Part shown: positions 1 to 64,000 of the stretch, one piece after another | How the letters are laid out: each line of letters opens with the position of its first letter | Numbering within the stretch: position 1 is the stretch's first letter | Origin: Bacteroidota bacterium | Lineage (GTDB): Bacteria > Bacteroidota > Bacteroidia > B-17B0 > Aurantibacillaceae | Reading direction: 5' to 3' | Assembly: GCA_030684395.1 (NCBI GenBank) | Contig: JAUXTT010000026.1 | Span: forward strand, 1 to 64,000 | DNA length: 64,000 nt | Notes under the pieces: model-generated | Told to the model about the DNA's origin: nothing | What the model saw: the letters and a program-made list of their open reading frames with translations, nothing else | Databases searched by the model: none | Program-made: the position numbers and the translations under genes

Positions 1-116
1 ACTATTTGGATGAGTTTTGCTTTAAATACAATTTTAAGAAGGAAGAAAAAATATTTGAACTATTCCTCTATAATGCACTAATAACAAACAAAGTTAAACC
101 AATTGCTACCAGTTAA
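1..116 (+). CDS. C-terminal end of an IS1595-family (ISXO2-like) transposase, cut by the window edge
   Basis: The frame beginning at base 3 is open from the window edge to a TAA at 114-116 and encodes 37 residues starting YLDEFCFKYN. That pattern, followed by a short Phe/Leu-rich helix, is how ISXO2-like DDE transposases of the IS1595 family normally end. The catalytic part lies outside the window, so intactness cannot be judged. It is followed by a repeat remnant and then the convergent dnaJ gene. The call rests on a short motif and could be wrong. Confidence 0.55.
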   Translation, partial: YLDEFCFKYNFKKEEKIFELFLYNALITNKVKPIATS

Positions 117-220
117 TAGGACATTGCCCTCAAGAGGGGAATGCATCAAGGTTAAATGAAATTTAGATAGCGTTTTGATGATTTTCTTTCAAACATAGCT
201 CTACTATTCCATACAAAAAA

Positions 221-260
221 CTCCGTGTAACTCTTTAAACTCGGTTTCTCTGTGTTGAAA
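221..260. repeat. Half copy of the dispersed CACGGAG/CTCTGTG intergenic repeat
   Basis: This stretch contains CTCCGTGTAACTCTTTAAAC and then CTCTGTGTTGAAAC. The same word set forms longer inverted repeats at 2317-2434, 53805-53881, 58991-59134 and 62885-63001. Only one arm is present here, between the transposase end and the 3' end of dnaJ. Confidence 0.5.
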
Positions 261-265
261 CGGAT

Positions 266-1420
266 CTACTCGAAATACTCTTTCATTCTCTCAAAGAACC
301 CTTTTTCTTTTCTATTCGGGTTAGGTTGAAAGTTTTTAGAACTACGTAAATTCTCTAGAGTCTTTTTCTCATCGCTTGATAAAGATTGCGGTGTCCATAC
401 ATTTATGTTCACTAACAAGTCGCCTTTACCATAAGAGTTTATTTCAGGAACGCCTTTACCTTTTAAACGAAGTACTTTTCCGCTTTGTGTACCTGCATCT
501 ATTTTTATTTTTGCTTTACCTTCTACCAAAGGAACTTCAATAGTTGTTCCTAATGCAGCGTCAACAAAATTTACATAACAATCGTAAAATAAATTTGGCC
601 CGTCGCGTTTTAATTCCGGATGTTCTTCTTCCTCAATTGCAATAATCAAGTCACCGTTTATTCCACCACGTACTGCGGCATTACCTTTTCCTGACATCGA
701 TAATTGCATTCCATCAGCAACCCCGGCAGGTATATTAATGGTGATTTGTTCTTCTCCACGTACAACACCATCTCCATGGCAAGTGTTACATTTATCTTTA
801 ATAATTCTTCCTTCGCCATGACATGCCGAACAAGTGCTTTGTGTTTGCATTGCACCCAGGATAGTTTGAGCCACACGTGTTACAACCCCTTGTCCGTTAC
901 ATACGCGGCAAGTATCATACGATCCGCCTTTAGCACCACTTCCTGAGCAGGTGTGACAGGCAACCATTTTAGTTACTTTAATTTTTTTCTCAACGCCGTT
1001 TGCTATCTCCTGCAAATTCAACTTTACTTTAATGCGCAAATTTGTTCCCCTGTTGGCACGTCTTCCGCCGCCGCCGCCGCCTCTACTGCTTCTTCCACCA
1101 AAAAACCCACTGTCACCAAAAATATCACCGAACTGCGAGAAAATATCTTCCATGTTCATACCGCCGCCCTGGAATCCACCACCACCTGATGCCCCGCCAA
1201 CTCCTGCATGTCCGTATTGGTTGTAACGCTGACGTTTTTCAGGATTACTTAAGATCTCATAAGCTTCGGCTGCTTCCTTAAATTTATCTTCTGCAGATTT
1301 GTCATCCGGGTTCTTATCGGGATGATATTTAATAGCTAACTTACGATAAGCTTTTTTGATCTCATCCTCAGAAGCGCTTTTGCTTAATCCCAGTATTTCG
1401 TAATAATCTCTTTTCGACAT
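266..1420 (-). CDS. dnaJ: Chaperone protein DnaJ (Hsp40)
   Basis: Class I J-protein of 384 residues, the co-chaperone that delivers unfolded clients to DnaK and stimulates its ATPase in the cytoplasm. The order is complete: N-terminal J domain (about 1-70) with the HPD triad at 33-35, a Gly/Phe-rich linker (about 72-125), a zinc-finger region with four CxxCxGxG repeats ([32 protein letters not shown], about 155-230), then the C-terminal substrate-binding beta domains. Length is normal for the family. It lies 180 bp downstream of grpE on the same strand, the usual Bacteroidota grpE-dnaJ order; dnaK is not in the window. The G/F linker is very Gly-rich and GC-rich for this genome, which creates long spurious open frames on the other strand. 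Confidence 0.98.
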
Positions 1421-1423
1421 TTT

Positions 1424-1600
1424 ATTGAATTTGATAATTTGATAATGTGCTAATTTGAAGATGAGTTTATCGTTATACTACTTATTTTATCTTTCAAATT
1501 AATGCATTCTCAAAATAATTTTTAATCTTATCAATGGGTAGAAGATTTTGAAAACAGTGCTTGAATAATTTTCAAATCTTCAAATTAATTCATTTTCAAA
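1424..1600. repeat. A/T-rich degenerate direct repeats between grpE and dnaJ
   Basis: The gap holds ATTTGATAATTTGATAATGT near 1430 and two similar units, TTTCAAATTAATGCATTCTC (from 1493) and CTTCAAATTAATTCATTTTC (from 1577). The words share a CAAATTA core in both orientations. Repeats of this look are common between Bacteroidota genes. No terminator or small gene is visible in the gap. Confidence 0.45.
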
Positions 1601-2224
1601 TCATGCTCCCGTTACCACTTTTGCAAAACGGATCACTTTTCCATTCAGCGAATATCCTTTTTCAATTTCATCCACTACTTTCCCCTTCATATCATCGCTT
1701 GATGCCGGAATGCTGGTAATTGCTTCCATGATATCCGAATCAAATGGTTTGCCCAAGGCCTCCATTGGCTCAAGTCCTTTTTGTGTTAAGGTTCCTTTGA
1801 ATTTGCTGTATATTAATTGAACACCTTCCGCAAGCGCTTTAACATCTGTTGCATTTTCGTTTGCTTTCATGGCACGTTCAAAATCGTCGATCACGGGCAA
1901 AAACGCTTTAAAAAACTCTTCTCCTGAGGTTTTCATCAAATCTACCTTCTCTTTTGCGGTTCTTTTTCTGAAATTATCAAATTCTGAGTACAAACGCAGG
2001 TATTTATCGTTTGCTTCAGCCACTTTCATTTCCAATTCATGTATTTTGTCTTCATTAACGAGGCTTATGTCACTATGACTTTCTGTATTACCTGTTTCTG
2101 ACGAATTTTCAGTGTTATTTTCGTTAGAATTGTTGTTGTTTTGAGTATTTTCCTCTGTGCTGTCGTTCAACACCTCGTCGTTCTTACTATTCATGGATCT
2201 TATCTTTTTAAAAAAATTCTTCAC
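1601..2224 (-). CDS. grpE: Nucleotide exchange factor GrpE
   Basis: GrpE of 207 residues, the nucleotide exchange factor that releases ADP from DnaK in the cytoplasm. Residues about 1-60 are a low-complexity Asn/Glu/Ser-rich tail (runs such as ENTQNNNNSNENN), followed by the long coiled-coil dimerisation helix (about 60-100, including RLYSEFDNFRKRTAKEK, a GrpE hallmark) and the C-terminal beta domain that inserts into DnaK (PFDSDIMEAI and GYSLNGKVIRFAKVVT). The start is the Met at 2224, directly followed by a basic segment. It precedes dnaJ on the same strand and the two are probably co-transcribed. The acidic, Asn-rich N-terminus is longer than in E. coli GrpE but usual in the phylum. Confidence 0.97.
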   Translation of the reverse strand: MKNFFKKIRSMNSKNDEVLNDSTEENTQNNNNSNENNTENSSETGNTESHSDISLVNEDKIHELEMKVAEANDKYLRLYSEFDNFRKRTAKEKVDLMKTSGEEFFKAFLPVIDDFERAMKANENATDVKALAEGVQLIYSKFKGTLTQKGLEPMEALGKPFDSDIMEAITSIPASSDDMKGKVVDEIEKGYSLNGKVIRFAKVVTGA

Positions 2225-2316
2225 TTAGTTTTTAATCCTTAGGGTTTAAGAGCATTTCAAATATGCTGCCAGCAAAGATACGAGGAAAAAATGGCAGAAA
2301 GAGTGGTTTGAGTCTG

Positions 2317-2434
2317 TTAAACACAGAGGCCTCAGAGGCAAAAGAGTTACACAGAGATTTTTTTGTTGATTTTTCGCAAATCACCCATTCTAAAACTCTG
2401 TGAAACTCCATATTCTCAGTGCGCCTGTGTTAAA
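2317..2434. repeat. Dispersed intergenic inverted repeat (ACACAGAG ... CTCTGTG)
   Basis: This lies in the 347-base gap between the divergent grpE and HU genes. The left arm holds AACACAGAG and ACACAGAG; the right arm holds CTCTGTGAAACTCC and CCTGTGTTAA. The arms are imperfectly complementary around an A/T-rich centre. The rest of the gap holds only the HU promoter. Confidence 0.6.
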
Positions 2435-2483
2435 ATTTTGGAATTACCTCAAAACCCTGATTTTAAAAAAATTACCTAAAAGT

Positions 2484-2513
2484 TTTGGATTTAAACTTAA
2501 AGACGTATATTTG
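2484..2513 (+). promoter_or_regulatory. Bacteroidota-type promoter of the HU gene
   Basis: TTTG at 2484-2487 (-33 type) is followed after 18 bases by TATATTTG at 2506-2513, a perfect TAnnTTTG -7 box. The start codon lies at 2572. No Crp/Fnr-type palindrome sits upstream, unlike the oxygen-related promoters later in the window. Confidence 0.7.
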
Positions 2514-2571
2514 CACCCCTATTTTGAATAGGGAGTTCAAATTGTTGATTTTAAATATATTATACAAAAAA

Positions 2572-2877
2572 ATGACAAAGGCAGACATTATTAACGAGAT
2601 CGCAGACAAAACAGGAATTGAAAAGTTAGTTGTTCAAACGGCAGTAGAAACATTTATGAAATCTGTTCGCAACAACATGGCTGAAGGAAAAAACATTTAC
2701 TTACGTGGTTTCGGAACATTTTTGGTAAAAAAACGTGCTGAAAAAACAGGTAGAAATATCTCTAAAAACACTACGGTAATTATCCCGGCTCATTTTATTC
2801 CTGCATTCAAACCTTCTAAAAACTTCTCTGACAGAGTTAAGAAAAACGTGAAGGTGGCTGTAGCTGAAGCTAAATAA
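2572..2877 (+). CDS. HU/IHF-family DNA-binding protein
   Basis: Small nucleoid protein of 101 residues that bends and compacts DNA as a dimer. It opens MTKADIINEIADKTGIEK, the usual HU start. The ORF runs 29 codons further upstream, but that part covers the promoter, so ATG 2572 is chosen. The body keeps the dimerisation helices and the GFGTFLVKKRAEKTGRN segment before the DNA-binding arm. The arm carries ...IIPAHFIPAFKPSKNF where E. coli HU has a typical IPA...FKAGK; the AHFIPAFKPSK form is typical of Bacteroidota. The C-terminal tail VKKNVKVAVAEAK is short and basic. The next gene starts 7 bases downstream, so the two may be co-transcribed. Confidence 0.95.
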   Translation: MTKADIINEIADKTGIEKLVVQTAVETFMKSVRNNMAEGKNIYLRGFGTFLVKKRAEKTGRNISKNTTVIIPAHFIPAFKPSKNFSDRVKKNVKVAVAEAK

Positions 2878-2884
2878 GTCAACA

Positions 2885-3721
2885 ATGAAATCACTGAATA
2901 AACTGCAAATAGGGATTATCGCATTTTCAGTTTTAGTATTCGTTCTTTTATATTTTGCAAATAAAACACCTGAGAAAAAAGCGGAAGACTTTACTTCTGA
3001 AAACAAAGGTGCTGTTTCCGGTCCGGGAATGAAAGTGTTTGTAGATACCAAAATTTCTACCTTACCCGATTCATTAAAAAAGATCTTTACAGCACTGAAT
3101 AAACAGTCAGAAGCAAACCAAAAAGACAATGCGCTTTTGGATAGTTTGACCGGTTTTTGGGATAGAATTATGCAACCCGATGTTGCTGCGTTTTATACCG
3201 AGAAGATCGCCATCAACACCAACAAAGCAGAATCCTGGTTCAAAGCCGGAGATCGCTATTATTATGCAGTTCGTTTTGTAAAAGCTCCCGAAGAAATAGG
3301 TGCACTGTATCAACAGGCAATGTATTGTTTCGAAAAGGGCTTGAAACTGGAACCGAATAATGTAGAGGCAAAAATTCGTTACGCTTCCTGCTTTGTAGAA
3401 GGAACTTCAGATCCGATGAAAGGAATTACTATGTTAAAGGAAGTTGAGAAAACCGACTCTAACAATGTTAATCTTCAATTGGCTTTTGCAGCATTTTCTA
3501 CTAAATCAGGCCAGATGGATAAGGCAGTTGTTCGCTTCGAAAAAGTGTTACGATTAAAACCCGAATATCTGGAAGCATATCTTTATCTGGCAGACGCATA
3601 CGAGCAAATGGGTGACAAGAAAAAAACCATTGAAACGCTCGAAAAATATGCGACTCTTGTTCCTGATAAGGATGCAAAAAAGGAAATAAATAAGTACATA
3701 GATAAATTAAAAAGTAATTAA
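2885..3721 (+). CDS. Membrane-anchored tetratricopeptide repeat protein
   Basis: Protein of 278 residues with one N-terminal hydrophobic segment (about 9-24, IGIIAFSVLVFVLLYF) that should act as a signal anchor, leaving the rest in the periplasm. Residues about 113-160 and 190-262 contain TPR-like helix pairs (for example ALYQQAMYCFEKGLKLEPNN and AVVRFEKVLRLKPEYLEAYLYLADAYEQMGD), so it is probably a protein-interaction scaffold. It begins 7 bases after the HU stop and is followed 21 bases later by a small ribosomal-type gene, an HU-TPR-small basic protein-RNase order within a translation/nucleoid neighbourhood. No enzymatic motif is visible and the partner is unknown. Confidence 0.8.
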   Translation: MKSLNKLQIGIIAFSVLVFVLLYFANKTPEKKAEDFTSENKGAVSGPGMKVFVDTKISTLPDSLKKIFTALNKQSEANQKDNALLDSLTGFWDRIMQPDVAAFYTEKIAINTNKAESWFKAGDRYYYAVRFVKAPEEIGALYQQAMYCFEKGLKLEPNNVEAKIRYASCFVEGTSDPMKGITMLKEVEKTDSNNVNLQLAFAAFSTKSGQMDKAVVRFEKVLRLKPEYLEAYLYLADAYEQMGDKKKTIETLEKYATLVPDKDAKKEINKYIDKLKSN

Positions 3722-3742
3722 CCATTTAAAAACGCATTAGTT

Positions 3743-3832
3743 ATGCCAAGCGGAAAAAAAAGAAAAAGACATAAGATGTCAACTCACAAACGTAAGAAAC
3801 GTCTTAGAAAGAATCGTCATAAGAAAAAATAA
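3743..3832 (+). CDS. Small basic ribosomal-type protein (AURKAIP1/COX24-domain, bL38-like)
   Basis: A 29-residue ORF, almost all Lys, Arg and His (MPSGKKRKRHKMSTHKRKK, then a similar basic tail). Its sequence pattern is that of the Bacteroidota proteins annotated as AURKAIP1/COX24-domain proteins, relatives of the mitochondrial small-subunit protein mS38; a protein of this kind has been described in a Bacteroidota ribosome as bL38. It would bind rRNA. It sits between the TPR gene and the RNase E/G gene and is followed directly by a strong hairpin terminator, which supports a real, transcribed gene. It is easily missed because of its length. Confidence 0.8.
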   Translation: MPSGKKRKRHKMSTHKRKKRLRKNRHKKK

Positions 3833-3855
3833 TAGGGCTCCCTATTGATTTTTCT
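3831..3855 (+). terminator. Rho-independent terminator after the small basic protein gene
   Basis: AATAGGG at 3831-3837 and CCCTATT at 3840-3846 are perfectly complementary (the pairing next to the loop must open), followed by GATTTTTCT. It overlaps the stop codon of the 29-aa gene. Confidence 0.65.
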
Positions 3856-3905
3856 CTTACAAATTTAGTCCGTGAATTTTTCGGAGTAAAGTTTAAACAC
3901 CAGCG

Positions 3906-3933
3906 TACGGAGTTGATGCAAATCTTCTCCGTA
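3906..3933 (+). promoter_or_regulatory. Hairpin in the leader of the RNase E/G gene
   Basis: TACGGAG (3906-3912) and CTCCGTA (3927-3933) form a perfect 7-bp stem around a 14-base loop, 56 bases before the GTG start of the RNase gene. There is no T-run after it, so it does not look like a terminator. Structured leaders mediate autoregulation of RNase E in E. coli; a similar role here is inference. Confidence 0.4.
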
Positions 3934-3988
3934 TGGTTGTTTGCTATATTTTATCCTTAAAAGCGGATTCACTTAATATTTTATAATC

Positions 3989-5551
3989 GTGAGTTACGAA
4001 CTGATAATAAACAGTGCGGGAAACGATACAGTTATTGCTCTTTTAAATGACAAAAGGCTCGTTGAGCTTCATAAAGAAAGAGGCAGTACACGTTTTTCCG
4101 TGGGAGATATTTATCTGGGAAAAGTAAAAAAGGTTATGACCGGACTTAACGCTGCGTTTGTAGACGTTGGTTACGAGAAAGATGCTTTTTTACATTACCT
4201 GGATCTTGGTCCTCAAGCGGCTTCGTTCATTAAATACACCAAAACGGTAAAGGATGGTAAACAAAATGTTTCCAACCTGATGTATTTTAAAAACGAAACT
4301 GACATTCCAAAAGATGGAAAAATAAACAATGTGGTTCAAAGCGGACAGAACATTTTAGTTCAGGTTGCTAAAGAACCAATTTCTGCAAAAGGTCCGCGTA
4401 TTACTACGGAAATTTCAATTGCCGGAAGATACTTAGTGCTTATTCCTTTTTCTGATAAGATCTCTGTTTCACAAAAAATAAGAGAACCGGAAGAAAAGAA
4501 AAGACTGAAAGACTTAATGCAAACAATAAAGCCAAAAAACTTTGGTGTAATTGTACGTACTGTTGCTGAACACAAAACAGTTACAGATATTGAGAATGAT
4601 CTGAATGACCTGGTTGCTAAGTGGGACGAGTGTTTTAAAGCACTTCAGTCTGCTGATCCTCCAATGCGTGTGTTGGGTGAAATGGACAGAACCAACTCTA
4701 TGTTGCGCGATCTGTTGAATGCAAATTTCAATAACATTCACGTAAACGATGCAAAGGTTTACGAAGAATTAAAAACCTATTTAGGAAATATTGCTCCTGA
4801 TAAAGTTGAGATCGTAAAACATTACAACAACGCTAAGGTTCCTATCTTCGATCATTTCGGAATTGAAAAACAGATCAAAGGTTTGTTTGGAAAAACCGTG
4901 AACATGAAGAGTGGTGCTTACCTTATTATTGAGCATACCGAAGCACTTCACGTGTTTGATGTAAACAGTGGTAACCGTGCAAAGAGTGATAAAACACAGG
5001 AAGAAAATGCATTGGCAGTTAACCTGGAAGCAGCAGATGAAATTGCTCGTCAGTTAAGATTACGTGATATGGGTGGAATTGTGGTGATCGATTTTATCGA
5101 CATGCACAACCCCGACAATCGCAAAGTTTTATTTGAGAAACTGAAAGAAGAGATGAAAGGTGACCGTGCAAAACACAACATCTTACCTCCAAGTAAATTC
5201 GGTTTAGTGCAGATCACTCGTCAGCGTGTGCGCCCGGAGATGAACGTAGACGTTCAGGAAGTTTGCCCTAGCTGTTCAGGTACCGGTAAAGTACAACCAA
5301 GTGTGTTGTTTGTAGACACTATTGAGAGTACATTAAAATACATTGCAAAAGAACAAAATCAAAAGAACATCATCATTTGTGTTCACCCATACATTGAAGC
5401 TTATATTACCAAAGGTTCATTCTTTAAACCAAGTATTTTAAAGAAATGGAAAAAGGCAACAGGCGCAAATGTAGAAGTACGCAGCATGGCAGCTTTCGGT
5501 TTAATGGAATACAAATTCTATAACAAACTGGAAGATGAGATTGTGATTTAA
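3989..5551 (+). CDS. rng: Ribonuclease E/G family endoribonuclease
   Basis: Endoribonuclease of 520 residues for rRNA maturation and mRNA decay, closer in length to RNase G than to full-length RNase E because there is no long C-terminal scaffold. It has an N-terminal S1 RNA-binding domain (about 36-125, starting near VGDIYLGKVKKVMTGLNAAFVDVG) and the catalytic domain, with the two Mg-binding aspartates in FDVNSGN (D324) and VVIDFID (D368) and the zinc-link CPSC (C426, C429) that joins protomers. The GTG at 3989 is chosen because MSYELIINSAGND is the normal family start. A hairpin lies in the leader and a terminator follows 24 bases after the stop. Confidence 0.95.
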   Translation: MSYELIINSAGNDTVIALLNDKRLVELHKERGSTRFSVGDIYLGKVKKVMTGLNAAFVDVGYEKDAFLHYLDLGPQAASFIKYTKTVKDGKQNVSNLMYFKNETDIPKDGKINNVVQSGQNILVQVAKEPISAKGPRITTEISIAGRYLVLIPFSDKISVSQKIREPEEKKRLKDLMQTIKPKNFGVIVRTVAEHKTVTDIENDLNDLVAKWDECFKALQSADPPMRVLGEMDRTNSMLRDLLNANFNNIHVNDAKVYEELKTYLGNIAPDKVEIVKHYNNAKVPIFDHFGIEKQIKGLFGKTVNMKSGAYLIIEHTEALHVFDVNSGNRAKSDKTQEENALAVNLEAADEIARQLRLRDMGGIVVIDFIDMHNPDNRKVLFEKLKEEMKGDRAKHNILPPSKFGLVQITRQRVRPEMNVDVQEVCPSCSGTGKVQPSVLFVDTIESTLKYIAKEQNQKNIIICVHPYIEAYITKGSFFKPSILKKWKKATGANVEVRSMAAFGLMEYKFYNKLEDEIVI

Positions 5552-5574
5552 GAATTAACCCTATCATTATTGAG

Positions 5575-5605
5575 CCCCGCCTTATTAAATGAGACGGGGT
5601 TTTTT
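5575..5605 (+). terminator. Rho-independent terminator of the RNase gene
   Basis: CCCCG at 5575-5579 pairs with CGGGG at 5595-5599, with partial pairing inside, and is followed by TTTTTT. It lies 24 bases after the stop codon and separates core genes from the accessory island. Confidence 0.7.
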
Positions 5606-5749
5606 ATGTCAATTTTTTACGCAACAAAGGAATTGCCTCCCTTCTTATTGCCTCATCTAATTGACGCTAATTTGTTAACAAAAGTTAATATATATCATTT
5701 TAAATTCATTTGTATATCATTTTATGTCAATTTTGATATTTATTTATAC

Positions 5750-5757
5750 TATATTTG
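5750..5757 (+). promoter_or_regulatory. -7 box of the Fic gene
   Basis: TATATTTG, a perfect TAnnTTTG match, lies 17 bases before the GTG start in a very A/T-rich gap. No TGA-N6-TCA palindrome occurs 35 bases upstream, so it also serves as a negative control for that motif. Confidence 0.45.
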
Positions 5758-5774
5758 ATATATAAATCATTTCA

Positions 5775-6824
5775 GTGAAAAAACAGAAACTTACAGCTAA
5801 TTTAATTATTGACTACCTGAAAGCTCATCCCGGAATTTCTTCAAAGGAAATTTACGATAACACTTCAGCTGGTTTGGTAAGTTATGTTACCCTGCAAAGG
5901 ATGTTAGCAGATCTGGTTAAAAAAGATTTTCTAAATTTTAAAGGCTCAGGAAAAGGAACCAAATATGAAGTTAGCGAAGCTTATCAGATTATTCATGAAA
6001 TAGATCCGCAGGAATATTTTAAGAAAGAAATTGATGATAGAATTATCAGAAGTAGTTACAACCTTGATCTGATAAAAAAAACACTTAACAAAATAGATCT
6101 TTTTACTCCCGAAGAATTGGAGAAACTCAATAGCCTGCAAGAGATTTATAAAAACAAAACGGCTCAGCTCACAGAAGCAGAATACAAAAGAGAGTTAGAG
6201 AGACTTGCAATTGATTTGAGTTGGAAGTCTTCTCAGATTGAAGGCAACACTTACTCTTTGTTGGAAACAGAACGTCTTTTAAAAGATAAAGAAACAGCCG
6301 CAGGAAAAACAAAAGATGAAGCAGTAATGCTTTTGAATCATAAGGATGCCATAGATTTTATTGTTAGTGACCAGGAATATGTAAAACCTTTGTTGTTACG
6401 TGCCATTGAAGACATACACAGTATCCTCGTAAAAGAACTTGGCGTTGAACGTAATATCAGAAAAAGAACTGTTGGGATTTCCGGAACCAATTATCGTCCA
6501 CTCGATAATGAATTTCAGATCAAAGAAGCAATGGAAGAAATGTGCAGCTTGGTGAACCTTAAGGAAAACGTATTCGAGAAAGCCTTGTTGATTTTATTAC
6601 TAATATCCTACATACAACCATTTAATGACGGAAACAAAAGAACTGCCCGGATTATAAGCAACGCTATCTTAATGGTGAATCAATATTGCCCCATTTCATT
6701 CCGAACAGTGGACTCTGTTGAATACAAAAAAGCGATGCTGATTTTCTATGAGCAAAATAACATCAGCGCAGTAAAGAAAATTTTCATTGGTCAGTTTGAA
6801 TTCGCTGTAAACACTTATTTTTAA
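5775..6824 (+). CDS. Fic/DOC family protein with N-terminal winged helix; Fic-motif His replaced by Gln
   Basis: Protein of 349 residues. Residues about 5-65 form a winged-helix domain (HPGISSKEIYDNTSAGLVSYVTLQRM region). The Fic core carries the inhibitory motif SSQIEGN (S152-N158, pattern [S/T]xxxE[G/N], placed before the core as in class II Fic proteins) and the Fic loop at 281-292, QPFNDGNKRTAR. Fic enzymes normally read HPFxxGN[G/K]RxxR; the His that activates the target hydroxyl is Gln here, while the phosphate-anchoring GNKR and final Arg remain. The protein may therefore be catalytically altered, or act as a regulator or nucleotide sensor. It starts at GTG 5775 (MKKQKLTANLIIDYL) and stands alone between the RNase terminator and the TIR gene. 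Confidence 0.85.
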   Translation: MKKQKLTANLIIDYLKAHPGISSKEIYDNTSAGLVSYVTLQRMLADLVKKDFLNFKGSGKGTKYEVSEAYQIIHEIDPQEYFKKEIDDRIIRSSYNLDLIKKTLNKIDLFTPEELEKLNSLQEIYKNKTAQLTEAEYKRELERLAIDLSWKSSQIEGNTYSLLETERLLKDKETAAGKTKDEAVMLLNHKDAIDFIVSDQEYVKPLLLRAIEDIHSILVKELGVERNIRKRTVGISGTNYRPLDNEFQIKEAMEEMCSLVNLKENVFEKALLILLLISYIQPFNDGNKRTARIISNAILMVNQYCPISFRTVDSVEYKKAMLIFYEQNNISAVKKIFIGQFEFAVNTYF

Positions 6825-6874
6825 TAAGCCAAAGCGAGCCTCGTGCTTCACTTTTTTTGTTTTGGGAGAAATGG

Positions 6875-6882
6875 TATATTTG
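6875..6882 (+). promoter_or_regulatory. -7 box of the TIR-STAND gene
   Basis: TATATTTG, a perfect TAnnTTTG match, about 97 bases before the chosen ATG at 6980. The preceding T-rich stretch (TTTTTTTGTTTTG, 6852-6864) offers TTTG words for the -33 element. This suggests that the gene is transcribed separately from the Fic gene. Confidence 0.45.
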
Positions 6883-6979
6883 GGAGAAGAAACACGGTTG
6901 TGATTAATTGCAAATAATTAAAGCTACCCATCGAGAGAATTTGGACGCAATTTCCTTACATACAAAAAAATCAAAAACA

Positions 6980-9304
6980 ATGGCGAAAGCATTTTTATCT
7001 CATAGTAGTACCAATAAAGAACTTGTTCGTAAAATAGCAACTCAGCTAGGAAATAAAAACTGCGTTATCGATGAAATATCATTTGATCCAGGAAGGGCCA
7101 CTCTAGAACAAATATTTAAAGAATTAGACACCTCAGATATTTTTGTTCTATTCATTTCTCATGAAGCTCTTGAATCGCCTTGGGTTCAAAAAGAAATAAA
7201 TAGAGCGCAAGAAAACATAAGTACTGATATAACGGATAGGATATTGCCAATAATAATTGACGAAAAAATAACCCATTCAGATGAAAGAATACCTAAATGG
7301 ATTTCTAAACCATATAACTTAAAATATATTAATAATGAAGTTATAATTCTAAAGAAAATTAGACAAGCATTAAAAGAAGTAAGCTTTAAAAAAACAAAAT
7401 TTAACCAAGAAATAGAAAAAAATTTTGTAGGACGAAACTCAGAGATTCAGAAGTTTGAAACTGATATTAATAACATAGACAATTGGACACCAACGTATAT
7501 TGTTGCTTACAACTATTTCGAAGGAATTGGCAGAAGAACTTTCTTAAAAAACGCCTTAAGAAAATACGACTTAATTGATTACCTATATTCACCAACAACC
7601 ATAACGATTGACTCAAAAGAGAGTATAGAAAACTTTATATACAAACTTAACACTATCAGTAAAAATTCTGAGATTATAAATTACGATTTCTCTGCCGAAA
7701 CTCTTGATAACAAAATTAAAATAGCGATTAAACTAATTAAACAATTCGTTGATTTTAAAGAACTGATATTTATAATCGACGATGGAGGAATCATTCTTCC
7801 TAATAATACAGTTGTAGATTGGTTCACCAATATTGTTAACGATGAAATCTTTAATAACAACTTGGTCTTTTGTTTAATTTCAAAATATAGGCCGAATGAA
7901 ATTTTGTTGAGAAAAGAAAAAAAATCTCTTGTCTACAGAATTCCTGAACTATCCAAACCAGAAACCCAAAATCTTTTTTTAAGGCTATTAAAGATTTATA
8001 AACTAGACAATATAACAAGAGAAGATAAAGAATTTTTTATTGAGCACTTAAATGGTATACCTTCACAAATCATATACGCTGTTAATCTTATTGAAATTAA
8101 CCCATATGAGGCTAAGAAAAATATTAATGAAGTAGTCGAATATTCTGATAGATTTAGCAGCACCATTTTAAATCATTTAAAAGATCATCACTTATCCTAT
8201 CAAATTGCCGTTCTGCTTTCTAGAAACGAGATCTTTAGCATCGAATTGATTCATAAAGTATTCGGGGAAACCGATGAAACCTCAAACGCACTGCAAAAAT
8301 TGTTTGATTTATCATTATTTAATTTTGTTTTTGGTGGGTATGAATATTTGAAACTCAACCCAACGTTATCAGATTATATAAATAGAGCTAAAATCAAACT
8401 TGAATCAGAGTTCAATGATAAATTAAATAAGATTACTAAAGAGCTATTAAAAAACGATCTTGATGAAATTATTGTAAACGACTACTCGGAATTTATGATA
8501 ACCCTTCAGAAAATGTTAGAAGATGAGGTAAAAATACCAAAGAAATACTTTATTCCTTCCTTAATAATTAAAAACATAATCAAGGAATATGACAAAGGAA
8601 ATTATGCCTATGTGATTAAAATCTGCCTTGAATTACTCGAAAACAATAATTACGATCAACAAATAATATGGGAAACTAATTATAGGCTAACATTGGCCTA
8701 TGCAAGGACTAAAAATGATAATTTTTTCAATCACATCTCTTATTTTAAAAATGAAACTAATAGTTTAGACTATTACTTTCTACTCGGCTTTTACCATAGA
8801 CACAAGGGCAATAAAACCAAAGCGTTAGAATATTATTATCAGGTCTTAGATATATATTCAGAGCACTCAAGAACAAAAAGAGAAATTGTAAATATCCTCT
8901 TATCGCTTGGGAAATATAATGACGCGCTTGAAATTGCACGTCAGAACTACGAAAAAAGACAGACAAACATATACCACACTCACTCTTACTTTATCTGTTT
9001 AATAAGAAGACAAGGTGTAATTAATAAAAATGTTATTACAAACCTTAACAACCTAATGGATGCCGTTAGAGACAGTCCAGATATAAAATCTGAAGATATT
9101 TACCGTTGTATGCAAGGCGAGTATGCGTTTTATGTTGAAAATAATTTCCAAAAAGCAAATGAAATTCTTTTGGAAGCCATTAATCTTAATCAAAACAAAA
9201 GCTACCCTAAAAAATCTTTACTAGAAATATATCGCAAAAGTGGCTTACAGAGTGCATATGACGAACTAAATTCCAACTTAGACATAGATGAAAATGAAGA
9301 CTAA
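6980..9304 (+). CDS. TIR-domain protein with STAND-like NTPase region and TPR tail; candidate defence effector
   Basis: Protein of 774 residues from ATG 6980 (MAKAFLSHSSTNKE). The frame extends upstream only by non-domain sequence. Residues 1-135 are a bacterial TIR domain: AFLSHSS at the start, the SDIFVLFIS strand, and SPWVQKEI with W68 and E72, where catalytic TIRs carry the NAD-cleaving Glu. Residues about 150-480 look like a STAND/AAA ATPase: NFVGRNSEI, a P-loop-like EGIGRRT (181-187) in which the Walker Lys is Arg, and Walker B-like FIIDD (about 264-268). The rest, to the C-terminus, is helical with TPR-like units (YYFLLGFYHRHKGNKTKALEYYYQ). TIR-STAND-repeat proteins are known anti-phage sensors that deplete NAD; that role is inferred here. 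The gene is richer in A/T than its core neighbours, which fits horizontal transfer. Confidence 0.8.
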   Translation: MAKAFLSHSSTNKELVRKIATQLGNKNCVIDEISFDPGRATLEQIFKELDTSDIFVLFISHEALESPWVQKEINRAQENISTDITDRILPIIIDEKITHSDERIPKWISKPYNLKYINNEVIILKKIRQALKEVSFKKTKFNQEIEKNFVGRNSEIQKFETDINNIDNWTPTYIVAYNYFEGIGRRTFLKNALRKYDLIDYLYSPTTITIDSKESIENFIYKLNTISKNSEIINYDFSAETLDNKIKIAIKLIKQFVDFKELIFIIDDGGIILPNNTVVDWFTNIVNDEIFNNNLVFCLISKYRPNEILLRKEKKSLVYRIPELSKPETQNLFLRLLKIYKLDNITREDKEFFIEHLNGIPSQIIYAVNLIEINPYEAKKNINEVVEYSDRFSSTILNHLKDHHLSYQIAVLLSRNEIFSIELIHKVFGETDETSNALQKLFDLSLFNFVFGGYEYLKLNPTLSDYINRAKIKLESEFNDKLNKITKELLKNDLDEIIVNDYSEFMITLQKMLEDEVKIPKKYFIPSLIIKNIIKEYDKGNYAYVIKICLELLENNNYDQQIIWETNYRLTLAYARTKNDNFFNHISYFKNETNSLDYYFLLGFYHRHKGNKTKALEYYYQVLDIYSEHSRTKREIVNILLSLGKYNDALEIARQNYEKRQTNIYHTHSYFICLIRRQGVINKNVITNLNNLMDAVRDSPDIKSEDIYRCMQGEYAFYVENNFQKANEILLEAINLNQNKSYPKKSLLEIYRKSGLQSAYDELNSNLDIDENED

Positions 9305-9371
9305 ATAAAACCCCTCGAACAATAGGTTCGTTCAGATTTACCTTTCAGATTCGCTAAAATACAGCTACTCA

Positions 9372-10049
9372 ATGCCAAACCTCCCGCTATACATCCCCAT
9401 AACCTTCGTAATCACAAGCCTTGCGACAGTTCTCCTATTTTACAAAGCAACCAACAATTCCAAAACTACTTTATTTGTTTTATTAGCCTGGTTGGGAATA
9501 CAAGCCGGAATTGGACTTTCGGGTTTTTATACGGTAACGGATACTATACCGCCACGGTTTTTATTAATGATTGCCCCGCCCTTTTTGCTTATTATAGTTT
9601 TGTTTGCAACTGCTAAAGGAAGAAAATACATTGATGCTTTAAATGTAAAGACCTTAACACTTTTGCATGTTGTTAGAATCCCGGTTGAGCTTGTTTTGCT
9701 GTGGTTGTTCATGAATAAAACTGTTCCTGAACTCATGACCTTTGAAGGACGTAACTTTGATATAGTATCGGGAATAACTGCTCCCATTATTTATTACTTC
9801 GGGTTTATTAAAAATAAATTGAACACCAAAGTAATTTTGCTTTGGAATTTTATTTGTCTGGGTTTGCTCATAAACATTGTAGTGAATGCAGTTTTAGCAG
9901 CGCCTTTTCCTTTTCAGCAATTTGCTTTCGACCAGCCTAATGTTGCAGTATTGTATTTCCCATTTAACTGGTTGCCTTGCTGTGTGGTTCCTTTGGTGCT
10001 GTTTGCTCACCTGGTAAGTATCAGGCAATTGATTCGTAGATCAAAGTAA
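9372..10049 (+). CDS. Multi-pass membrane protein of unknown function
   Basis: Protein of 225 residues that is mostly hydrophobic, with about seven predicted membrane spans (for example LYIPITFVITSLATVLLFY, PFLLIIVLFATA, VILLWNFICLGLLINIVVNAVL). I do not recognise a named family and no catalytic motif stands out. It starts 67 bases after the TIR gene on the same strand but has ordinary composition, so it probably belongs to the host genome and not to the island. A short CGAAC/GTTCG hairpin (9316-9331) lies in the gap before it. Confidence 0.7.
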   Translation: MPNLPLYIPITFVITSLATVLLFYKATNNSKTTLFVLLAWLGIQAGIGLSGFYTVTDTIPPRFLLMIAPPFLLIIVLFATAKGRKYIDALNVKTLTLLHVVRIPVELVLLWLFMNKTVPELMTFEGRNFDIVSGITAPIIYYFGFIKNKLNTKVILLWNFICLGLLINIVVNAVLAAPFPFQQFAFDQPNVAVLYFPFNWLPCCVVPLVLFAHLVSIRQLIRRSK

Positions 10050-10145
10050 TTTTTTCATAAGCTACTTTCTTCCTTTTCATTCCGAAAACCGTGAATAATG
10101 TAAGTCTTTCCACAAATTATATAATACTTTCCCTGCTGTGTGGTC

Positions 10146-10153
10146 TATTTTTG
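10146..10153 (+). promoter_or_regulatory. -7 box upstream of the flavin oxidoreductase/hydrolase operon
   Basis: TATTTTTG matches TAnnTTTG, 60 bases before the ATG at 10214. No TGA-N6-TCA palindrome lies 35 bases upstream, so this is another control promoter. Confidence 0.4.
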
Positions 10154-10213
10154 TTTAGCTAATCCGATAAGACGTAAAAGAATGAAAGGATTTGCTCTCA
10201 AAACCAAGGCGCC

Positions 10214-10885
10214 ATGTCTCAATACATTGTAAAAATAAGATCCATTCAACACATCACTCCTGATGTATTGCAAATTGTTACCGATAAACCAGCACAATTT
10301 TATTTTACTCCGGGGCAGGCTACTGAAGTTATGATAAACAAACCCGAATGGAAAGACAAAAAACGGCCTTTCACTTTTACCTGTTTACCCGGACGGGATT
10401 ACCTTGAATTTATTATTAAAACCTATCCTTCGCACAAAGGTGTTACTAATGAACTCTTACTGCTTAAGAAAGATGATGAGTTAATTATACATCCTGCATT
10501 TGGTGTCATTGTTTATAAAGGTGAAGGCGTGTTTATTGCTGGTGGAGCCGGCATTACTCCTTTCATTGCTATTTTAAGACATCTGCAATCAAGAAATGAT
10601 CTGGGCAAGAACAAACTTGTTTTTGCCAACAAAACCAAAGAAGATATTATACTTGCCCAGGAATTAAAGTACTTGCTGGGCAGTAATTTCATCAATATTC
10701 TATCCGATGAAAAAACAAAAGAATATCCCCAGGGGCAAATCACTCAGGAGTTTCTTTCTAAATACATTTCTAAATCAATAAAAAATATTTATGTGTGCGG
10801 GCCGCCACCCATGATGGAAGCAGTAGAGCAACAGTTATCAAACCTCGGTGTCGCTAAAGATACCATTACTAAAGAAAAATTCTAA
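10214..10885 (+). CDS. Ferredoxin-NADP reductase-like FAD/NAD(P)-binding oxidoreductase
   Basis: Protein of 223 residues with the two FNR-superfamily domains. The N-terminal flavin barrel (about 1-100) holds the FAD-binding RPFTFTC motif (R57 region). The C-terminal NAD(P) domain holds GGAGITPFIAILRHL (about 112-126) and CGPPPMMEAV near the end. There is no [2Fe-2S] domain, so it is a stand-alone flavodoxin/ferredoxin reductase-type enzyme and not a PaaE-type reductase. Its stop overlaps the start of the next gene (TAATG), so it is translationally coupled to an alpha/beta hydrolase. The redox partner is not apparent. Confidence 0.85.
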   Translation: MSQYIVKIRSIQHITPDVLQIVTDKPAQFYFTPGQATEVMINKPEWKDKKRPFTFTCLPGRDYLEFIIKTYPSHKGVTNELLLLKKDDELIIHPAFGVIVYKGEGVFIAGGAGITPFIAILRHLQSRNDLGKNKLVFANKTKEDIILAQELKYLLGSNFINILSDEKTKEYPQGQITQEFLSKYISKSIKNIYVCGPPPMMEAVEQQLSNLGVAKDTITKEKF

Positions 10886-11721
10886 TGAACCTTATCAAAC
10901 GTAAAACAGGAAACGATCTCCGTGCAGATCTTAAACACCTCACAGTAAGTTATAACGATAACGGGCCGGAAGATGCAGGTGTCATCATTTTTATTCACGG
11001 CTTTCCACTGAATAAATCGATGTGGAATAAACAGGTGGAAGCATTTAAAGATACCTGCCGTGTTATTGCTTATGATATCAGGGGGCACGGAGATTCCGAT
11101 GAGGGGAAGGAAGATTTCTCAATAGAGCTTTTTGTGAATGATCTTATTGCTTTTATGGATGCGCTGGAGATAACTAAAGCAGCGTTGTGCGGCTTATCAA
11201 TGGGAGGATACATTGCATTAAATGCCGTTGAAAATTATCCGGAACGATTTGATGCTCTAATATTGTGCGATACTCAATGCACAGAAGATTCCATCGAGGC
11301 AAAAGAAAAACGCCTGGCAACCATTGAAAGCATTAAAAAAGACGGAGTAGAAAAATATGCTGATGCAAGTTTAAAAAAATTGTTTGCGCCAATATCTTTT
11401 GCAGGAAAAAAAGTGGAAGTCGCTGCTGTAAGAGAAATGATCATCAACACTTCCGAAAAAACACTTAGCAATACCCTACTTGCTTTGGCAGGAAGAAAAG
11501 AATCCTGCAGCAAATTGTCGGAGATAAAAATACCGGTGCTTATCCTTGTTGGGAAAGAAGATCAGATTACTCCGCCGGAAGTGTCACGTATGATGAACAA
11601 CGAAATACCAGACGCTGAACTTTATATTCTGGAACACGCAGGGCATTTAAGCAATATGGAAAGTCCATTCGAATTCAATAAACAGGTAAAGATTTTTATC
11701 ACAGTAAATAAATTAATATAA
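10885..11721 (+). CDS. Alpha/beta hydrolase
   Basis: Protein of 278 residues with an alpha/beta hydrolase fold: oxyanion-side HGFPLNKSMW, nucleophile elbow GLSMGG (CGLSMGGYIAL), acid region ILVGKEDQITPP and catalytic His in EHAGHLSNMESP. Lid and length resemble the 3-oxoadipate enol-lactonase/esterase branch, but substrate cannot be assigned. It is coupled to the upstream reductase by a one-base TAATG overlap and followed 2 bases later by a second hydrolase, so the three genes form one operon. Confidence 0.88.
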   Translation: MNLIKRKTGNDLRADLKHLTVSYNDNGPEDAGVIIFIHGFPLNKSMWNKQVEAFKDTCRVIAYDIRGHGDSDEGKEDFSIELFVNDLIAFMDALEITKAALCGLSMGGYIALNAVENYPERFDALILCDTQCTEDSIEAKEKRLATIESIKKDGVEKYADASLKKLFAPISFAGKKVEVAAVREMIINTSEKTLSNTLLALAGRKESCSKLSEIKIPVLILVGKEDQITPPEVSRMMNNEIPDAELYILEHAGHLSNMESPFEFNKQVKIFITVNKLI

Positions 11722-11723
11722 AG

Positions 11724-12623
11724 ATGGAAAATATAATGAGCAAAACAAATGCAGTAATGGTTGCCTGCAGAGCTGAATACATAGAGGTAGAACCCAATGT
11801 AAAACTTCATGTTACGGATGCGGGTGAAGGTGCGCCCATTGTACTAATACACGGTTGGCCATTGAGCGATGCCATGTACGAATATCAATACAATGATCTG
11901 ATCAATAAAAACTTTCGTGTTATAGGCATTACCTTAAGAGGTTTTGGAAAATCGGATAAGCCTTATGGTGCTTATGATTATGATGTACATGCACTGGACA
12001 TTAAAAGAGTTTTAACCGGTCTGGAAATAAAGGATGCCATATTAGTTGGATTCTCTATGGGCGGGGCAATAGGAATTCGTTTTGTAGCGCAGGATCAGGG
12101 AGCCCGAATATGTGCATTGGTATTAGCAGGAGCTGCTGCCCCTATCTGGACACAACGCGAAGACTTTCCTTATAACCTTCCAACAAGTGCAGTAGATGCT
12201 TTAATAAAACAGTGTCATGAGGATCGCCCGCAACTTTTAGCTGATTTCGCAAAGATCTTCGCGGCTACTGAAACTTCGATAAATCCGGGAATCGGAACCT
12301 GGTTAAATGATATTGGCTTAAGCGCATCGCCTCATGCAACAGCACAGTGTTTAATTGCTTTACGTGATACCGACCTGAGAGAAGATCTTTCAAAAATTAC
12401 CATTCCTACACTTATCATGCATGGTAAAAAAGATAAGATCTGTTCTTATAGTCTGGCCGAACAAATGGAAGCAGCTATTATTAATTCAGAGCTCATTACT
12501 TTTGAAGAGAGCGGACATGGTTTGTTTTTAGAAGAAACACAAAAGTTTAATTCGGAACTGATAAAGTTTGCAGAGAAACATGTTTGTGTTGAACAAGCTG
12601 TTGGTTTGAATACAGGGTCTTAA
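11724..12623 (+). CDS. Alpha/beta hydrolase, non-haem haloperoxidase/esterase-like
   Basis: Protein of 299 residues (an alternative ATG lies at 11736). It shows HGWPLSDAMYEYQ, nucleophile elbow GFSMGG (VGFSMGGAIGIRF), acid LIMHGKKDKIC and catalytic His in EESGHGLFLEE. The motif set and the RGFGKSDKP segment are those of the cofactor-free haloperoxidase/arylesterase group. Substrate is unknown. It is the last gene of the reductase-hydrolase-hydrolase operon, and the next gene is convergent 19 bases away. Confidence 0.88.
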   Translation: MENIMSKTNAVMVACRAEYIEVEPNVKLHVTDAGEGAPIVLIHGWPLSDAMYEYQYNDLINKNFRVIGITLRGFGKSDKPYGAYDYDVHALDIKRVLTGLEIKDAILVGFSMGGAIGIRFVAQDQGARICALVLAGAAAPIWTQREDFPYNLPTSAVDALIKQCHEDRPQLLADFAKIFAATETSINPGIGTWLNDIGLSASPHATAQCLIALRDTDLREDLSKITIPTLIMHGKKDKICSYSLAEQMEAAIINSELITFEESGHGLFLEETQKFNSELIKFAEKHVCVEQAVGLNTGS

Positions 12624-12642
12624 ACAAAAAATGAGAAGGCAA

Positions 12643-13176
12643 TTAATTATTAGAGCCGAATAAATTTCTCAGGTGTCCGGCAAAACCCACGGGGCTTTTA
12701 TATTGTCCGGAAGAGTCTGCAGAGCTGCCGGAGATTTCCCTGCATTGCTTATTATAGAAGTTAAGAAATTCTTTTTTGATTACAATTGCCTTGTTGTTTT
12801 CAATTTGTGTAAGCCATGCTTCATTAAACAAACGTGGGATAAATCGTAAATACAAATGCATCCGCGATCCGGTTTCTTCTTCGCTTTCTCCATCCTTTTC
12901 CAAAGCATAAATTTCGTAGCTGCAAATTCCTGCATGTTCTTTTTTGAAGGTATCCACCACATGAACAATGGTATCCATTACCTGCCAAACTTCTCCCCTG
13001 TTGGTGAGTTGATATTCTTCGTCGCTGTAAACATTATTTACCACGCCAAAAACGATGGTGGCACAAAGTGGTTGATCTTTTTTTCTTCCAAAGCGCACCT
13101 CATAACGAATACCGGACGTGGTAGTAAAGTAATAGATGTTTCCTGTTTTTATTGCGGGAGCTTCTATTGAATACAT
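12643..13176 (-). CDS. Conserved hypothetical protein (DUF6934-like)
   Basis: Soluble protein of 177 residues without signal peptide or membrane span. It has an alternating beta-rich N-terminal half (IYYFTTTSGIRYEVRFGRK...) and a segment SRMHLYLRFIPRLFNEAW. The overall pattern resembles small Bacteroidota proteins grouped as DUF6934, but I cannot confirm this without a search. It is convergent with the hydrolase operon and 234 bases downstream of the E1 gene on the same strand. No function can be inferred from the context. Confidence 0.65.
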   Translation of the reverse strand: MYSIEAPAIKTGNIYYFTTTSGIRYEVRFGRKKDQPLCATIVFGVVNNVYSDEEYQLTNRGEVWQVMDTIVHVVDTFKKEHAGICSYEIYALEKDGESEEETGSRMHLYLRFIPRLFNEAWLTQIENNKAIVIKKEFLNFYNKQCREISGSSADSSGQYKSPVGFAGHLRNLFGSNN

Positions 13177-13325
13177 GCTGATTAAAGATAAAGGTTAGAT
13201 TATCGTCTTGCAATTCTAAACAAAGAAACAACAAAAATCAATATCTAACGGCACTTTTTTACAACTGGTAGGTAAAATTGAGCCCTTTATGAGGTTTCGA
13301 AGATAAGTGGCGGATTTCGCCATTA

Positions 13326-13400
13326 TTGGAACACTGTGCCTGCAATGGTTCCAAAAAGGCATGACTGCACCTCATCTGGTTTTCAAAAAAATACCAGATT
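13326..13400. terminator. Pair of hairpins downstream of the E1 gene
   Basis: TTGGAAC (13326-13332) pairs with GTTCCAA (13348-13354), and ATCTGGT (13374-13380) pairs with ACCAGAT (13394-13400). Both lie just after the E1 stop when read on the minus strand. Neither has a clear T-run on that strand, so termination is only likely. Confidence 0.4.
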
Positions 13401-13410
13401 TTGTCCATTC

Positions 13411-15408
13411 TTAGTATTCGAGCAAATCCATCAACTTATTCTTAAAACGTTCTTTTGGTAAAAAATTAATTTCAAGGTTGGCGTTCATTGGAACCGGAGT
13501 GTCTAAACTTCCTTCACGTGCAACAGGCGCATCCAGATATTCAAAACAATGTTCAGAGATCAAAGCGCTCAACTCTCCCCCTATTCCACCGGTTAAGGTG
13601 TCTTCGTGTAAAATAAACGCTTTCCCTGTTTTTTTAACGGAAGTATAAATAGTTTCTGTATCCAACGGACACAATGTTCTCAAATCAATAAGGTCTGCAG
13701 AAATTTCAGGGTGCTGGTTCAATAATTCAATTGCCCAATGCACACCCATACCGTAAGTAATAATAGAAACCTGAGTCCCTTCTTTCACCAAACGTGCTTT
13801 ACCAAAAGGAATAGTATAATATTCATCCGGAACATCTTCAGTAATACTTCTATACAATCCTTTGTGCTCAAAAAACATAACAGGATTTGGATCTTCAAAT
13901 GCACTTAGCAATAATCCTTTTGCATCAGATGGAAATGCAGGATAAGCAATTTTTAATCCCGGAGTTTTAAAGAACCATGCTTCATTACTTTGAGAGTGGA
14001 ACGGTCCGGCTGCAACTCCCGCGCCTGTAGGCATACGCACAACTACGTCTGCATGTTGACCCCAACGGTAATGTGATTTCGCCAAATTATTTACGATCTG
14101 CGTAATACCTTCCGAAACAAAATCTGCAAATTGCATTTCTACCATTGCTTTGTGTCCGTTGATACTTAAACCAAATCCGGTTCCTAATATAGCTGACTCA
14201 CATAATGGAGTATTACGCACTCTTCCTTTTCCAAATGCTTCTACAAAACCATCAGTAATTTTAAATGCCCCGCCATACTCTGCAATATCTTGTCCCATCA
14301 ACACAAGGTTATCGTGTTTTTTCATGGCCATGCGCATTGCGTCAGAAATAGCATCAATCAAACGTTTGTTTGTTTTTGGGCCTGTAGGGTTTGAATCGTA
14401 TGCTACATAAGGCTTATACATGTCTCTCAACTCCGCCTCTGTATTTACATCAGGTAATGCTTCGTTAAATGCAACATCTAATCCGCTTTCGATTTCCTTT
14501 TTAAATTCAGCGCGAATATTTTCAATTATCTCATCCGTTAGAACACCTTCTTCCAACAAATAACGTTCGAAGTTTTGAACCGGATCTTTTTTACCCCACA
14601 CATCAAATAACTCTTTCGGAACATATTTTGTTCCCGAAGCTTCTTCGTGCCCACGCATACGGAAAGTGATACACTCTAATAATATAGGACGTGGATTTTC
14701 GCGAATGTCTTCTGCAATTTTTTTAACTGCTTCAAATACTTTCACTACGTTGTTTCCGTCAACCTGCACACCTTCTATTCCATAGCCAATTGCTTTATCA
14801 ATAAACTGTTTACATTTAAACTGCTCGCTGCTTGGAGTAGATAAACCGTAACCATTATTCTCGATTATAAAAATTACCGGAAGATCCCATACTGCGGCTA
14901 CGTTCAAACTTTCGTGAAAATCACCTTCGCTTGTTGCACCATCACCACTAAAAACAGCCGTAGCCATTTTAGCGCCTTTTAATTTATTTGCTAAACCGAT
15001 GCCGTCAGCCACACCCATTTGCGGGCCAAGGTGAGAGATCATTCCAACTATTTTATATTCATTTGTTCCGAAGTGAAAAGAACGATCGCGTCCTTTAGTG
15101 AATCCACCCGGTTTACCTGTGAACTGAGAAAACAACCGATTCAATGGAATACCGCGTGTAGTAAATACACCCAAATTACGGTGCATTGGTAAAATGTATT
15201 CTTCCTTTTCCAAAGCGCTTGCCACACCAACAGAAATAGCTTCTTGCCCAATGCCGGAAAACCACTTAGAGATCTTTCCCTGACGAAGAAGGATCAGCAT
15301 TTTTTCCTCGATCATACGAGGTTTCAAAATATTTCTGTAAAGTGTAAGTAAAGTATTGTCTGTATGTTTCTTTCTGTCGTATTTAACCGGCATTTCCGCT
15401 GTGATCAT
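13411..15408 (-). CDS. 2-oxoacid dehydrogenase E1 component, fused alpha and beta subunits
   Basis: Thiamine-diphosphate enzyme of 665 residues that decarboxylates a 2-oxoacid and passes the acyl group to the lipoyl E2. Residues 1-330 are the E1 alpha part, with the ThDP motif from GDG (155-157) to NN (184-185). Residues about 345-665 are the transketolase-like E1 beta part (GQDIAEYGGAFKITDGF, then ESAILGTGFGLSINGHKAMVE). The fused arrangement is the form widely annotated in Bacteroidota as branched-chain or pyruvate dehydrogenase E1; which substrate is used cannot be read from sequence. E2 and E3 genes are not adjacent. The start could also be the internal Met 6 (MPVKYDRKKH). Confidence 0.93.
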   Translation of the reverse strand: MITAEMPVKYDRKKHTDNTLLTLYRNILKPRMIEEKMLILLRQGKISKWFSGIGQEAISVGVASALEKEEYILPMHRNLGVFTTRGIPLNRLFSQFTGKPGGFTKGRDRSFHFGTNEYKIVGMISHLGPQMGVADGIGLANKLKGAKMATAVFSGDGATSEGDFHESLNVAAVWDLPVIFIIENNGYGLSTPSSEQFKCKQFIDKAIGYGIEGVQVDGNNVVKVFEAVKKIAEDIRENPRPILLECITFRMRGHEEASGTKYVPKELFDVWGKKDPVQNFERYLLEEGVLTDEIIENIRAEFKKEIESGLDVAFNEALPDVNTEAELRDMYKPYVAYDSNPTGPKTNKRLIDAISDAMRMAMKKHDNLVLMGQDIAEYGGAFKITDGFVEAFGKGRVRNTPLCESAILGTGFGLSINGHKAMVEMQFADFVSEGITQIVNNLAKSHYRWGQHADVVVRMPTGAGVAAGPFHSQSNEAWFFKTPGLKIAYPAFPSDAKGLLLSAFEDPNPVMFFEHKGLYRSITEDVPDEYYTIPFGKARLVKEGTQVSIITYGMGVHWAIELLNQHPEISADLIDLRTLCPLDTETIYTSVKKTGKAFILHEDTLTGGIGGELSALISEHCFEYLDAPVAREGSLDTPVPMNANLEINFLPKERFKNKLMDLLEY

Positions 15409-15464
15409 GATCTAAAAATTAAAGCCCAAATGTAAGGTTTTTATGCGTAAATTTAGAAAGGTTT

Positions 15465-15737
15465 ATGAAGGAAATTGCCCCTTGTGAACAGCAGCGGGAA
15501 CACGGTAAACAAGCCAAAATCAAGCTTAAAATGGTAAAATGCACTTGCACAGCGTATCAAAAAAATAAAGACCTATATTACGATGCTGTAAAAGAAGGTA
15601 AACTAAAACTGGTTTCGGAAAGCGATGCCGACTATGTTCAAAAGGCAGTTTTAGAATGTTTATTGTGTGGTGCAAAATGGGTCTTTACCCGCAACGACAG
15701 TTACCACTATCCGATTATTGAGTGGAAGAAAATATAA
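15465..15737 (+). CDS. Small hypothetical protein with Cys pairs
   Basis: Protein of 90 residues, divergent from the E1 gene. After a basic N-terminus it has KCTCTAYQKN and later ECLLCGAKWVF, together four Cys in two pairs that could hold a zinc ion. It ends with DSYHYPIIEWKKI. A second ATG at 15532 (MVKCTC) is a possible start. I do not recognise a family. Confidence 0.6.
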   Translation: MKEIAPCEQQREHGKQAKIKLKMVKCTCTAYQKNKDLYYDAVKEGKLKLVSESDADYVQKAVLECLLCGAKWVFTRNDSYHYPIIEWKKI

Positions 15738-15827
15738 GTTTACCGCCCTTTTCCTTAAAATTCCCAATAGGGGATTCCCTCAAAACCCCTTTAAATTTTT
15801 AAAACATGAGGAATGTCATCTGCAAGA

Positions 15828-15871
15828 TTGACGAATCTCAAAGGAATTCACCGGGCAACTTCCCATCTTTG
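15828..15871 (+). promoter_or_regulatory. Crp/Fnr-type box and -7 element of the DoxX-Usp operon
   Basis: TTGACGAATCTCAA (15828-15841) is a perfect TTGA-N6-TCAA palindrome. Exactly 35 bases from its TGA lies CATCTTTG (15864-15871), one mismatch from TAnnTTTG. A weaker TGA-N6-TCA also sits at 15807-15818. Start codon GTG at 15890. Confidence 0.6.
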
Positions 15872-15889
15872 CTGTGTTAATACAAATCA

Positions 15890-16318
15890 GTGGAAACAGA
15901 AATTAAATATTACACTCTTGAGTTTATGGTGAGGATTTTTTGCGCCATCCTCTTTATTTTCCAAGGTTACGATAAAATTTTTGTCGTGAAACTCGAAGGG
16001 GTGCGGCAAACCTTTTACAGTGAAACTGACAAACGGAATATCCCTCGCTTTTTTGTGAATTTCCTTGCTGCCTATACTTCCTACGTAGAATTATTGGCGG
16101 GGATATTTCTCTTGTTGGGCTTGTTTAAAACCTATGCACTCATCGGGTTGGGAATAGACCTAATTCTGGTTGGCGCATCATTTTCATACATGCAGGCAAT
16201 GTGGGATATGAAGTATGTTTTCCCTCGTTTGGTTTTGGTTGCACTACTATTGGTTCTGCCTAATTCTTGGGAATTTTTAAGTCTTGATAAACTAATACAA
16301 ACCTACCTCATCAAATAA
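15890..16318 (+). CDS. DoxX-family membrane protein
   Basis: Protein of 142 residues with four hydrophobic segments (FMVRIFCAILFIFQGYDKIF, AAYTSYVELLAGIFLLLGLF, YALIGLGIDLILVGASF, FPRLVLVALLLVLP), the layout of DoxX-like quinone-associated membrane proteins. The RIFCAILFIFQGYDKI start matches the usual N-terminal helix with its Gly-x-x-Lys. GTG 15890 is used as start; an internal ATG at 15926 would cut the N-terminus. It is 3 bases from the universal stress gene and shares its Crp/Fnr-boxed promoter, so it is probably induced under low oxygen. Confidence 0.8.
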   Translation: METEIKYYTLEFMVRIFCAILFIFQGYDKIFVVKLEGVRQTFYSETDKRNIPRFFVNFLAAYTSYVELLAGIFLLLGLFKTYALIGLGIDLILVGASFSYMQAMWDMKYVFPRLVLVALLLVLPNSWEFLSLDKLIQTYLIK

Positions 16319-16321
16319 GCC

Positions 16322-17131
16322 ATGAAAAACAAAAACACCATATTAGTAGGGGTCGACTATTCCAAATCAGCTGAAAATGCTTTGCTGTATGCTGCGCTCC
16401 TTGCTTCAAAAACAGGTAGTGCCCTGATGTTGATGCATGTATTTGATATTCCGGTATTGCACACCAATTCGGGAATTTATTTTATCAGCTACGAATCTAT
16501 TAAAGAGGAACATCAGAACCATTTGGAAAAATACAAGCAATTGGTTTTAAAAAACTATCCTAAAATGGAAGTGAAAACATTCGTCACTTCTATGTCTTTC
16601 AAATCAGAAATAAAAGACCTGAGTAGCAGTAAAAAAATTCAGTACGTTGTATTGGGATTAGAAACAAAATCGAAAATATCGCGATTCATTTATGGAACTA
16701 CCAGCCTTGATATAGCAGGAAAAGTTGATTGCCCTGTGATTATAGTACCTCAAAAATACAAAGAGCACAAGCTAAGTAAAACCGTTCTTGCGGTGGATAA
16801 TGCCGAGGCAACCAAATCAAAATTATTTACAAAATTCGTTAAGTTTAATGAACGCTTTAAAGCAAAGCCCTTGTACGTTCACATAAAAACAGAAGACGAA
16901 TTAAATCTCGGAATTAAGCCGGCTAAAAAGGGAAAACCGGAAATAAAAATTGAGGAATTAGAAAGCAAAAGTTTTGTTTTGGGGATTAACCGCTATGTAA
17001 GAGAAAACGGAGTTGATTTGGTTACCGTAGTAAGTCAATCACACTCATTGATTTATAACTTATTCAGCGAACGAAACACAAAGCTTATCGCCTTTCAATC
17101 CAAAATACCCGTAATGTCATTACACGAATAA
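16322..17131 (+). CDS. Universal stress protein, tandem UspA domains
   Basis: Cytoplasmic protein of 269 residues with two UspA-like halves. The first (about 1-140) starts TILVGVDYSKSAENALLYA and ends with VDCPVIIVPQKY. The second (about 152-269) begins KTVLAVDNAEATKSK and ends IAFQSKIPVMSLHE. The nucleotide-binding G-2x-G-9x-G[S/T] motif is not clear in either half, so ATP binding is uncertain. It is co-transcribed with DoxX, and the next gene follows after 20 bases. Usp genes are often induced by hypoxia, in line with the upstream Fnr-type box. Confidence 0.88.
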   Translation: MKNKNTILVGVDYSKSAENALLYAALLASKTGSALMLMHVFDIPVLHTNSGIYFISYESIKEEHQNHLEKYKQLVLKNYPKMEVKTFVTSMSFKSEIKDLSSSKKIQYVVLGLETKSKISRFIYGTTSLDIAGKVDCPVIIVPQKYKEHKLSKTVLAVDNAEATKSKLFTKFVKFNERFKAKPLYVHIKTEDELNLGIKPAKKGKPEIKIEELESKSFVLGINRYVRENGVDLVTVVSQSHSLIYNLFSERNTKLIAFQSKIPVMSLHE

Positions 17132-17151
17132 ATTAATTTATTAAAAACACT

Positions 17152-17520
17152 ATGATACTTCATTTATCAAAAAATAAATCTTTACACGACGTTCAAACGG
17201 AGTTTACTTCTTATTTCCCATATTTAAGGATTGGCTTTTTTAATAAGCGCCACAAGGCTTTTCAGGGCTCAGACAGAGCTGCCTTGTTAAAACCAGAGGC
17301 TAAATTACCACTCACAGGTGAGAGGGATAATCTGGAAGTCGAGATCGACGAAACCATGACCGTAAAGGCACTGGAAGAAATGTTCAAAAAACAATTGAAT
17401 TTAAATATTCAGGTATTTAGAAAATCAGGGAGGGCCTGGCTAGAGACGACCGTAACAGATAACTGGACGCTGAGAAAACAAAATGAAGAAGGAAAAGAGC
17501 TTAGTGATCTAAGCTTTTAA
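17152..17520 (+). CDS. Conserved hypothetical protein of 122 residues
   Basis: Soluble alpha/beta protein of 122 residues starting MILHLSKNKSLHDVQTEFTSYFP, with the pattern VKALEEMFKKQLNLNIQVFRKSGRAWLETTVTD. No signal peptide or catalytic motif is seen. I do not assign a family. It is the third gene of the DoxX-Usp unit, and its 3' end overlaps the convergent response regulator by 12 bases, so the two transcripts are antisense at their ends. Confidence 0.7.
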   Translation: MILHLSKNKSLHDVQTEFTSYFPYLRIGFFNKRHKAFQGSDRAALLKPEAKLPLTGERDNLEVEIDETMTVKALEEMFKKQLNLNIQVFRKSGRAWLETTVTDNWTLRKQNEEGKELSDLSF

Positions 17521-18567
17521 CTTTCTAAGTTTTTCTATATCTACTACAGAAATATTACTTCCTTTTATTTCAACCAGTTTTTCTTCTTTAAAATCACTTA
17601 AGGTACGAATCAATGATTCTGTAGCGGTTCCGACTATGTTGGCAAGGTCTTCACGCGAAATTGACATGCTGAACTTTTCTTCTTTATTCTGACTGAATTT
17701 TTCGTATAGCGTTACCAAAGCATTTGCAACACGCTTACGTACCGAACTATATGCAAGGTTAATCAATTGTTCTTCCTTCTCCTGTATATCAGCGCTCAGC
17801 ATTTTTACAAATTTTTTCATTACTGATCCATTGTTATAGAGCAGGCTGAAAAAATCTTCTTTAGGAATCAAACACACTTCGCTATCTTCCATTGCCTCCG
17901 CAGATTCAGTAAAACTACTGTTTTCTAATAGTGGAACGTATCCTAAAAATTCTCCCTCTTTATATAAGTGTGTTACTAATTCTTTACCGTATTCGTGCTC
18001 CTTAAATGTTTTAATTTTCCCTTTAGTAACAAAATATAAATAATTGGGCGAGCCCCCTTCATTAAAGATGAGTTCCTTTTTCTTAAAGTGCTTTATCTTT
18101 CTATCGTTCGAAAGTTTTTTTAATTCATCGAATGATTTTACTTCATCAAAAAACTGATCCAATCCTTTTGAAGTATGCTCAAATTTAGAGCTCAGCAGTT
18201 CGCCTTTACGCAGCCTGCTTTCTACAGCATTTAATAGCTCAATGTCATCAAACGGTTTTGTTATATAATCGTCCGCGCCCATCTCCATGCCTTTTCTAAG
18301 ATCAACTCTTTCCGTTTTTGCGGTAAGAAAAATAAAAGGAATGGTAGCGGTATCTTTATTTTTCCCTAAAAGGTGAATAACTCCGTATCCATCTAAAACC
18401 GGCATCATAATATCACAGATAATAAGATCGGGTAATTGTTTCTGCGCAATCTCTACTCCTATTTTCCCGTTTTCAGCCTGTAACACTTTATAATTAGCAA
18501 GTTCGAGAATCTCAGCAGTGTTCTCTCTAACATCCGTATTATCTTCAATTAATAATATTGTTTTCAT
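17509..18567 (-). CDS. Response regulator with Crp/Fnr-type output (receiver + cNMP-like domain + HTH_Crp)
   Basis: Transcription regulator of 352 residues. Residues 1-120 are a CheY-like receiver with phospho-acceptor D52 (LIICDIMMP) and K104 (YITKPFD). Residues about 150-275 form a cNMP-binding-like beta barrel (KKELIFNEGGSPNYLYFVTKGKIK). Residues about 280-345 are a Crp-type winged helix (ISREDLANIVGTATESLIRTL) whose recognition helix has E317 and R321, the spacing of the Glu and Arg that read TGA half-sites in CRP and FNR. There is no four-Cys iron-sulphur set, so oxygen input would come through the receiver. It is 18 bases downstream of the histidine kinase on the same strand. A likely ligand of the TGA-N6-TCA boxes in this window. 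Confidence 0.93.
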   Translation of the reverse strand: MKTILLIEDNTDVRENTAEILELANYKVLQAENGKIGVEIAQKQLPDLIICDIMMPVLDGYGVIHLLGKNKDTATIPFIFLTAKTERVDLRKGMEMGADDYITKPFDDIELLNAVESRLRKGELLSSKFEHTSKGLDQFFDEVKSFDELKKLSNDRKIKHFKKKELIFNEGGSPNYLYFVTKGKIKTFKEHEYGKELVTHLYKEGEFLGYVPLLENSSFTESAEAMEDSEVCLIPKEDFFSLLYNNGSVMKKFVKMLSADIQEKEEQLINLAYSSVRKRVANALVTLYEKFSQNKEEKFSMSISREDLANIVGTATESLIRTLSDFKEEKLVEIKGSNISVVDIEKLRKLKA

Positions 18568-18585
18568 AATTATAATTTGGTGATT

Positions 18586-19785
18586 TTAAATTGTGACTGT
18601 GAAAGTTGTGCCGATATTCAATTCACTTTTAAAGGTTATTTTTCCATTCAGTGCTTCCAGGTATTTGCCTACAATATTAAGTCCTAATCCTGTTCCCTGA
18701 ATATTGGTTACGTTTTTTGCACGAAAAAAACGTTCGAATAAATTACTTTGCTCCTCTTTTGGAATACCCACACCCTCGTCCGCAACAATGATTTGCACAT
18801 TCTTTTCAGTAACCAACGTATTTATACGGATTGCTTTTCCTTCGCCGGAGAATTTGATAGCATTTGAAATAAGGTTCAATAAAATATTGCGGATCATTTG
18901 TCGGTCAAGAACCACCGTGCTGTTACCCTCATGTTGATAATCCACAACCTGCCCGGGTTTTTGTATTCCTTTGATATCATTTAATACATCCTTCACCATG
19001 TCGGGCAATAAGAACTCTGTTTTATTCGCAAATATCTTCCCTTCTTCCAAACGTTCTGCCGAAAGAAAATCATTCAAAATCAAAGTCATGTTTGTTACAG
19101 AAGATTTAATCTTTGCCACATGTTTCTTACGTTTCTCATCTTCTTCTTCGGTTTTATATTTATCAATTAAAGAAACTGAAGAAAGTATCGCGCTTAAAGG
19201 AGTTCTGAATTCATGGGAAGCCATGGTAACAAAACGCGATTTCATGTCGTTCAGCTCCTTTTCCTTATCCAGTGCTTTGTGTAATTGTTTTTGTGAATTC
19301 TCGAGTTCATTCAATGCTTCCTGTAAAACCTTGGTACGTTCTTTAACTTTTTGCTCCAATTCCTGATTAACACGTTTTATGTTTTCTTCCGCCGCTTTCC
19401 TTTCTGTGATGTCTATCACAAAGGCAACCACATACATAGCCTCATCCTGTTTATAATGACTTAAGCTTATTTCCAAAGGAAACTCAGTTCCATCTTTCTT
19501 TTTACCAAAAAGATCCCTTCCCTTTCCCATAGAACGGGGACTGGGATGAGCATTAAATTTTTCCCGGTGTTTCTGGTGATTATGCACAAATCGCTGCGGC
19601 ACCAAATCTTCAATAGTTTTTCCCTTTAATCCATATCTTTCGTAGCCGAAAATACGTTCAGAACTAGGATTGGCCTTAATGATCACACCCTCTTGATTGG
19701 TTATGATTATACCTTCAGTAGCGTACTCAAATAAAGCATTCAGGCTTTCCATGTCACTCTTTTTAATCGAACCCAAGGTAGTCAT
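18586..19785 (-). CDS. PAS-domain sensor histidine kinase, candidate FixL-like haem sensor
   Basis: Soluble kinase of 399 residues: PAS domain (about 12-130), coiled coil (about 135-180), HisKA with phospho-acceptor H191 (SHEFRTPLS) and HATPase_c (NLISNAIKF, DEGVGIP, GTGLGLNIV). No membrane span. In the PAS domain, VPQRFVHNHQKHREKF places H70 where FixL has its haem-ligating His, and GKGRDLFGKKKDG places R90 where FixL has its O2-contacting Arg; both pairs are 20 residues apart. This PAS pattern is common, and not every member binds haem. It is co-transcribed with the receiver-Crp regulator, lies next to ccoI and the cbb3 operon, and is preceded by its own Fnr-type box. Confidence 0.92.
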   Translation of the reverse strand: MTTLGSIKKSDMESLNALFEYATEGIIITNQEGVIIKANPSSERIFGYERYGLKGKTIEDLVPQRFVHNHQKHREKFNAHPSPRSMGKGRDLFGKKKDGTEFPLEISLSHYKQDEAMYVVAFVIDITERKAAEENIKRVNQELEQKVKERTKVLQEALNELENSQKQLHKALDKEKELNDMKSRFVTMASHEFRTPLSAILSSVSLIDKYKTEEEDEKRKKHVAKIKSSVTNMTLILNDFLSAERLEEGKIFANKTEFLLPDMVKDVLNDIKGIQKPGQVVDYQHEGNSTVVLDRQMIRNILLNLISNAIKFSGEGKAIRINTLVTEKNVQIIVADEGVGIPKEEQSNLFERFFRAKNVTNIQGTGLGLNIVGKYLEALNGKITFKSELNIGTTFTVTI

Positions 19786-19806
19786 TTTTCATATAATTTT
19801 AACAAA

Positions 19807-19848
19807 CAAAGTTAAGCCCCTTAATCCTGCAGAAACTGACATGGGTCA
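19807..19848 (-). promoter_or_regulatory. Crp/Fnr-type box and -7 element of the histidine kinase operon
   Basis: On the minus strand TGACCCATGTCA (19848-19837) is a TGAC-N4-GTCA palindrome. TAACTTTG (19814-19807), a perfect -7 box, starts 34 bases from its TGA. The kinase ATG is at 19785, giving a short leader. This suggests autoregulation. Confidence 0.6.
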
Positions 19849-19899
19849 TGTTTGCGTGAATTTTAACCGCATTTTACCTGAAATATATCATTATATCCC

Positions 19900-19943
19900 T
19901 TGACATACATCAATGCCCGGATACCCTAACACAAGTAATTTTG
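19900..19943 (+). promoter_or_regulatory. Crp/Fnr-type box and -7 element of ccoI
   Basis: TTGACATACATCAA (19900-19913) is a TTGA-N6-TCAA palindrome. TAATTTTG (19936-19943) begins 35 bases from the TGA, placing the box centre near -41.5. The words AAGTAATTTTGAGCCATAAA around the -7 box recur identically at the ccoS promoter. Confidence 0.75.
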
Positions 19944-19978
19944 AGCCATAAATACAGTTTATAAAATCACAGGAGGAT

Positions 19979-22414
19979 ATGGTAAAAGAAACGTACACTT
20001 CAGAGAAAATTTCCTGTTACCATTGCGGCGATGAGTGTCAGGACAAGCATATCCACAGGGAAGAGAAGGTTTTTTGTTGCGAAGGATGCAAAATGGTATA
20101 TGAAATACTCAACGAAAACAGCATGTGTGAGTATTACGATCTGGAAAAAAACCCGGGAATTACTCAAAAAGTTAAGGTTAGAGAGGGGAAGTTTGCCATT
20201 CTGGATGATGAAAACGTTCAGGGAAAATTAATTCACTTTAATGAAGGGACAAATAGCCACACCCAATTTTATCTTCCCCAAATGCACTGCGCATCCTGTG
20301 TGTGGTTACTTGAAAACCTGAATAAACTGGACAAAGGCGTCATCAAATCGCAGGTTAATTTCCTGAAAAAGAATATCACGGTTATCTTCGATAATACAAA
20401 AACCTCCTTAAGAAAAATTGCAGAAGTGCTTACCCGTATAGGATATGAGCCACATATCAGTTTGCAGGACGTTTCCAAAAAGAAGATTACGACTTATAAC
20501 AGATCAGAAATAATAAAAATTGGCGTAGCGGGGTTTTGCTTTGGTAATATCATGTTATTAAGCTTCCCCGAATATTTCTCCATTAAAAATTCACCCGATT
20601 TAAACATAAATGCACTCTTTAGCTGGCTTAACCTTTTACTGGCACTGCCCGTTTTCTTTTATTGTGCCACCGGATTTTTTACTTCTGCCTACCATGGCAT
20701 AAAACAAAAATTCCTAAATATTGATGCTCCTATAGCACTGGCAGTGTTGATAACCTTTATGCGAAGCATTTATGAAATAACTACGCAATCAGGGGCAGGT
20801 TATCTCGATAGCATGTCAGGCATTGTATTCTTTATGCTCGTAGGACGCTACTTTCAAAATAAAACATACGATTCTATCTCATTTGAACGCGACTTTACAG
20901 CTTACTTCCCGTTGGGTGTTACTACACTGGATAAAGAAGGAAATGAAAAGCAAGTTTCGGTTGCTGAACTGAAAATTGGAGACCGTATCAAAATACACAA
21001 TGAAGAAATTATTCCCGCCGATTCTATTCTGTTTATGGGCAAGGCAATTATTGATTACAGTTTTGTTACAGGTGAAAGCGCCACGGTTGATAAAACAATA
21101 GGGGAAATTGTTTATGCGGGAGGAAAGCAAAAAGGCGCTGCCATTGAAATGGAAGTAGTAAAGGAAGTTTCGAAGAGCTATTTAACTCAATTGTGGAACA
21201 GTGAAGTATTTAATGAGCAATCCACAAAAAAAACAACCTCCTTTGTTCACAAGCTAAGCAGGTATTTTACCTACATGCTTTTTTCAATTGCCACATTAAG
21301 TGCAATTTACTGGTATTTCAACGACGCTTCAAAAATTCTGGATGCCATTACATCTGTACTTATAGTTGCCTGTCCATGCGCCCTTCTTTTAAGCGCCACC
21401 TTCACCAACGGAAACATGTTAAGCTTGCTCTCAAAAAAAGGTTTTTACCTGAAGAACTCAGATGTGTTAGAGCGCATGAAAGGGATAAATACCATCGTAT
21501 TTGATAAAACGGGAACCATCACACAAGGCAGTCTTTCTGCAATAGAATATTACGGCGATGCTTTAACCGAAGAACAACAATTATTAACCGGAAGTTTGCT
21601 CCGCCAATCGAGCCACCCATTAAGCAAAGCAATTTCTGCAACCCTTCCGAATAATAAACGGGTCTCCATAAAAAATTTCTGGGAAGAAAAAGGAAAAGGT
21701 ATTAGTGCTATTGTTGATCAGGTTGATGTTAAGATTGGCTCTAAAGAATTTGTGGGAGAAAAGAATTCCAGTAACGAAAACTATAGCGGAAGTAAAATAT
21801 ATGTACGCATAGCAGATAGAACGCCCGGATATTTTCTGGTGAAAGGCAAGTACCGTGAAGGTTTAGAAGCTGTTATTGCAAAATTAAGAGCTACAAACAA
21901 ACTGGTTGTTCTCTCCGGAGACAATGACAGTGAAAAAGACCAACTGAAAAAAATATTTGGCGAAGGAACAGAGATGTTTTTCAACAAAAAGCCCGAAGAC
22001 AAGCTGGAATACATAAAACAGCTTCAAGGCGAAGGAAAAAAAGTAATGATGGTTGGTGACGGTTTAAATGACGCCGGAGCTCTTGCCCAGGCAAATGTAG
22101 GAATAGCAGTTTCGGATAACACTAATAATTTTTCTCCTGCCTGTGATGCTATATTATCAGGCACTCAGTTCAATTATTTCTTTGAATTGATAAAATTCAC
22201 TCGGAAACAAAAAACAATCATCGTTGGAAGTTTTATTATTTCCATTGTATACAATATTGTTGGACTTTTTTATGCTGTAAGCGCTGATTTGGAACCAGTA
22301 ATAGCAGCCATACTAATGCCCGCAAGCACTTTTAGCATTGTATTGTTCACTGTAGGGATGAGTTCCTTCTTTGCAAGAAAGGTCCCTACTGATATATATC
22401 ATATCAAGTCCTGA
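19979..22414 (+). CDS. ccoI: Copper-translocating P-type ATPase CcoI/FixI type
   Basis: P1B-type ATPase of 811 residues that exports or delivers copper for assembly of the cbb3 oxidase. An N-terminal Cys-rich module (CYHCGDEC, CCEGCKMVYEIL) precedes a heavy-metal-associated domain with MHCASC (about 102-107). Eight or so membrane spans surround the actuator loop (FVTGESATVDK), the ion-binding CPC (C465-P-C467), the phosphorylation site DKTGT (D509) and the hinge MVGDGLNDAGAL. The Cys-rich N-terminus plus HMA domain is the CcoI/FixI layout. It starts at ATG 19979; the AGGAGG before it is only 2 bases away, too close to be a normal ribosome site. It is controlled by its own Fnr-type promoter and its TGA stop forms half of the next box. 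Confidence 0.95.
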   Translation: MVKETYTSEKISCYHCGDECQDKHIHREEKVFCCEGCKMVYEILNENSMCEYYDLEKNPGITQKVKVREGKFAILDDENVQGKLIHFNEGTNSHTQFYLPQMHCASCVWLLENLNKLDKGVIKSQVNFLKKNITVIFDNTKTSLRKIAEVLTRIGYEPHISLQDVSKKKITTYNRSEIIKIGVAGFCFGNIMLLSFPEYFSIKNSPDLNINALFSWLNLLLALPVFFYCATGFFTSAYHGIKQKFLNIDAPIALAVLITFMRSIYEITTQSGAGYLDSMSGIVFFMLVGRYFQNKTYDSISFERDFTAYFPLGVTTLDKEGNEKQVSVAELKIGDRIKIHNEEIIPADSILFMGKAIIDYSFVTGESATVDKTIGEIVYAGGKQKGAAIEMEVVKEVSKSYLTQLWNSEVFNEQSTKKTTSFVHKLSRYFTYMLFSIATLSAIYWYFNDASKILDAITSVLIVACPCALLLSATFTNGNMLSLLSKKGFYLKNSDVLERMKGINTIVFDKTGTITQGSLSAIEYYGDALTEEQQLLTGSLLRQSSHPLSKAISATLPNNKRVSIKNFWEEKGKGISAIVDQVDVKIGSKEFVGEKNSSNENYSGSKIYVRIADRTPGYFLVKGKYREGLEAVIAKLRATNKLVVLSGDNDSEKDQLKKIFGEGTEMFFNKKPEDKLEYIKQLQGEGKKVMMVGDGLNDAGALAQANVGIAVSDNTNNFSPACDAILSGTQFNYFFELIKFTRKQKTIIVGSFIISIVYNIVGLFYAVSADLEPVIAAILMPASTFSIVLFTVGMSSFFARKVPTDIYHIKS

Positions 22415-22454
22415 CAAGAGTCAGCAATGCTTTTTGATAGCTAAAGTAATTTTG
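22412..22454 (+). promoter_or_regulatory. Crp/Fnr-type box and -7 element of the ccoS-ccoNO operon
   Basis: TGACAAGAGTCA (22412-22423) is a perfect TGAC-N4-GTCA palindrome, CTGAC/GTCAG with flanks. TAATTTTG (22447-22454) begins exactly 35 bases from the TGA, the same spacing as at ccoI. The TGA of the left half-site is also the ccoI stop codon. The -7 region repeats the ccoI sequence AAGTAATTTTGAGCCATAAA. Confidence 0.75.
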
Positions 22455-22465
22455 AGCCATAAATC

Positions 22466-22636
22466 ATGAGTGTAATAATAATATTAGTAATTGCCAGTTT
22501 AATCATCGCATTGATTTTTCTTTTCGCCTTTATATGGTCTGTAAAGAAAGGACAATACGAAGACGATTATACTCCTTCTATTCGGATGCTGTTTGATAGC
22601 GAAACCACTCAGGACGAAACAAAAGACAAAAAGTAA
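22466..22636 (+). CDS. ccoS: Cbb3-type oxidase assembly protein CcoS
   Basis: Small membrane protein of 56 residues, MSVIIILVIASLIIALIFLF at the N-terminus (one membrane span) followed by the CcoS signature of a short basic turn and an acidic tail (WSVKKGQYEDDYTPSIRML). CcoS is needed for cofactor insertion into the cbb3 oxidase. It sits between ccoI and ccoNO, as expected, with 11 bases to ccoNO. The GQYEDDYTPSIRMLFD block matches the family pattern GQ[YF]DD...P..R[ML]L. Confidence 0.92.
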   Translation: MSVIIILVIASLIIALIFLFAFIWSVKKGQYEDDYTPSIRMLFDSETTQDETKDKK

Positions 22637-22647
22637 AACAAATAACT

Positions 22648-24777
22648 ATGGAAGTACAAGTTGAAAAATTTCAGTATGACAACAAGATTGTCAAGTGGTT
22701 TGCCTACGCAACGATGCTATGGGGAATTGTGGGAATGTTGGCAGGATTGTTAGCTGCCTTACAATTATTTTTACCGGCCTTAAATTTCGAATTGCCTTAC
22801 ACCACATTTGGTCGCGTGAGACCTGTTCACACGAATGCAGTAATTTTTGCATTTGTTGGTAATGGTATTTTCATGGGTGTTTATTACTCACTTCAGCGTT
22901 TGTGTAAAACCCGAATGTTTAGCGATATGCTAAGTAAGATCCATTTCTGGGGTTGGCAGTTAATAATTGTTCTTGCAGCAATTACCTTATTGCTGGGTAA
23001 AACAACAGGTAAAGAGTATGCCGAATTAGAATGGCCGATCGATATTCTAATCACATTGATTTGGGTAGTATTTGGCTGGAACATGTTTGGAACCATCTTA
23101 CGCAGAAGAGAAAAACATTTATATGTTGCGATCTGGTTTTACATAGGAACGTTCATTACCGTTGCAATGCTTCATATTGTCAACTCTATTGAGATTCCTG
23201 TTTCCTTTTGGAAATCTTATTCATGGTACGCCGGTGTGCAGGATGCTTTAGTACAATGGTGGTATGGGCATAACGCGGTTGCGTTTTTCTTAACTACTCC
23301 GTATTTAGGTTTGATGTATTATTTCTTACCAAAAGCTGCGAATCGACCTGTATACTCCTATCGTTTATCTATCATACATTTTTGGGCACTGATCTTTATT
23401 TATATCTGGGCAGGGCCTCACCATTTATTATATACTGCGGTTCCTGATTGGGCTCAATCATTAGGCGTTGTATTTTCTATTATGTTAATTGCCCCATCAT
23501 GGGGCGGTATGATAAATGGTTTACTCACTCTTCGCGGAGCATGGGACAAAGTAAGAGAAGACGCTGTATTAAAATTTATGGTGGTTGCTGTAACCGCTTA
23601 CGGTATGGCAACTTTTGAAGGACCGATGTTATCTCTTAAAAACGTAAATGCTATTTCTCACTTTACCGATTGGACCATTGCTCACGTTCACGTTGGCGCC
23701 TTGGGTTGGAATGGGTTCTTAACATTTGGTATCCTGTATTGGATCATACCAAAAATGTTCCAGACACAATTGTATTCCAAAAAACTCGCAAATATGCATT
23801 TCTGGATTGGCACTTTAGGTATTGTATTATATGCAGTTCCGATGTATTGGTCAGGTATCATGCAAAGTTTAATGTGGAAAGACTTTACTCCTGAAGGACA
23901 ATTAAAATGGCAGTTCATGGACACCGTTAATGAGATGATCCCATTCTATGCAGCACGTGCAGCAGGTGGAGCATTATTTTTAGTTGGAGCGTTATTAATG
24001 GTTTATAATCTTATCAAAACTGTTAAGATCGGAACCTTCCTTCCAAACGAAAATGCAGAAGCTCCTGCACTTTCAAAAACCTACACTAAACACGCTGGCG
24101 AACACTGGCACCGTTGGATCGAACGTAAACCAATTCAATTGATGGTGCTTAGTTTGGTTGTGGTTACAATAGGTGGTTTGATAGAATTTTTACCAACCTT
24201 TTTAGTAAAATCAAACATCCCAACCATTGCAAGCGTTAAACCCTATACTCCTTTAGAGTTACACGGAAGAGATATCTACATCAGAGAAGGCTGTTACACT
24301 TGTCACTCACAAATGATCCGACCTTTCAGAAATGAAACGGCGAGATACGGTGAATATTCTAAAGCAGGTGAGTTTGTGTATGACCATCCATTCCAATGGG
24401 GGAGTAAGCGTACCGGCCCTGACTTAGCAAGGCTTGGCGGTAAATATCCGGATTTCTGGCACTACAATCACATGTTAGATCCAACATCTATGTCGCCGGG
24501 TTCTATCATGCCGTCTTATCCATGGTTATTTGAAGATCAGGTTGATGTTGCTTCAACAGTTGGAAAGATCAAAGCAATGCAAAAACTAGGCGTTCCTTAT
24601 CCGGAAGGTTATTCGGAAATAGCCGCAAAAGACATGGAAAAACAAGCGAACCTAATTGCAGCTAATCTAAAAAAAGATGGTATTACAACACTACCCGATC
24701 GCGAGATTGTTTCTTTGATAGCTTATTTACAGCGGTTAGGAAAAGATATTAAAGCGGAAAAAGTAGCAACAAAATAA
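22648..24777 (+). CDS. ccoNO: Cbb3-type cytochrome c oxidase, fused subunits I (CcoN) and II (CcoO)
   Basis: Inner-membrane terminal oxidase protein of 709 residues that reduces O2 to water. Residues about 15-475 are the CcoN haem-copper core with about 12 membrane spans; conserved His-bearing segments include VRPVHTNAVIFAF, YGHNAVAFFLTTPYLG and AHVHVGALGWNGF. From about residue 490 a CcoO part begins with one span and a mono-haem cytochrome c domain, CYTCH at 549-553 followed by SQMIRPFRNE, the CcoO signature. Separate genes are usual in Proteobacteria; the fusion is known in Bacteroidota. High O2 affinity fits the hypoxic-type promoter of this operon. Confidence 0.96.
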   Translation: MEVQVEKFQYDNKIVKWFAYATMLWGIVGMLAGLLAALQLFLPALNFELPYTTFGRVRPVHTNAVIFAFVGNGIFMGVYYSLQRLCKTRMFSDMLSKIHFWGWQLIIVLAAITLLLGKTTGKEYAELEWPIDILITLIWVVFGWNMFGTILRRREKHLYVAIWFYIGTFITVAMLHIVNSIEIPVSFWKSYSWYAGVQDALVQWWYGHNAVAFFLTTPYLGLMYYFLPKAANRPVYSYRLSIIHFWALIFIYIWAGPHHLLYTAVPDWAQSLGVVFSIMLIAPSWGGMINGLLTLRGAWDKVREDAVLKFMVVAVTAYGMATFEGPMLSLKNVNAISHFTDWTIAHVHVGALGWNGFLTFGILYWIIPKMFQTQLYSKKLANMHFWIGTLGIVLYAVPMYWSGIMQSLMWKDFTPEGQLKWQFMDTVNEMIPFYAARAAGGALFLVGALLMVYNLIKTVKIGTFLPNENAEAPALSKTYTKHAGEHWHRWIERKPIQLMVLSLVVVTIGGLIEFLPTFLVKSNIPTIASVKPYTPLELHGRDIYIREGCYTCHSQMIRPFRNETARYGEYSKAGEFVYDHPFQWGSKRTGPDLARLGGKYPDFWHYNHMLDPTSMSPGSIMPSYPWLFEDQVDVASTVGKIKAMQKLGVPYPEGYSEIAAKDMEKQANLIAANLKKDGITTLPDREIVSLIAYLQRLGKDIKAEKVATK

Positions 24778-24788
24778 TTTAATCAATA

Positions 24789-24794
24789 AGGAGG
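24789..24794 (+). promoter_or_regulatory. Shine-Dalgarno sequence of ccoQ
   Basis: AGGAGG lies 9 bases before the ccoQ ATG (24804). Strong, correctly spaced Shine-Dalgarno sites are rare in Bacteroidota, so this one is unusual and confirms the small ORF. Confidence 0.6.
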
Positions 24795-24803
24795 AACCAC
24801 AAA

Positions 24804-24983
24804 ATGAAATTTATTAATTATTTAGAAAGCATAACAGGGGTGGGGATTTACCCATTAATATCCTTGCTTATTTTCTTTGTCTTTTTTGTAGCCGTTACGT
24901 TTATTGTGTTCAAAGGCGATAAAGAATATTTTAATAATGCAGCAAAAATACCTGTTCAGGACAACGAAAACCAGTTACAATAA
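24804..24983 (+). CDS. ccoQ: Cbb3-type oxidase subunit CcoQ-like
   Basis: Membrane protein of 59 residues with one hydrophobic span (YPLISLLIFFVFFVAVTFIVF), a short cytosolic tail KGDKEYFNNAAKIPVQDNE and the CcoQ position between the catalytic subunit and ccoP. CcoQ stabilises the complex. The start follows an AGGAGG at good distance. Twelve bases separate it from ccoP. Confidence 0.88.
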   Translation: MKFINYLESITGVGIYPLISLLIFFVFFVAVTFIVFKGDKEYFNNAAKIPVQDNENQLQ

Positions 24984-24995
24984 AACAAGAGTACT

Positions 24996-26201
24996 ATGAA
25001 AAAAATTATAAAAATAACATCCATTTTAAGTGCTGTTTTTTTAATACTTCCGCACGTTGGTTACTCTCAGGAGGTGCAACAAGTTCAAGCAAGTTCTTAT
25101 TTTACCAACGCACTTTTTAATGTTCTATTCTTAGTAATCTTGCTTTTGCTTGCTCTTATAGCAGTTGTAGCGAGCGTGGTAAAAAATGTTGCAGATAGTG
25201 AATACGTAAAAGAAAAATTGAAACGCATTCAGGAAAAGAAAAAGAATGAGTCAGCAAAAACACTTGGGATTCTGGCTTTATTCCTGCTTGCGTTTCAATC
25301 CGGATTTGCACAGGAACCAGCACAGGTTGCGGCGGTTAACGATTGGCTCATAGGTGGTTTAGATATGTTTACCTTTTTCGGAATGGTGTTTGTGATCTTA
25401 TGTGAGATCGCCGTGCTGATTATTTTAGTGAACATCCTGAAAACGGTTTTAAAAAGCGATAAGGAAAAAGTTGCTGTTGCTGCTTCTGTAAAAATAGAGC
25501 CAAAGAAAACCATATTGGATAAACTGAATGCCTCTGTAGAAGTTGAAAAAGAAAAGGACATTTTATTGGATCACGATTATGATGGCATCAAGGAGTTAAA
25601 TAACGATTTACCCCCTTGGTGGAAATATGGTTTTTACTTAACAATTCTCATCGCGTTTGTTTATATGATACATTATCACGGATCTAAAACAGGTGATCTG
25701 CAAATAGCAGAGTATGACAAATCAATTGAGAAAGCTAAAGCTGAAGTTGCCGAATACATGAAAAATGCAGCGGGCAATGTGGATGAGTCTACTGTAAAAC
25801 AATTAGAAGGAGCAGATCTTGCAACAGGCAAGGAATTATTTATTGCAAATTGTGCCGCTTGCCATGGTAAAGCAGGTGAAGGAACCGTTGGTCCCAACTT
25901 AACCGATAAATTTTGGATTCACAGTGGCGGATTGGCAGATATTTTCAAATCTATTAAATATGGTTGGGTTGATAAAGGTATGAAGGCCTGGAAAGAAGAT
26001 CTATCGCCAATGCAAATTGCGCAGATCTCAAGTTATATCCGAACATTGCAGGGAACAAATCCTCCTAATCAAAAAGCTGCACAGGGAGATCTTTATGTTG
26101 AAGCAGCTGGTGCGCCGGGAGATTCGTTGGCAGCAACAACTGATTCATTGCAAGTTGATAGCTTGAAGATTGTTCCTTTGGATACGTTGAAGAAAAAATA
26201 A
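24996..26201 (+). CDS. ccoP: Cbb3-type oxidase subunit III (CcoP)
   Basis: Membrane-bound cytochrome c subunit of 401 residues that feeds electrons to CcoNO. An N-terminal signal-like segment (1-24, ending VGYSQ) and further hydrophobic spans (about 36-62, 87-103 and 122-147) are followed by the conserved CcoP segment LNNDLPPWWKYGFYLTILIAFVY (about 200-222). One cytochrome c domain carries CAACH at 286-290 with a Met-rich distal side (YGWVDKGMKAWKEDL). Proteobacterial CcoP has two haems; only one is seen here. Part of the FNR-boxed ccoS...hemN operon. Confidence 0.94.
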   Translation: MKKIIKITSILSAVFLILPHVGYSQEVQQVQASSYFTNALFNVLFLVILLLLALIAVVASVVKNVADSEYVKEKLKRIQEKKKNESAKTLGILALFLLAFQSGFAQEPAQVAAVNDWLIGGLDMFTFFGMVFVILCEIAVLIILVNILKTVLKSDKEKVAVAASVKIEPKKTILDKLNASVEVEKEKDILLDHDYDGIKELNNDLPPWWKYGFYLTILIAFVYMIHYHGSKTGDLQIAEYDKSIEKAKAEVAEYMKNAAGNVDESTVKQLEGADLATGKELFIANCAACHGKAGEGTVGPNLTDKFWIHSGGLADIFKSIKYGWVDKGMKAWKEDLSPMQIAQISSYIRTLQGTNPPNQKAAQGDLYVEAAGAPGDSLAATTDSLQVDSLKIVPLDTLKKK

Positions 26202-26230
26202 GTTTCGAAAGAAGCATAAATGGTGTTGAT

Positions 26231-27628
26231 ATGAAAGAGGAAGAAAGTTTCAGGGATAAGATTTCCACGATAGACAGTTCGGGGAAAAGAGCTTGGTTAA
26301 ATCCATTGAAGCCGAAGGGGAGATTTTATGATCTGCGAAAATACGCCAGCTACTTTTATTTATTACTTTTCTTTGGACTGCCTTTTATTAAAGTGGGTGG
26401 CAATCCGCTGTTCCTTATAAATATTCTGGAAAGAAAATTTATTCTGTTTGGATTTGTATTCTGGCCTCAGGATATGTTCATCTTCGGGTTGGGAATGGTG
26501 ATCTTCATTGTATTCATCGCTTTGTTTACCGTAATATTTGGCAGGGTGTTTTGTGGTTGGGCATGCCCTCACACTATCTTCCTCGAATTAATTTTTAGAA
26601 GAGTCGAATACTGGATCGATGGGGATTCCGCATATCAAAAACAATTAGCCGCTGCTCCGTGGGATACCAATAAAATTATTAAAAGAACATCCAAGTATTT
26701 CATTTTCTTTTTAATATCCTTTATTATCGCTAACGGCTTTCTTTCCTACATCATTGGAGTAGATGAACTCTTCAAGATCATGTCAGAACCTATTTCCAAA
26801 CACAAAGGAGGCTTCATCTCCATATTAATTTTCACCGGAGTTTTCTTTTTTATATACTCCTGGTTCAGGGAACAGGTTTGTTTAATAGCCTGTCCTTATG
26901 GAAGAATGCAGGGAGTATTATTAGATAAAAACTCCATTGTTGTAGCTTATGATTACGTGAGAGGTGAGGTAAGAAAAAAATTCAAAAAGAACGAAGAACG
27001 AACTGCAGGTGACTGCGTTGATTGTAATTTGTGTGTAAAAGTTTGTCCAACTGGAATTGATATCCGAAATGGCACACAACTCGAATGTACCAATTGCACC
27101 GCTTGTATAGATGTGTGCGATAACATGATGGAAGCCGTAGGTTTAGAGAAAGGGTTAATTCGCTATGCTTCAGAGAATGATATTAAGAACAAGATCAAAT
27201 CAGGATTCACTACACGTATGAAAGCTTATGTTGTAGTGTTGATTGTACTTATCGGTGTTGAGTCAGCTTTTCTTATTACCAGAGAAGATTACGATGCAAC
27301 CGTGATAAGAGCAAAAGGCTTGTTGTATCAGGAACAGCCGGATGATATGATAAGTAATTTATATACCATCAAACTTCTAAACAAAACCAAGGACAGCTTG
27401 CCGGTAATCTTAAAAATAGAAGATTACCCCGACGCGAAAATAGAGATAGTTGGTAAACAACTCTACACAAAAAGTGAAAACATGACGCAAGGGGAGTTCT
27501 TTATTTACTTAAGTAAAAAAGATCTAAAAAGCAGGAAGACAAAATTAAAGATCGATTTATACAGTAACAATAAAAAAATCAGTACAGTTAAAACAACATT
27601 TTTAGGTCCGATAACCACCACGAAGTAG
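26231..27628 (+). CDS. ccoG: Cbb3 oxidase accessory protein CcoG (RdxA/FixG), polyferredoxin
   Basis: Inner-membrane iron-sulphur protein of 465 residues involved in copper reduction and assembly of cbb3 oxidase. There are about five spans with the conserved FCGWACPHTIFLE, and two 4Fe-4S ferredoxin clusters, CVDCNLCVKVCP and CTNCTACIDVC. A C-terminal soluble domain (about 350-465) has the immunoglobulin-like fold usual for CcoG (VILKIEDYPDAKIEI...). The gene lies between ccoP and ccoH in the normal fix/cco order. Confidence 0.95.
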   Translation: MKEEESFRDKISTIDSSGKRAWLNPLKPKGRFYDLRKYASYFYLLLFFGLPFIKVGGNPLFLINILERKFILFGFVFWPQDMFIFGLGMVIFIVFIALFTVIFGRVFCGWACPHTIFLELIFRRVEYWIDGDSAYQKQLAAAPWDTNKIIKRTSKYFIFFLISFIIANGFLSYIIGVDELFKIMSEPISKHKGGFISILIFTGVFFFIYSWFREQVCLIACPYGRMQGVLLDKNSIVVAYDYVRGEVRKKFKKNEERTAGDCVDCNLCVKVCPTGIDIRNGTQLECTNCTACIDVCDNMMEAVGLEKGLIRYASENDIKNKIKSGFTTRMKAYVVVLIVLIGVESAFLITREDYDATVIRAKGLLYQEQPDDMISNLYTIKLLNKTKDSLPVILKIEDYPDAKIEIVGKQLYTKSENMTQGEFFIYLSKKDLKSRKTKLKIDLYSNNKKISTVKTTFLGPITTTK

Positions 27629-27681
27629 CATTGATACAAATAAAATAAACAATTTAACATCAATAATTAAAATTTAACATC

Positions 27682-28116
27682 ATGAGCTGGGGAATAAAAA
27701 TAACAGGGTTGTATTTAGGCTTCGTTGCCCTAATACTAACATTGGTGATAGTAAGCAGCAGTCAGAAGATGGAGCTGGAATCCAAAGATTACTACGCCCA
27801 GGAACTGAAATACCAGGATCGCATTGATGCGGTCGCAAATACTAACTCACTTCCTGAAGACGTGAATGTTTTAGTAGGTGAAAAACAAGTTACAATCGAG
27901 TTTCCAATAAAAGGAACTGATAACAAAGTGTCAGGCAAAATTTGGTTTTATTCTGCTGCCAATATGGCGAGCGATAAACATTTTGAAATTGCTTCAAACA
28001 TAGACGGCAAACAAGTATTCAGCCGCTCTGTTTTTAATTCAGGATCATACAAAGTCAGGGTAACATGGAGCGTTAATGGTAAAGAATATTTTTCAGAGAA
28101 GTCTGTTAATTTATAA
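27682..28116 (+). CDS. ccoH: FixH/CcoH-family protein
   Basis: Membrane-anchored protein of 144 residues: one span near the N-terminus (ITGLYLGFVALILTLVIVSSS, about 6-26), the FixH-type LESKDYYAQELKYQDRIDA segment, then a beta-rich periplasmic domain. CcoH is needed for cbb3 biogenesis. It sits after ccoG with a 53-base gap and before the SafE-type gene. Confidence 0.9.
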   Translation: MSWGIKITGLYLGFVALILTLVIVSSSQKMELESKDYYAQELKYQDRIDAVANTNSLPEDVNVLVGEKQVTIEFPIKGTDNKVSGKIWFYSAANMASDKHFEIASNIDGKQVFSRSVFNSGSYKVRVTWSVNGKEYFSEKSVNL

Positions 28117-28126
28117 AAATTGAAAC

Positions 28127-28894
28127 ATGAACTTATGGACGGGCGCATTTTTGTTAGGGTTATTCGGAAGTTTGCACTGCCTGGGCATGTGCGGTCCGAT
28201 TGCACTTTCATTACCGGTTCATAAATACGGTTTGCTCAAAAAATACGCAGGCATCTCTCTTTACAATTTGGGCAGAATAAGTTCTTACGCGCTGATTGGT
28301 TTATTTTTCGGAACAATAGGAACAAGTTTTCGTCTCTTAGGATTTCAACAGTATTTATCTATTGCATTTGGAGTGCTGTTGTTGCTTTACATTGTTGTTT
28401 CAAAAAGTAAAATTGCATCCCACTTCACCATTGTTCGTTTTGATTTTTTCTTTAACCGGTTAAAATCCAAAATGAAGTTCTTTTTTCAGAGCAAAAAATT
28501 TCACGCATTATTCGCAATAGGTTTTCTCAATGGTTTACTTCCATGTGGAATGGTTTATATGAGTTTGGCCGGAGCTCTGGCAACAGGTTCTTCTTTTCAG
28601 GGAATGATTTTTATGATCCTGTTTGGATTAGGAACAGTGCCAATGATGTTTACAATAGCACAAGTGGGCGATTTAATAAGTCTGAATTTACGTTCCAAAA
28701 TTGTAAAAATCATTCCTTACTCACTAGCGCTAATGTCAATACTCCTTATTTTACGTGGCCTGAATCTGGGAATTCCTTACGTAAGTCCCAAATGGGAAAA
28801 AGATGAAATCGTTATAAACTCTTGTCATACTGATCAACAACATAAAACAACAAGCTACACTTCCTGCGGAACTCAAACACATAAAAACAAATAA
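28127..28894 (+). CDS. SafE/DsbD-like membrane protein of the cbb3 operon, probable copper or thiol transporter
   Basis: Membrane protein of 255 residues with about six spans and the paired motif HCLGMCGP (about 18-25), plus a second Cys-Gly in LLPCGMVY. This is the DsbD/SafE-like family often found in cbb3 gene clusters, where it is taken to supply copper or reductant during oxidase maturation. A hydrophilic C-terminal tail (about 225-255, ending SYTSCGTQTHKNK) carries extra Cys and His and could bind a metal. It is one base from the next gene, clearly in the same operon. Confidence 0.85.
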   Translation: MNLWTGAFLLGLFGSLHCLGMCGPIALSLPVHKYGLLKKYAGISLYNLGRISSYALIGLFFGTIGTSFRLLGFQQYLSIAFGVLLLLYIVVSKSKIASHFTIVRFDFFFNRLKSKMKFFFQSKKFHALFAIGFLNGLLPCGMVYMSLAGALATGSSFQGMIFMILFGLGTVPMMFTIAQVGDLISLNLRSKIVKIIPYSLALMSILLILRGLNLGIPYVSPKWEKDEIVINSCHTDQQHKTTSYTSCGTQTHKNK

Positions 28895-28895
28895 A

Positions 28896-30134
28896 ATGTT
28901 TTGGCCAAAACTACATAGCGAAAAAATTAAGAGCCGGGTTTTTGAAGCACTCAGCAAAAATGCAAATTACAAAAGCGAAGAAGTACTTGGTATTCCCGGA
29001 ACCTATCTGGATACTGAAGTGTTTTATGACGACGCTCCGTTTTTGAAAGATGCGCCTTTCTTATCAACCCTTATTGCAAACCCCAATCACATCGGGTGTC
29101 ATACATTGGGAGACGAACATGAGCAAATGTTCAGCGGGACTCAGGATATTGAAAAAGAAGTGATCCGTATTTGTGCAGAAGAAATATTTCATGCAGAACC
29201 ACACTCTTACGACGGTTATATTGCTTCAGGTGGAACCGAAGCCAACATTGAAGCCATTTGGATCTATCGGAATTATTTTGCAGAGCAATTCAATGCGAAA
29301 CCGGGTGAAATGGCTTTGATTTACTCTGAAGACTCTCATTACTCCATGCATAAGGCGGGAAACCTTCTCAGTCTTCGCTCATTGGTAATTGCAGTAAATA
29401 AAGACAGTAGAGAAATTAATCTTTCTGATCTGGAGCGACAAATAGTAAATGCTATTCATCAGGGCACAAAGTATTTTATCGTTATTTTAAACATGTCAAC
29501 CACCATGTTCGGAAGTGTTGATGACATCGAAAAAATAGCCAACCTGCTCAATATGTTGCGACTGAATTATAAACTGCATGTAGACGCGGCTTACGGAGGA
29601 TTTATTTACCCTCTGGTAAATGTTGAAAGCAAATACAACTTCCAAAACGAATCCATCAGCTCCATTTCAATTGATGGGCACAAAATGTTACAAGCACCTT
29701 ACGGGACTGGGATTTTTTTGATCAGAAAACATCTTATTCAATTTGTCTGCAATTCCAAGGCTCAGTACATAAAAGGAAAAGACCATACTCTGGTTGGTAG
29801 TAGGTCCGGGGCAAACGCCGTTTGTTTATGGATGATACTGCACGCTCACGGATCCACAGGCTGGACGGTAAATATGAATCAATTAGTTGAAAGAGCTACC
29901 GAATTTTGCAAAAAACTGGACGAACTAAAAGTAGACTATTACCGAAATAAATTTTCCAACATCATCGCCATTCGTTCTGTATTCGTTTCCCCTCACTTAG
30001 CTAAACGATTTTATTTAGTTCCGGATGATCATGAAGGGCATCCACTTTGGTTTAAAATAGTGGTTATGCCTCATGTAAAACAAAATATCCTAAATCGTTT
30101 CTTAACTGAGTTAGCCGAAGACCTAAAAAAATAA
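28896..30134 (+). CDS. Pyridoxal-phosphate-dependent group II decarboxylase
   Basis: Cytoplasmic PLP enzyme of 412 residues. The lysine that binds PLP is K263 in SIDGHKML, and DAAYGGF lies upstream; the IASGGTEANIEAIW segment is that of group II amino acid decarboxylases (histidine/aspartate/glutamate type). The substrate is not determinable from sequence. It is one base after the SafE-type gene and 3 bases before hemN, so it is a member of the cbb3 operon, where an amino-acid decarboxylase is unexpected. Low-oxygen acid stress or cofactor supply are possible reasons, as guesses. Confidence 0.85.
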   Translation: MFWPKLHSEKIKSRVFEALSKNANYKSEEVLGIPGTYLDTEVFYDDAPFLKDAPFLSTLIANPNHIGCHTLGDEHEQMFSGTQDIEKEVIRICAEEIFHAEPHSYDGYIASGGTEANIEAIWIYRNYFAEQFNAKPGEMALIYSEDSHYSMHKAGNLLSLRSLVIAVNKDSREINLSDLERQIVNAIHQGTKYFIVILNMSTTMFGSVDDIEKIANLLNMLRLNYKLHVDAAYGGFIYPLVNVESKYNFQNESISSISIDGHKMLQAPYGTGIFLIRKHLIQFVCNSKAQYIKGKDHTLVGSRSGANAVCLWMILHAHGSTGWTVNMNQLVERATEFCKKLDELKVDYYRNKFSNIIAIRSVFVSPHLAKRFYLVPDDHEGHPLWFKIVVMPHVKQNILNRFLTELAEDLKK

Positions 30135-30137
30135 TTA

Positions 30138-31490
30138 ATGGATCTAATAAAAAAGTATAATATTCCTGTTCCAAGATACACAAGTTATCCTACCGTACCC
30201 TTTTGGGAAACATCACCTACAAAAAACGAATGGAAAAAATTAGTAAAGGATTCGTTCGATATTAGCAGTGATTCCGATGGAATTAGTTTATATATTCATT
30301 TACCCTTCTGCGAAAGTTTATGTACTTATTGTGCATGTAATACCCGAATTACTATTAATCACAAAGTAGAAGATCCTTACATTGATTCCGTGCTTAAAGA
30401 ATGGAACTTATATCTAGAAATATTCAGAAGAGTTCCTAAAATTAAAGAAATCCATTTAGGCGGTGGAACACCAACATTTTTTAGTGCACAAAATTTAAAA
30501 AGACTCATTGATGGTGTTCTTTGCACAGTGGATATTTGTGAAAATGCTGAGTTCAGTTTCGAAGCGCATCCCGGCAACACAACAAAAGAACACCTGTTTA
30601 CCCTATTTAATCTTGGTTTCAAGCGTGTGAGTTTTGGAATTCAGGATTTTGATCTCAAAGTTCAGGATGCTATTCATCGTTTTCAAAGCTTTGAAGAAGT
30701 AAAAAAAATTGTTGAAGTTGCAAGAAACATTGGTTACACTTCTATCAACTTCGATCTTATATACGGACTCCCATTTCAAACACTTAATGGAATAATCGAA
30801 ACCATTAATCAATCTATTTCACTCAAACCCGATCGCATTGCGTTTTATAGTTATGCACACGTGCCCTGGGTGAAACCGGGTCAACGAAAATTCACCGAAA
30901 AAGATCTTCCGCAGGATGAAGTAAAAAGAAAACTTTATGAAGCGGGCAAAGAGCTGTTCTTAAAAAGTGGATATGTAGAAATAGGGATGGATCACTTTTC
31001 TTTAAAGTCCGACACATTATATGAGGCGGAAATTCAAAAGAAACTTCACCGTAATTTTATGGGTTACACTCATAATTACACACGATTACTTGTTGGTTTA
31101 GGCGTTTCATCTATAAGCGATACATGGACAGGTTTTGCACAAAACATTAAAACAGTAGAGGAATATCAGGAATGTGTAAACAAAGGTGAATTGCCCATTT
31201 TTAAAGGCCATATATTAAACACCGAAGACCTTTATATCCGTGAACACATTTTAGACCTGATGTGTAAGCTCGAAACAAAATGGAAGAATCCGGAGCTTAT
31301 TTCTGGGTTTATTTCCAAAGGAATTGAGCGCGCCAAAGAATTAGAAAAAGATGGTTTGGTTGTAATAGAAAAAAATGGGATCAAAGTTACTGAAACAGGA
31401 AAATCTTTCCTTCGTAATATTTGTATGTGCTTTGATGCTCGTTACTGGGCAAAAACTCCTGATGCCAAAATATTCAGTTCTGCGATATAA
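30138..31490 (+). CDS. hemN: Oxygen-independent coproporphyrinogen III oxidase HemN
   Basis: Radical SAM enzyme of 450 residues that converts coproporphyrinogen III to protoporphyrinogen IX without O2, which allows haem synthesis at low oxygen. The cluster motif CX3CX2CXC is C58, C62, C65 and C67 (CESLCTYCAC), followed by HLGGGTPTF, the SAM-binding GGGTP. Its length and the DHF/YSYAHVPW segments fit HemN and not the HemW chaperone. It is the last gene of the cbb3 operon, 3 bases after the decarboxylase. The convergent cytochrome gene follows 15 bases later. Confidence 0.96.
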   Translation: MDLIKKYNIPVPRYTSYPTVPFWETSPTKNEWKKLVKDSFDISSDSDGISLYIHLPFCESLCTYCACNTRITINHKVEDPYIDSVLKEWNLYLEIFRRVPKIKEIHLGGGTPTFFSAQNLKRLIDGVLCTVDICENAEFSFEAHPGNTTKEHLFTLFNLGFKRVSFGIQDFDLKVQDAIHRFQSFEEVKKIVEVARNIGYTSINFDLIYGLPFQTLNGIIETINQSISLKPDRIAFYSYAHVPWVKPGQRKFTEKDLPQDEVKRKLYEAGKELFLKSGYVEIGMDHFSLKSDTLYEAEIQKKLHRNFMGYTHNYTRLLVGLGVSSISDTWTGFAQNIKTVEEYQECVNKGELPIFKGHILNTEDLYIREHILDLMCKLETKWKNPELISGFISKGIERAKELEKDGLVVIEKNGIKVTETGKSFLRNICMCFDARYWAKTPDAKIFSSAI

Positions 31491-31505
31491 GATTTGAACC
31501 TATAT

Positions 31506-32150
31506 TCAATTATTCGGATATCCTCCGTTCACCCATTTTTGAATAGCATTAATTTCACAAGCTGATATTTTGCTTCCACTTGGCGGCATCACAAAAAAAC
31601 CGGGCTCATGCTTTAAACTTCCCATCAATTTGTTTCCTGAAACAGCGCTTGCAACTCCATTATAATTACTCAAATTAACAGCCCCGGCGGCGCTTGAACC
31701 AGAATGACAGCCAACACACCACGTCTCCATCAATGGTTTAACCCGGCCTGAGTAAGTGTACTCCGTTGTGTCACAAGCGTAACAATTAGAAGAGTTTTTT
31801 GCTCCTGCATTTATCCATACTTTAATAAGGGCAACATCAGCTTCCTTCAATTTAGAATAAGGGCTGGCTGGCATTGAAGGGTTTTTTCCTGAAATAACAG
31901 AATACACTTCACTCTGTAGAGGATGTTTCGCTACAATCCCTTTCATAATTCCTTCGTAGGTACTAAGGTCGTATTCCTCCGCCTTATCCTTAGAGTTGTG
32001 ACAGCCAATCATCGTACAATTACTCACGAATATGGGAAGTATGTTCTCCTGAAAACATGCGTCCGGAGCATAAACATCCTTAGTGCAGGTATTCATAAAT
32101 AGCAACGGCACTAATAATATAATCAACCTAAGTATAATTGTTCGTTGCAT
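31506..32150 (-). CDS. Exported c-type cytochrome domain protein, one CX4CH and one CXXCH haem site
   Basis: Exported protein of 214 residues with an N-terminal hydrophobic segment (ILRLIILLVPLLFMN) and a Cys just after it that could carry a lipid (MNTC is not a canonical lipobox). Two haem-binding segments are present: FVSNCTMIGCHNS, a CX4CH, and ETWCVGCHSG, a normal CXXCH. The flanking MPPSGSKISACEINAIQKWVNGGY near the C-terminus matches planctomycete-type cytochrome c domains, often electron carriers or sensors. It is convergent with hemN and divergent from paaA. Confidence 0.82.
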   Translation of the reverse strand: MQRTIILRLIILLVPLLFMNTCTKDVYAPDACFQENILPIFVSNCTMIGCHNSKDKAEEYDLSTYEGIMKGIVAKHPLQSEVYSVISGKNPSMPASPYSKLKEADVALIKVWINAGAKNSSNCYACDTTEYTYSGRVKPLMETWCVGCHSGSSAAGAVNLSNYNGVASAVSGNKLMGSLKHEPGFFVMPPSGSKISACEINAIQKWVNGGYPNN

Positions 32151-32256
32151 TTTTTAACGCTTAATTAAAGTTCCTTATGAATAAATTCTAAATTGATGGG
32201 TCTAAAGGTACTAAGCTAATTTATCAAACTTGCTGACTAATCTCATATCGCTTTTT

Positions 32257-32298
32257 TGACACAAATCATTTTATAGGAATAAAGCTCTAATACCTTTG
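32257..32298 (+). promoter_or_regulatory. Crp/Fnr-type box and -7 element of the paa operon
   Basis: TTGACACAAATCAT (32256-32269) contains TGA-N6-TCA at 32257-32268. TACCTTTG, a perfect TAnnTTTG, spans 32291-32298, 34 bases from the TGA. The paaA ATG is at 32320. The outer arms are not fully symmetric, so the box is of medium quality. Confidence 0.55.
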
Positions 32299-32319
32299 TA
32301 TGTATCAAAACAAAAGCAC

Positions 32320-33255
32320 ATGCACAACGAACACACCGACGAACATTTTCAATTCCGGATTGATAATGGCGAATATATTGAGCCCAGAGACTACATGCCG
32401 GAAGCTTATAGAAAAAATTTGATCCGTCAGATCTCACAGCATGCACATTCAGAAGTTATAGGAATGCAACCCGAAGGAAACTGGATTACACGTGCTCCCA
32501 GTTTACGATCCAAACAGATCTTATTGGCAAAAATTCAGGACGAAGGCGGTCACGGGCTTTATCTTTATAGTGCTGCAGAAACGCTGGGAGTATCTCGTAC
32601 AGAAATGATTGAGCAGTTACATGCCGGCAAAGCAAAATATTCAAACATTTTTAATTATCCTTCATTGAACTGGGCCGACATTGGAGCAATTGGTTGGCTG
32701 GTAGACGGAGCAGCAATTGTAAATCAGGTTTCTTTGCAACGAACTTCTTATGGACCTTACAGTAGAGCAATGGTGCGGATTTGTAAAGAAGAAAGTTTTC
32801 ATCAGCGCCAGGGTTATGAAATAATGGCAACCATGATGAAAGGAACAAAAGACCAGCAAGCAATGGCACAAGATGCTATGAACAGATGGTGGTGGCCTGC
32901 ATTGATGATGTTTGGTCCGCATGACACCGATTCTCCACATTCAAAAGATGCCATGAAGTGGAAAATTAAACGCGAAACAAATGATGAATTACGCCAGAAG
33001 TTTATTGATAAAACAATTCCCCAGGCTGAATTAATTGGTCTCACCGTTCCTGATAAAGACCTGAAGTGGAATGAAGCCGCAAAAAAATACGATCATGGCG
33101 AAATAAACTGGGAAGAATTTTATTCGGTGATTAAAGGTGATGGTCCTTGCAACAAACAGCGCTTGTCCCATCACATCAAATATCATGAAGATGGCGTTTG
33201 GGTAAGAGAAGCCGCGGAGGCTCACAAATTGAAAACCAATTTATCAGTAGTTTAA
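32320..33255 (+). CDS. paaA: 1,2-phenylacetyl-CoA epoxidase subunit PaaA
   Basis: Catalytic di-iron subunit (311 residues) of the phenylacetyl-CoA epoxidase, which uses O2 to epoxidise the ring and start aerobic phenylacetate breakdown. The sequence has the PaaA features: [20 protein letters not shown], the ferritin-like Glu/His ligands in [15 protein letters not shown] and [16 protein letters not shown], and the [15 protein letters not shown] block. The reading frame starts at a TTG further upstream; ATG 32320 fits the promoter. It is followed 12 bases later by paaB. Confidence 0.96.
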
Positions 33256-33267
33256 AAAAAATAAAAC

Positions 33268-33555
33268 ATGACAGATACACAATTAGATCTTTGGGAAGTT
33301 TTTATTCAAAGTAAATCAGGACTTCCGTACATACATGCAGGTAGCGTTCACGCTTCCGACATGAAAATGGCATTGCAAAACGCAAGAGATACTTATACCA
33401 GAAGAGGTGAAGGAACAAGTATTTGGTTGCTTCCTTCCAAACATATTGTAGCATCCAATCCCGATGACAAAGAAATGTTATTCGATCCTTCAAATGATAA
33501 GATCTATCGGCATCCTACTTTTTATGTAATGCCGGAAGGTGCAACACACATTTAA
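33268..33555 (+). CDS. paaB: 1,2-phenylacetyl-CoA epoxidase subunit PaaB
   Basis: Small subunit of 95 residues, typical of PaaB: WEVFIQSKSGLPYIHAGSVHASDMKMALQNARDTYTRRGEG, then IWLLPSKHIVA. It lies between paaA and paaC with 12- and 11-base gaps and forms part of the PaaABCE complex. Its role is in assembly of the complex rather than catalysis. Confidence 0.96.
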   Translation: MTDTQLDLWEVFIQSKSGLPYIHAGSVHASDMKMALQNARDTYTRRGEGTSIWLLPSKHIVASNPDDKEMLFDPSNDKIYRHPTFYVMPEGATHI

Positions 33556-33566
33556 AATTAAACTAC

Positions 33567-34325
33567 ATGACAACTAAAGAAGCTTTATATAATTACAGTT
33601 TACGAATGGGCGATAATGCCTTGATATTGGGCCATCGCCTTTCAGAGTGGTGCAGCAAAGCCCCCATCATAGAGGAAGATCTGGCCTTGACAAATGTTGC
33701 ACTCGACATGATTGGGAGGGCGCAGGCATTTCTTAAGTATTCAGCCATTCTAAAAAACGAAGGGCAAACAGAAGATGATCTTGCTTACTGTCGTTCAGAA
33801 AAAGAATACCATAATCATTTGATCACCGAACAACCAAATGGAGATTTTGCGCATACAATTGCACGTCAATTGTACATCTCTATTTTCGAATACCATTTCT
33901 TCTCACATCTTGAACAAAGTGCTGATGTTGAGTTTGCGGCCATTGCAGCAAAAGCCGTTAAAGAAGTGAAGTATCATCGTGAACACGCAATTGACTGGAC
34001 AATTCGGTTGGGAGATGGAACAGCGGAAAGTCATAAACGTATGCAGGCTGCCATTAACGACCTGTGGATGTGGACCGGGGAATTATTCGAAATGGATGAA
34101 GTGGATACCATTTTATTAAAAGATGGGATATCGGTTGACCTTGCGCCGATAAGAGATCTTTGGAAAAAAGAGTTAGATAAAGTATTACTAGAAGCGATGT
34201 TGGTTTTTCCGGAAGCAGAATACATGCAAAGCGGCAGCAGAAAAGGCATTCACACAGAAAACATGGGTCACATACTTTCTGAAATGCAATATTTACAAAG
34301 AGCTTACCCCGACGCAAAATGGTAA
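33567..34325 (+). CDS. paaC: 1,2-phenylacetyl-CoA epoxidase subunit PaaC
   Basis: Structural ferritin-like partner of PaaA, 252 residues. It carries the PaaC pattern LGDNALILGHRLSEWCSKAPIIEEDLALTNVALDMIGRAQ (MGDNALILGHRLSEW here) and the YHREHAIDWTIRLGDGTAESHKRM helix. The metal ligands are degenerate in PaaC by nature. It overlaps the start of paaD by 7 bases. Confidence 0.96.
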   Translation: MTTKEALYNYSLRMGDNALILGHRLSEWCSKAPIIEEDLALTNVALDMIGRAQAFLKYSAILKNEGQTEDDLAYCRSEKEYHNHLITEQPNGDFAHTIARQLYISIFEYHFFSHLEQSADVEFAAIAAKAVKEVKYHREHAIDWTIRLGDGTAESHKRMQAAINDLWMWTGELFEMDEVDTILLKDGISVDLAPIRDLWKKELDKVLLEAMLVFPEAEYMQSGSRKGIHTENMGHILSEMQYLQRAYPDAKW

Positions 34326-34810
34326 CATTGAATCAACAAACAGAACAAGTTTATAATTGGATTTCCGATATTCCTGATCCGGAGATTCCTGTTATTACTA
34401 TTAAAGATCTGGGCATGTTGAGAAATGTAAAGTTTGAAAACGGGAACTATGTAGTTACCATTACGCCCACGTATACTGCCTGCCCGGCAATGAAAATGAT
34501 CGAAGACCAGATTATTGAAGTACTTGGCACACATAATATTCATAATGTGAAAGTGGATCTTACTTATACACCGGCTTGGACAAGCGATTGGTTAAGCACA
34601 GAGGCAAAAGTAAAGCTTAAGAAATATGGCATAGCTCCTCCTTCGCATTCATCCTGCACCAAACTATTCAGTGCTGAGGAAAGAACCGTATGCCCACGTT
34701 GTAACTCAAATCATACTTCCCTCATCAGCAGATTTGGTTCAACTGCCTGCAAAGCTCTTTATAAATGCGACGATTGCAAAGAAGTGTTTGACCTGTTTAA
34801 ATGTCACTAA
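34319..34810 (+). CDS. paaD: Phenylacetate degradation protein PaaD
   Basis: Iron-sulphur assembly-type accessory protein of 163 residues needed for the PaaABCE epoxidase. Residues about 1-90 form a DUF59 domain (IPDPEIPVITIKDLGMLRNV), and the C-terminal part has four Cys in pairs, CPRCNS and CDDC, a zinc- or Fe-S-binding ribbon. Translation is coupled to paaC by an overlap. The reductase gene paaE, usually next, is absent. Confidence 0.93.
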   Translation: MVTLNQQTEQVYNWISDIPDPEIPVITIKDLGMLRNVKFENGNYVVTITPTYTACPAMKMIEDQIIEVLGTHNIHNVKVDLTYTPAWTSDWLSTEAKVKLKKYGIAPPSHSSCTKLFSAEERTVCPRCNSNHTSLISRFGSTACKALYKCDDCKEVFDLFKCH

Positions 34811-34813
34811 ACA

Positions 34814-35257
34814 ATGGTTGTTTTTAACATACTCTATTCCATGATCATGAACAAATGTTCAAGATGTCATCAGGGAGATGTTTTTGTTTCCAAAAATCCC
34901 TATGATCTCTCAAACATGTTCAAAATGCATAAAACATGCAGTCATTGTAATTTGAAATATGAAAAAGAGCCACATTTCTTTTACGGAGCTTTGTATATTT
35001 CCTATGGCATCTCTGCCGGTTGGTTTATTATCTGGTACACCTTACAGAGCAAGTTTTTCCATTGGGGCAACCTGCATTTTATACTGTTTCTCTCAGCATT
35101 TATTATTGCTGTAGCACCACTTACCTTGAGATGGTCAAGATTAATCTGGTTAAATATATTTTATAAGTATAGAAAAGAATACAATTCTAATCATCAAAAA
35201 AATTACCAGAAAGAGACTCAATCCTCTCACTCAAACAATAAGGAGTTTAGCCATTGA
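34814..35257 (+). CDS. DUF983 family membrane protein
   Basis: Membrane protein of 147 residues starting with a Cys-rich zinc-ribbon-like N-terminus (CSRCHQGDVFVSKNPYDLSNMFKMHKTCSHC), then two hydrophobic spans (about 54-76 and 85-105). This is the DUF983 layout. Function is unknown; it lies 3 bases after paaD and may be co-transcribed with the paa operon. An internal ATG (34847, MNKCSRCHQG) is a possible start. Confidence 0.85.
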   Translation: MVVFNILYSMIMNKCSRCHQGDVFVSKNPYDLSNMFKMHKTCSHCNLKYEKEPHFFYGALYISYGISAGWFIIWYTLQSKFFHWGNLHFILFLSAFIIAVAPLTLRWSRLIWLNIFYKYRKEYNSNHQKNYQKETQSSHSNNKEFSH

Positions 35258-35284
35258 CCTTTTACACCTCTTTTTTCATTAACA

Positions 35285-35327
35285 TGACATAAATCATGTG
35301 TAGGCTTTTTCCATTTCCTTAACTTGC
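35285..35327 (+). promoter_or_regulatory. Crp/Fnr-type box and -7 element upstream of the 114-aa gene
   Basis: ACATGACATAAATCATGT (35282-35299) has perfect 6-base arms around TGA-N6-TCA (35285-35296), the most symmetric box in the window. The octamer 35 bases from its TGA is TAACTTGC (35320-35327), a poorer -7 match. The start codon would be ATG 35339. Confidence 0.6.
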
Positions 35328-35338
35328 TTAAGCAAAAC

Positions 35339-35683
35339 ATGGAAAATAACTACTCCGGCTTAAAACAGCAATTGTTCGACCATGCCTATCACTTAAAAGA
35401 GATGGGCTCCACTTTTGACGAAGCTACTATCGCTTTGTCTAAATTATGTGATGATACCGCTTTGGTTGAAGAAGTAATAAAAGAGGTACGAAATGCTTAT
35501 TACAAAGCTAAGCGCTCTGAGGGGATGATTAAAATCGGAATCGGAGCCACGCTTATTCTGGCAGGCTTTGTAATTACCTGTTCCAATTTTCATTCTAACC
35601 AATCCTTTAGTTTTGCTATGTACGGACTCACAACAGTTGGAATCATTATTGTTTTTTGGGGATTATATAAGATCATCGGGTGA
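35339..35683 (+). CDS. Hypothetical protein with two C-terminal membrane spans
   Basis: Protein of 114 residues: a charged N-terminal half (about 1-62, FDHAYHLKEMGSTFDEATIALSKL) and two hydrophobic segments (MIKIGIGATLILAGFVITC and FAMYGLTTVGIIIVFWGLYKI). The frame is open upstream to a TTG, but ATG 35339 fits the promoter. I do not recognise a family. The location directly behind the best Fnr-type box makes it a candidate regulon member of unknown role. Confidence 0.65.
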   Translation: MENNYSGLKQQLFDHAYHLKEMGSTFDEATIALSKLCDDTALVEEVIKEVRNAYYKAKRSEGMIKIGIGATLILAGFVITCSNFHSNQSFSFAMYGLTTVGIIIVFWGLYKIIG

Positions 35684-35711
35684 AATACTGATATAAATCT
35701 TCTTTCGATGT

Positions 35712-35754
35712 TGAGGCTTATCATTTTTTATCCGCCCTGTATTATGTTACTTTG
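35712..35754 (+). promoter_or_regulatory. Crp/Fnr-type box and -7 element of the hmgA operon
   Basis: TTGAGGCTTATCAT (35711-35724) contains TGA-N6-TCA (35712-35723). TTACTTTG (35747-35754) begins 35 bases from the TGA and differs from TAnnTTTG only in the second base. The hmgA ATG is at 35772. Confidence 0.55.
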
Positions 35755-35771
35755 ATGAAATTTACTTCATT

Positions 35772-36947
35772 ATGTCAGTTTATCAAAGTCAGGGAACAAT
35801 TCCAAAAAAACGCCATACTGTTTTTCGCAAAAACGATGGTAGTTTATATCACGAAGAACTTTTTGGAACCGAAGGTTTTTCAAGCACATCATCTCTTGTC
35901 TACCACTTAAATCCACCTACTATGGTGAAGGAAATGGGAAAACCCTTATGGGCCCGACCTGATGTTGCCATAGAAGATAATTTGAAAGCCCTGAGTTTTA
36001 TGGGTATTGAAGTAGAACCGGATGATGATTACATCACAAGCAGAAAAGTGTTTTTCTTTAATGATGATATGCAAATCGGGCTTGCTTCACCAACTGAATC
36101 AATGGAAAAGTATTTTTTTAAGAATGCAGATTCGGATGAAATGCTCTTTATTCATAGAGGGAGTGGTCGTTGCAAAACCATGTATGGAACTGTGGATTTT
36201 GAATACGGCGATTATGTGATCATTCCGCGGGGAACTGTTTATCAATTGGAGTTCGATACAAATGACAACAAAATTTTGTTCGTTGAATCGCACAGTCCTA
36301 TCCGCACACCAAAACGTTATCGTAATGAATTTGGGCAATTACTGGAGCACTCTCCTTTTTGTGAAAGAGACATGAAACTTCCGCATTCATTGGAAACACA
36401 TGATGAAAGAGGAGACTTTAAAATCATGATTAAAAAACGTGGATTGATCTACCCGTATATTTATGAGAACCATCCTTTTGATGTTGTAGGATGGGATGGC
36501 TACAGCTATCCTTTTGCAATGTCTATTTTTGATTTCGAACCCATCACCGGACGTATTCACATGCCACCTCCAATTCATCAGCAATTCGAAGGAAGAAATT
36601 TTGTGATCTGTTCCTTTGTTCCTCGTTTGTATGATTATCACCCCGATGCAATTCCTGCACCTTATCATCACAGTAATATAGATGCTGACGAGATCCTGTA
36701 TTATGTGGATGGAGATTTTATGAGCAGAAATAATATCAAACAAGGACAGTTCACTTTACATCCTGCCGGCCTTCCACACGGCCCACACCCGGGTGCTATT
36801 GAGCGTAGCATTGGAAAAAAAGAAACAAAAGAATTGGCAGTTATGATCGATCCTTTTAATCCTCTTAAAATAACTACCGAAGCAATGAAACATGAAGTGA
36901 AAGATTACTACAAGTCCTGGATGAGCAAAAACGAATTAACACATTAA
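35772..36947 (+). CDS. hmgA: Homogentisate 1,2-dioxygenase
   Basis: Non-haem iron dioxygenase of 391 residues that opens homogentisate to maleylacetoacetate with O2. Cupin-type metal-binding segments PPPIHQQFEGRNFVICSFVPR and AGLPHGPHPGAIE in the C-terminal half match the HGD active site (His, Glu, His). It is the first gene of the tyrosine/tryptophan block and lies 13 bases before hppD. The length is at the short end of the family. Fumarylacetoacetase and the isomerase that follow in the pathway are not in the window. Confidence 0.95.
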   Translation: MSVYQSQGTIPKKRHTVFRKNDGSLYHEELFGTEGFSSTSSLVYHLNPPTMVKEMGKPLWARPDVAIEDNLKALSFMGIEVEPDDDYITSRKVFFFNDDMQIGLASPTESMEKYFFKNADSDEMLFIHRGSGRCKTMYGTVDFEYGDYVIIPRGTVYQLEFDTNDNKILFVESHSPIRTPKRYRNEFGQLLEHSPFCERDMKLPHSLETHDERGDFKIMIKKRGLIYPYIYENHPFDVVGWDGYSYPFAMSIFDFEPITGRIHMPPPIHQQFEGRNFVICSFVPRLYDYHPDAIPAPYHHSNIDADEILYYVDGDFMSRNNIKQGQFTLHPAGLPHGPHPGAIERSIGKKETKELAVMIDPFNPLKITTEAMKHEVKDYYKSWMSKNELTH

Positions 36948-36960
36948 ACACTAAATTATA

Positions 36961-38118
36961 ATGGCAACAAAAGATTTAACTAAAGTAAAAAACTTTGATT
37001 ATTCGGGAGAAAAAGTATTTGAACAAGCACAAGACTTTTTACCCATTAATGGCACTGATTATGTTGAGCTTTATGTAGGTAATGCGAAACAGTCCGCACA
37101 TTATTATAAAACAGCTTTTGGTTTTCAGGAGCTTGCTTATGCAGGTTTGGAAACAGGCGTAAGAGACCGTTGTTCCTACGTGTTGGTTCAGGATAAAATC
37201 CGTTTGATATTAACCAGTCCTTTTGATCCGGAGAGTGAGATCTCTCATCACATTCGCAAACACGGAGATGGTGTAAAAGTAATTGCACTATGGGTAGATG
37301 ATGCCACCTCCGCTTTTGAAGAAACCGTAAAACGTGGAGCGAAACCATTCCTTCAGCCAACCACTGTAAAAGATAGTAATGGCGAAATAGTAAAATCTGG
37401 TATCCATACTTATGGTGAAACCATTCACATGTTTATCGAACGCAAAAACTACAATGGAATATTTTTACCCGGCTATGAAAAATTAGATACAGAGTATAAA
37501 CCAACACCAACCGGATTAAAATATATTGATCACATGGTGGGAAATGTAGAGTTAGGTGCAATGAATAAGTGGGCTGATTTTTATGCAAAGGTTATGGGCT
37601 TTGCCAATTTAGTAACCTTTGATGATAAAGATATTTCAACTGAATACACAGCTTTAATGAGTAAGGTAATGACGAATGGAAATGGAAGAATAAAATTTCC
37701 GATTAATGAACCTGCCCATGGGAAAAAGAAATCACAGGTTGAAGAGTATTTAGATTTTTATCATGGTCCGGGTTGTCAGCACATTGCTGTTGCAACAGAT
37801 GATATCGTATTCACGATTTCTGAAATGAGAAAACGTGGTGTGGAGTTTTTATATGTTCCGGGCACTTATTACGATACTGTAAAAGACAGGGTTGGAATTA
37901 TTGAAGAAGATATGGAAGTATTAAAAAAATGGGGAATTATGGTTGACAGAGATGAAGAAGGTTACTTGCTACAGATCTTCACCAAACCCGTAGAAGACCG
38001 ACCAACGCTGTTCTTTGAGATCATTCAACGCAAGGGAGCAAAATCATTTGGCAAAGGAAACTTCCAGGCTCTATTTGAATCAATAGAAGCAGAACAAGCA
38101 AGAAGAGGCACTTTATAA
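36961..38118 (+). CDS. hppD: 4-hydroxyphenylpyruvate dioxygenase
   Basis: Iron dioxygenase of 385 residues that converts 4-hydroxyphenylpyruvate to homogentisate with O2. Two vicinal-oxygen-chelate halves are visible, with the iron ligands in YIDHMVGNV (His), GCQHIAVATDDI (His) and FFEIIQRKG (Glu). It follows hmgA by 13 bases, so both steps from tyrosine to the ring-cleaved product are made together. A short C-terminus (FQALFESIEAEQARRGTL) is typical. Confidence 0.96.
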   Translation: MATKDLTKVKNFDYSGEKVFEQAQDFLPINGTDYVELYVGNAKQSAHYYKTAFGFQELAYAGLETGVRDRCSYVLVQDKIRLILTSPFDPESEISHHIRKHGDGVKVIALWVDDATSAFEETVKRGAKPFLQPTTVKDSNGEIVKSGIHTYGETIHMFIERKNYNGIFLPGYEKLDTEYKPTPTGLKYIDHMVGNVELGAMNKWADFYAKVMGFANLVTFDDKDISTEYTALMSKVMTNGNGRIKFPINEPAHGKKKSQVEEYLDFYHGPGCQHIAVATDDIVFTISEMRKRGVEFLYVPGTYYDTVKDRVGIIEEDMEVLKKWGIMVDRDEEGYLLQIFTKPVEDRPTLFFEIIQRKGAKSFGKGNFQALFESIEAEQARRGTL

Positions 38119-38129
38119 AACCAATATAC

Positions 38130-38654
38130 ATGAGTATTATTCCGCCCTTTAATTTTAAAAAATGGATCGATGACAATCGACATTTATTGAAACCTCCTGT
38201 TGGCAATCAGGTAGTGTATAAAGACACTGAATTTATTGTGATGGTTGTGGGTGGACCAAACGCCCGGAAAGAATTTCATTACAATGAAGGCGAAGAGTTT
38301 TTTTATCAGATAGAAGGTGATATGGTTCTTCCAATAAGAGAAAATGGTAAGGTCAGGAATATTGAGATAAAGGAAGGAGAAATATTTTTATTACCTCCAC
38401 GGGTAGAGCACTCACCACAACGATTTAAAAATACAGTTGGTTTGGTGATAGAACGCCAACGAAAGGATCATGAACTGGATGCCTGTACATGGTATTGTGA
38501 AAAATGTGATCACGAATTATACAGAGCAAAGTTTCATTTAGGTGATATTGTTGAACAATTGCCCTCATTAATGAAATCCTATTATGACGACATCCATTTA
38601 CGTACATGCAAACAGTGCGGAACAGTGATGGAACCACCACAACTAAAAGAATAA
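38130..38654 (+). CDS. haaO: 3-hydroxyanthranilate 3,4-dioxygenase
   Basis: Cupin dioxygenase of 174 residues that opens 3-hydroxyanthranilate in the kynurenine pathway. Metal ligands are seen in KEFHYNEGEEFFYQIEG (His, Glu) and PRVEHSPQRF (His). The C-terminus holds a rubredoxin-like Cys4 site, CEKC and CKQC, as in the bacterial enzymes. It lies 11 bases after hppD and 15 before kmo. Confidence 0.95.
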   Translation: MSIIPPFNFKKWIDDNRHLLKPPVGNQVVYKDTEFIVMVVGGPNARKEFHYNEGEEFFYQIEGDMVLPIRENGKVRNIEIKEGEIFLLPPRVEHSPQRFKNTVGLVIERQRKDHELDACTWYCEKCDHELYRAKFHLGDIVEQLPSLMKSYYDDIHLRTCKQCGTVMEPPQLKE

Positions 38655-38669
38655 GCAAACGAACTATAT

Positions 38670-40025
38670 ATGAAACAAGCAACAATTGTTGGATCAGGTT
38701 TAGTTGGCTCACTTTGGGCCATTTACCTTTCTAAAGCAGGATACAAAGTAAAAATAGTTGAACGCCGCCAGGATATGCGAAAAGAAACTATCTCTGCCGG
38801 AAAGTCAATTAATCTTGCCACTTCGTACAGAGGATGGAAGGCTTTGGATGAAATGGGAATCGGGGATGAGATCAGAAAAATTGCCATTCCAATGTATGGC
38901 AGAACCATTCACGACATTAATGGCAATACTTCTTATCAGCCCTACGGAATAAATAATCAGGCTATCTATTCCGTTTCACGAGGCGAAATAAATTCGAAAT
39001 TAATGGACATTGCCGAACAAAAAGGAAATGCCGAATTATTTTTTAATGAAGAATGTATTGGAGCAGACTTACAGAATGGTATTGTTCAGCTAAAAAACAC
39101 AAAAAGCGGGAAAACCACTGAACTAAAATCCGATGTCGTTTTTGGAACAGATGGTGCATTTTCTGCCATTCGTTATAACGCAATGCAAAAATTAGATCGC
39201 TTTAGTTACAGTCAAAATTATATTGACGACGGCTACAGAGAAATTCTTCTTCCGGCAAATGCAGATGGCTCCTATAAACTTGAAAAAAATACTTTACACA
39301 TTTGGCCACGCGGGAGATTTATGTTGATTGCCCTACCAAATTTTGACGGCTCATTTACCTGTACTTTATTTATGCCTTTTGAAGGAACAGAGCATTGTTT
39401 CAATAATCTGACCTCTAAATTAAAAGTCGAAACCTTTTTTAAAGAAGTGTTTCCTGATTTTTTTGAAATGATGCCAACCATTGCTGATGCATGGGAAAAC
39501 CATCCTTTATCTTCACTGGCAATTATACGTTGCTTTCCCTGGACACATGGAAAAACAGCATTAATGGGTGACGCGGCACACGCAACAGTTCCTTTCTTCG
39601 GGCAAGGGATGAACGCAGGTTTTGAGGATTGTTCGGTTATGTATTCGTTAATGAAAAAACATAATGAGGACTGGAACACAATTTTCAAAGAATACGAACT
39701 TATCAGAAAACCAAATGGCGACGCAGTGCAAGACCTATCGTTATTGAACTATGTTGTAATGCGTGATAAAGTTGCCGACCCCTCTTTTTTACTTCAACAA
39801 AAGGTAGAGCGCAGAATTGCAGAATTGTATCCTGGAAAATACTTCCCAATGTATTCAATGGTCTCCTTTAGCGAAATTGAATACAATGTAGCATTGAATA
39901 AAGGAAAAGAGCAAGATCAAATTATTCAAAATTTAATTCAACAAAATAATATCACTGAAGAAGTAGAGCAGGATAAAATCGATCATTTCATCCACACCTT
40001 CTATAATGAAACAATAAAAGCTTAA
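38670..40025 (+). CDS. kmo: Kynurenine 3-monooxygenase
   Basis: FAD-dependent aromatic hydroxylase of 451 residues that makes 3-hydroxykynurenine from kynurenine, NADPH and O2. The dinucleotide-binding VGSGLVGSLWAIYLSKAGYKV lies at the N-terminus (about 6-26), the second FAD motif MGDAAHATVPFFGQGMNAGFEDC around residue 301. Length is normal. It shares one operon with haaO and tdo, the gaps being 15 and 2 bases. Confidence 0.96.
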   Translation: MKQATIVGSGLVGSLWAIYLSKAGYKVKIVERRQDMRKETISAGKSINLATSYRGWKALDEMGIGDEIRKIAIPMYGRTIHDINGNTSYQPYGINNQAIYSVSRGEINSKLMDIAEQKGNAELFFNEECIGADLQNGIVQLKNTKSGKTTELKSDVVFGTDGAFSAIRYNAMQKLDRFSYSQNYIDDGYREILLPANADGSYKLEKNTLHIWPRGRFMLIALPNFDGSFTCTLFMPFEGTEHCFNNLTSKLKVETFFKEVFPDFFEMMPTIADAWENHPLSSLAIIRCFPWTHGKTALMGDAAHATVPFFGQGMNAGFEDCSVMYSLMKKHNEDWNTIFKEYELIRKPNGDAVQDLSLLNYVVMRDKVADPSFLLQQKVERRIAELYPGKYFPMYSMVSFSEIEYNVALNKGKEQDQIIQNLIQQNNITEEVEQDKIDHFIHTFYNETIKA

Positions 40026-40027
40026 AC

Positions 40028-40942
40028 ATGACTGAGTCACAAGAACAATTAATCAACAGAATTTCCGAGAAATTTCAGGCTATAGATCAAAACCCGGATG
40101 TACATTTAGAAGGATTAGTTTGGGCAAAGCCAATAACTTATTGGGATTACATTTTGCCTGATGCATTATTAAATCTTCAGGTACAAAGAACTACGCAGCC
40201 GGATGAAATGGTATTTATCATGTACCACCAAATCAATGAGCTTCTTTTTAAAATGACCTTATGGGAAATTAATCAAGTCAGTCAAAGCACTTCCGTTTCG
40301 GCACCTTTTTTTGTTGAGAAACTAAGACGGATCAGTCGCTATTTCGATATGCTCTCTTCTTCCTTTGATATTATGGGCGACGGCATGGAAAAAGAGCAGT
40401 ATATGAAGTTTAGAAATACACTTACACCCGCCAGTGGCTTTCAATGCGCGCAATACCGGCTGATTGAATTTGCTTCAACAGAACTGATCAACTTGATTGA
40501 TTACAGATACAGGGCAACAATCGACAGGAATACTCCATACGAACATGCGTATGAACATCTATACTGGCAGGCCGCAGGAAAAGATCACGCGACCGGCAAA
40601 AAAAACACTTTGATTCAGCTTTTCGAACGACGTTATAAAGGTGAATTTTTGCAGCACATGGAAACATACAACACTACAAACATGTGGACAAGATTCAAAC
40701 AATTACCTTCAGATGTAAAGTCAGATCCTGATTTGATACAAGCAATGAGACATTACGACTATACCGTAAATGTTACTTGGGTAATGGCACACTACCACGC
40801 GGCTGCAAAATATTTAGGCTCTGCTGAAGCAACCGGAGGAAGCGACTGGAGAAAATACATGCATCCAAAATATCAGCGTCGTATTTTCTTCCCTGATTTA
40901 TGGAGCAAAGAAGAATTGGAAAACTGGGGCACTAATGTTTAG
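40028..40942 (+). CDS. kynA: Tryptophan 2,3-dioxygenase
   Basis: Haem dioxygenase of 304 residues that converts tryptophan to N-formylkynurenine with O2. Conserved TDO segments are HQINELLFKM, MKFRNTLTPASGFQCAQYRLIE and NVTWVMAHYHAAAKYLG, the last containing the haem-ligand region, and the C-terminal ATGGSDWRKYMHP. Kynurenine formamidase and kynureninase are absent from the cluster, so the pathway must be completed elsewhere. Confidence 0.95.
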   Translation: MTESQEQLINRISEKFQAIDQNPDVHLEGLVWAKPITYWDYILPDALLNLQVQRTTQPDEMVFIMYHQINELLFKMTLWEINQVSQSTSVSAPFFVEKLRRISRYFDMLSSSFDIMGDGMEKEQYMKFRNTLTPASGFQCAQYRLIEFASTELINLIDYRYRATIDRNTPYEHAYEHLYWQAAGKDHATGKKNTLIQLFERRYKGEFLQHMETYNTTNMWTRFKQLPSDVKSDPDLIQAMRHYDYTVNVTWVMAHYHAAAKYLGSAEATGGSDWRKYMHPKYQRRIFFPDLWSKEELENWGTNV

Positions 40943-40958
40943 TTTGGAATTTGAACAA

Positions 40959-41234
40959 ATGAATAAAAGTTCTCTTTCAGGCATTCGTAAGCAGTTCGAT
41001 GATATCGACAGGCAGCTAATGAAACTTTTGGGGCAGAGGGTGCAGCTGTCAAAACAAATTGCCCAGGTAAAGAAATTAAAAAAAATTCCTATCGTTCAGG
41101 AGGAAAATTGGGACAAGAAAATGAAAAAACGTACACTGGAAAATAAACGTATCAAATTAAATCCTGATTATCTCGAACAAGTGTTTTCTATTATTCATAA
41201 AGAATCTATCCGGATTCAACAACAAAATTTTTAA
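40959..41234 (+). CDS. Chorismate mutase (AroQ type)
   Basis: All-helical enzyme of about 91 residues that turns chorismate into prephenate. The start MNKSSLSGIRKQFDDIDRQL with LLGQRVQLSKQIAQVKK fits the AroQ N-terminal helix (Arg and Lys of the active site). The frame also offers ATG 40935, which overlaps the tdo stop; ATG 40959 fits the family start better. It follows tdo and precedes the TrhP gene after 50 bases. Besides aromatic amino acid synthesis, prephenate is the reported cosubstrate of TrhP. Confidence 0.85.
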   Translation: MNKSSLSGIRKQFDDIDRQLMKLLGQRVQLSKQIAQVKKLKKIPIVQEENWDKKMKKRTLENKRIKLNPDYLEQVFSIIHKESIRIQQQNF

Positions 41235-41284
41235 GACTACCAATTAATTCAGCCTTTGCAGGAACATAATTTACACCCATTTAA

Positions 41285-42526
41285 ATGAGTACAACATTGC
41301 CAATAGAATTAATGTCACCAGCTGGTTCGTATGAATCGCTGATGTCGGCGATAAAAGCAGGCTGTAACTCAGTATATTTTGGTGTTGAGCAGCTAAATAT
41401 GCGTGCAAGAGCAGCCAACAACTTTACACTTGAAGACCTCAAAAAAATCGCTTCCGTTTGCAAAGAACATCATGTAAAAAGTTATCTAACTCTTAACACC
41501 GTTCTTTACGATCACGACATTAACCTGATGAAGAGTATTATAAACACGGCAAAGGAAAGCGGCATCACGGCTATAATAGCAGCAGATCATGCAGCTATGA
41601 ATTATGCAAAAAAAATCGGGATGGAACTTCATATTTCCACACAGGCCAACATCTCTAATATCGATACAATTGAATTCTATTCTGAATATGCAGACGTAAT
41701 GGTACTGGCCCGGGAGTTAAGTTTAAAGCAGGTTGCAGAAATTACACGAGAGATCAAACGAAGAAATATTACAGGCCCTTCCGGAAATTTAATTCAAATC
41801 GAAATATTTGCTCACGGGGCTTTATGTATGGCTGTTTCGGGGAAATGTTACTTGAGCCTGCATTCACATTTTGCTTCAGCAAACAGAGGTGCCTGCATTC
41901 AAAATTGCAGAAGAAATTATATTGTTACTGATAAGGAAGAAGGCATAGAGTTTGAAATTGACAATGAATATATCATGTCAGCCAAAGATTTATGCACCAT
42001 CAATTTTATCGATCAGATCATCGATGCAGGTGTGATAGTGCTTAAACTTGAAGGAAGAGGAAGATCTGCTGATTATGTGTACACTGTAACAAAATGTTAC
42101 CGGGAGGCTATTGATAGTTATCTTAACGGAACATACACCCCGGAAAAAACAGAGGAATGGATGAAGAAATTGGAAACGGTTTTTAATCGCGGATTTTGGG
42201 ATGGATACTATCTTGGGAAAAAAATGGGAGAATGGCATAATGAGTCAGGCTCAAAATCTACAAAGCGAAAAATCTACGTTGCAAAAGGAGCACATTATTA
42301 CGAAAAAGCGAAAATCGGGGAATTTATATTGGAAGCCCAATACCTGAATGTTGGCGATGAGATTATGATAACCGGACCTACCACAGGATATATTGAAAGC
42401 AAAGTGTTAGAATTAAGAGTGGGCGACAAAAATGTTGAACGTGTTAACAGAGGTGAGAATTTCACTATGCCTTTAAATGAAAAGATCAGGGCTTCCGATA
42501 AATTATATAAGCTGGTAGATGCCTGA
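41285..42526 (+). CDS. trhP: Peptidase U32 family protein, TrhP-type tRNA hydroxylation enzyme
   Basis: Protein of 413 residues, formerly called a U32 peptidase. It begins IELMSPAGSYESLMSAIKAGCNSVYFG and holds the U32 signature EIFAHGALCMAVSGKCYLS (about 176-194) and HSHFASANRGACIQNCRR. The Cys in these blocks probably bind an Fe-S cluster. The E. coli relative TrhP (YegQ) hydroxylates U34 of tRNA to ho5U using prephenate. The gene is flanked by a chorismate mutase and coupled by a one-base overlap to a ferredoxin, which supports this over proteolysis; it remains an inference. Confidence 0.85.
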   Translation: MSTTLPIELMSPAGSYESLMSAIKAGCNSVYFGVEQLNMRARAANNFTLEDLKKIASVCKEHHVKSYLTLNTVLYDHDINLMKSIINTAKESGITAIIAADHAAMNYAKKIGMELHISTQANISNIDTIEFYSEYADVMVLARELSLKQVAEITREIKRRNITGPSGNLIQIEIFAHGALCMAVSGKCYLSLHSHFASANRGACIQNCRRNYIVTDKEEGIEFEIDNEYIMSAKDLCTINFIDQIIDAGVIVLKLEGRGRSADYVYTVTKCYREAIDSYLNGTYTPEKTEEWMKKLETVFNRGFWDGYYLGKKMGEWHNESGSKSTKRKIYVAKGAHYYEKAKIGEFILEAQYLNVGDEIMITGPTTGYIESKVLELRVGDKNVERVNRGENFTMPLNEKIRASDKLYKLVDA

Positions 42527-42753
42527 TGATACGTATTATTCAGCAACGTGAAAAATGTATTGGCTGTAATGCCTGTGTGGAAGCTGCTTTTTACAGGTGG
42601 CGGATTTCCCGACAGGATGGGAAATCTACTTTAATTGGCGCAAAGGAAAAAAAAGGATTCTATTCTGTTATTGTAGATGATCATGAACATGATGAGAATA
42701 TAAAGGCTGCACAAAACTGTCCGGTAAATATTATTAAAATTCATGTGTTATAA
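42526..42753 (+). CDS. Ferredoxin with one 4Fe-4S-type site
   Basis: Small protein of 75 residues that overlaps the trhP stop by one base (TGATG). It has CIGCNAC near the N-terminus and a second Cys-Pro near the C-terminus (NCPVNIIKI), together a single CX2CX2C...CP cluster as in mono-cluster ferredoxins. It may give electrons or clusters to the neighbouring U32 protein. Confidence 0.85.
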   Translation: MIRIIQQREKCIGCNACVEAAFYRWRISRQDGKSTLIGAKEKKGFYSVIVDDHEHDENIKAAQNCPVNIIKIHVL

Positions 42754-42871
42754 ATAAACTAAAATTTGGAACTCACTATTCCTTAAATAATGATTGGTAT
42801 ATTCAAAAACATCTCGTCCTAAGGTGTATCAGTTATAAAGATCCTTTTTATAACTTTTTGTTCCTCATTCC

Positions 42872-42914
42872 TGACTTGCGTCACCTTCCGTTTCCTTTAT
42901 CTTTAGTCTCTTTG
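42872..42914 (+). promoter_or_regulatory. Crp/Fnr-type box and -7 element of the desaturase operon
   Basis: TGACTTGCGTCA (42872-42883) is a perfect TGAC-N4-GTCA palindrome. Exactly 35 bases from its TGA is TCTCTTTG (42907-42914), sharing T and TTTG with the -7 consensus. The desaturase ATG is at 42949. Confidence 0.6.
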
Positions 42915-42948
42915 TAGCGGTTTAAATATTTGATTAAATCATTAAAAA

Positions 42949-44025
42949 ATGGAACTAGTAAAATTCATCAGCAACAACAAAGTTGAAAAGCAATTTGTTG
43001 CATCTCTAAGAAAAAATGTAAACGATTACTTTAAGCAAAAAAACATTTCTACGAAAGCAAATTTCGCAATGGTAATTAAAACCATTGTAATGGTAAGTTT
43101 GTACATTGTCCCGTACATTTTAATCCTGACCATTGGAATGCCATCATTAGTAGCTGCCGGTTTAGCTGTGCTAATGGGAATTGGGATTGCAGGTGTTGGG
43201 ATGGGCGTTATGCACGACGCTTGTCACGGGGCTTATTCAAAGCGACACTGGGTAAATAATATACTAGCAGGAAGCTTATATTTATTAGGCAGTAATGTCT
43301 TGAACTGGAAAATTCAGCACAATGTATTGCATCACAGTTTTACCAATATTTCCGGATTAGATGAGGATATTGAAAGCAAAGGTCCCATTCGTTTAGCTGA
43401 AAAAAAACCACTCCGCTGGTATCATAGATATCAGTTCGTTTATGCCTTTTTCTTTTACGGTTTAATGACTTTTTCTAAACTGTTTAATGACTTCACTAAT
43501 TTATTCAGTTATAATAAAAAAGGTTTAGTCAAAAGTCAGAATAAAAAACTTGCGCTTGAGTTCATAAAAATGGTAGTACGCAAAGCAGCTTATTTGGTTG
43601 GTATCATTGGACTTCCAATCTGGTTGACCGATTTTACCTGGTATGAAGTTTTAATTGGTTTCTTCATTATGCACTGGGTAGCCAGCGTAATTATGAGTTT
43701 TGTTTTTCAAATGGCACATGTGGTAGAAGGTGCTGAACAACCCGATCTGGAGCCAACCATTCATACTGACTGGCACGTGCATCAGTTTCACACAACCGCC
43801 GATTTTGCAAGAAAAAATAAAATATTAGGCTGGTACATTGGTGGTTTAAATTTTCAGATCGAGCACCATTTATTCCCAAATATTTGTCATATTCATTATC
43901 CTAAACTTGCTCCCATAGTTCAAAAAACAGCCATTGAATTTGGAATTCCTTATAACCTGAATAAAAGCTTTAGCTCTGCACTTTTATCTCATATTCATAG
44001 ATTAAAAGAATTAGGAAAAGCTTAA
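42949..44025 (+). CDS. Membrane fatty acid desaturase (acyl-CoA/acyl-lipid)
   Basis: Integral membrane di-iron enzyme of 358 residues that introduces a double bond with O2. The three His boxes are MHDACHGAYS, HNVLHHSF and QIEHHLFPN, and about four spans surround them (YIVPYILILTIGMPSLVAAGLAVLMG etc.). The QxxHH third box resembles front-end (delta-6-like) desaturases. It is 4 bases before a QueD-like gene and shares the operon with a truncated haemoglobin, whose O2 binding may matter for the oxygen-dependent enzyme. Confidence 0.93.
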   Translation: MELVKFISNNKVEKQFVASLRKNVNDYFKQKNISTKANFAMVIKTIVMVSLYIVPYILILTIGMPSLVAAGLAVLMGIGIAGVGMGVMHDACHGAYSKRHWVNNILAGSLYLLGSNVLNWKIQHNVLHHSFTNISGLDEDIESKGPIRLAEKKPLRWYHRYQFVYAFFFYGLMTFSKLFNDFTNLFSYNKKGLVKSQNKKLALEFIKMVVRKAAYLVGIIGLPIWLTDFTWYEVLIGFFIMHWVASVIMSFVFQMAHVVEGAEQPDLEPTIHTDWHVHQFHTTADFARKNKILGWYIGGLNFQIEHHLFPNICHIHYPKLAPIVQKTAIEFGIPYNLNKSFSSALLSHIHRLKELGKA

Positions 44026-44029
44026 TACA

Positions 44030-44506
44030 ATGAGTGTTGATACTGAGCAATACATTCGTGTTACCAAACAATTTGATTTTGAGATGGCGCATGCCCTACT
44101 TGGATATGATGGTCCCTGCAAAAATATACACGGGCACACCTATCAATTACGTGTAACTCTTTTAGGCAAAACAATTCAACAAACCGACAATCCTAAAGAC
44201 GGAATGATGATCGATTTTGGAGCATTGAAAAAAACAGTGTCAGAAAACGTTATTTCAAAATACGATCATGCCTTAGTGCTAAATAAAAACACGCCACAGC
44301 ATACTTTAGGGAATATACAAGAACACTTTGAAAACATTATTTTCCTTGACTTTCAACCTACCTGCGAAAACCTGTTATTACACATAAAAGATCTGCTAAA
44401 CGAAACGCTTGCCTCAACTCATTACAAATTGTTTGCTCTTCGTTTAGATGAAACCCGAACTTCTTATGCAGAATGGTTTTTATCGGACAACATTAAAATA
44501 GACTAA
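44030..44506 (+). CDS. 6-pyruvoyl-tetrahydropterin synthase / 6-carboxytetrahydropterin synthase family (QueD-like)
   Basis: Enzyme of 158 residues with the zinc-binding His pair in FEMAHAL and HGHTYQL, a Cys (GPCKNIHGH) that acts as catalytic residue in the family, and a conserved DHALVLNKNTP. It could make 6-carboxytetrahydropterin for queuosine or act as PTPS. Its position in the desaturase operon is unexplained; other queuosine genes are not nearby. Confidence 0.88.
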   Translation: MSVDTEQYIRVTKQFDFEMAHALLGYDGPCKNIHGHTYQLRVTLLGKTIQQTDNPKDGMMIDFGALKKTVSENVISKYDHALVLNKNTPQHTLGNIQEHFENIIFLDFQPTCENLLLHIKDLLNETLASTHYKLFALRLDETRTSYAEWFLSDNIKID

Positions 44507-44507
44507 A

Positions 44508-44912
44508 ATGAAAGACATTGAAACGCCTGGAGACATTAAATTACTCGTAGATTCATTTTATGATGACGTACAACTGAATCCATTGTTAGGGAATGTATTC
44601 AATAATGTGATGAGAACCAATTGGGAAAAGCACTTGCCCAAGATGTATGGATTTTGGGAAAACATTGTTTTTCAAACCGGTAACTACAGAGGGAGGCCCT
44701 TTCTTCCTCATCTGGAAGTGAATGCCAAAGAAACACTTACATCCAATCATTTTAATACCTGGCTTCAATTATTCCACCAAACTATTGACAAACATTTTAG
44801 CGGGCCAAAAGCGGAAGAATTAAAATTCAAATCTCAAAATATAAAAGAGATCTGGAATTTTAAGATTGACTACATCAATAATTACGATGCATTGAGCGAG
44901 GAACAGAAATAA
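44508..44912 (+). CDS. Group III truncated haemoglobin
   Basis: Small haem protein of 134 residues with the 2/2 globin helices: DIKLLVDSFYDDVQLNPLLG (helix B-C), the FWENIVFQTGNYRGRPFLPHLEV segment of group III, and LTSNHFNTWLQLF, where the His would be the proximal ligand. It may bind or buffer O2 or NO. One base separates it from the QueD-like gene. The Fnr-boxed promoter fits known hypoxic control of such globins. Confidence 0.9.
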   Translation: MKDIETPGDIKLLVDSFYDDVQLNPLLGNVFNNVMRTNWEKHLPKMYGFWENIVFQTGNYRGRPFLPHLEVNAKETLTSNHFNTWLQLFHQTIDKHFSGPKAEELKFKSQNIKEIWNFKIDYINNYDALSEEQK

Positions 44913-44979
44913 GTCTTTCCCATTGCTATCCGCGCATTCATCGCCTCCAAATTGCTTCAGTATTAACGGACTATTTTTT

Positions 44980-44987
44980 GTATTTTT
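44980..44987 (+). promoter_or_regulatory. -7 box of xdhC
   Basis: TATTTTTG matches TAnnTTTG, 37 bases before the GTG start. The 35-base upstream position has no TGA-N6-TCA palindrome, so it is a control for the oxygen-type promoters. Confidence 0.4.
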
Positions 44988-45023
44988 GTTTGAAACAGAT
45001 TTATAAAATCTATCTGTGAAAAC

Positions 45024-45785
45024 GTGAGCAGCATCTACAGCAAAATACTTGAAATTGAAAACGGCAACACAAAAGCTGCTCTTTGCACCATTGTATCAAC
45101 CAAAGGTTCGGCTCCCCGCAAAACGGGTTCTAAAATGATCGTTTATGAAAACGGAAAGATCGATGGAACCATTGGTGGTGGTGCGCTCGAAAAACTGGTT
45201 ATTGAACAAGCTCAAGATGTTTTAAAAAACAACACTTCAAAAATTGTAATCCACAACCTTGTTAAAGACCTTGCCATGTGTTGCGGCGGAACGGTTGAAC
45301 TTTTTATTGAACCTATTATGAATAAGAAAAAATTATACATCTTTGGATTGGGACATATTGGAAAATCTCTTTCAAAATTTGCCGTTGATCTGGATTTTAA
45401 TGTCACTGTTATCGATGATCGTTACGATGCCTTTGATAATTTCGATATTCCCGACTGCATGATCATAAAAGAACATCACGCAACTGCAATTGAGAAATTG
45501 GTTTTTGATGAACATACTTTTGTGGTGATCCTAACACATGATCATCAATATGATAGAGAGATCCTTGCACTTACTTCAAAAAAGAAACATCAGTACATCG
45601 GAATGATTGGCAGCGAGCGCAAGGTAGAGATAGCTAAAAAGAACATGGTTGCTTTTAATATCATGGATGCAGAAGAAATTAAAAAGATTGATATGCCCAT
45701 TGGTCTTGATATAGAAGCCATTACTCCTCAGGAAATCGCTATTAGCATACTCGCTAAGCTTATTGATGTAAGGAATAAAAAATAA
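45024..45785 (+). CDS. xdhC: XdhC/CoxI family molybdenum-cofactor insertion protein
   Basis: Protein of 253 residues starting at GTG (VSSIYSKILEIENGN). The N-terminal XdhC/CoxI part (STKGSAPRKTGSKMIVYENGKIDGTIGGGALEKLV) and the C-terminal Rossmann part (YIFGLGHIGKSLSKFAVDLDF...GMIGSERKV) match XdhC, which binds Moco and delivers it, sulphurated, to xanthine dehydrogenase. It lies 68 bases before xdhA, on the same strand, and precedes the xdhAB pair as expected. Confidence 0.93.
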   Translation: MSSIYSKILEIENGNTKAALCTIVSTKGSAPRKTGSKMIVYENGKIDGTIGGGALEKLVIEQAQDVLKNNTSKIVIHNLVKDLAMCCGGTVELFIEPIMNKKKLYIFGLGHIGKSLSKFAVDLDFNVTVIDDRYDAFDNFDIPDCMIIKEHHATAIEKLVFDEHTFVVILTHDHQYDREILALTSKKKHQYIGMIGSERKVEIAKKNMVAFNIMDAEEIKKIDMPIGLDIEAITPQEIAISILAKLIDVRNKK

Positions 45786-45795
45786 GTTCCTTTAT

Positions 45796-45815
45796 GCCCA
45801 TAAAACGGGTTTTTT
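45796..45815 (+). terminator. Weak hairpin with T-run after xdhC
   Basis: GCCC (45796-45799) pairs with GGGT (45807-45810) around a short loop and is followed by TTTTTC. The stem is short, so it may only attenuate transcription into xdhA. Confidence 0.35.
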
Positions 45816-45853
45816 CTTAAATTTACGAGAACGATATTTTAATCAGGCATCCT

Positions 45854-47302
45854 ATGCAGCAAACTATTTCATTTGTATTAGACGGAAAAATTCAGACACT
45901 TACTTTTAATGAGACCTTTGGTCCAACAACCACCGTTTTAAATTTCCTTCGCAAAAGCGCAGAACACAAAGGTGTGAAAGAAGGTTGTGCAGAAGGCGAT
46001 TGCGGGGCATGTACTGTGGTTATTGGAGAATTGAATACTGATAATAAAATCACTTACAAAGCAATGGACTCTTGTTTGGTGTTTTTACCTATGATCCATG
46101 GCAAACAGCTTATCACCGTTGAGAATTTAAAACAACAAAAAGGTGTTACTGAGGTGTTGCATCCTGTTCAGCAGGAAATGGTAGATTGTAACGGAAGTCA
46201 GTGCGGTTATTGTACTCCGGGCATCATTATGTCGATGTTCTCTTTATATAAGAATGAAAATAATCCTGCAAAAGAAAGTATTGATGATGCATTAACAGGA
46301 AATCTTTGCAGATGTACAGGCTACAAACCCATTATTGAAGCTACGGCCAAAGCCTGTGTAAACAACGGAGAAGATCATTTTGTTCGGAATGAAAAGCAGA
46401 TTGTTGAACTATTATCGCAAATAAAAGACTCTACAAACTCTATTGGAATAAACACAGCAACTCAAAAGTATTATCAGCCAAAAACCAAAGCAGAAGCATT
46501 TGAAATGAGAAATAAAATGCAGGACTCTGTTTTAGTGGGTGGCGCAACTGATGTGGCTTTACGTGTAACAAAACGACATGAGGTTTTAAAAGAGATCATT
46601 GATCTTTCTAATATTGAAGAGTTAAAAAAATGCACTATTACCGATTATGTAATCAAGTTCGGAGCTGGCATGAGTTTGGAAGAAGTAAGAAAAATCTCAA
46701 GGAACGAATTGTCCGCATTGCACGAAACGCTTTCTGTATTTGGCTCACGTCAGATCAGAACATTAGCAACTTTTGGAGGAAATCTTGGTTCAGGTTCACC
46801 AATCGGAGATACACTTCCAATACTAATGGCTTATGATGCAGAAATCAAACTGCAGGGAGTTGACGGAGACCGTGTAGTTAAAATGAACAATTTTATACTG
46901 GGCTATCGACAAACAGACCGTAAACCAAATGAAATCATAACTTCCATCATCATTAATAAACCATCTACAAATACAATAGTAAAATTCTACAAAGTATCTA
47001 AAAGAAAAGACTTAGACATTTCCACAGTAAGCGCGGGTTTTAGTGTAACACTCGACAAAAACAAAGTAAGCGGAATTACATTAGCTTACGGCGGAATGGC
47101 AGCAACAACCAAACGTGCAACCGAAGCAGAAGTTTTTTTAATGGCTAATGAATGGACCCGTGAAAACATAGAACAAGCAATGCCAATGATCGAAAAAGCT
47201 TTCACTCCCATTTCGGATGCCCGATCAGGTGCTGAATTCAGAAGTGTTGTTGCAAAAAACTTATTAATGAAATTTTGGAGCGAAACCAGCAATCAAAAAT
47301 AA
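45854..47302 (+). CDS. xdhA: Xanthine dehydrogenase small subunit (2Fe-2S and FAD domains)
   Basis: Electron-transfer subunit of 482 residues. The first 2Fe-2S set is C45, C50, C53 and C74 (CAEGDCGAC, then DSCLVF); the second is C117, C120, C152 and C154 (CGYCTPG, LCRCTGYKP). The FAD domain starts with VGGATDVALRV near residue 218 and carries TFGGNLGSGSPIGDTLPIL. It works with xdhB to oxidise hypoxanthine and xanthine to urate. The gap to xdhB is 46 bases. Confidence 0.96.
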   Translation: MQQTISFVLDGKIQTLTFNETFGPTTTVLNFLRKSAEHKGVKEGCAEGDCGACTVVIGELNTDNKITYKAMDSCLVFLPMIHGKQLITVENLKQQKGVTEVLHPVQQEMVDCNGSQCGYCTPGIIMSMFSLYKNENNPAKESIDDALTGNLCRCTGYKPIIEATAKACVNNGEDHFVRNEKQIVELLSQIKDSTNSIGINTATQKYYQPKTKAEAFEMRNKMQDSVLVGGATDVALRVTKRHEVLKEIIDLSNIEELKKCTITDYVIKFGAGMSLEEVRKISRNELSALHETLSVFGSRQIRTLATFGGNLGSGSPIGDTLPILMAYDAEIKLQGVDGDRVVKMNNFILGYRQTDRKPNEIITSIIINKPSTNTIVKFYKVSKRKDLDISTVSAGFSVTLDKNKVSGITLAYGGMAATTKRATEAEVFLMANEWTRENIEQAMPMIEKAFTPISDARSGAEFRSVVAKNLLMKFWSETSNQK

Positions 47303-47348
47303 ATACCCCTTCAATCAGAAATTTTGAATCTAAAATCAGAAATGCCTC

Positions 47349-49652
47349 ATGAATATTCCTCACGATAGCGCAACAAAACATGTTTCCGGTCAGTCGGTTT
47401 ATATTGACGATATACTTATCAATTCTCAACTACTTGTAGGACGTGTTGTATACAGTAAACACGCACATGCAAAAATTACAAAACTGGATCTGGAAGCGGC
47501 AAAAAAATTTCACGGTGTTCACGCTGTTTTATCTTATAAAGACATTCCGGGTCACAATCAGATGGGACCTGTAGTACACGATGAAGTGTGTTTGGCTGTA
47601 GGTATAGTAGAATGTATAGGGCAAGCAATTGTATTAATTGCTGCAGAAACAGAAGAGATCGCTATTGCTGCAGAAAAACTGATCACTATTGAGTACGAAC
47701 CTTTAGAAGCTATTTTAGATATTCGCACTGCGATTGAAAAAAACACTTTATTAGGTCCGGTAAGAACTATGCAACGTGGTGATGCAGATGCTGCCCTGAA
47801 AAAAACAAAACACATTATCACAGGCGAATTAGAAACAGGGGCGCAAGAACATTGGTACTTAGAAACACAATCGTGCGTATGCGTTCCGGGTGAACAACAG
47901 GAAATCATTGCATATAGTTCCACACAGCATCCTTCCGAAACACAAGCCATCATTGCTGAAGTATTAGGTGTTGGGAAAAACGAAATTGTTGTTGAAACGC
48001 GCAGAATGGGTGGAGCTTTTGGAGGAAAAGAAACACAAGGGAACTGGACTGCTGCATGGTCGGCACTTTTATGCCATGCTACCAAACGTCCGGTAAAAAT
48101 TCGTTTATTCAGAGATGATGATCAGATCATGACCGGCAAACGTCATCCATATTTAATTCGTTACGAAGTTGGATTTGATGATGCAGGAAAAATTGATGCA
48201 ATGAAAGTGGAACAAAATGCAGATGGTGGTTACGCAACCGATCTGAGCCTTGCCATTTTAGAACGTGCCATGTTGCATGCAGACAATAGTTACTACATTC
48301 CAAATATATTAGTAACCGGCAGAGCATACAAAACCAATCACCCTTCCAACACGGCCTATAGAGGTTTTGGTGGGCCACAAGGAATGGCGGGAATGGAAAC
48401 CATCATCGATCGCATTGCACGCACATTAAAAAAAGATGCAGCTGATATTCGTAAACTAAATTTTTACGGAATTGATAAAGATAACATCACGCATTACGGA
48501 CAAGAAGTTGAATTGAATCGTTTACATGTATTGTATGATAAACTGATCAACACTTCTGAATATTATGCGAGAAGAAAAGCTGTAAATGAATTCAATGTAA
48601 AAAATGAATTTTATAAAAAAGGGTTAGCCTTAACTCCTGTGAAGTTTGGGATTTCCTTTACTACTTCATTCTTGAATCAGGCAGGTGCATTGGTGAACAT
48701 CTATAAAGACGGAACCATTTTAGTAAACCACGGTGGTACTGAAATGGGTCAGGGACTCAACACCAAAATACTGCAGATTGCTGCTGCCGAATTAGGAGTG
48801 AGTAATGCTAAAATAAAAGTAAACGCAACCAATACATCCAAAGTTCCAAACACTTCGGCTACTGCAGCTTCTGCCGGAACTGACTTAAATGGAATGGCGG
48901 TAAAAAACGCAATCGATACATTAAAAGAACGTATAACGGGTTTGTTCGCAAAAGAATTCAGCAAGTCGTCCCCGGAAAATCCATCATTGCAGGAAAACAT
49001 TGCAATTGAAAATGATCTGATCTTCGATAGAAAAAATCCTGATCGAAAAATTCCATTTGATGAAGCAATGAACGTCTGTAATTTTAATCAGGTGAGTTTA
49101 AGCGCAACCGGGTTTTATAAAACACCAAACATTGGGTGGGACAAAGCAACGGGTTGGGGGAAACCATTTAACTACTTCGCTTTCGGAATGTGCGTGAGCG
49201 AAGTAATGGTTGATACATTAACAGGTTTTTATAAAAACCTTCGTACAGACATTTTACATGATGTTGGAGAATCAATAAATCATGGAATTGATAAAGGACA
49301 AATTGAAGGTGCCTACATACAAGGTGTGGGCTGGTGTACAACCGAAGAAGTAAAATGGAATGATAAAGGACATTTATTAAATCATTCACCTGATACTTAT
49401 AAGATTCCATCTGTTCAGGATATTCCGGAAGATTTCAGAGTAGAGATTATGCAGGGAATACCAAATCCAAATGCTATCAGAAAAAGTAAGGCAGTAGGTG
49501 AGCCGCCATTCATGCATGCCTTCGCAACATGGTTAGCGATCAAAGATGCTATCTCTGCGGTGGGAGATCACAAGCACGAGCCGAAGTTTAAACTGCCTGC
49601 TACAAACGAAGTCATCCTTCTAAGTATAGAAGAACTGAAAAAACGTCACTAA
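47349..49652 (+). CDS. xdhB: Xanthine dehydrogenase molybdopterin-binding subunit
   Basis: Catalytic Moco subunit of 767 residues. It shows the family motifs GGAFGGKE (binding of the cofactor), TAYRGFGGPQGM, EMGQGLNTKILQIAA and the catalytic Glu in KAVGEPPF (E718). Together with xdhA it converts hypoxanthine and xanthine to urate. The stop codon is directly followed by a 20-bp palindrome and the tyrosine transposase gene. Moco is supplied by the moa/moe genes 8-13 kb further on. Confidence 0.96.
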   Translation: MNIPHDSATKHVSGQSVYIDDILINSQLLVGRVVYSKHAHAKITKLDLEAAKKFHGVHAVLSYKDIPGHNQMGPVVHDEVCLAVGIVECIGQAIVLIAAETEEIAIAAEKLITIEYEPLEAILDIRTAIEKNTLLGPVRTMQRGDADAALKKTKHIITGELETGAQEHWYLETQSCVCVPGEQQEIIAYSSTQHPSETQAIIAEVLGVGKNEIVVETRRMGGAFGGKETQGNWTAAWSALLCHATKRPVKIRLFRDDDQIMTGKRHPYLIRYEVGFDDAGKIDAMKVEQNADGGYATDLSLAILERAMLHADNSYYIPNILVTGRAYKTNHPSNTAYRGFGGPQGMAGMETIIDRIARTLKKDAADIRKLNFYGIDKDNITHYGQEVELNRLHVLYDKLINTSEYYARRKAVNEFNVKNEFYKKGLALTPVKFGISFTTSFLNQAGALVNIYKDGTILVNHGGTEMGQGLNTKILQIAAAELGVSNAKIKVNATNTSKVPNTSATAASAGTDLNGMAVKNAIDTLKERITGLFAKEFSKSSPENPSLQENIAIENDLIFDRKNPDRKIPFDEAMNVCNFNQVSLSATGFYKTPNIGWDKATGWGKPFNYFAFGMCVSEVMVDTLTGFYKNLRTDILHDVGESINHGIDKGQIEGAYIQGVGWCTTEEVKWNDKGHLLNHSPDTYKIPSVQDIPEDFRVEIMQGIPNPNAIRKSKAVGEPPFMHAFATWLAIKDAISAVGDHKHEPKFKLPATNEVILLSIEELKKRH

Positions 49653-49672
49653 CCCCAGACTTCAGTCTGGGG
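49653..49672. repeat. Perfect palindrome upstream of the Y1 transposase
   Basis: CCCCAGACTTCAGTCTGGGG has 9-bp arms around a TC centre. It starts directly after the xdhB stop codon, so it may also end transcription. Palindromes of this sort mark the ends recognised by REP-associated tyrosine transposases. Confidence 0.6.
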
Positions 49673-49710
49673 CTTACAAACAAAGGGCTAAAGACCATAA
49701 CACTAAGAAC

Positions 49711-50130
49711 ATGGCACATGTAAAAATATGGATACATGCAGTATGGGGAACAAAAAACCGACACAGATATCTAACAAAAGAAATAAGAGAAAAGGTTATC
49801 TCTCACATCAAACAAAATGCTAAGCAAAAAGGAATATACATCGACAGCGTTAATGGGTACGATGAACATCTACACTGCTTGTTATCACTAAACGCAGACA
49901 TAAGCATAGCGAAAGCAATGCAATTAATAAAAGGAGAATCAGCCTTCTGGATCAACAAAGAAAAAATCACTTCTACCAAATTCGAATGGGCCGTTGAATA
50001 TTATGCAGCTTCAGTAAGTGAATCGGTGTTACCTAAAGTAAGAGCGTATATTAAAAACCAAGAAGAGCATCATAAGAAAACCACATTCCAAGAAGAATAT
50101 GAAGAGTTCATAAAAAACTACCCTTTCTAG
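49711..50130 (+). CDS. tnpA: IS200/IS605-type (REP-associated) Y1 transposase
   Basis: Single-strand transposase of 139 residues: HUH motif HLHCLL (about 51-56), and the catalytic Tyr in VRAYIKNQEEHHKK near residue 113. Start MAHVKIWIHAVWGTKNR is characteristic of the RAYT/IS200-like group. There is no tnpB partner. It sits between xdhB and the purine genes on the other strand, with palindromes on both sides (49653-49672, 50136-50147, 50162-50197). It could be active or domesticated. Confidence 0.88.
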   Translation: MAHVKIWIHAVWGTKNRHRYLTKEIREKVISHIKQNAKQKGIYIDSVNGYDEHLHCLLSLNADISIAKAMQLIKGESAFWINKEKITSTKFEWAVEYYAASVSESVLPKVRAYIKNQEEHHKKTTFQEEYEEFIKNYPF

Positions 50131-50135
50131 GATCA

Positions 50136-50217
50136 GGGCTAAAGCCCATACTTTCTTGCCATGCATTAACCTCGCGCTGAAGCACGAGGTTAATGCACTT
50201 CTGATAATGCGCTTCAG
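50136..50217. repeat. Palindromic repeats downstream of the Y1 transposase
   Basis: GGGCTAAAGCCC (50136-50147) is a short palindrome. TGCATTAACCTCG (50162-50174) and CGAGGTTAATGCA (50185-50197) form a perfect 13-bp hairpin, and its loop word CTGAAGC is complementary to GCTTCAG at 50211-50217. A related GGGCTAAAGACC stands upstream of the gene near 49686. They resemble REP-type structures. Confidence 0.6.
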
Positions 50218-50279
50218 TAGCACAAAATAAAAACCCCACACCAGAGTGCAGGGTTCAAAGTCTATACGTATACAAAATA

Positions 50280-51719
50280 CTAATTCACCGCTTTCTTTCT
50301 TCTACCTTCAAGTATTTTCAGGAATGAACGAGTTCTGATCTCTTCCATAGTAAGACCAGTTGCAGTAACATCCTCTGCACTGATCGCTCCGCAGTTCATG
50401 GCACGAAGGAAATAATTTAATAAACCTTGACCTGTTGCTGCATCATCAAATACATCATCGGTTAAAGTTGCTCTTGCTGCTTTTTCCACAAATGCTTTTA
50501 AACGTTTTGCTGCATCTTCGTAGCTTTCTAAAAAGAAAGAATATACTGCTGCGTAACGCATAGGGAATTGTGCAGGATTAAGATCCCATCCCTGATACAA
50601 GCCTTTCCATAAAGAATAACGTGTGTGGTCGTAAGCTTTTTTCCAACTGCGTTGAACTACCATTTTGTTTTCTGCAATTTGTTCTGCAGTAAGATTATCT
50701 CCTCTGTTTGGCCCTATTGGCATCACATTGGTAGCTCCATCCGATAACCAAATTCCTGTTGCACCCAAAGACACTTTCATGAAGTGATGTGCAAAATCAC
50801 ATACTGCGTGACCCATGTCCTGATACTTAGCTGTTATATTACATGCGGCTGTATAATCATAAGTTCCGAATGCTGTAGCGATCATTCTACCTTTACTTGC
50901 TTCTACAAAAGTTCTTAATGGGTTTTTTCCGTCTTTGTCGATAACAGCTTGTGTGGTTTCCACCATCATCTCCATTTTCAATGAATCTTTTTCGATTTTT
51001 GTATTTGCTTCTATCGTTTCAAATAATTTTACCAAAGCAGCAACCTGCTCAGGAATAGTAACCTTTGGCAACATCACAACAAAATTGTTAGGTAGTTTAC
51101 CATTCGTATGTTCAGCTAATGTAGTCAAGAAAATATCCAAAGTTCTTACTCCTCGTTCTTTCAAATCTTCTGTAAAAGGTTTGATACGAATACCAATGAA
51201 TGGAGACAATGAATGCGCTTCCATCCCTTTTGCCACTTCAATTGCAGCCTTTTCAGCAGTAGCATCTTCTTCTTCCCACGATCTGTTTCCAAAACCATCT
51301 TCAAAATCAATTCGGAAATCTTCCAAAGCTTCCGTTTTTAATTTATTGATCACTTTATTATAAGTTGAATAAGACAACCAAGCGGTTTCTTTTTTACGAT
51401 CCTGCTCAGAAAGTCCATCCATCTTTTTGATCAATGCATCAATTGCAGCTGCATCATTCGGAAGTGACTCCCATCCCGAAAGGTGAATTGCTTTTGCAAA
51501 CTCAACAAAGTTAGGAGCGTTGTTCACCAAAGTTTTTAATGCAGCTTGCCCCATCTTTGCTGCCGTATCTGAAGTAAAAAGATCAGCACCTCCATACACA
51601 GTGTGTACAGGTTGCCTGTCAGGTTTATCGCCGGGATAAATAGTTTGAAAAGCTTTGTTTGCTTTTCCTAATTCGTTCAGGATAGATTCTCTTTCGTTGT
51701 TTGGAATGGATTGTTTCAT
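50280..51719 (-). CDS. DUF6986-like HpcH/HpaI (malate synthase/citrate lyase) superfamily protein
   Basis: Protein of 479 residues without signal. It has the TIM-barrel lyase features LEDFRIDFEDGFGNRSWEEED, FIGIRIKPF, VVMLPKVTIPEQV and KMEMMVETTQAVI (metal-binding acids). I match it to the DUF6986 group, sometimes given uncertain names such as phosphoenolpyruvate kinase; no activity is established here. It is on the same strand as uraH, uraD, alc and allB and upstream of none of them. A role in using glyoxylate or an analogue from ureidoglycolate is plausible but is inference. Confidence 0.7.
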   Translation of the reverse strand: MKQSIPNNERESILNELGKANKAFQTIYPGDKPDRQPVHTVYGGADLFTSDTAAKMGQAALKTLVNNAPNFVEFAKAIHLSGWESLPNDAAAIDALIKKMDGLSEQDRKKETAWLSYSTYNKVINKLKTEALEDFRIDFEDGFGNRSWEEEDATAEKAAIEVAKGMEAHSLSPFIGIRIKPFTEDLKERGVRTLDIFLTTLAEHTNGKLPNNFVVMLPKVTIPEQVAALVKLFETIEANTKIEKDSLKMEMMVETTQAVIDKDGKNPLRTFVEASKGRMIATAFGTYDYTAACNITAKYQDMGHAVCDFAHHFMKVSLGATGIWLSDGATNVMPIGPNRGDNLTAEQIAENKMVVQRSWKKAYDHTRYSLWKGLYQGWDLNPAQFPMRYAAVYSFFLESYEDAAKRLKAFVEKAARATLTDDVFDDAATGQGLLNYFLRAMNCGAISAEDVTATGLTMEEIRTRSFLKILEGRRKKAVN

Positions 51720-51768
51720 GATTTGTCTTTCAATTTGTGTTTAGCGCCTCTCCCTCGTCTTCCTCTCT

Positions 51769-51785
51769 ACTTCGACAAGCTCAGT
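51769..51785. repeat. Dispersed ACTTCGACAAGCTCAGT repeat
   Basis: This 17-mer in the 120-base gap before uraH is identical to bases 61500-61516 inside the annotated start of moaE. Its surroundings form a short inverted repeat with CTCTC/GAGAG ends. Confidence 0.65.
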
Positions 51786-51839
51786 ATAAACTTGAGAGGG
51801 ACGATTGAGTTGCTATATTTTAATTTATTCTTCTTCTAA

Positions 51840-52181
51840 TTAACTTCCTCTGTATGTGGAATAACCATAAGGATTCAATAACAAAGGAACGTGGTAATGT
51901 GATGTATCAAATGTTTCGAAGTCAATAGTTACTGTTGGGTAAAATCCCTTCACGCCTTGTGCATTAAAATAAGAAGCTGTATAAAATACTAATCGGTAAT
52001 TGCCGGGTTGTAATAACTCGCCTTCTTTTAATAATCCAGGAAGTCTGCCGTCTGCGTTAGTTTCACCACTTCCGAGAACAGTCCAGGTGCCATCATCATT
52101 TGGTTTTTCTAATTTAATGGTAACACCTTGTGCGGGTTTGCCTTTGGATGTATCTAATATGTGTGTAGTAAGTTGACTCAT
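51840..52181 (-). CDS. uraH: 5-hydroxyisourate hydrolase (transthyretin-like)
   Basis: Protein of 113 residues, a transthyretin-fold enzyme that hydrolyses 5-hydroxyisourate to OHCU. It starts LTTHILDTSKGKPAQGV (His in the active site) and ends with the catalytic tetrapeptide YRGS, the family hallmark. It overlaps uraD by 4 bases, so the two are translationally coupled. Confidence 0.96.
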   Translation of the reverse strand: MSQLTTHILDTSKGKPAQGVTIKLEKPNDDGTWTVLGSGETNADGRLPGLLKEGELLQPGNYRLVFYTASYFNAQGVKGFYPTVTIDFETFDTSHYHVPLLLNPYGYSTYRGS

Positions 52182-52681
52182 GCTAATAATTTTTCTAAAC
52201 GTATGTGAGTAATTTTGTTTTGTTCGTTCATTGCGATTTTCATTTCTGTTGTGGCATCATTTGGTAATCGTTCATTTAAAAGGGCCAACATTTCATCTGC
52301 TGATTTTCCTGTAGCGCATACAATAAAAATGTATCCGAATTTATTTTCGTAATCATCATTTCCTTTTGCTAAAGCTACCAATGTTTCCTGTGCTGCTGTA
52401 TTCACTCCTGCCTGTTCTCCTCCTGCCCACTCTTTTGTCGACGCGAATTTTTTTTCCAAACTTTTTATATCGCCAATTTTTGGATGATGCGTGAAAGCTT
52501 CCAATCCATCAGCTATTGAGCAATGCAGCCAAATCTTATCCGACTGTTCAAAAATCTCAGCTCTATTCTTAAATGGTTTTTTGGCTGCTAATTTTTTAGC
52601 CCAGGTCGTAGAGCCACAGCATTTAAAAAACTCTTCGTGCAACTCTTCAGCACTTAAACAATTCAGTTCTTGTATCGTCAT
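52178..52681 (-). CDS. uraD: OHCU decarboxylase
   Basis: Helical enzyme of 167 residues that decarboxylates OHCU to S-allantoin. The catalytic His is in FTHHPKIGD (about 66) and the family segments CGSTTWAKKLAAKKPF and YENKFGYIFIVCATGKSADEML are present. It overlaps uraH by 4 bases and alc by 1. Confidence 0.95.
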   Translation of the reverse strand: MTIQELNCLSAEELHEEFFKCCGSTTWAKKLAAKKPFKNRAEIFEQSDKIWLHCSIADGLEAFTHHPKIGDIKSLEKKFASTKEWAGGEQAGVNTAAQETLVALAKGNDDYENKFGYIFIVCATGKSADEMLALLNERLPNDATTEMKIAMNEQNKITHIRLEKLLA

Positions 52682-53784
52682 TATTCTTTTATAATGTTAC
52701 CAAACAATCTCATTCTACTAACACCACCATCCGGAAAAATATTTAAACGAACATGAGTGAAAGGTCCTTGATTTACAATTTCCTTTTCAAAATAATGCTC
52801 GTGATCAGCTTGCAGTTTTTCTTTATTCATGATTTGCGTCCAAACAATATCCGGTGAGTTTACATTAATAGAATCAGTATCGATTGTTTCAATTTCCAAA
52901 CTTCCGGATAATGGAATTGTCTCTGATCTGGTAAGTCCCATTGAACTTGCTCCAACATCAACCGTTTCAATATCTATTCCTTCAATTGAACAAGTGTCAG
53001 GATAATTTCCTTTGAAGTGACAGGTGTCAATCAAGATTTTATTTATGTTTCCTCTATGCGCTAATTTTACAATTACCCAATCGCGGTTGTTTGGAGTGCG
53101 ATTACGCTTGGTTTCCCAGCCATCTCCCATATTTACTCCCCTGCCCGGCATAATTAAATTATCCATGTGAGAGAAAAACATATCGTTACATAAAACAGAT
53201 TTAGCTCCGTTCTCAGCTGCTGCTAAATCAATTGTTTCGCTTTCACTAACAGCGTCCCAGTCTTTATAAACTTCACCATACACTTTTAAACGTGCAACTC
53301 CTCCATCAGGATAAATATGCAAACGAATATGCGTCCAGATCGTATCGTTTTTTATTTCATAAAAATTTTGACTGCCCGGCGCTAATGGCGATTTAGCAAG
53401 TATCTCTGTCCATTGCGCCTCTTCCAATGTTTTAGCTGTTGAATCGGCTGCCATATTACAGGCTTCAATAGATGCATGCGGCGGATGATTCCCTAAAAAG
53501 AAATTGGTGTCAATATCAACTCCTCTGATCACTCCTGAAGCACCTAATTTAATGATACACCAGTCATGTCCCGGAACACGCTTTCTGCGAGACTCCCAGC
53601 CATCCATCCATTTTCCGCGATCGGTATATTTATCTGCAATAAAAATTCCTCTTCCCGGTTTTAATAAATTTTCTTTCTCTGCAAAAAAATCGTCTGTACA
53701 GGAAATTGCCTGCCCACCAAGGCGTTCAGATGCTAAATCAATTAGCGAGGTAAATTCAGGTCCTTCTGTTTGTATATTTTCCAT
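52681..53784 (-). CDS. alc: Allantoicase
   Basis: Protein of 367 residues made of two similar beta-jelly-roll halves, each with a GDGWETKRNR/WMDGWESRRKR segment (about 57-67 and 223-232) and a following GHDWCIIKLG or NRDWVIVKLA. It cleaves allantoate to ureidoglycolate and urea. Start MENIQTEGPEFTSLIDLASE. It follows allB after a repeat (103-base gap) and overlaps uraD by one base. Confidence 0.95.
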   Translation of the reverse strand: MENIQTEGPEFTSLIDLASERLGGQAISCTDDFFAEKENLLKPGRGIFIADKYTDRGKWMDGWESRRKRVPGHDWCIIKLGASGVIRGVDIDTNFFLGNHPPHASIEACNMAADSTAKTLEEAQWTEILAKSPLAPGSQNFYEIKNDTIWTHIRLHIYPDGGVARLKVYGEVYKDWDAVSESETIDLAAAENGAKSVLCNDMFFSHMDNLIMPGRGVNMGDGWETKRNRTPNNRDWVIVKLAHRGNINKILIDTCHFKGNYPDTCSIEGIDIETVDVGASSMGLTRSETIPLSGSLEIETIDTDSINVNSPDIVWTQIMNKEKLQADHEHYFEKEIVNQGPFTHVRLNIFPDGGVSRMRLFGNIIKE

Positions 53785-53804
53785 AATTCTTCTTTCAAGT
53801 TTTT

Positions 53805-53881
53805 ACCACGGAGACACTGAGATCACTGAGTTTCACGGAGGCTTACTATTAATTCTCTGTGTTCCTCCGTGTCTCCGTGGT
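53805..53881. repeat. Inverted repeat ACCACGGAGACAC ... GTGTCTCCGTGGT
   Basis: Perfect 13-bp arms at 53805-53817 and 53869-53881 with internal CACTGAG/CACGGAG words. This is the best-preserved copy of the dispersed intergenic repeat family, located between allB and alc. Confidence 0.75.
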
Positions 53882-53887
53882 TAGTAT

Positions 53888-55252
53888 TTATTTGTGATCT
53901 CTCAATAAAATCTTCCCTTGAGGTAAAGATAAGAATTTCCCGTTTTCAAATACCTTTTTACCTGCTATATAAGTTTGTTTTATAACACCTTTTAATTCTT
54001 CACCCACATAAGGACTGATCTTGTGTCGGTAATGAATATCATCTGCTTTTACCGTAAAACTTTGCTCCGGATCCCACACCACAATATCCGCATCATACCC
54101 TACTTTCAGCTGACCCTTTGTTTTTCCGAAGCCTATAAATTTCGCCACATTCTTACTCATTAAGTCTGCAATTTTTTCCATAGCAAAATTTCTTTTCTTC
54201 GCCGCGGTCCAAACAACAGGTAAAGAAAACTGAATACTGGCAATGCCTCCCCAGGCTTCTTTCAAATTTCCGGAATCTATCTTTTTAAGATCAGGTGTTG
54301 CAGGAGAATGATCAGTAACGACAAAATCTATCAATCCATCTTTTAATGCATTCCATAGTTTTTCATTATTCTCTCTTTCACGGATCGGAGGCGCGCATTT
54401 AAAAAGTGTATTTCCATCCGGAATTTCTTCTGCACAGAAATACAAGTATTGAGGACAGGTTTCAACCGACACCGGCAATCCTTTACTACGTGCTGCTTTC
54501 AGTTGTGCTAACGAATCAGCAGAAGACAAATGCACAATATGTACAGGTGTTTTATACTCTTCGCATAAACGAATCATCATCTCAACTGCATGATCTTCCC
54601 ATATTTTCGGACGGGAATTTAAATAAGCCATATAGTTCGTTGGATTCTTTTCGAAGGTCTGAATCCCTTCGTGCATCTCATCAATTTCCGCATGAGCCAA
54701 CATTGGGATTTGATGTTTAGCCAAAGTAGCAAGTCCTTTTTTCAGATCTTCTAATGTAACGTTAGGAAATTCATCAATACCTGAGTGTGTCAGAAAAGCT
54801 TTAATACCAAGCACTCCGCACTTTACCAACTCTTCCAGCTTATCTGCATTGGCAGGAACAATTCCTCCCCAAAATCCACAATTGCAATATAATTTGTCTT
54901 TCGTGGCAGCTATCTTATCATTAAATGTTTTTACATCAATTGTTACCGGACTCGAGTTCAAAGGCATATCCACCAATGTGGTAATTCCTCCTGCAATCGC
55001 AGCTTTTGTCATGGTTTCAAAGCCTTCCCACTCTGTTCTTCCGGGCTCGTTTATGTGTACATGCGAATCAATTAATCCGGGCATCACCACTAAATTCCCA
55101 AGGTCTTCAATAGTTGAATCGGCTGCATCCAATTTTCCTTCTCGAATATCTGTTATCACGCCATTCTTTATAAATAACGTTGCTTCTTTTAATTCTGATC
55201 CAATGAGCACTTGTTTACTGTGAAGCGCTACATCGGCTAATTTGCTGTCCAT
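53888..55252 (-). CDS. allB: Allantoinase
   Basis: Amidohydrolase of 454 residues that opens allantoin to allantoate. Metal-binding motifs are DSHVHINEPGR (HxH), the carboxylated Lys in GIKAFLTHSG, His in AHAEIDE and HIVHLSS, and the Asp in VVTDHSPAT. The open frame extends 121 codons upstream without homology and across the divergent puuD start; ATG 55252 (MDSKLADVALHSKQVL) is the real start. It is the first gene of the allB-alc-uraD-uraH run. Confidence 0.95.
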   Translation of the reverse strand: MDSKLADVALHSKQVLIGSELKEATLFIKNGVITDIREGKLDAADSTIEDLGNLVVMPGLIDSHVHINEPGRTEWEGFETMTKAAIAGGITTLVDMPLNSSPVTIDVKTFNDKIAATKDKLYCNCGFWGGIVPANADKLEELVKCGVLGIKAFLTHSGIDEFPNVTLEDLKKGLATLAKHQIPMLAHAEIDEMHEGIQTFEKNPTNYMAYLNSRPKIWEDHAVEMMIRLCEEYKTPVHIVHLSSADSLAQLKAARSKGLPVSVETCPQYLYFCAEEIPDGNTLFKCAPPIRERENNEKLWNALKDGLIDFVVTDHSPATPDLKKIDSGNLKEAWGGIASIQFSLPVVWTAAKKRNFAMEKIADLMSKNVAKFIGFGKTKGQLKVGYDADIVVWDPEQSFTVKADDIHYRHKISPYVGEELKGVIKQTYIAGKKVFENGKFLSLPQGKILLRDHK

Positions 55253-55373
55253 ACCTGATTTCTTAAGATGTATTTTATAAATGCAATTTAAGAAAAAACT
55301 AGTCTCTTGATTCCAATTAATTGTATTAAATTTAAAAGGCTTATTTATATCTTTATACTTTAATTCAGAACAT

Positions 55374-56900
55374 TTGAAGACAAGACTATTTATTTCATTC
55401 CTCTTTTTATTATCAGCAACAGCGGGATATTCAGCTAACGGATTCTCTACCAATTTCGGTAGCATGGATTTGTTGGTTGTAGTAATTATGTGTGCAGCTC
55501 TGTTTTTTGTAAACCACGTATTAAAACTTGCTGTTCGTGCTTTGCAACATTCTATTACTGAAAAGAAAGAAGCCAACACTTTATCCGAAAAAGAAGAAGA
55601 AAAACTCAATGACAAAAGCGATGGTATAGAACAGGCGAGAACCGTTTTGTTATACTGTGCAATGCTCTTTATATTCTTTTACACTGCTTACATGTTTGTG
55701 AAAGGCAGCACCATGGAATCCCATGTGGTAGAATGGATGAACCTTGTTGTTAGATGGATGCACGTGGTGTTTGGTATTGCATGGATTGGAGCTTCGTTTT
55801 ATTTTGTGTTTTTAGAAAATGCATTAAACCGTACTACCAATTTAAAAGAAGGAATTGCCGGAAACCTTTGGGCCATACATGGTGGAGGGTTTTATTATTT
55901 AGAGAAATACAAAGTAGCACCTAAAGAAATTCCGAAACATTTACACTGGTTTAAATACGAAGCTTATTTTACCTGGCTTTCGGGTTTTACTTTACTGGTG
56001 ATTGTTTATTATTTAGATGCGGCAATTTATTTGATCGATCCGGATGTAATGGCACTCACGCCTGCTCAGGGAATTGCAATTGGTGTAGGAACTTTATTGG
56101 TTGGATGGTTTGTGTATGATGCTTTGTGTAAATCGTTTTTAAAAAACCGTCAGGTATTATTAGCCATTATAATTTTAGCTTTTGTGTGTTTGGTTGCCTG
56201 GTTCTTATCGCAGGTGTTTAGCAGCCGTGCAGCATACATCCACGTGGGCGCTATGTTGGGAACATTGATGGCGGGTAATGTATTCCGCGTAATTATTCCG
56301 GGACAAAAAGCCATGGTGAGTGCAGCGAAAGATGGAAAAGAAGTAGATCCTTCTCATGGAAAAAGAGCATTGTTACGTTCGTTGCACAATAACTATTTTA
56401 CACTGCCTGTTATCTTTATTATGATCAGCAATCACTTCCCAAGTACTTATGGAAGCGCGTGGAACTGGATGATTTTAATGGGACTCACCATTGCAAGTGC
56501 ATTAATAAAACATTATTTAAATTTAAAAGAAAAAGGAGAAAAATCAGTTTGGATCTTACCTATAGGAATTGTGTTGATCATTTCATTAGCCTTCATCACA
56601 AAACCAAGTACCAAATCAGTTTGTAAAGAAGATGCGCCTGCAACCTTTGCTCAGGTAAACGAGATCATCCAAAAACGTTGTGTAAGCTGTCACTCAGCCA
56701 ATCCAACCGACGAAGTAGTGAAAGCTGCACCCAACGGAATTATGTTCGACAACAAAGAAACCATTTTAAAACTATCCGAACGTATCAACCAACGCGCTGT
56801 AATAACCAAAACAATGCCTCAGGCAAACAAAACCGGAATCACTCAGGAAGAAAGAGATGCGATTGCTTGCTGGATCGAGAATGGAGCTAAGGGGGAGTAG
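55374..56900 (+). CDS. puuD: Membrane urate oxidase PuuD with C-terminal cytochrome c domain
   Basis: Integral-membrane protein of 508 residues. A probable signal segment (KTRLFISFLFLLSATAGYS) follows a TTG start at 55374. About eight to nine spans form the DUF989 core, with VVRWMHVVFGIAWIGASFYFVFLEN as the PuuD signature. The C-terminal part (about 425-508) has a cytochrome c site C436-VS-C439-H440. PuuD oxidises urate to 5-hydroxyisourate and passes electrons to a cytochrome. Divergent from allB by 121 bases; it replaces a soluble urate oxidase in this pathway. Confidence 0.92.
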   Translation: MKTRLFISFLFLLSATAGYSANGFSTNFGSMDLLVVVIMCAALFFVNHVLKLAVRALQHSITEKKEANTLSEKEEEKLNDKSDGIEQARTVLLYCAMLFIFFYTAYMFVKGSTMESHVVEWMNLVVRWMHVVFGIAWIGASFYFVFLENALNRTTNLKEGIAGNLWAIHGGGFYYLEKYKVAPKEIPKHLHWFKYEAYFTWLSGFTLLVIVYYLDAAIYLIDPDVMALTPAQGIAIGVGTLLVGWFVYDALCKSFLKNRQVLLAIIILAFVCLVAWFLSQVFSSRAAYIHVGAMLGTLMAGNVFRVIIPGQKAMVSAAKDGKEVDPSHGKRALLRSLHNNYFTLPVIFIMISNHFPSTYGSAWNWMILMGLTIASALIKHYLNLKEKGEKSVWILPIGIVLIISLAFITKPSTKSVCKEDAPATFAQVNEIIQKRCVSCHSANPTDEVVKAAPNGIMFDNKETILKLSERINQRAVITKTMPQANKTGITQEERDAIACWIENGAKGE

Positions 56901-56930
56901 TGGGTTTATTTAGCAGTAAATTTATTAAAG

Positions 56931-57959
56931 ATGGATGTAGTATTAGATTCTAATGTTTTTCGTGGAGATTTCAATTTGAAGTCAACTGGATTTGATATCT
57001 TATTAGATTATTTAGAAAAAACACAATCTAATGTTATAATGCCAAATATAGTATGGGATGAAACTTTAGGTCTTTATAAGAGGGAGTTTGAATTGCGGCT
57101 GAATAAATTTAATAGTTGTAGGGGAAATATTAATTTACTTCTCACAGATGAACAAAAGCACATTAATGCCTTGGAATTTAATATTACTAAAGAGGTTGAG
57201 TCTTTTGGAATTTTTGTAAAGAATAAATTGAAAATCAGAGCCAATCATTTTTTACCCTATAATGATTCTTATTTGCAGGAGATTGTTAAAAGAGCCATAA
57301 ATAGAGAGAAGCCTTGTGGTCAAGAAGGTCAAGGGTTCAGAGATGCTCTAATTTGGTTAACTATTAAAGAATATACAAGAACGTCTCTTGGAAGACAAAT
57401 TATATTTATAAGTAATAATTCTTCTGATTTTGGATATAAAGATAAATTAGGACTTCATGAATCTTTGCAAGAAGAGTGTGAAAAATTGGATATAAAAATT
57501 AAATACTTTAGAAATATTGAAGAGTTTATTAAGGAGCACTCCTCCAAAATTGATTATATCAATATTGAATGGATTAAGAGTAGCATTAATGTTGAAGAAA
57601 TATCTGCCTTAGTAACCAATTTTATTATATCTGGAGACCCAGCTAAATTACATTCTTATGTCCAAGAAATAGCTGTACATTACTTAATAGGTATTTATTC
57701 AATCCTGAAAACGACCCCTTACGAATATAGCAATGTAATCGTTTATGAAATGTTAGACGGCAAATTAATAGTTCATTGCAATGTTTATTGTACTCTTACT
57801 GTTGATTCATTAGAATCATTGGGTAAGAGTAATGGGTTGAGTGATCTTGTTTCTACAGAAAATACTATTCAAATAATAGCTTCCTTAAGTCTGATTGTTG
57901 AGAAGGGCATTGTTATTGAAAAAAGTATTAATTCAGTAAATTATTACAATAATATATAA
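56931..57959 (+). CDS. PIN-domain (DUF4935-like) protein
   Basis: Protein of 342 residues. The N-terminal part shows PIN-like acidic residues: VLDSNVFRGD (D6), PNIVWDETLG, EGQGFRDALIWL and IIFISNNSSDFG. The C-terminal half (about 205-342) is of unknown fold. DUF4935 PIN proteins are putative RNases found in defence or toxin contexts. It is A/T-rich compared with puuD, 30 bases upstream, and moaA, with no antitoxin next to it. Confidence 0.78.
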   Translation: MDVVLDSNVFRGDFNLKSTGFDILLDYLEKTQSNVIMPNIVWDETLGLYKREFELRLNKFNSCRGNINLLLTDEQKHINALEFNITKEVESFGIFVKNKLKIRANHFLPYNDSYLQEIVKRAINREKPCGQEGQGFRDALIWLTIKEYTRTSLGRQIIFISNNSSDFGYKDKLGLHESLQEECEKLDIKIKYFRNIEEFIKEHSSKIDYINIEWIKSSINVEEISALVTNFIISGDPAKLHSYVQEIAVHYLIGIYSILKTTPYEYSNVIVYEMLDGKLIVHCNVYCTLTVDSLESLGKSNGLSDLVSTENTIQIIASLSLIVEKGIVIEKSINSVNYYNNI

Positions 57960-57978
57960 GCTAGATAAGTTAAATCTC

Positions 57979-58965
57979 CTACCCCCCAATCTTAATCATG
58001 CTTCTATTCTCCAATTGTTCTGCTGTTTTAGAAGCTAGTGTTTGTTGTCCGCCTAAAGCTTCTTTTTTGCTGTAAACGGTTGATAGAATAAGCTGCTCTA
58101 TATCTTTTCCCCTTCTTAGTGTTGCAAGCAGATCAGTTTCCGTTTGAGAGAACAAACAGTTTTTCATTTTACCGTCTGCTGTTAAACGGAGGCGATTGCA
58201 GCTTTCACAAAAAGGTTGTGTGATGGTGGCAATAAATCCGAATGAACCTTTGTGACCTTTTACTTTATATTTTCGGGTAGTATCACTTTTGTCGTCAGGT
58301 AATTTTTCTACAGTGTACGTTGAGGAAATTTTCTCCAGCATTTCGTCATACGAAACTACAGTTTCTAAATTCCATTTGTTGCCCGCAAATGGCATAAATT
58401 CAATGAAACGGACTTCAATCGGGTAATCTTTGGTATAAGCTACAAATTCAGAAACCGCATCTTCGTTCATGCCTTTCATTACAACCATGTTTACTTTAAC
58501 TCTGAAATCGTTTTGCAGTAACAAATGAATGTTGCTCATTATCTTTTTAAAATCGCCACGCTTGGTTATCCTAAAAAATTCTTCTTCATTCAAAGTATCT
58601 AAACTTACATTTATCGAAGACATCTTTGCTTCTTTAAATGTTTCAATAAAATCGTTTACAAAAACTGCATTGGTGCTAATAGTTAATTCAACAGGCAGTT
58701 TAGAAAGTCGCTGAATGATGTCTTTTGCATCTTTACGAATCAAAGGTTCACCACCGGTAAGGCGGATCTTTTTTATTCCGAGCTCAACAAATTTCTTCGC
58801 AATGGTTTCGATCTCATCTGCGTTCATCATTTTGGATGATTGCGTTACTTCAATAGTTTCGTTTGGCATACAATACATACAACGAAGGTTGCAGGCATCG
58901 GTAAGCGAGATGCGCAGGTATTCGTGTGTTCTTCCAAAAGAATCTATTAATTTGTTATCGGGCAT
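57979..58965 (-). CDS. moaA: GTP 3',8-cyclase MoaA
   Basis: Radical SAM enzyme of 328 residues that starts Moco synthesis from GTP. N-terminal cluster site CNLRCMYC, SAM motif TGGEPLI, C-terminal cluster CESCNRLRL ... MKNCLFS and the essential Gly-Gly at the C-terminus (IKIGG). Divergent from the moeA-to-moaCB operon. MoaC is provided by the fusion gene. Confidence 0.96.
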   Translation of the reverse strand: MPDNKLIDSFGRTHEYLRISLTDACNLRCMYCMPNETIEVTQSSKMMNADEIETIAKKFVELGIKKIRLTGGEPLIRKDAKDIIQRLSKLPVELTISTNAVFVNDFIETFKEAKMSSINVSLDTLNEEEFFRITKRGDFKKIMSNIHLLLQNDFRVKVNMVVMKGMNEDAVSEFVAYTKDYPIEVRFIEFMPFAGNKWNLETVVSYDEMLEKISSTYTVEKLPDDKSDTTRKYKVKGHKGSFGFIATITQPFCESCNRLRLTADGKMKNCLFSQTETDLLATLRRGKDIEQLILSTVYSKKEALGGQQTLASKTAEQLENRSMIKIGG

Positions 58966-58990
58966 TGTAGTGCAAAGATAAGGGAATGTT

Positions 58991-59134
58991 TCAACACAGA
59001 GTTACAGAGCGTGCAGAGTTTCACGGAGATTTATTTATGTAAGTTTTGCACTCTTACATGACCTTATAATCCTTATATGGTTAATACAGAAAAACTCTGT
59101 GTCCTTTGTGTAAACCTTTGCACGCTTTGTGGTT
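58991..59134. repeat. Dispersed intergenic inverted repeat
   Basis: AACACAGAGTTACAGAGCGTGC on the left (from 58993) is mirrored by AACTCTGTGTCCTTTGTG and GCACGCTTTGTGG on the right (59094-59132). The arms are imperfect and the centre is A/T-rich. It fills the gap between the divergent moaA and the TSUP gene. Confidence 0.6.
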
Positions 59135-59204
59135 AGTTTCCCGACATGGCCATTTGTATGCTGTCTCCCGTAAATTCAGTAATTTAGTACAATCAAAATC
59201 ATCC

Positions 59205-59939
59205 ATGCAGGAGCACATACTCATCATAATTTTACTTTTACTTGTTGCGTTTTTTTACGCTTCTGTTGGGCATGGTGGTGCCAGTGGTTATCTGGCGGTA
59301 TTCAGTTTGTTTGGTATGGCGGCTGTGGACATAAAAAGTTCTGCCTTGATCTTAAATGTTTTTGTTGCCTCTGTTTCATTTATTCAATATTACAGATCGG
59401 GTCATTTTAAATGGAAGTTGTTTTATCCTTTCATTATACTGTCGGTTCCAATGGCTTATTTAGGAACATTCATTGAATTAGATGCAAGTCTTTATAAAAA
59501 AACACTTGGAGTTTGTCTTTTGATTGCAGTGATAAGAGTTGCAGGCTTTTTAAAACCAAAGAAAGAAACGGAAATTAAAGAAGTGGCCATTCTTCCTGCC
59601 ATTTTCATTGGAGCTGTACTTGGTTTTGTGAGTGGTGTTATTGGTATCGGAGGAGGAATTATTTTAAGTCCGCTTATTATTCTTTTGCATTGGGGAACAT
59701 TAAAACAAACCTCTGCTGTTTCTGCTTTATTTATTGTAGTAAATTCACTGGCAGGCATTGTAGGTTTGTGGAGACAAGATACAGTCTTTAGTCCTCAACT
59801 AGACATTTGGGTTGCTATTACTATTTGTGGTGGCGCATTAGGAGCCTGGTGGGGAAGCACTAAGGTTCATGGAAAGATGCTTAGAAATTTATTGGCAGGA
59901 GTATTATTGTTCGCAGCCATAAAACTAATTTTTATATGA
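59205..59939 (+). CDS. TSUP-family (TauE/SafE-like) membrane permease in the Moco operon
   Basis: Membrane protein of 244 residues with about eight spans. The start is ATG 59205 (MQEHILIIILLLL); the frame runs 33 codons upstream into the repeat. The family features ASVGHGGASGYLAVF and GVIGIGGGIILSPLI (Gly-rich pair) are present. TSUP proteins move organosulphur compounds, sulphite or other anions. It overlaps moeA by 4 bases (ATGA), which ties it to Moco synthesis, but its substrate is not known. Confidence 0.85.
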   Translation: MQEHILIIILLLLVAFFYASVGHGGASGYLAVFSLFGMAAVDIKSSALILNVFVASVSFIQYYRSGHFKWKLFYPFIILSVPMAYLGTFIELDASLYKKTLGVCLLIAVIRVAGFLKPKKETEIKEVAILPAIFIGAVLGFVSGVIGIGGGIILSPLIILLHWGTLKQTSAVSALFIVVNSLAGIVGLWRQDTVFSPQLDIWVAITICGGALGAWWGSTKVHGKMLRNLLAGVLLFAAIKLIFI

Positions 59940-61126
59940 TAACAGTAGAGGAAGCGAAATCCATCATAGTTGAAAATACAATTGAAATAGCAGAAGCTAT
60001 GCGAGTGGACGCTGCAGGTGCTGTGGGGTTCAGACTTGCTGCTGATGTACTTGCATCAATTGATCTTCCGCCATTTAACCAATCGAATGTAGATGGTTAT
60101 GCTGTAAGATCATCTAATGACAAAACAAACTCATGGAAAGTAATTGCAGAAATAAAAGCAGGAGACAACTGTACAGTTGAACTAAAAGAAGAAGAAGCAG
60201 TCAGAATTTTCACGGGTGCGATGGTGCCCGCGGGTAGTGATTGTGTAATTATGCAGGAACGCATCACTAAAAATGGGGACATTATTAGTTGTGATGAAAC
60301 ACCAATAAAAAAAGGAGAACACATCCGAAAAAAAGGAGCTCAAATAAAAGCAGGAGAAATTGCCTTACATAAAAATACTTTGATAGATCCGGCAGTACTT
60401 GGTTTTATTTCTTCTTTAGGTTTAAATAAAGTTTCTGTTTTCAAAAAACCAAAAGTATCTCTGATCATTACAGGAAATGAACTTCAGGAAACAGGAACTG
60501 AGCTGTCTCCGGGGAAAGTATATGAATCTAATTCTTATAGTCTGTCTGCCGCTTTAACAACAATGGGATTAAAGCTCGAAAAAATAATTTATGTAAAAGA
60601 CGATAAAAAAAGTCTGGCGGAGGCTGTTGATACTGCCTTGCAAAACACCAACCTATTATTGATCTCCGGCGGAATTTCAGTTGGTGATTACGATTTTGTA
60701 AGTGAGGTCTTAAAAGAAAATAATACAACAACTCTGTTTTACAAAGTAGCTCAAAAACCGGGTAAACCATTATTCTTTGGCAAAAACAAAAACCGGTGCA
60801 TCTTTGGTTTGCCCGGTAATCCTGCTTCTGCACTAACTTGCTTTTATGAATATGTTTATCCTTGTTTAAGAAAATTGCAGGGGCGACAAGAGTTGTTTTT
60901 AACAAAGTTAATGTTGCCGATAGTGCAGGATGTTCCCAAGAAAAAAGGATTGGCGAATTTTTTAAAGGCCAAAGCAAGCTCTACAGGAGTTCTTCCGTTG
61001 GAAGGACAAGAATCATTCAAAATGAGATCTTTTGCTGATGCAAATGCATTTATATATTTACCTTTAGAAAAAGAAAACGTAAAGGCCGGGGAATTAGTTG
61101 AAGTGCATATATTGCCTGAACTTTAG
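59936..61126 (+). CDS. moeA: Molybdopterin molybdotransferase MoeA
   Basis: Enzyme of 396 residues that inserts molybdate into adenylylated molybdopterin. It has the MoeA motifs LPPFNQSNVDGYAV, GAMVPAGSDCVI, GKVYESNSYSL, LISGGISVGDYDFV and IFGLPGNPASALTCF. It overlaps the TSUP gene by 4 bases. The repeat 61133-61225 separates it from moaD. Confidence 0.96.
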   Translation: MITVEEAKSIIVENTIEIAEAMRVDAAGAVGFRLAADVLASIDLPPFNQSNVDGYAVRSSNDKTNSWKVIAEIKAGDNCTVELKEEEAVRIFTGAMVPAGSDCVIMQERITKNGDIISCDETPIKKGEHIRKKGAQIKAGEIALHKNTLIDPAVLGFISSLGLNKVSVFKKPKVSLIITGNELQETGTELSPGKVYESNSYSLSAALTTMGLKLEKIIYVKDDKKSLAEAVDTALQNTNLLLISGGISVGDYDFVSEVLKENNTTTLFYKVAQKPGKPLFFGKNKNRCIFGLPGNPASALTCFYEYVYPCLRKLQGRQELFLTKLMLPIVQDVPKKKGLANFLKAKASSTGVLPLEGQESFKMRSFADANAFIYLPLEKENVKAGELVEVHILPEL

Positions 61127-61132
61127 GATAAT

Positions 61133-61225
61133 GGAACGCAGATAACGCAGATCTATATGATTAAATATGATAGAAATAAAAATCATAAGCTCCCGATAGC
61201 TATCGGGACAGTGTGATCTGCGTTC
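61133..61225. repeat. Inverted repeat with inner 18-bp palindrome TCCCGATAGCTATCGGGA
   Basis: TCCCGATAGCTATCGGGA (61191-61208) is a perfect palindrome. Around it, ACGCAGATC (61154-61162 region) and GATCTGCGT (61216-61224) form outer arms. A similar CCCGATAGC lies at 62965 in another repeat. No gene fits in the gap. Confidence 0.7.
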
Positions 61226-61231
61226 TACAAA

Positions 61232-61474
61232 ATGAAAAACATGGAAATTACTATTTTGTTGTTTGGTGAGTTAGCTCAAATTGCGGGAACAAATGCTCTC
61301 GCTATGAATGCTATGCCTGATACTGATAGTTTGAAAGAAAAAATCCATCAACACTATCCTTCTTTTGAAAAGAAAAAATATGTGATTGCCATAAACAAAC
61401 AACTGATCAAAGGAAAGCAAGAACTAAACGAAAACGATGAAATAGCTTTATTACCGCCATTCGCAGGAGGTTAA
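61232..61474 (+). CDS. moaD: Molybdopterin synthase small subunit MoaD
   Basis: Ubiquitin-like sulphur carrier of 80 residues that ends with the required Gly-Gly (PPFAGG). It becomes thiocarboxylated and donates sulphur to MoaE. An internal ATG at 61241 (MEITILLFGEL) is an equally good start. The stop lies 3 bases from moaE's ATG 61478. Confidence 0.93.
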   Translation: MKNMEITILLFGELAQIAGTNALAMNAMPDTDSLKEKIHQHYPSFEKKKYVIAINKQLIKGKQELNENDEIALLPPFAGG

Positions 61475-61477
61475 ATT

Positions 61478-61969
61478 ATGGAAAAAGAAACTTCAAAACA
61501 CTTCGACAAGCTCAGTGGGAGCAACTCTGTACACAGAAAACACACCGTTTTGATGGAAGGTGCAATCAGTCCTCAATTCATAGCGGATAGTATTTCTAAA
61601 CACAGTTCCAAAACCACTATTGGAGCACACGATATTTTTTTGGGACAAGTGAGGGCTGATGAGATAGATGGCAAACAGGTTGTTGCCATTGACTATTCTG
61701 CTTACGAAGATATGGCCGAGGAAAAATTTCATGAGATACGCGAGCATATCTTTTCGCAATACGATATCACCTGTATGCACATTCATCACAGCAAAGGCAT
61801 TGTAAAAGCAGGAGAGATTTGTCTTTTTGTATTTGTGTCATCTGCTCATCGTCAAACGGCTTTTGATGCTTGTCATCAGTTGGTGGAGTTAATTAAAAAA
61901 GAAGTGCCGGTATTTGGCAAGGAACTTTTTTCGGATGATACTTTTGTCTGGAAAGAAAACAAAATATAA
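61478..61969 (+). CDS. moaE: Molybdopterin synthase catalytic subunit MoaE
   Basis: Catalytic subunit of molybdopterin synthase, up to 163 residues. The core motifs are DIFLGQVRADEID (about 50-62), YSAYEDMAEEKF and FVFVSSAHRQTAFDACHQLVE with C-terminal PVFGKELF. The first 25 residues are unusual: bases 61500-61516 are a copy of the dispersed repeat ACTTCGACAAGCTCAGT, so the real start may be ATG 61553 (MEGAISPQF, 138 residues, close to usual length). The stop is 1 base before moaCB's ATG 61971. Confidence 0.88.
   Translation: MEKETSKHFDKLSGSNSVHRKHTVLMEGAISPQFIADSISKHSSKTTIGAHDIFLGQVRADEIDGKQVVAIDYSAYEDMAEEKFHEIREHIFSQYDITCMHIHHSKGIVKAGEICLFVFVSSAHRQTAFDACHQLVELIKKEVPVFGKELFSDDTFVWKENKI
61500..61516. 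repeat. Copy of the ACTTCGACAAGCTCAGT repeat at the annotated start of moaE
   Basis: The same 17-mer as at 51769-51785, here inside the possible moaE N-terminus. It is in frame and gives HFDKLS; it suggests that this part was inserted or is not translated. Confidence 0.65.
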
Positions 61970-61970
61970 T

Positions 61971-62879
61971 ATGGTTGATATCACACATAAATCAAATACA
62001 CTTCGTCAGGCAATTGCACAAGCGGTTGTTAAGGTGAGTAAACAGGAAACCATTGATGCAATTGTAAACAAAACAGTTCCAAAAGGAGATGTTTTTGAAA
62101 TGGCAAAAACTGCAGGATTGTTTGCAGTAAAACGCACCAGCGATATGATCCCTGATTGTCATCCACTGCCGATTGAATTTACAGCAGTTCGTTATGAAAT
62201 AAAAAAACTGGAAGTATACATTGAAATGGAAGTAAAAACCATTTACAAAACCGGCGTGGAAGTAGAAGCTATGCACGGTGTATCTGTTGTAGCACTTACC
62301 ATGTACGATATGCTCAAACCAATAGATAAAGGAATTGAGATCAGCACTATTAAACTACTTGAAAAGAAAGGCGGAAAATCGTGGCATAAAACGGAAGCAC
62401 ATAATTTAAAAGCTGCGGTGCTTGTTATTTCCGATTCTGTATCTGCAAATAAAAGCGTAGATAAATCAGGCAAACTGATCGTAGAAAAACTGAAACAACA
62501 ATTATTTGACAATACTGCTTACGGTATTGTTCCCGATGAAATAGAAGCGATTCAAAACAAAGTGAAACAGTTTTGTAAAGAAGGAATTGATTTGATCATA
62601 ACAACAGGTGGAACAGGACTTTCTCCAAGAGATGTAACACCGGAAGCAGTAGGTGAATTATTAAATAAAGAAATCCCGGGAATCATGGAAACCTCCAGAG
62701 CCTACGGACAAGCAAGAACACCTTACGCGATGTTATCGAGAGGTGTGGCTGGATTTAAAGGAAACACATTGATTCTTACTTTACCAGGCTCAACAAATGG
62801 AGTAAGAGAATCATTGGATTCATTGTTACCTCAATTACTACATGTGTTTAAAGTGAAAGAAGGAAAAAAACACGACTAA
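61971..62879 (+). CDS. moaCB: Fused MoaC (cyclic pyranopterin monophosphate synthase) and MogA/MoaB-type adenylyltransferase
   Basis: Bifunctional protein of 302 residues. Residues 1-150: MoaC with VDITHKSNTLRQAIA, KTAGLFAVKRTSDMIPDCHPLPI and VEAMHGVSVVALTMYDMLK. Residues about 152-302: MogA/MoaB-like with ISDSVS, TTGGTGLSPRDVTPEA and LTLPGSTNGVRE. The fusion joins an early and a late Moco step and occurs in other Bacteroidota. ATG 61971 is chosen over the longer frame that overlaps moaE. Confidence 0.95.
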   Translation: MVDITHKSNTLRQAIAQAVVKVSKQETIDAIVNKTVPKGDVFEMAKTAGLFAVKRTSDMIPDCHPLPIEFTAVRYEIKKLEVYIEMEVKTIYKTGVEVEAMHGVSVVALTMYDMLKPIDKGIEISTIKLLEKKGGKSWHKTEAHNLKAAVLVISDSVSANKSVDKSGKLIVEKLKQQLFDNTAYGIVPDEIEAIQNKVKQFCKEGIDLIITTGGTGLSPRDVTPEAVGELLNKEIPGIMETSRAYGQARTPYAMLSRGVAGFKGNTLILTLPGSTNGVRESLDSLLPQLLHVFKVKEGKKHD

Positions 62880-62884
62880 TTTTT

Positions 62885-63001
62885 CACCACGGAGGCACGG
62901 AGAACACCGAGTTTCGCGAAGAAATTTTAAACCCGCTTTATAAAAACTTTTCGCCCTTTGTGATCCCGATAGCCATTGGGGCTTTATATTCTTGGTGGTT
63001 A
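62885..63001. repeat. Dispersed inverted repeat (CACCACGGAGGCACGGAG ... CTTGGTGGTTAA)
   Basis: The left arm has CACCACGGAGGCACGGAG and CACCGAGTTTC; the right arm CCTTTGTGA, CCCGATAGCC (related to the 61191 palindrome) and CTTGGTGG. It fills the space between the convergent moaCB and guanine deaminase genes. Confidence 0.6.
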
Positions 63002-63013
63002 AAGTTTCGGAGT

Positions 63014-63484
63014 CTAGTATTCTATCTTATCATTCTTGTTTGTCCACTCTTTAAAAGCAACTAAAGCTTCTTCACGCGACATTTGAATGAATTGGAGATT
63101 GCGTTCGTTTAATGGTTTTGCAATTTCTTTGTAAATAAAATCATCGTCGAAATTAATTTCAGCAGCATCTACTTTAGTGTTGGCATAATAAACTTTAGAT
63201 GGACGTGCCCAATAGATAGCTCCAAGGCACATAGGACAAGGTTCGCAGCTGGTGTATATTTCACAGTCGTCTAATTGAAATGTATTTAATACTTTACAGG
63301 CTTCTCTAATTGCGTTTACTTCTGCGTGTGCAGTAGGATCGTTTGAGGATGTAACAGAGTTTGCGCCTCTTGCAATTATTTTTCCGTCTTTTACAACTAC
63401 TGCTCCAAAAGGCCCACCCTTTCCTGACTTCACATTATTTATAGAAAGCTCGATTGCTTCCTTCATGAAATTTTTATTATCCAT
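63014..63484 (-). CDS. guaD: Guanine deaminase (CMP/dCMP-type zinc deaminase fold)
   Basis: Zinc enzyme of 156 residues: metal and proton-shuttle motif HAEVNAI (HAE) and PCPMC (PCxxC), and the C-terminal IYKEIAKPLNERNLQF typical of GuaD-type guanine deaminases. It makes xanthine from guanine, the substrate of xdhAB in this cluster. A tRNA adenosine deaminase is excluded by the shorter N-terminus and the C-terminal pattern, though a related nucleoside deaminase remains possible. Confidence 0.88.
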   Translation of the reverse strand: MDNKNFMKEAIELSINNVKSGKGGPFGAVVVKDGKIIARGANSVTSSNDPTAHAEVNAIREACKVLNTFQLDDCEIYTSCEPCPMCLGAIYWARPSKVYYANTKVDAAEINFDDDFIYKEIAKPLNERNLQFIQMSREEALVAFKEWTNKNDKIEY

Positions 63485-63649
63485 TCTTTCTTATTTGTCC
63501 CGAATATAGCTTCAGGATTTTCTTTCGAATTTACTCAAAATTCATGAAACATAAACCAATTAAAGTGTTGAAATAAGAATGAGTTTCTTGTTTGTTTATG
63601 CAACAAAAGTCATCTATCAATCTTATAATTGACAAACTCTTTCTACACG

Positions 63650-63667
63650 AAGTAGTTTAAACTACTT
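63650..63667. repeat. Perfect 18-bp palindrome AAGTAGTTTAAACTACTT
   Basis: Both arms are exactly complementary around TTTAAA. It lies in the gap between the guanine deaminase and the DoxX-type gene. It may be an operator or a transcription stop; nothing in the sequence decides this. Confidence 0.5.
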
Positions 63668-63711
63668 TGCTTACAATACTTAATAATTCTTCCCAGAGTA
63701 GATTCTTCTCA

Positions 63712-64000
63712 TTAAATATGTAATCTTAAAAGGTAATCCAACGAATGTTTTCCTGATCCATAAAACAAGAAACAGGCGCAGGCAATAAAGGTTAAGCCAG
63801 CTTGTAATAAGTTGTTTTCCACCATATTTCCTGAAAGATTCACAAACAATGCGGTTGCTACCATTGGCAACAGAATTAAAATGCAAACACGGGTTACTAA
63901 ACCCAATGCAATAAAAATTCCGGCGCACACGTGCAGGGTTGCCGCAACATAATGAATCGTAAGGAGGTCTGCTCCACCAAGTCCGGGTATTGACTCCAGT
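63712..64000 (-). CDS. DoxX-like membrane protein, C-terminal part only, cut by the window edge
   Basis: The minus-strand frame is open from the right edge and ends at 63712. The visible 95 or so residues have hydrophobic segments (HVCAGIFIALGLVTRVCILILLPM, LTFIACACFLFYGSGKHSLD) arranged as in DoxX proteins. The N-terminus is beyond the window. A GTG at 63930 is inside the domain, not the start. Confidence 0.7.
   Translation of the reverse strand, partial: LESIPGLGGADLLTIHYVAATLHVCAGIFIALGLVTRVCILILLPMVATALFVNLSGNMVENNLLQAGLTFIACACFLFYGSGKHSLDYLLRLHI

Follow-up and report, generated by a model that had tools for sequence, protein, structure and literature searches.

A FixL-like PAS kinase and a receiver–Crp fusion regulator beside the cbb3 oxidase genes of Bacteroidia, with a recurrent predicted operator

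A sensor kinase with a FixL-like PAS domain and a response regulator with a Crp-type output are encoded side by side, next to genes of the cbb3 oxidase, in a 64,000-nucleotide stretch (hereafter the window) of a Bacteroidota bacterium of the Aurantibacillaceae (contig JAUXTT010000026.1, positions 1 to 64,000). The best reading of the sequences is a widespread Bacteroidia system in which one protein would unite the receiver of FixJ with the DNA-binding job of FixK, under a putative haem-PAS kinase. Before the kinase gene, ccoI and ccoS-NO stands a palindrome, [A/C]TGAYnnnnRTCA[T/G], in many cases as two copies spaced by 22 bp. As a predicted operator of these genes it is new here.

Results

A kinase and a receiver–Crp regulator adjoin the cbb3 genes

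The kinase gene (18,586–19,785, minus strand) encodes 399 residues with PAS_9 (24–128), HisKA (181–249) and HATPase_c (294–399) domains, all above their Pfam cut-offs. HisKA and HATPase_c make up a kinase core as in FixL; the predicted phospho-acceptor is H191. The gene of the 352-residue regulator (17,509–18,567) follows on the same strand after 18 bp, and the two probably form one operon. Divergent from the kinase gene, with 193 bp in between, is the gene of a ccoI-type copper P-type ATPase, a predicted target (19,979–22,414, plus strand; best NCBIfam match 343.8 bits, just below the cut-off of 346.25). A ccoS-NO-P-G run lies beyond it on the plus strand. It is headed by a ccoS-like gene for a 56-residue membrane protein, assigned by position and look rather than by a family search (22,466–22,636), and continues with ccoN/O, coding for fused cbb3 oxidase subunits I/II (22,648–24,777; NF011053, 1300.7 bits, cut-off 1080), a ccoP-like cytochrome c subunit gene (24,996–26,201; 99.4 bits, under the cut-off of 179.95) and ccoG for an accessory protein (26,231–27,628; 406.9 bits, cut-off 316.7). 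An earlier sequence-only reading had put the pair beside cbb3 genes, and at 19,979–27,628 this is what we find.

The pairing recurs in relatives. Across 129 stretches, most of them picked for holding the regulator, a kinase is adjacent to 111 of 126 regulators of the receiver–Crp type, which takes the pairing beyond chance. This count uses the wider of two rules; the strict one gave 60 pairs and 13 regulators without a kinase. Only 42 of the 111 pairs have a cco gene within the fetched stretch.

Pfam divides the regulator into Response_reg (4–116, 95.6 bits), cNMP_binding (159–243) and HTH_Crp_2 (278–350), all over their cut-offs. The sequence-only reading thus described the partner correctly, as a receiver with a cNMP-type barrel and a Crp helix-turn-helix in place of a LuxR-type output. 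E8, D9, D52 and K104 of the receiver are invariant in all 16 aligned sequences, and the recognition helix reads TESLIR (residues 316–321). The best PDB match to the Crp half is 2gau, a Crp/Fnr protein of P. gingivalis that has no receiver (E = 1e-30); it is followed by chains named FNR type regulator, which the fold-search listing gives as A. fischeri FNR. In CRP, the cAMP phosphate-binding cassette has the pattern FGE(L/I)..R(S/T)A; judged by eye, the regulator segment GEFLGYVPLLENSSFTESAEAM does not carry it. The regulator sequence contains no CxxC, and its only two cysteines lie in the receiver (C51) and the barrel. With no Cys cluster, FNR-style Fe-S sensing by the regulator itself is rejected.

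Predicted structures of the kinase (pLDDT 86.5) and the regulator (pLDDT 79.7, poor in receiver stretch 84–106) confirm domain types only. The regulator model retrieves Crp/FNR chains in a fold search against the PDB. The best 50 matches listed for the kinase model include a WalK model and LOV-kinase chimaeras, which match over the full length at large rmsd, and also kinase cores; no entry for a FixL haem domain is among these 50.

The PAS domain keeps a FixL-type His and varies at the distal Arg

The FixL-type PAS region, residues 1–139 of the kinase (19,369–19,785, minus strand), aligns to FixL without gaps in phmmer. Its top seven PDB matches are all FixL sequences (best E = 1.5e-13). Next come 10jx, a 'multi-sensor signal transduction histidine kinase', then 1v9y, a 'heme PAS sensor protein' (E = 7.6e-9), and DosP-named entries from E = 9e-8. 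In the FixL alignment shown, H70 pairs with the proximal His and R90 with the distal Arg, which we take to be H200 and R220 in FixL numbering; the absence of gaps bears out the FixL frame that the sequence-only reading had proposed for them, and H70, R90 and regulator D52 are all where it had placed them. The equivalents of FixL Ile215 and Ile216 are Ser85 and Met86 in the PDB alignment. The rhizobial FixL model of NCBIfam, NF041777, gives the whole kinase 100.7 bits, best over residues 13–143, and its cut-off of 850 is not reached.

That reading had further treated His and Arg as a FixL-like pair, of which one half stands. Position 70 is His in 102 of the 105 kinases with a letter there (six more of the 111 are gapped), and the three exceptions, at loci L106, L107 and L109, are partners of diverged regulators. 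Arg occupies position 90 in only 30 of the 102 His-bearing kinases. A first set comprised 54 of 61 rows, leaving out L071 and L091 at contig ends and L096, L097, L106, L107 and L109 with poor alignment or another PAS. In it, H70, R84, M86 and G87 are each present in 54 of 54 kinases, and position 90 is Met in 23, Leu in 11, Ile in 9, Arg in 6 and another residue in 5. Both same-genus genomes compared have Met there. On a tree of 64 regulators built by a quick method, the window kinase is the sole Arg90 partner in its starred clade of 24 rows, the 23 others being without Arg, and at least eight changes between Arg and non-Arg are needed.

Judged from these alignments, the His is a family feature and the distal Arg is not. 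Since Arg90 is not kept, there is no basis for claiming FixL-type O2 discrimination family-wide. A chance His/Arg spacing within a PAS domain is accordingly rejected for the conserved His and accepted for the Arg.

Arg90 also occurs in some Flavobacteriaceae kinases. In the partner kinases of Arcticibacter, Mucilaginibacter and Sphingobacterium the PAS comes very close to FixL, with (H/K)IIG(I/L)GRE and both His and Arg, and these nearly FixL versions support the haem reading. Fourteen regulators with a Ser-type recognition helix come from these three genera, ten genomes with family code f41 and one with f54, and each is partnered by a kinase with His and Arg; nine other Ser-helix regulators fall in a diverged paralogue group. 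Elsewhere in the window's own genome, the His is kept in PAS paralogues on contigs C18, C35 (two) and C19; Asn replaces it in the C4 copy, which is encoded close to a diverged paralogue of the regulator.

A predicted operator at a recurrent promoter distance

A search of all 4-mer dyads with 3–10 bp spacers, against eight shuffles, returned TGAYn4RTCA as the leading class before kinase, ccoI, ccoNO and DoxX genes. In the window, the predicted operator of the kinase–regulator operon is TGACCCATGTCA (19,837–19,848, minus strand), with TAACTTTG 22 bp on (19,807–19,814, minus strand). That of ccoI is TGACATACATCA (19,901–19,912, plus strand), with TAATTTTG 23 bp on (19,936–19,943) and a one-mismatch partner 22 bp upstream (19,879–19,890). 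Before ccoS-NOP lies a predicted tandem operator, whose upstream copy is TGATATATATCA (22,390–22,401, plus strand) and whose proximal copy is TGACAAGAGTCA (22,412–22,423, plus strand), again with TAATTTTG 23 bp on (22,447–22,454). A further predicted site, TGACACAAATCA (32,257–32,268, plus strand) with TACCTTTG 22 bp on, precedes a PaaA-like oxygenase gene (32,296–33,255). The spaced box thus stands at four genes of the window: kinase, ccoI, ccoS and PaaA-like. A weaker tandem pair, 22 bp apart and with one mismatch per copy, lies at 15,806–15,841 (plus strand) before the DoxX-USP genes (15,890–17,131).

Across loci, the exact box is found upstream of 39 of 48 kinase genes, 14 of 16 ccoI, 13 of 14 ccoNO and 25 of 27 DoxX, and rarely upstream of in-operon genes (regulator 3/59, ccoP 0/9, homologues of a 122-residue gene 1/30), in sets that are limited by identity and share the overlapping divergent upstream regions of kinase and ccoI. 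Unlike those 25 DoxX regions, the window's own holds no exact box. A laxer recount gave 67/107 for the kinase, 18/23 for ccoNO and 16/30 for ccoI, against 1/29 for ccoG, 2/28 for ccoP, 13/133 for the regulator and 129/838 for other genes of the same stretches, a control in which some neighbours may themselves be targets or lie at a shared divergent promoter. It left out proteins under 200 residues, hence DoxX; although weaker, it still separates promoter-proximal from in-operon genes. For USP, the first count gave 0/19 and the recount 38/84, because the latter took in more USP relatives and other start codons, and we draw nothing from USP.

Exact tandem pairs at 22 bp number 10 before kinase genes, 8 before ccoI, 8 before ccoNO and 10 before DoxX. 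Where the box and TAnnTTTG lie 5–59 bp apart, 46 of 51 such pairs are spaced by 22–23 or 44–45 bp, tandem boxes counting one element twice and divergent upstream regions overlapping. In Flavobacterium psychrophilum, TAnnTTTG has been mapped as the element spanning −12 to −5 (PMC9723704). With this spacing, the centre of the proximal box would fall near −41.5 from the predicted start and that of its partner near −63.5.

The window's own genome has 18 places where a spaced −7 element accompanies the box, versus 2 for a reversed control pattern. One-mismatch boxes in the window are at chance level (70 found, 72.2 expected). The exact core is mildly enriched, both window-wide (10 versus 5.14 expected; 3 of 100 shuffles reach 10) and genome-wide (320 versus 216 for the reversed pattern). 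The evidence for the operator is its placement and spacing, not its number.

Distribution of the regulator and candidate users of the box

The regulator is present in 69 of 100 relatives at E ≤ 1e-70 and, with a Mucilaginibacter query at E ≤ 1e-100, in 119 of 395 genomes across the class (59 of 197 genera). A scan of genome contigs gave at least 80 loci, at least 13 of them near full-length (L221–L233) among the matches listed; the other 67 listed, whose match is confined to the receiver or to some partial stretch, were left unused. Near full-length holders among the matches listed are Chitinophaga, Jiulongibacter, Arcticibacter, Mucilaginibacter, Sphingobacterium, Salinimicrobium and Aquimarina. 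The cbb3 oxidase occurs in 29 of 37 regulator-bearing genomes versus 6 of 31 without the regulator (Fisher p = 1.9e-6, relatedness uncorrected), the 37 having been hand-chosen from the 69 regulator-bearing ones, 34 of them without a ccoNO seen in the fetched stretch.

The box is not exclusive to the regulator, since it is kept at 6 of 7 ccoNO loci of genomes without one, versus 26 of 29 with it (one of the 29 having only 7 bp upstream). In 5 of the 6 regulator-less genomes with cbb3 the best Crp match is a stand-alone protein with helix GTATE(T/S)xIR, and 4 of these 5 have an N-terminal CxxC; the sixth such cbb3 genome (G060, 76% complete) gave no Crp match. Two of the stand-alone genes lie 5.6 kb (L191) and 3.1 kb (L195, without CxxC) from a ccoNO. 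Five further Crp-family proteins of the window's genome carry E..IR or E..VR helices. For two of them (contig C2 and C19:110532), a box and a spaced −7 element precede the protein's own gene; the former bears a CxxC and the helix TESVIR. These paralogues could share the box.

The outer base of the box follows the helix type of the regulator. It is A in 157, C in 125, T in 40 and G in 26 sites of Ile-helix regulators, versus G in 14, A in 14, T in 3 and C in 1 for Ser-helix regulators (chi-square p = 5e-10, sites within one locus not being independent). Counted by locus, reading no more than five sites in each, an outer C is seen in 59 of 73 Ile-helix versus 1 of 9 Ser-helix loci, and an outer G in 18 of 73 versus 8 of 9. 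The Ser-type sites come from two of the named Sphingobacteriaceae and seven f41 genomes, so the difference is near one evolutionary event.

Discussion

Proposed mechanism and alternatives

Domains, His conservation, operon pairing and the boxes with their spacing are read directly from sequence. On them we build, with moderate confidence, a low-O2 two-component system that would run from a haem-PAS kinase through the receiver–Crp fusion to the cbb3 genes. In this proposal H70 of the soluble kinase is the probable haem ligand, and the controlling signal would be the haem's redox state or a gas, O2 being the likeliest. Once derepressed, the kinase would phosphorylate D52 of the regulator, which combines in one protein the receiver of FixJ and the putative DNA-binding job of FixK. 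The Crp half would bind the palindromes near −41.5, and the regulator would activate its own operon, ccoI and the ccoS-NO-P-G genes; activation rather than repression is inferred, as are the haem and its ligand, the phosphotransfer and the DNA binding. FixL as the top PDB match of the PAS and a box before the kinase–regulator operon itself support this proposal; the absence of the distal Arg from most relatives weakens it.

That absence invites an account in which haem is bound, yet most members chiefly sense something other than O2. The haem might be six-coordinate, with His and Met ligands as in DosP through Met95, and sense redox, CO or NO. The prevalence of Met, Leu and Ile at position 90 and the invariant M86 fit this. 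We take Ile209 of SmFixL to correspond to kinase position 85, beside Met86. According to PMC10765370, which drew on an I209M variant, this distal-pocket residue matters for O2 binding; the same paper gives SmFixL Soret bands at 434 nm (reduced) and 418 nm (oxy). We consider the account unlikely, however, for the Arg is present in the window protein, in some Flavobacteriaceae and in the three named relatives from Sphingobacteriaceae, and the cbb3 genes are low-O2 genes. Quite improbable, in our view, is a PAS without haem, with H70 structural or serving another ligand and the kinase sensing a metabolite, redox or a quinone. R84, M86 and G87 are conserved as fully as H70. FixL and DosP share one large PAS cluster with this His invariant in 60% of it (more than 9700 sequences), but the same source takes the residue to be what primarily determines haem binding (PMC10468136). 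The nearest solved relatives are moreover haem proteins, and the family grades into near-canonical FixL.

A different doubt concerns the DNA. The boxes may belong to other one-component, FNR-like Crp/Fnr proteins, leaving our regulator a different or partial target set. Boxes at ccoNO loci without the regulator, the stand-alone Crp proteins of those genomes and the CxxC-bearing paralogue on C2 speak for it. Yet most kinase–regulator operons have the box in front, the outer base tracks the regulator's helix type, and regulator and cbb3 co-occur; we therefore hold this to be improbable as a whole. Shared use of the box is likelier than exclusive use, by analogy with FixK and FnrN in Rhizobium (PMC7888657).

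Relation to known systems

FNR and FixK resemble the Crp half in fold, in the Glu and Arg of the recognition helix, in a TGA-core palindrome with a 4-bp spacer and in the −41.5 position, that of class II FNR sites. FNR has the helix E..SR and the box TTGAT-n4-ATCAA. The regulator matches neither, its helix TESLIR being of the type E..IR and the outer base of its predicted box mostly A or C rather than T; nor does it have a Cys cluster. The haem PAS of EcDosP, in which the His and Arg positions correspond, is like that of the kinase by its PDB matches, and unlike it in its phosphodiesterase output and its Met95 ligand.

With FixL-FixJ of Bradyrhizobium and Sinorhizobium, the pair shares a PAS kinase with a proximal His, a receiver partner and predicted control of cbb3, and the window protein also the Arg. 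It differs in that its output is Crp/Fnr-type, not LuxR-type, the Arg is not kept in the family, and a separate FixK step would be unneeded. Because of this output (cNMP barrel and HTH_Crp_2) the pair is not FixLJ by membership; by analogy, it would work like FixL-FixJ-FixK, its kinase being a FixL-like PAS kinase. The nearest known logic is that of Rhizobium leguminosarum, where the low-O2 kinase pathway hFixL-FxkR-FixK and the FNR-type protein FnrN converge on shared FNR-like boxes before the cbb3 operon. FxkR there induces a separate FixK (PMC7888657), whereas here receiver and Crp half are fused.

A wider view is possible, and we offer it tentatively. Bacteroidia may keep one operator and helix type for cbb3 while the sensing input swaps between Cys-bearing FNR-like proteins and the haem-PAS kinase with its receiver–Crp partner; in the latter, the O2-contact Arg would have come and gone repeatedly, and haem chemistry or ligand drifted.

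Among the titles and abstract openings listed by a literature search, with subscription papers mostly outside it, none describes a receiver–Crp/PAS-kinase pair for cbb3 in Bacteroidia, and none has induction of the high-affinity oxidase in Bacteroidia as its subject. F. psychrophilum strongly induces its high-affinity oxidase at low O2 (PMC9723704). Bacteroidia form one of the major groups of soil, sea and gut, and the control of their high-affinity oxidase is what is at stake. The analysis yields FixL-like sensors that form a natural series, some having the distal Arg and others lacking it, together with a named candidate sensor, a candidate regulator, a predicted operator and a promoter geometry that are open to testing in laboratory strains.

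A 122-aa gene (window 17152-17520), the 3′ end of which overlaps the 3′ end of the receiver-Crp regulator gene, gave no match in a Pfam search. Its homologues lie within the fetched stretch of 41 of the 111 kinase-regulator pairs.

Separately, there exists a diverged group of receiver-Crp paralogues, comprising a copy in the genome of the window (C4:23000-24046) and those at loci L106, L108-L113 and L115, with an FNR-like recognition helix P-E-S-x-S-R. The PAS domains of the kinases adjoining the L106 and L109 paralogues, as well as that of the kinase near the C4 copy, are devoid of the histidine aligned to the haem ligand of FixL; at L108, one nearby PAS domain retains it.

Additional predicted operator boxes in the window precede genes of O2-using enzymes. 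One lies before a PaaA-like oxygenase gene and has a -7 element at the right distance (32257-32298); the others precede genes for a homogentisate-dioxygenase-like protein (35285-35296, 475 bp upstream of the gene) and a fatty acid desaturase (42872-42883).

Elsewhere in this genome, a box with a -7 element is placed upstream of genes for Hsp20 (C33:98352, L153) and for a DUF2249-ScdA_N-hemerythrin protein (C19:94627, L146), presumably of the Fe-S repair type. Crp-family or Crp-like genes on contigs C2, C19 and C22 carry a box and a spaced -7 element, and the same arrangement occurs beside such a gene on C43 (loci L137, L148, L149 and L154). Their presence at these genes suggests a Crp/Fnr network in this organism that resembles FixK-FnrN.
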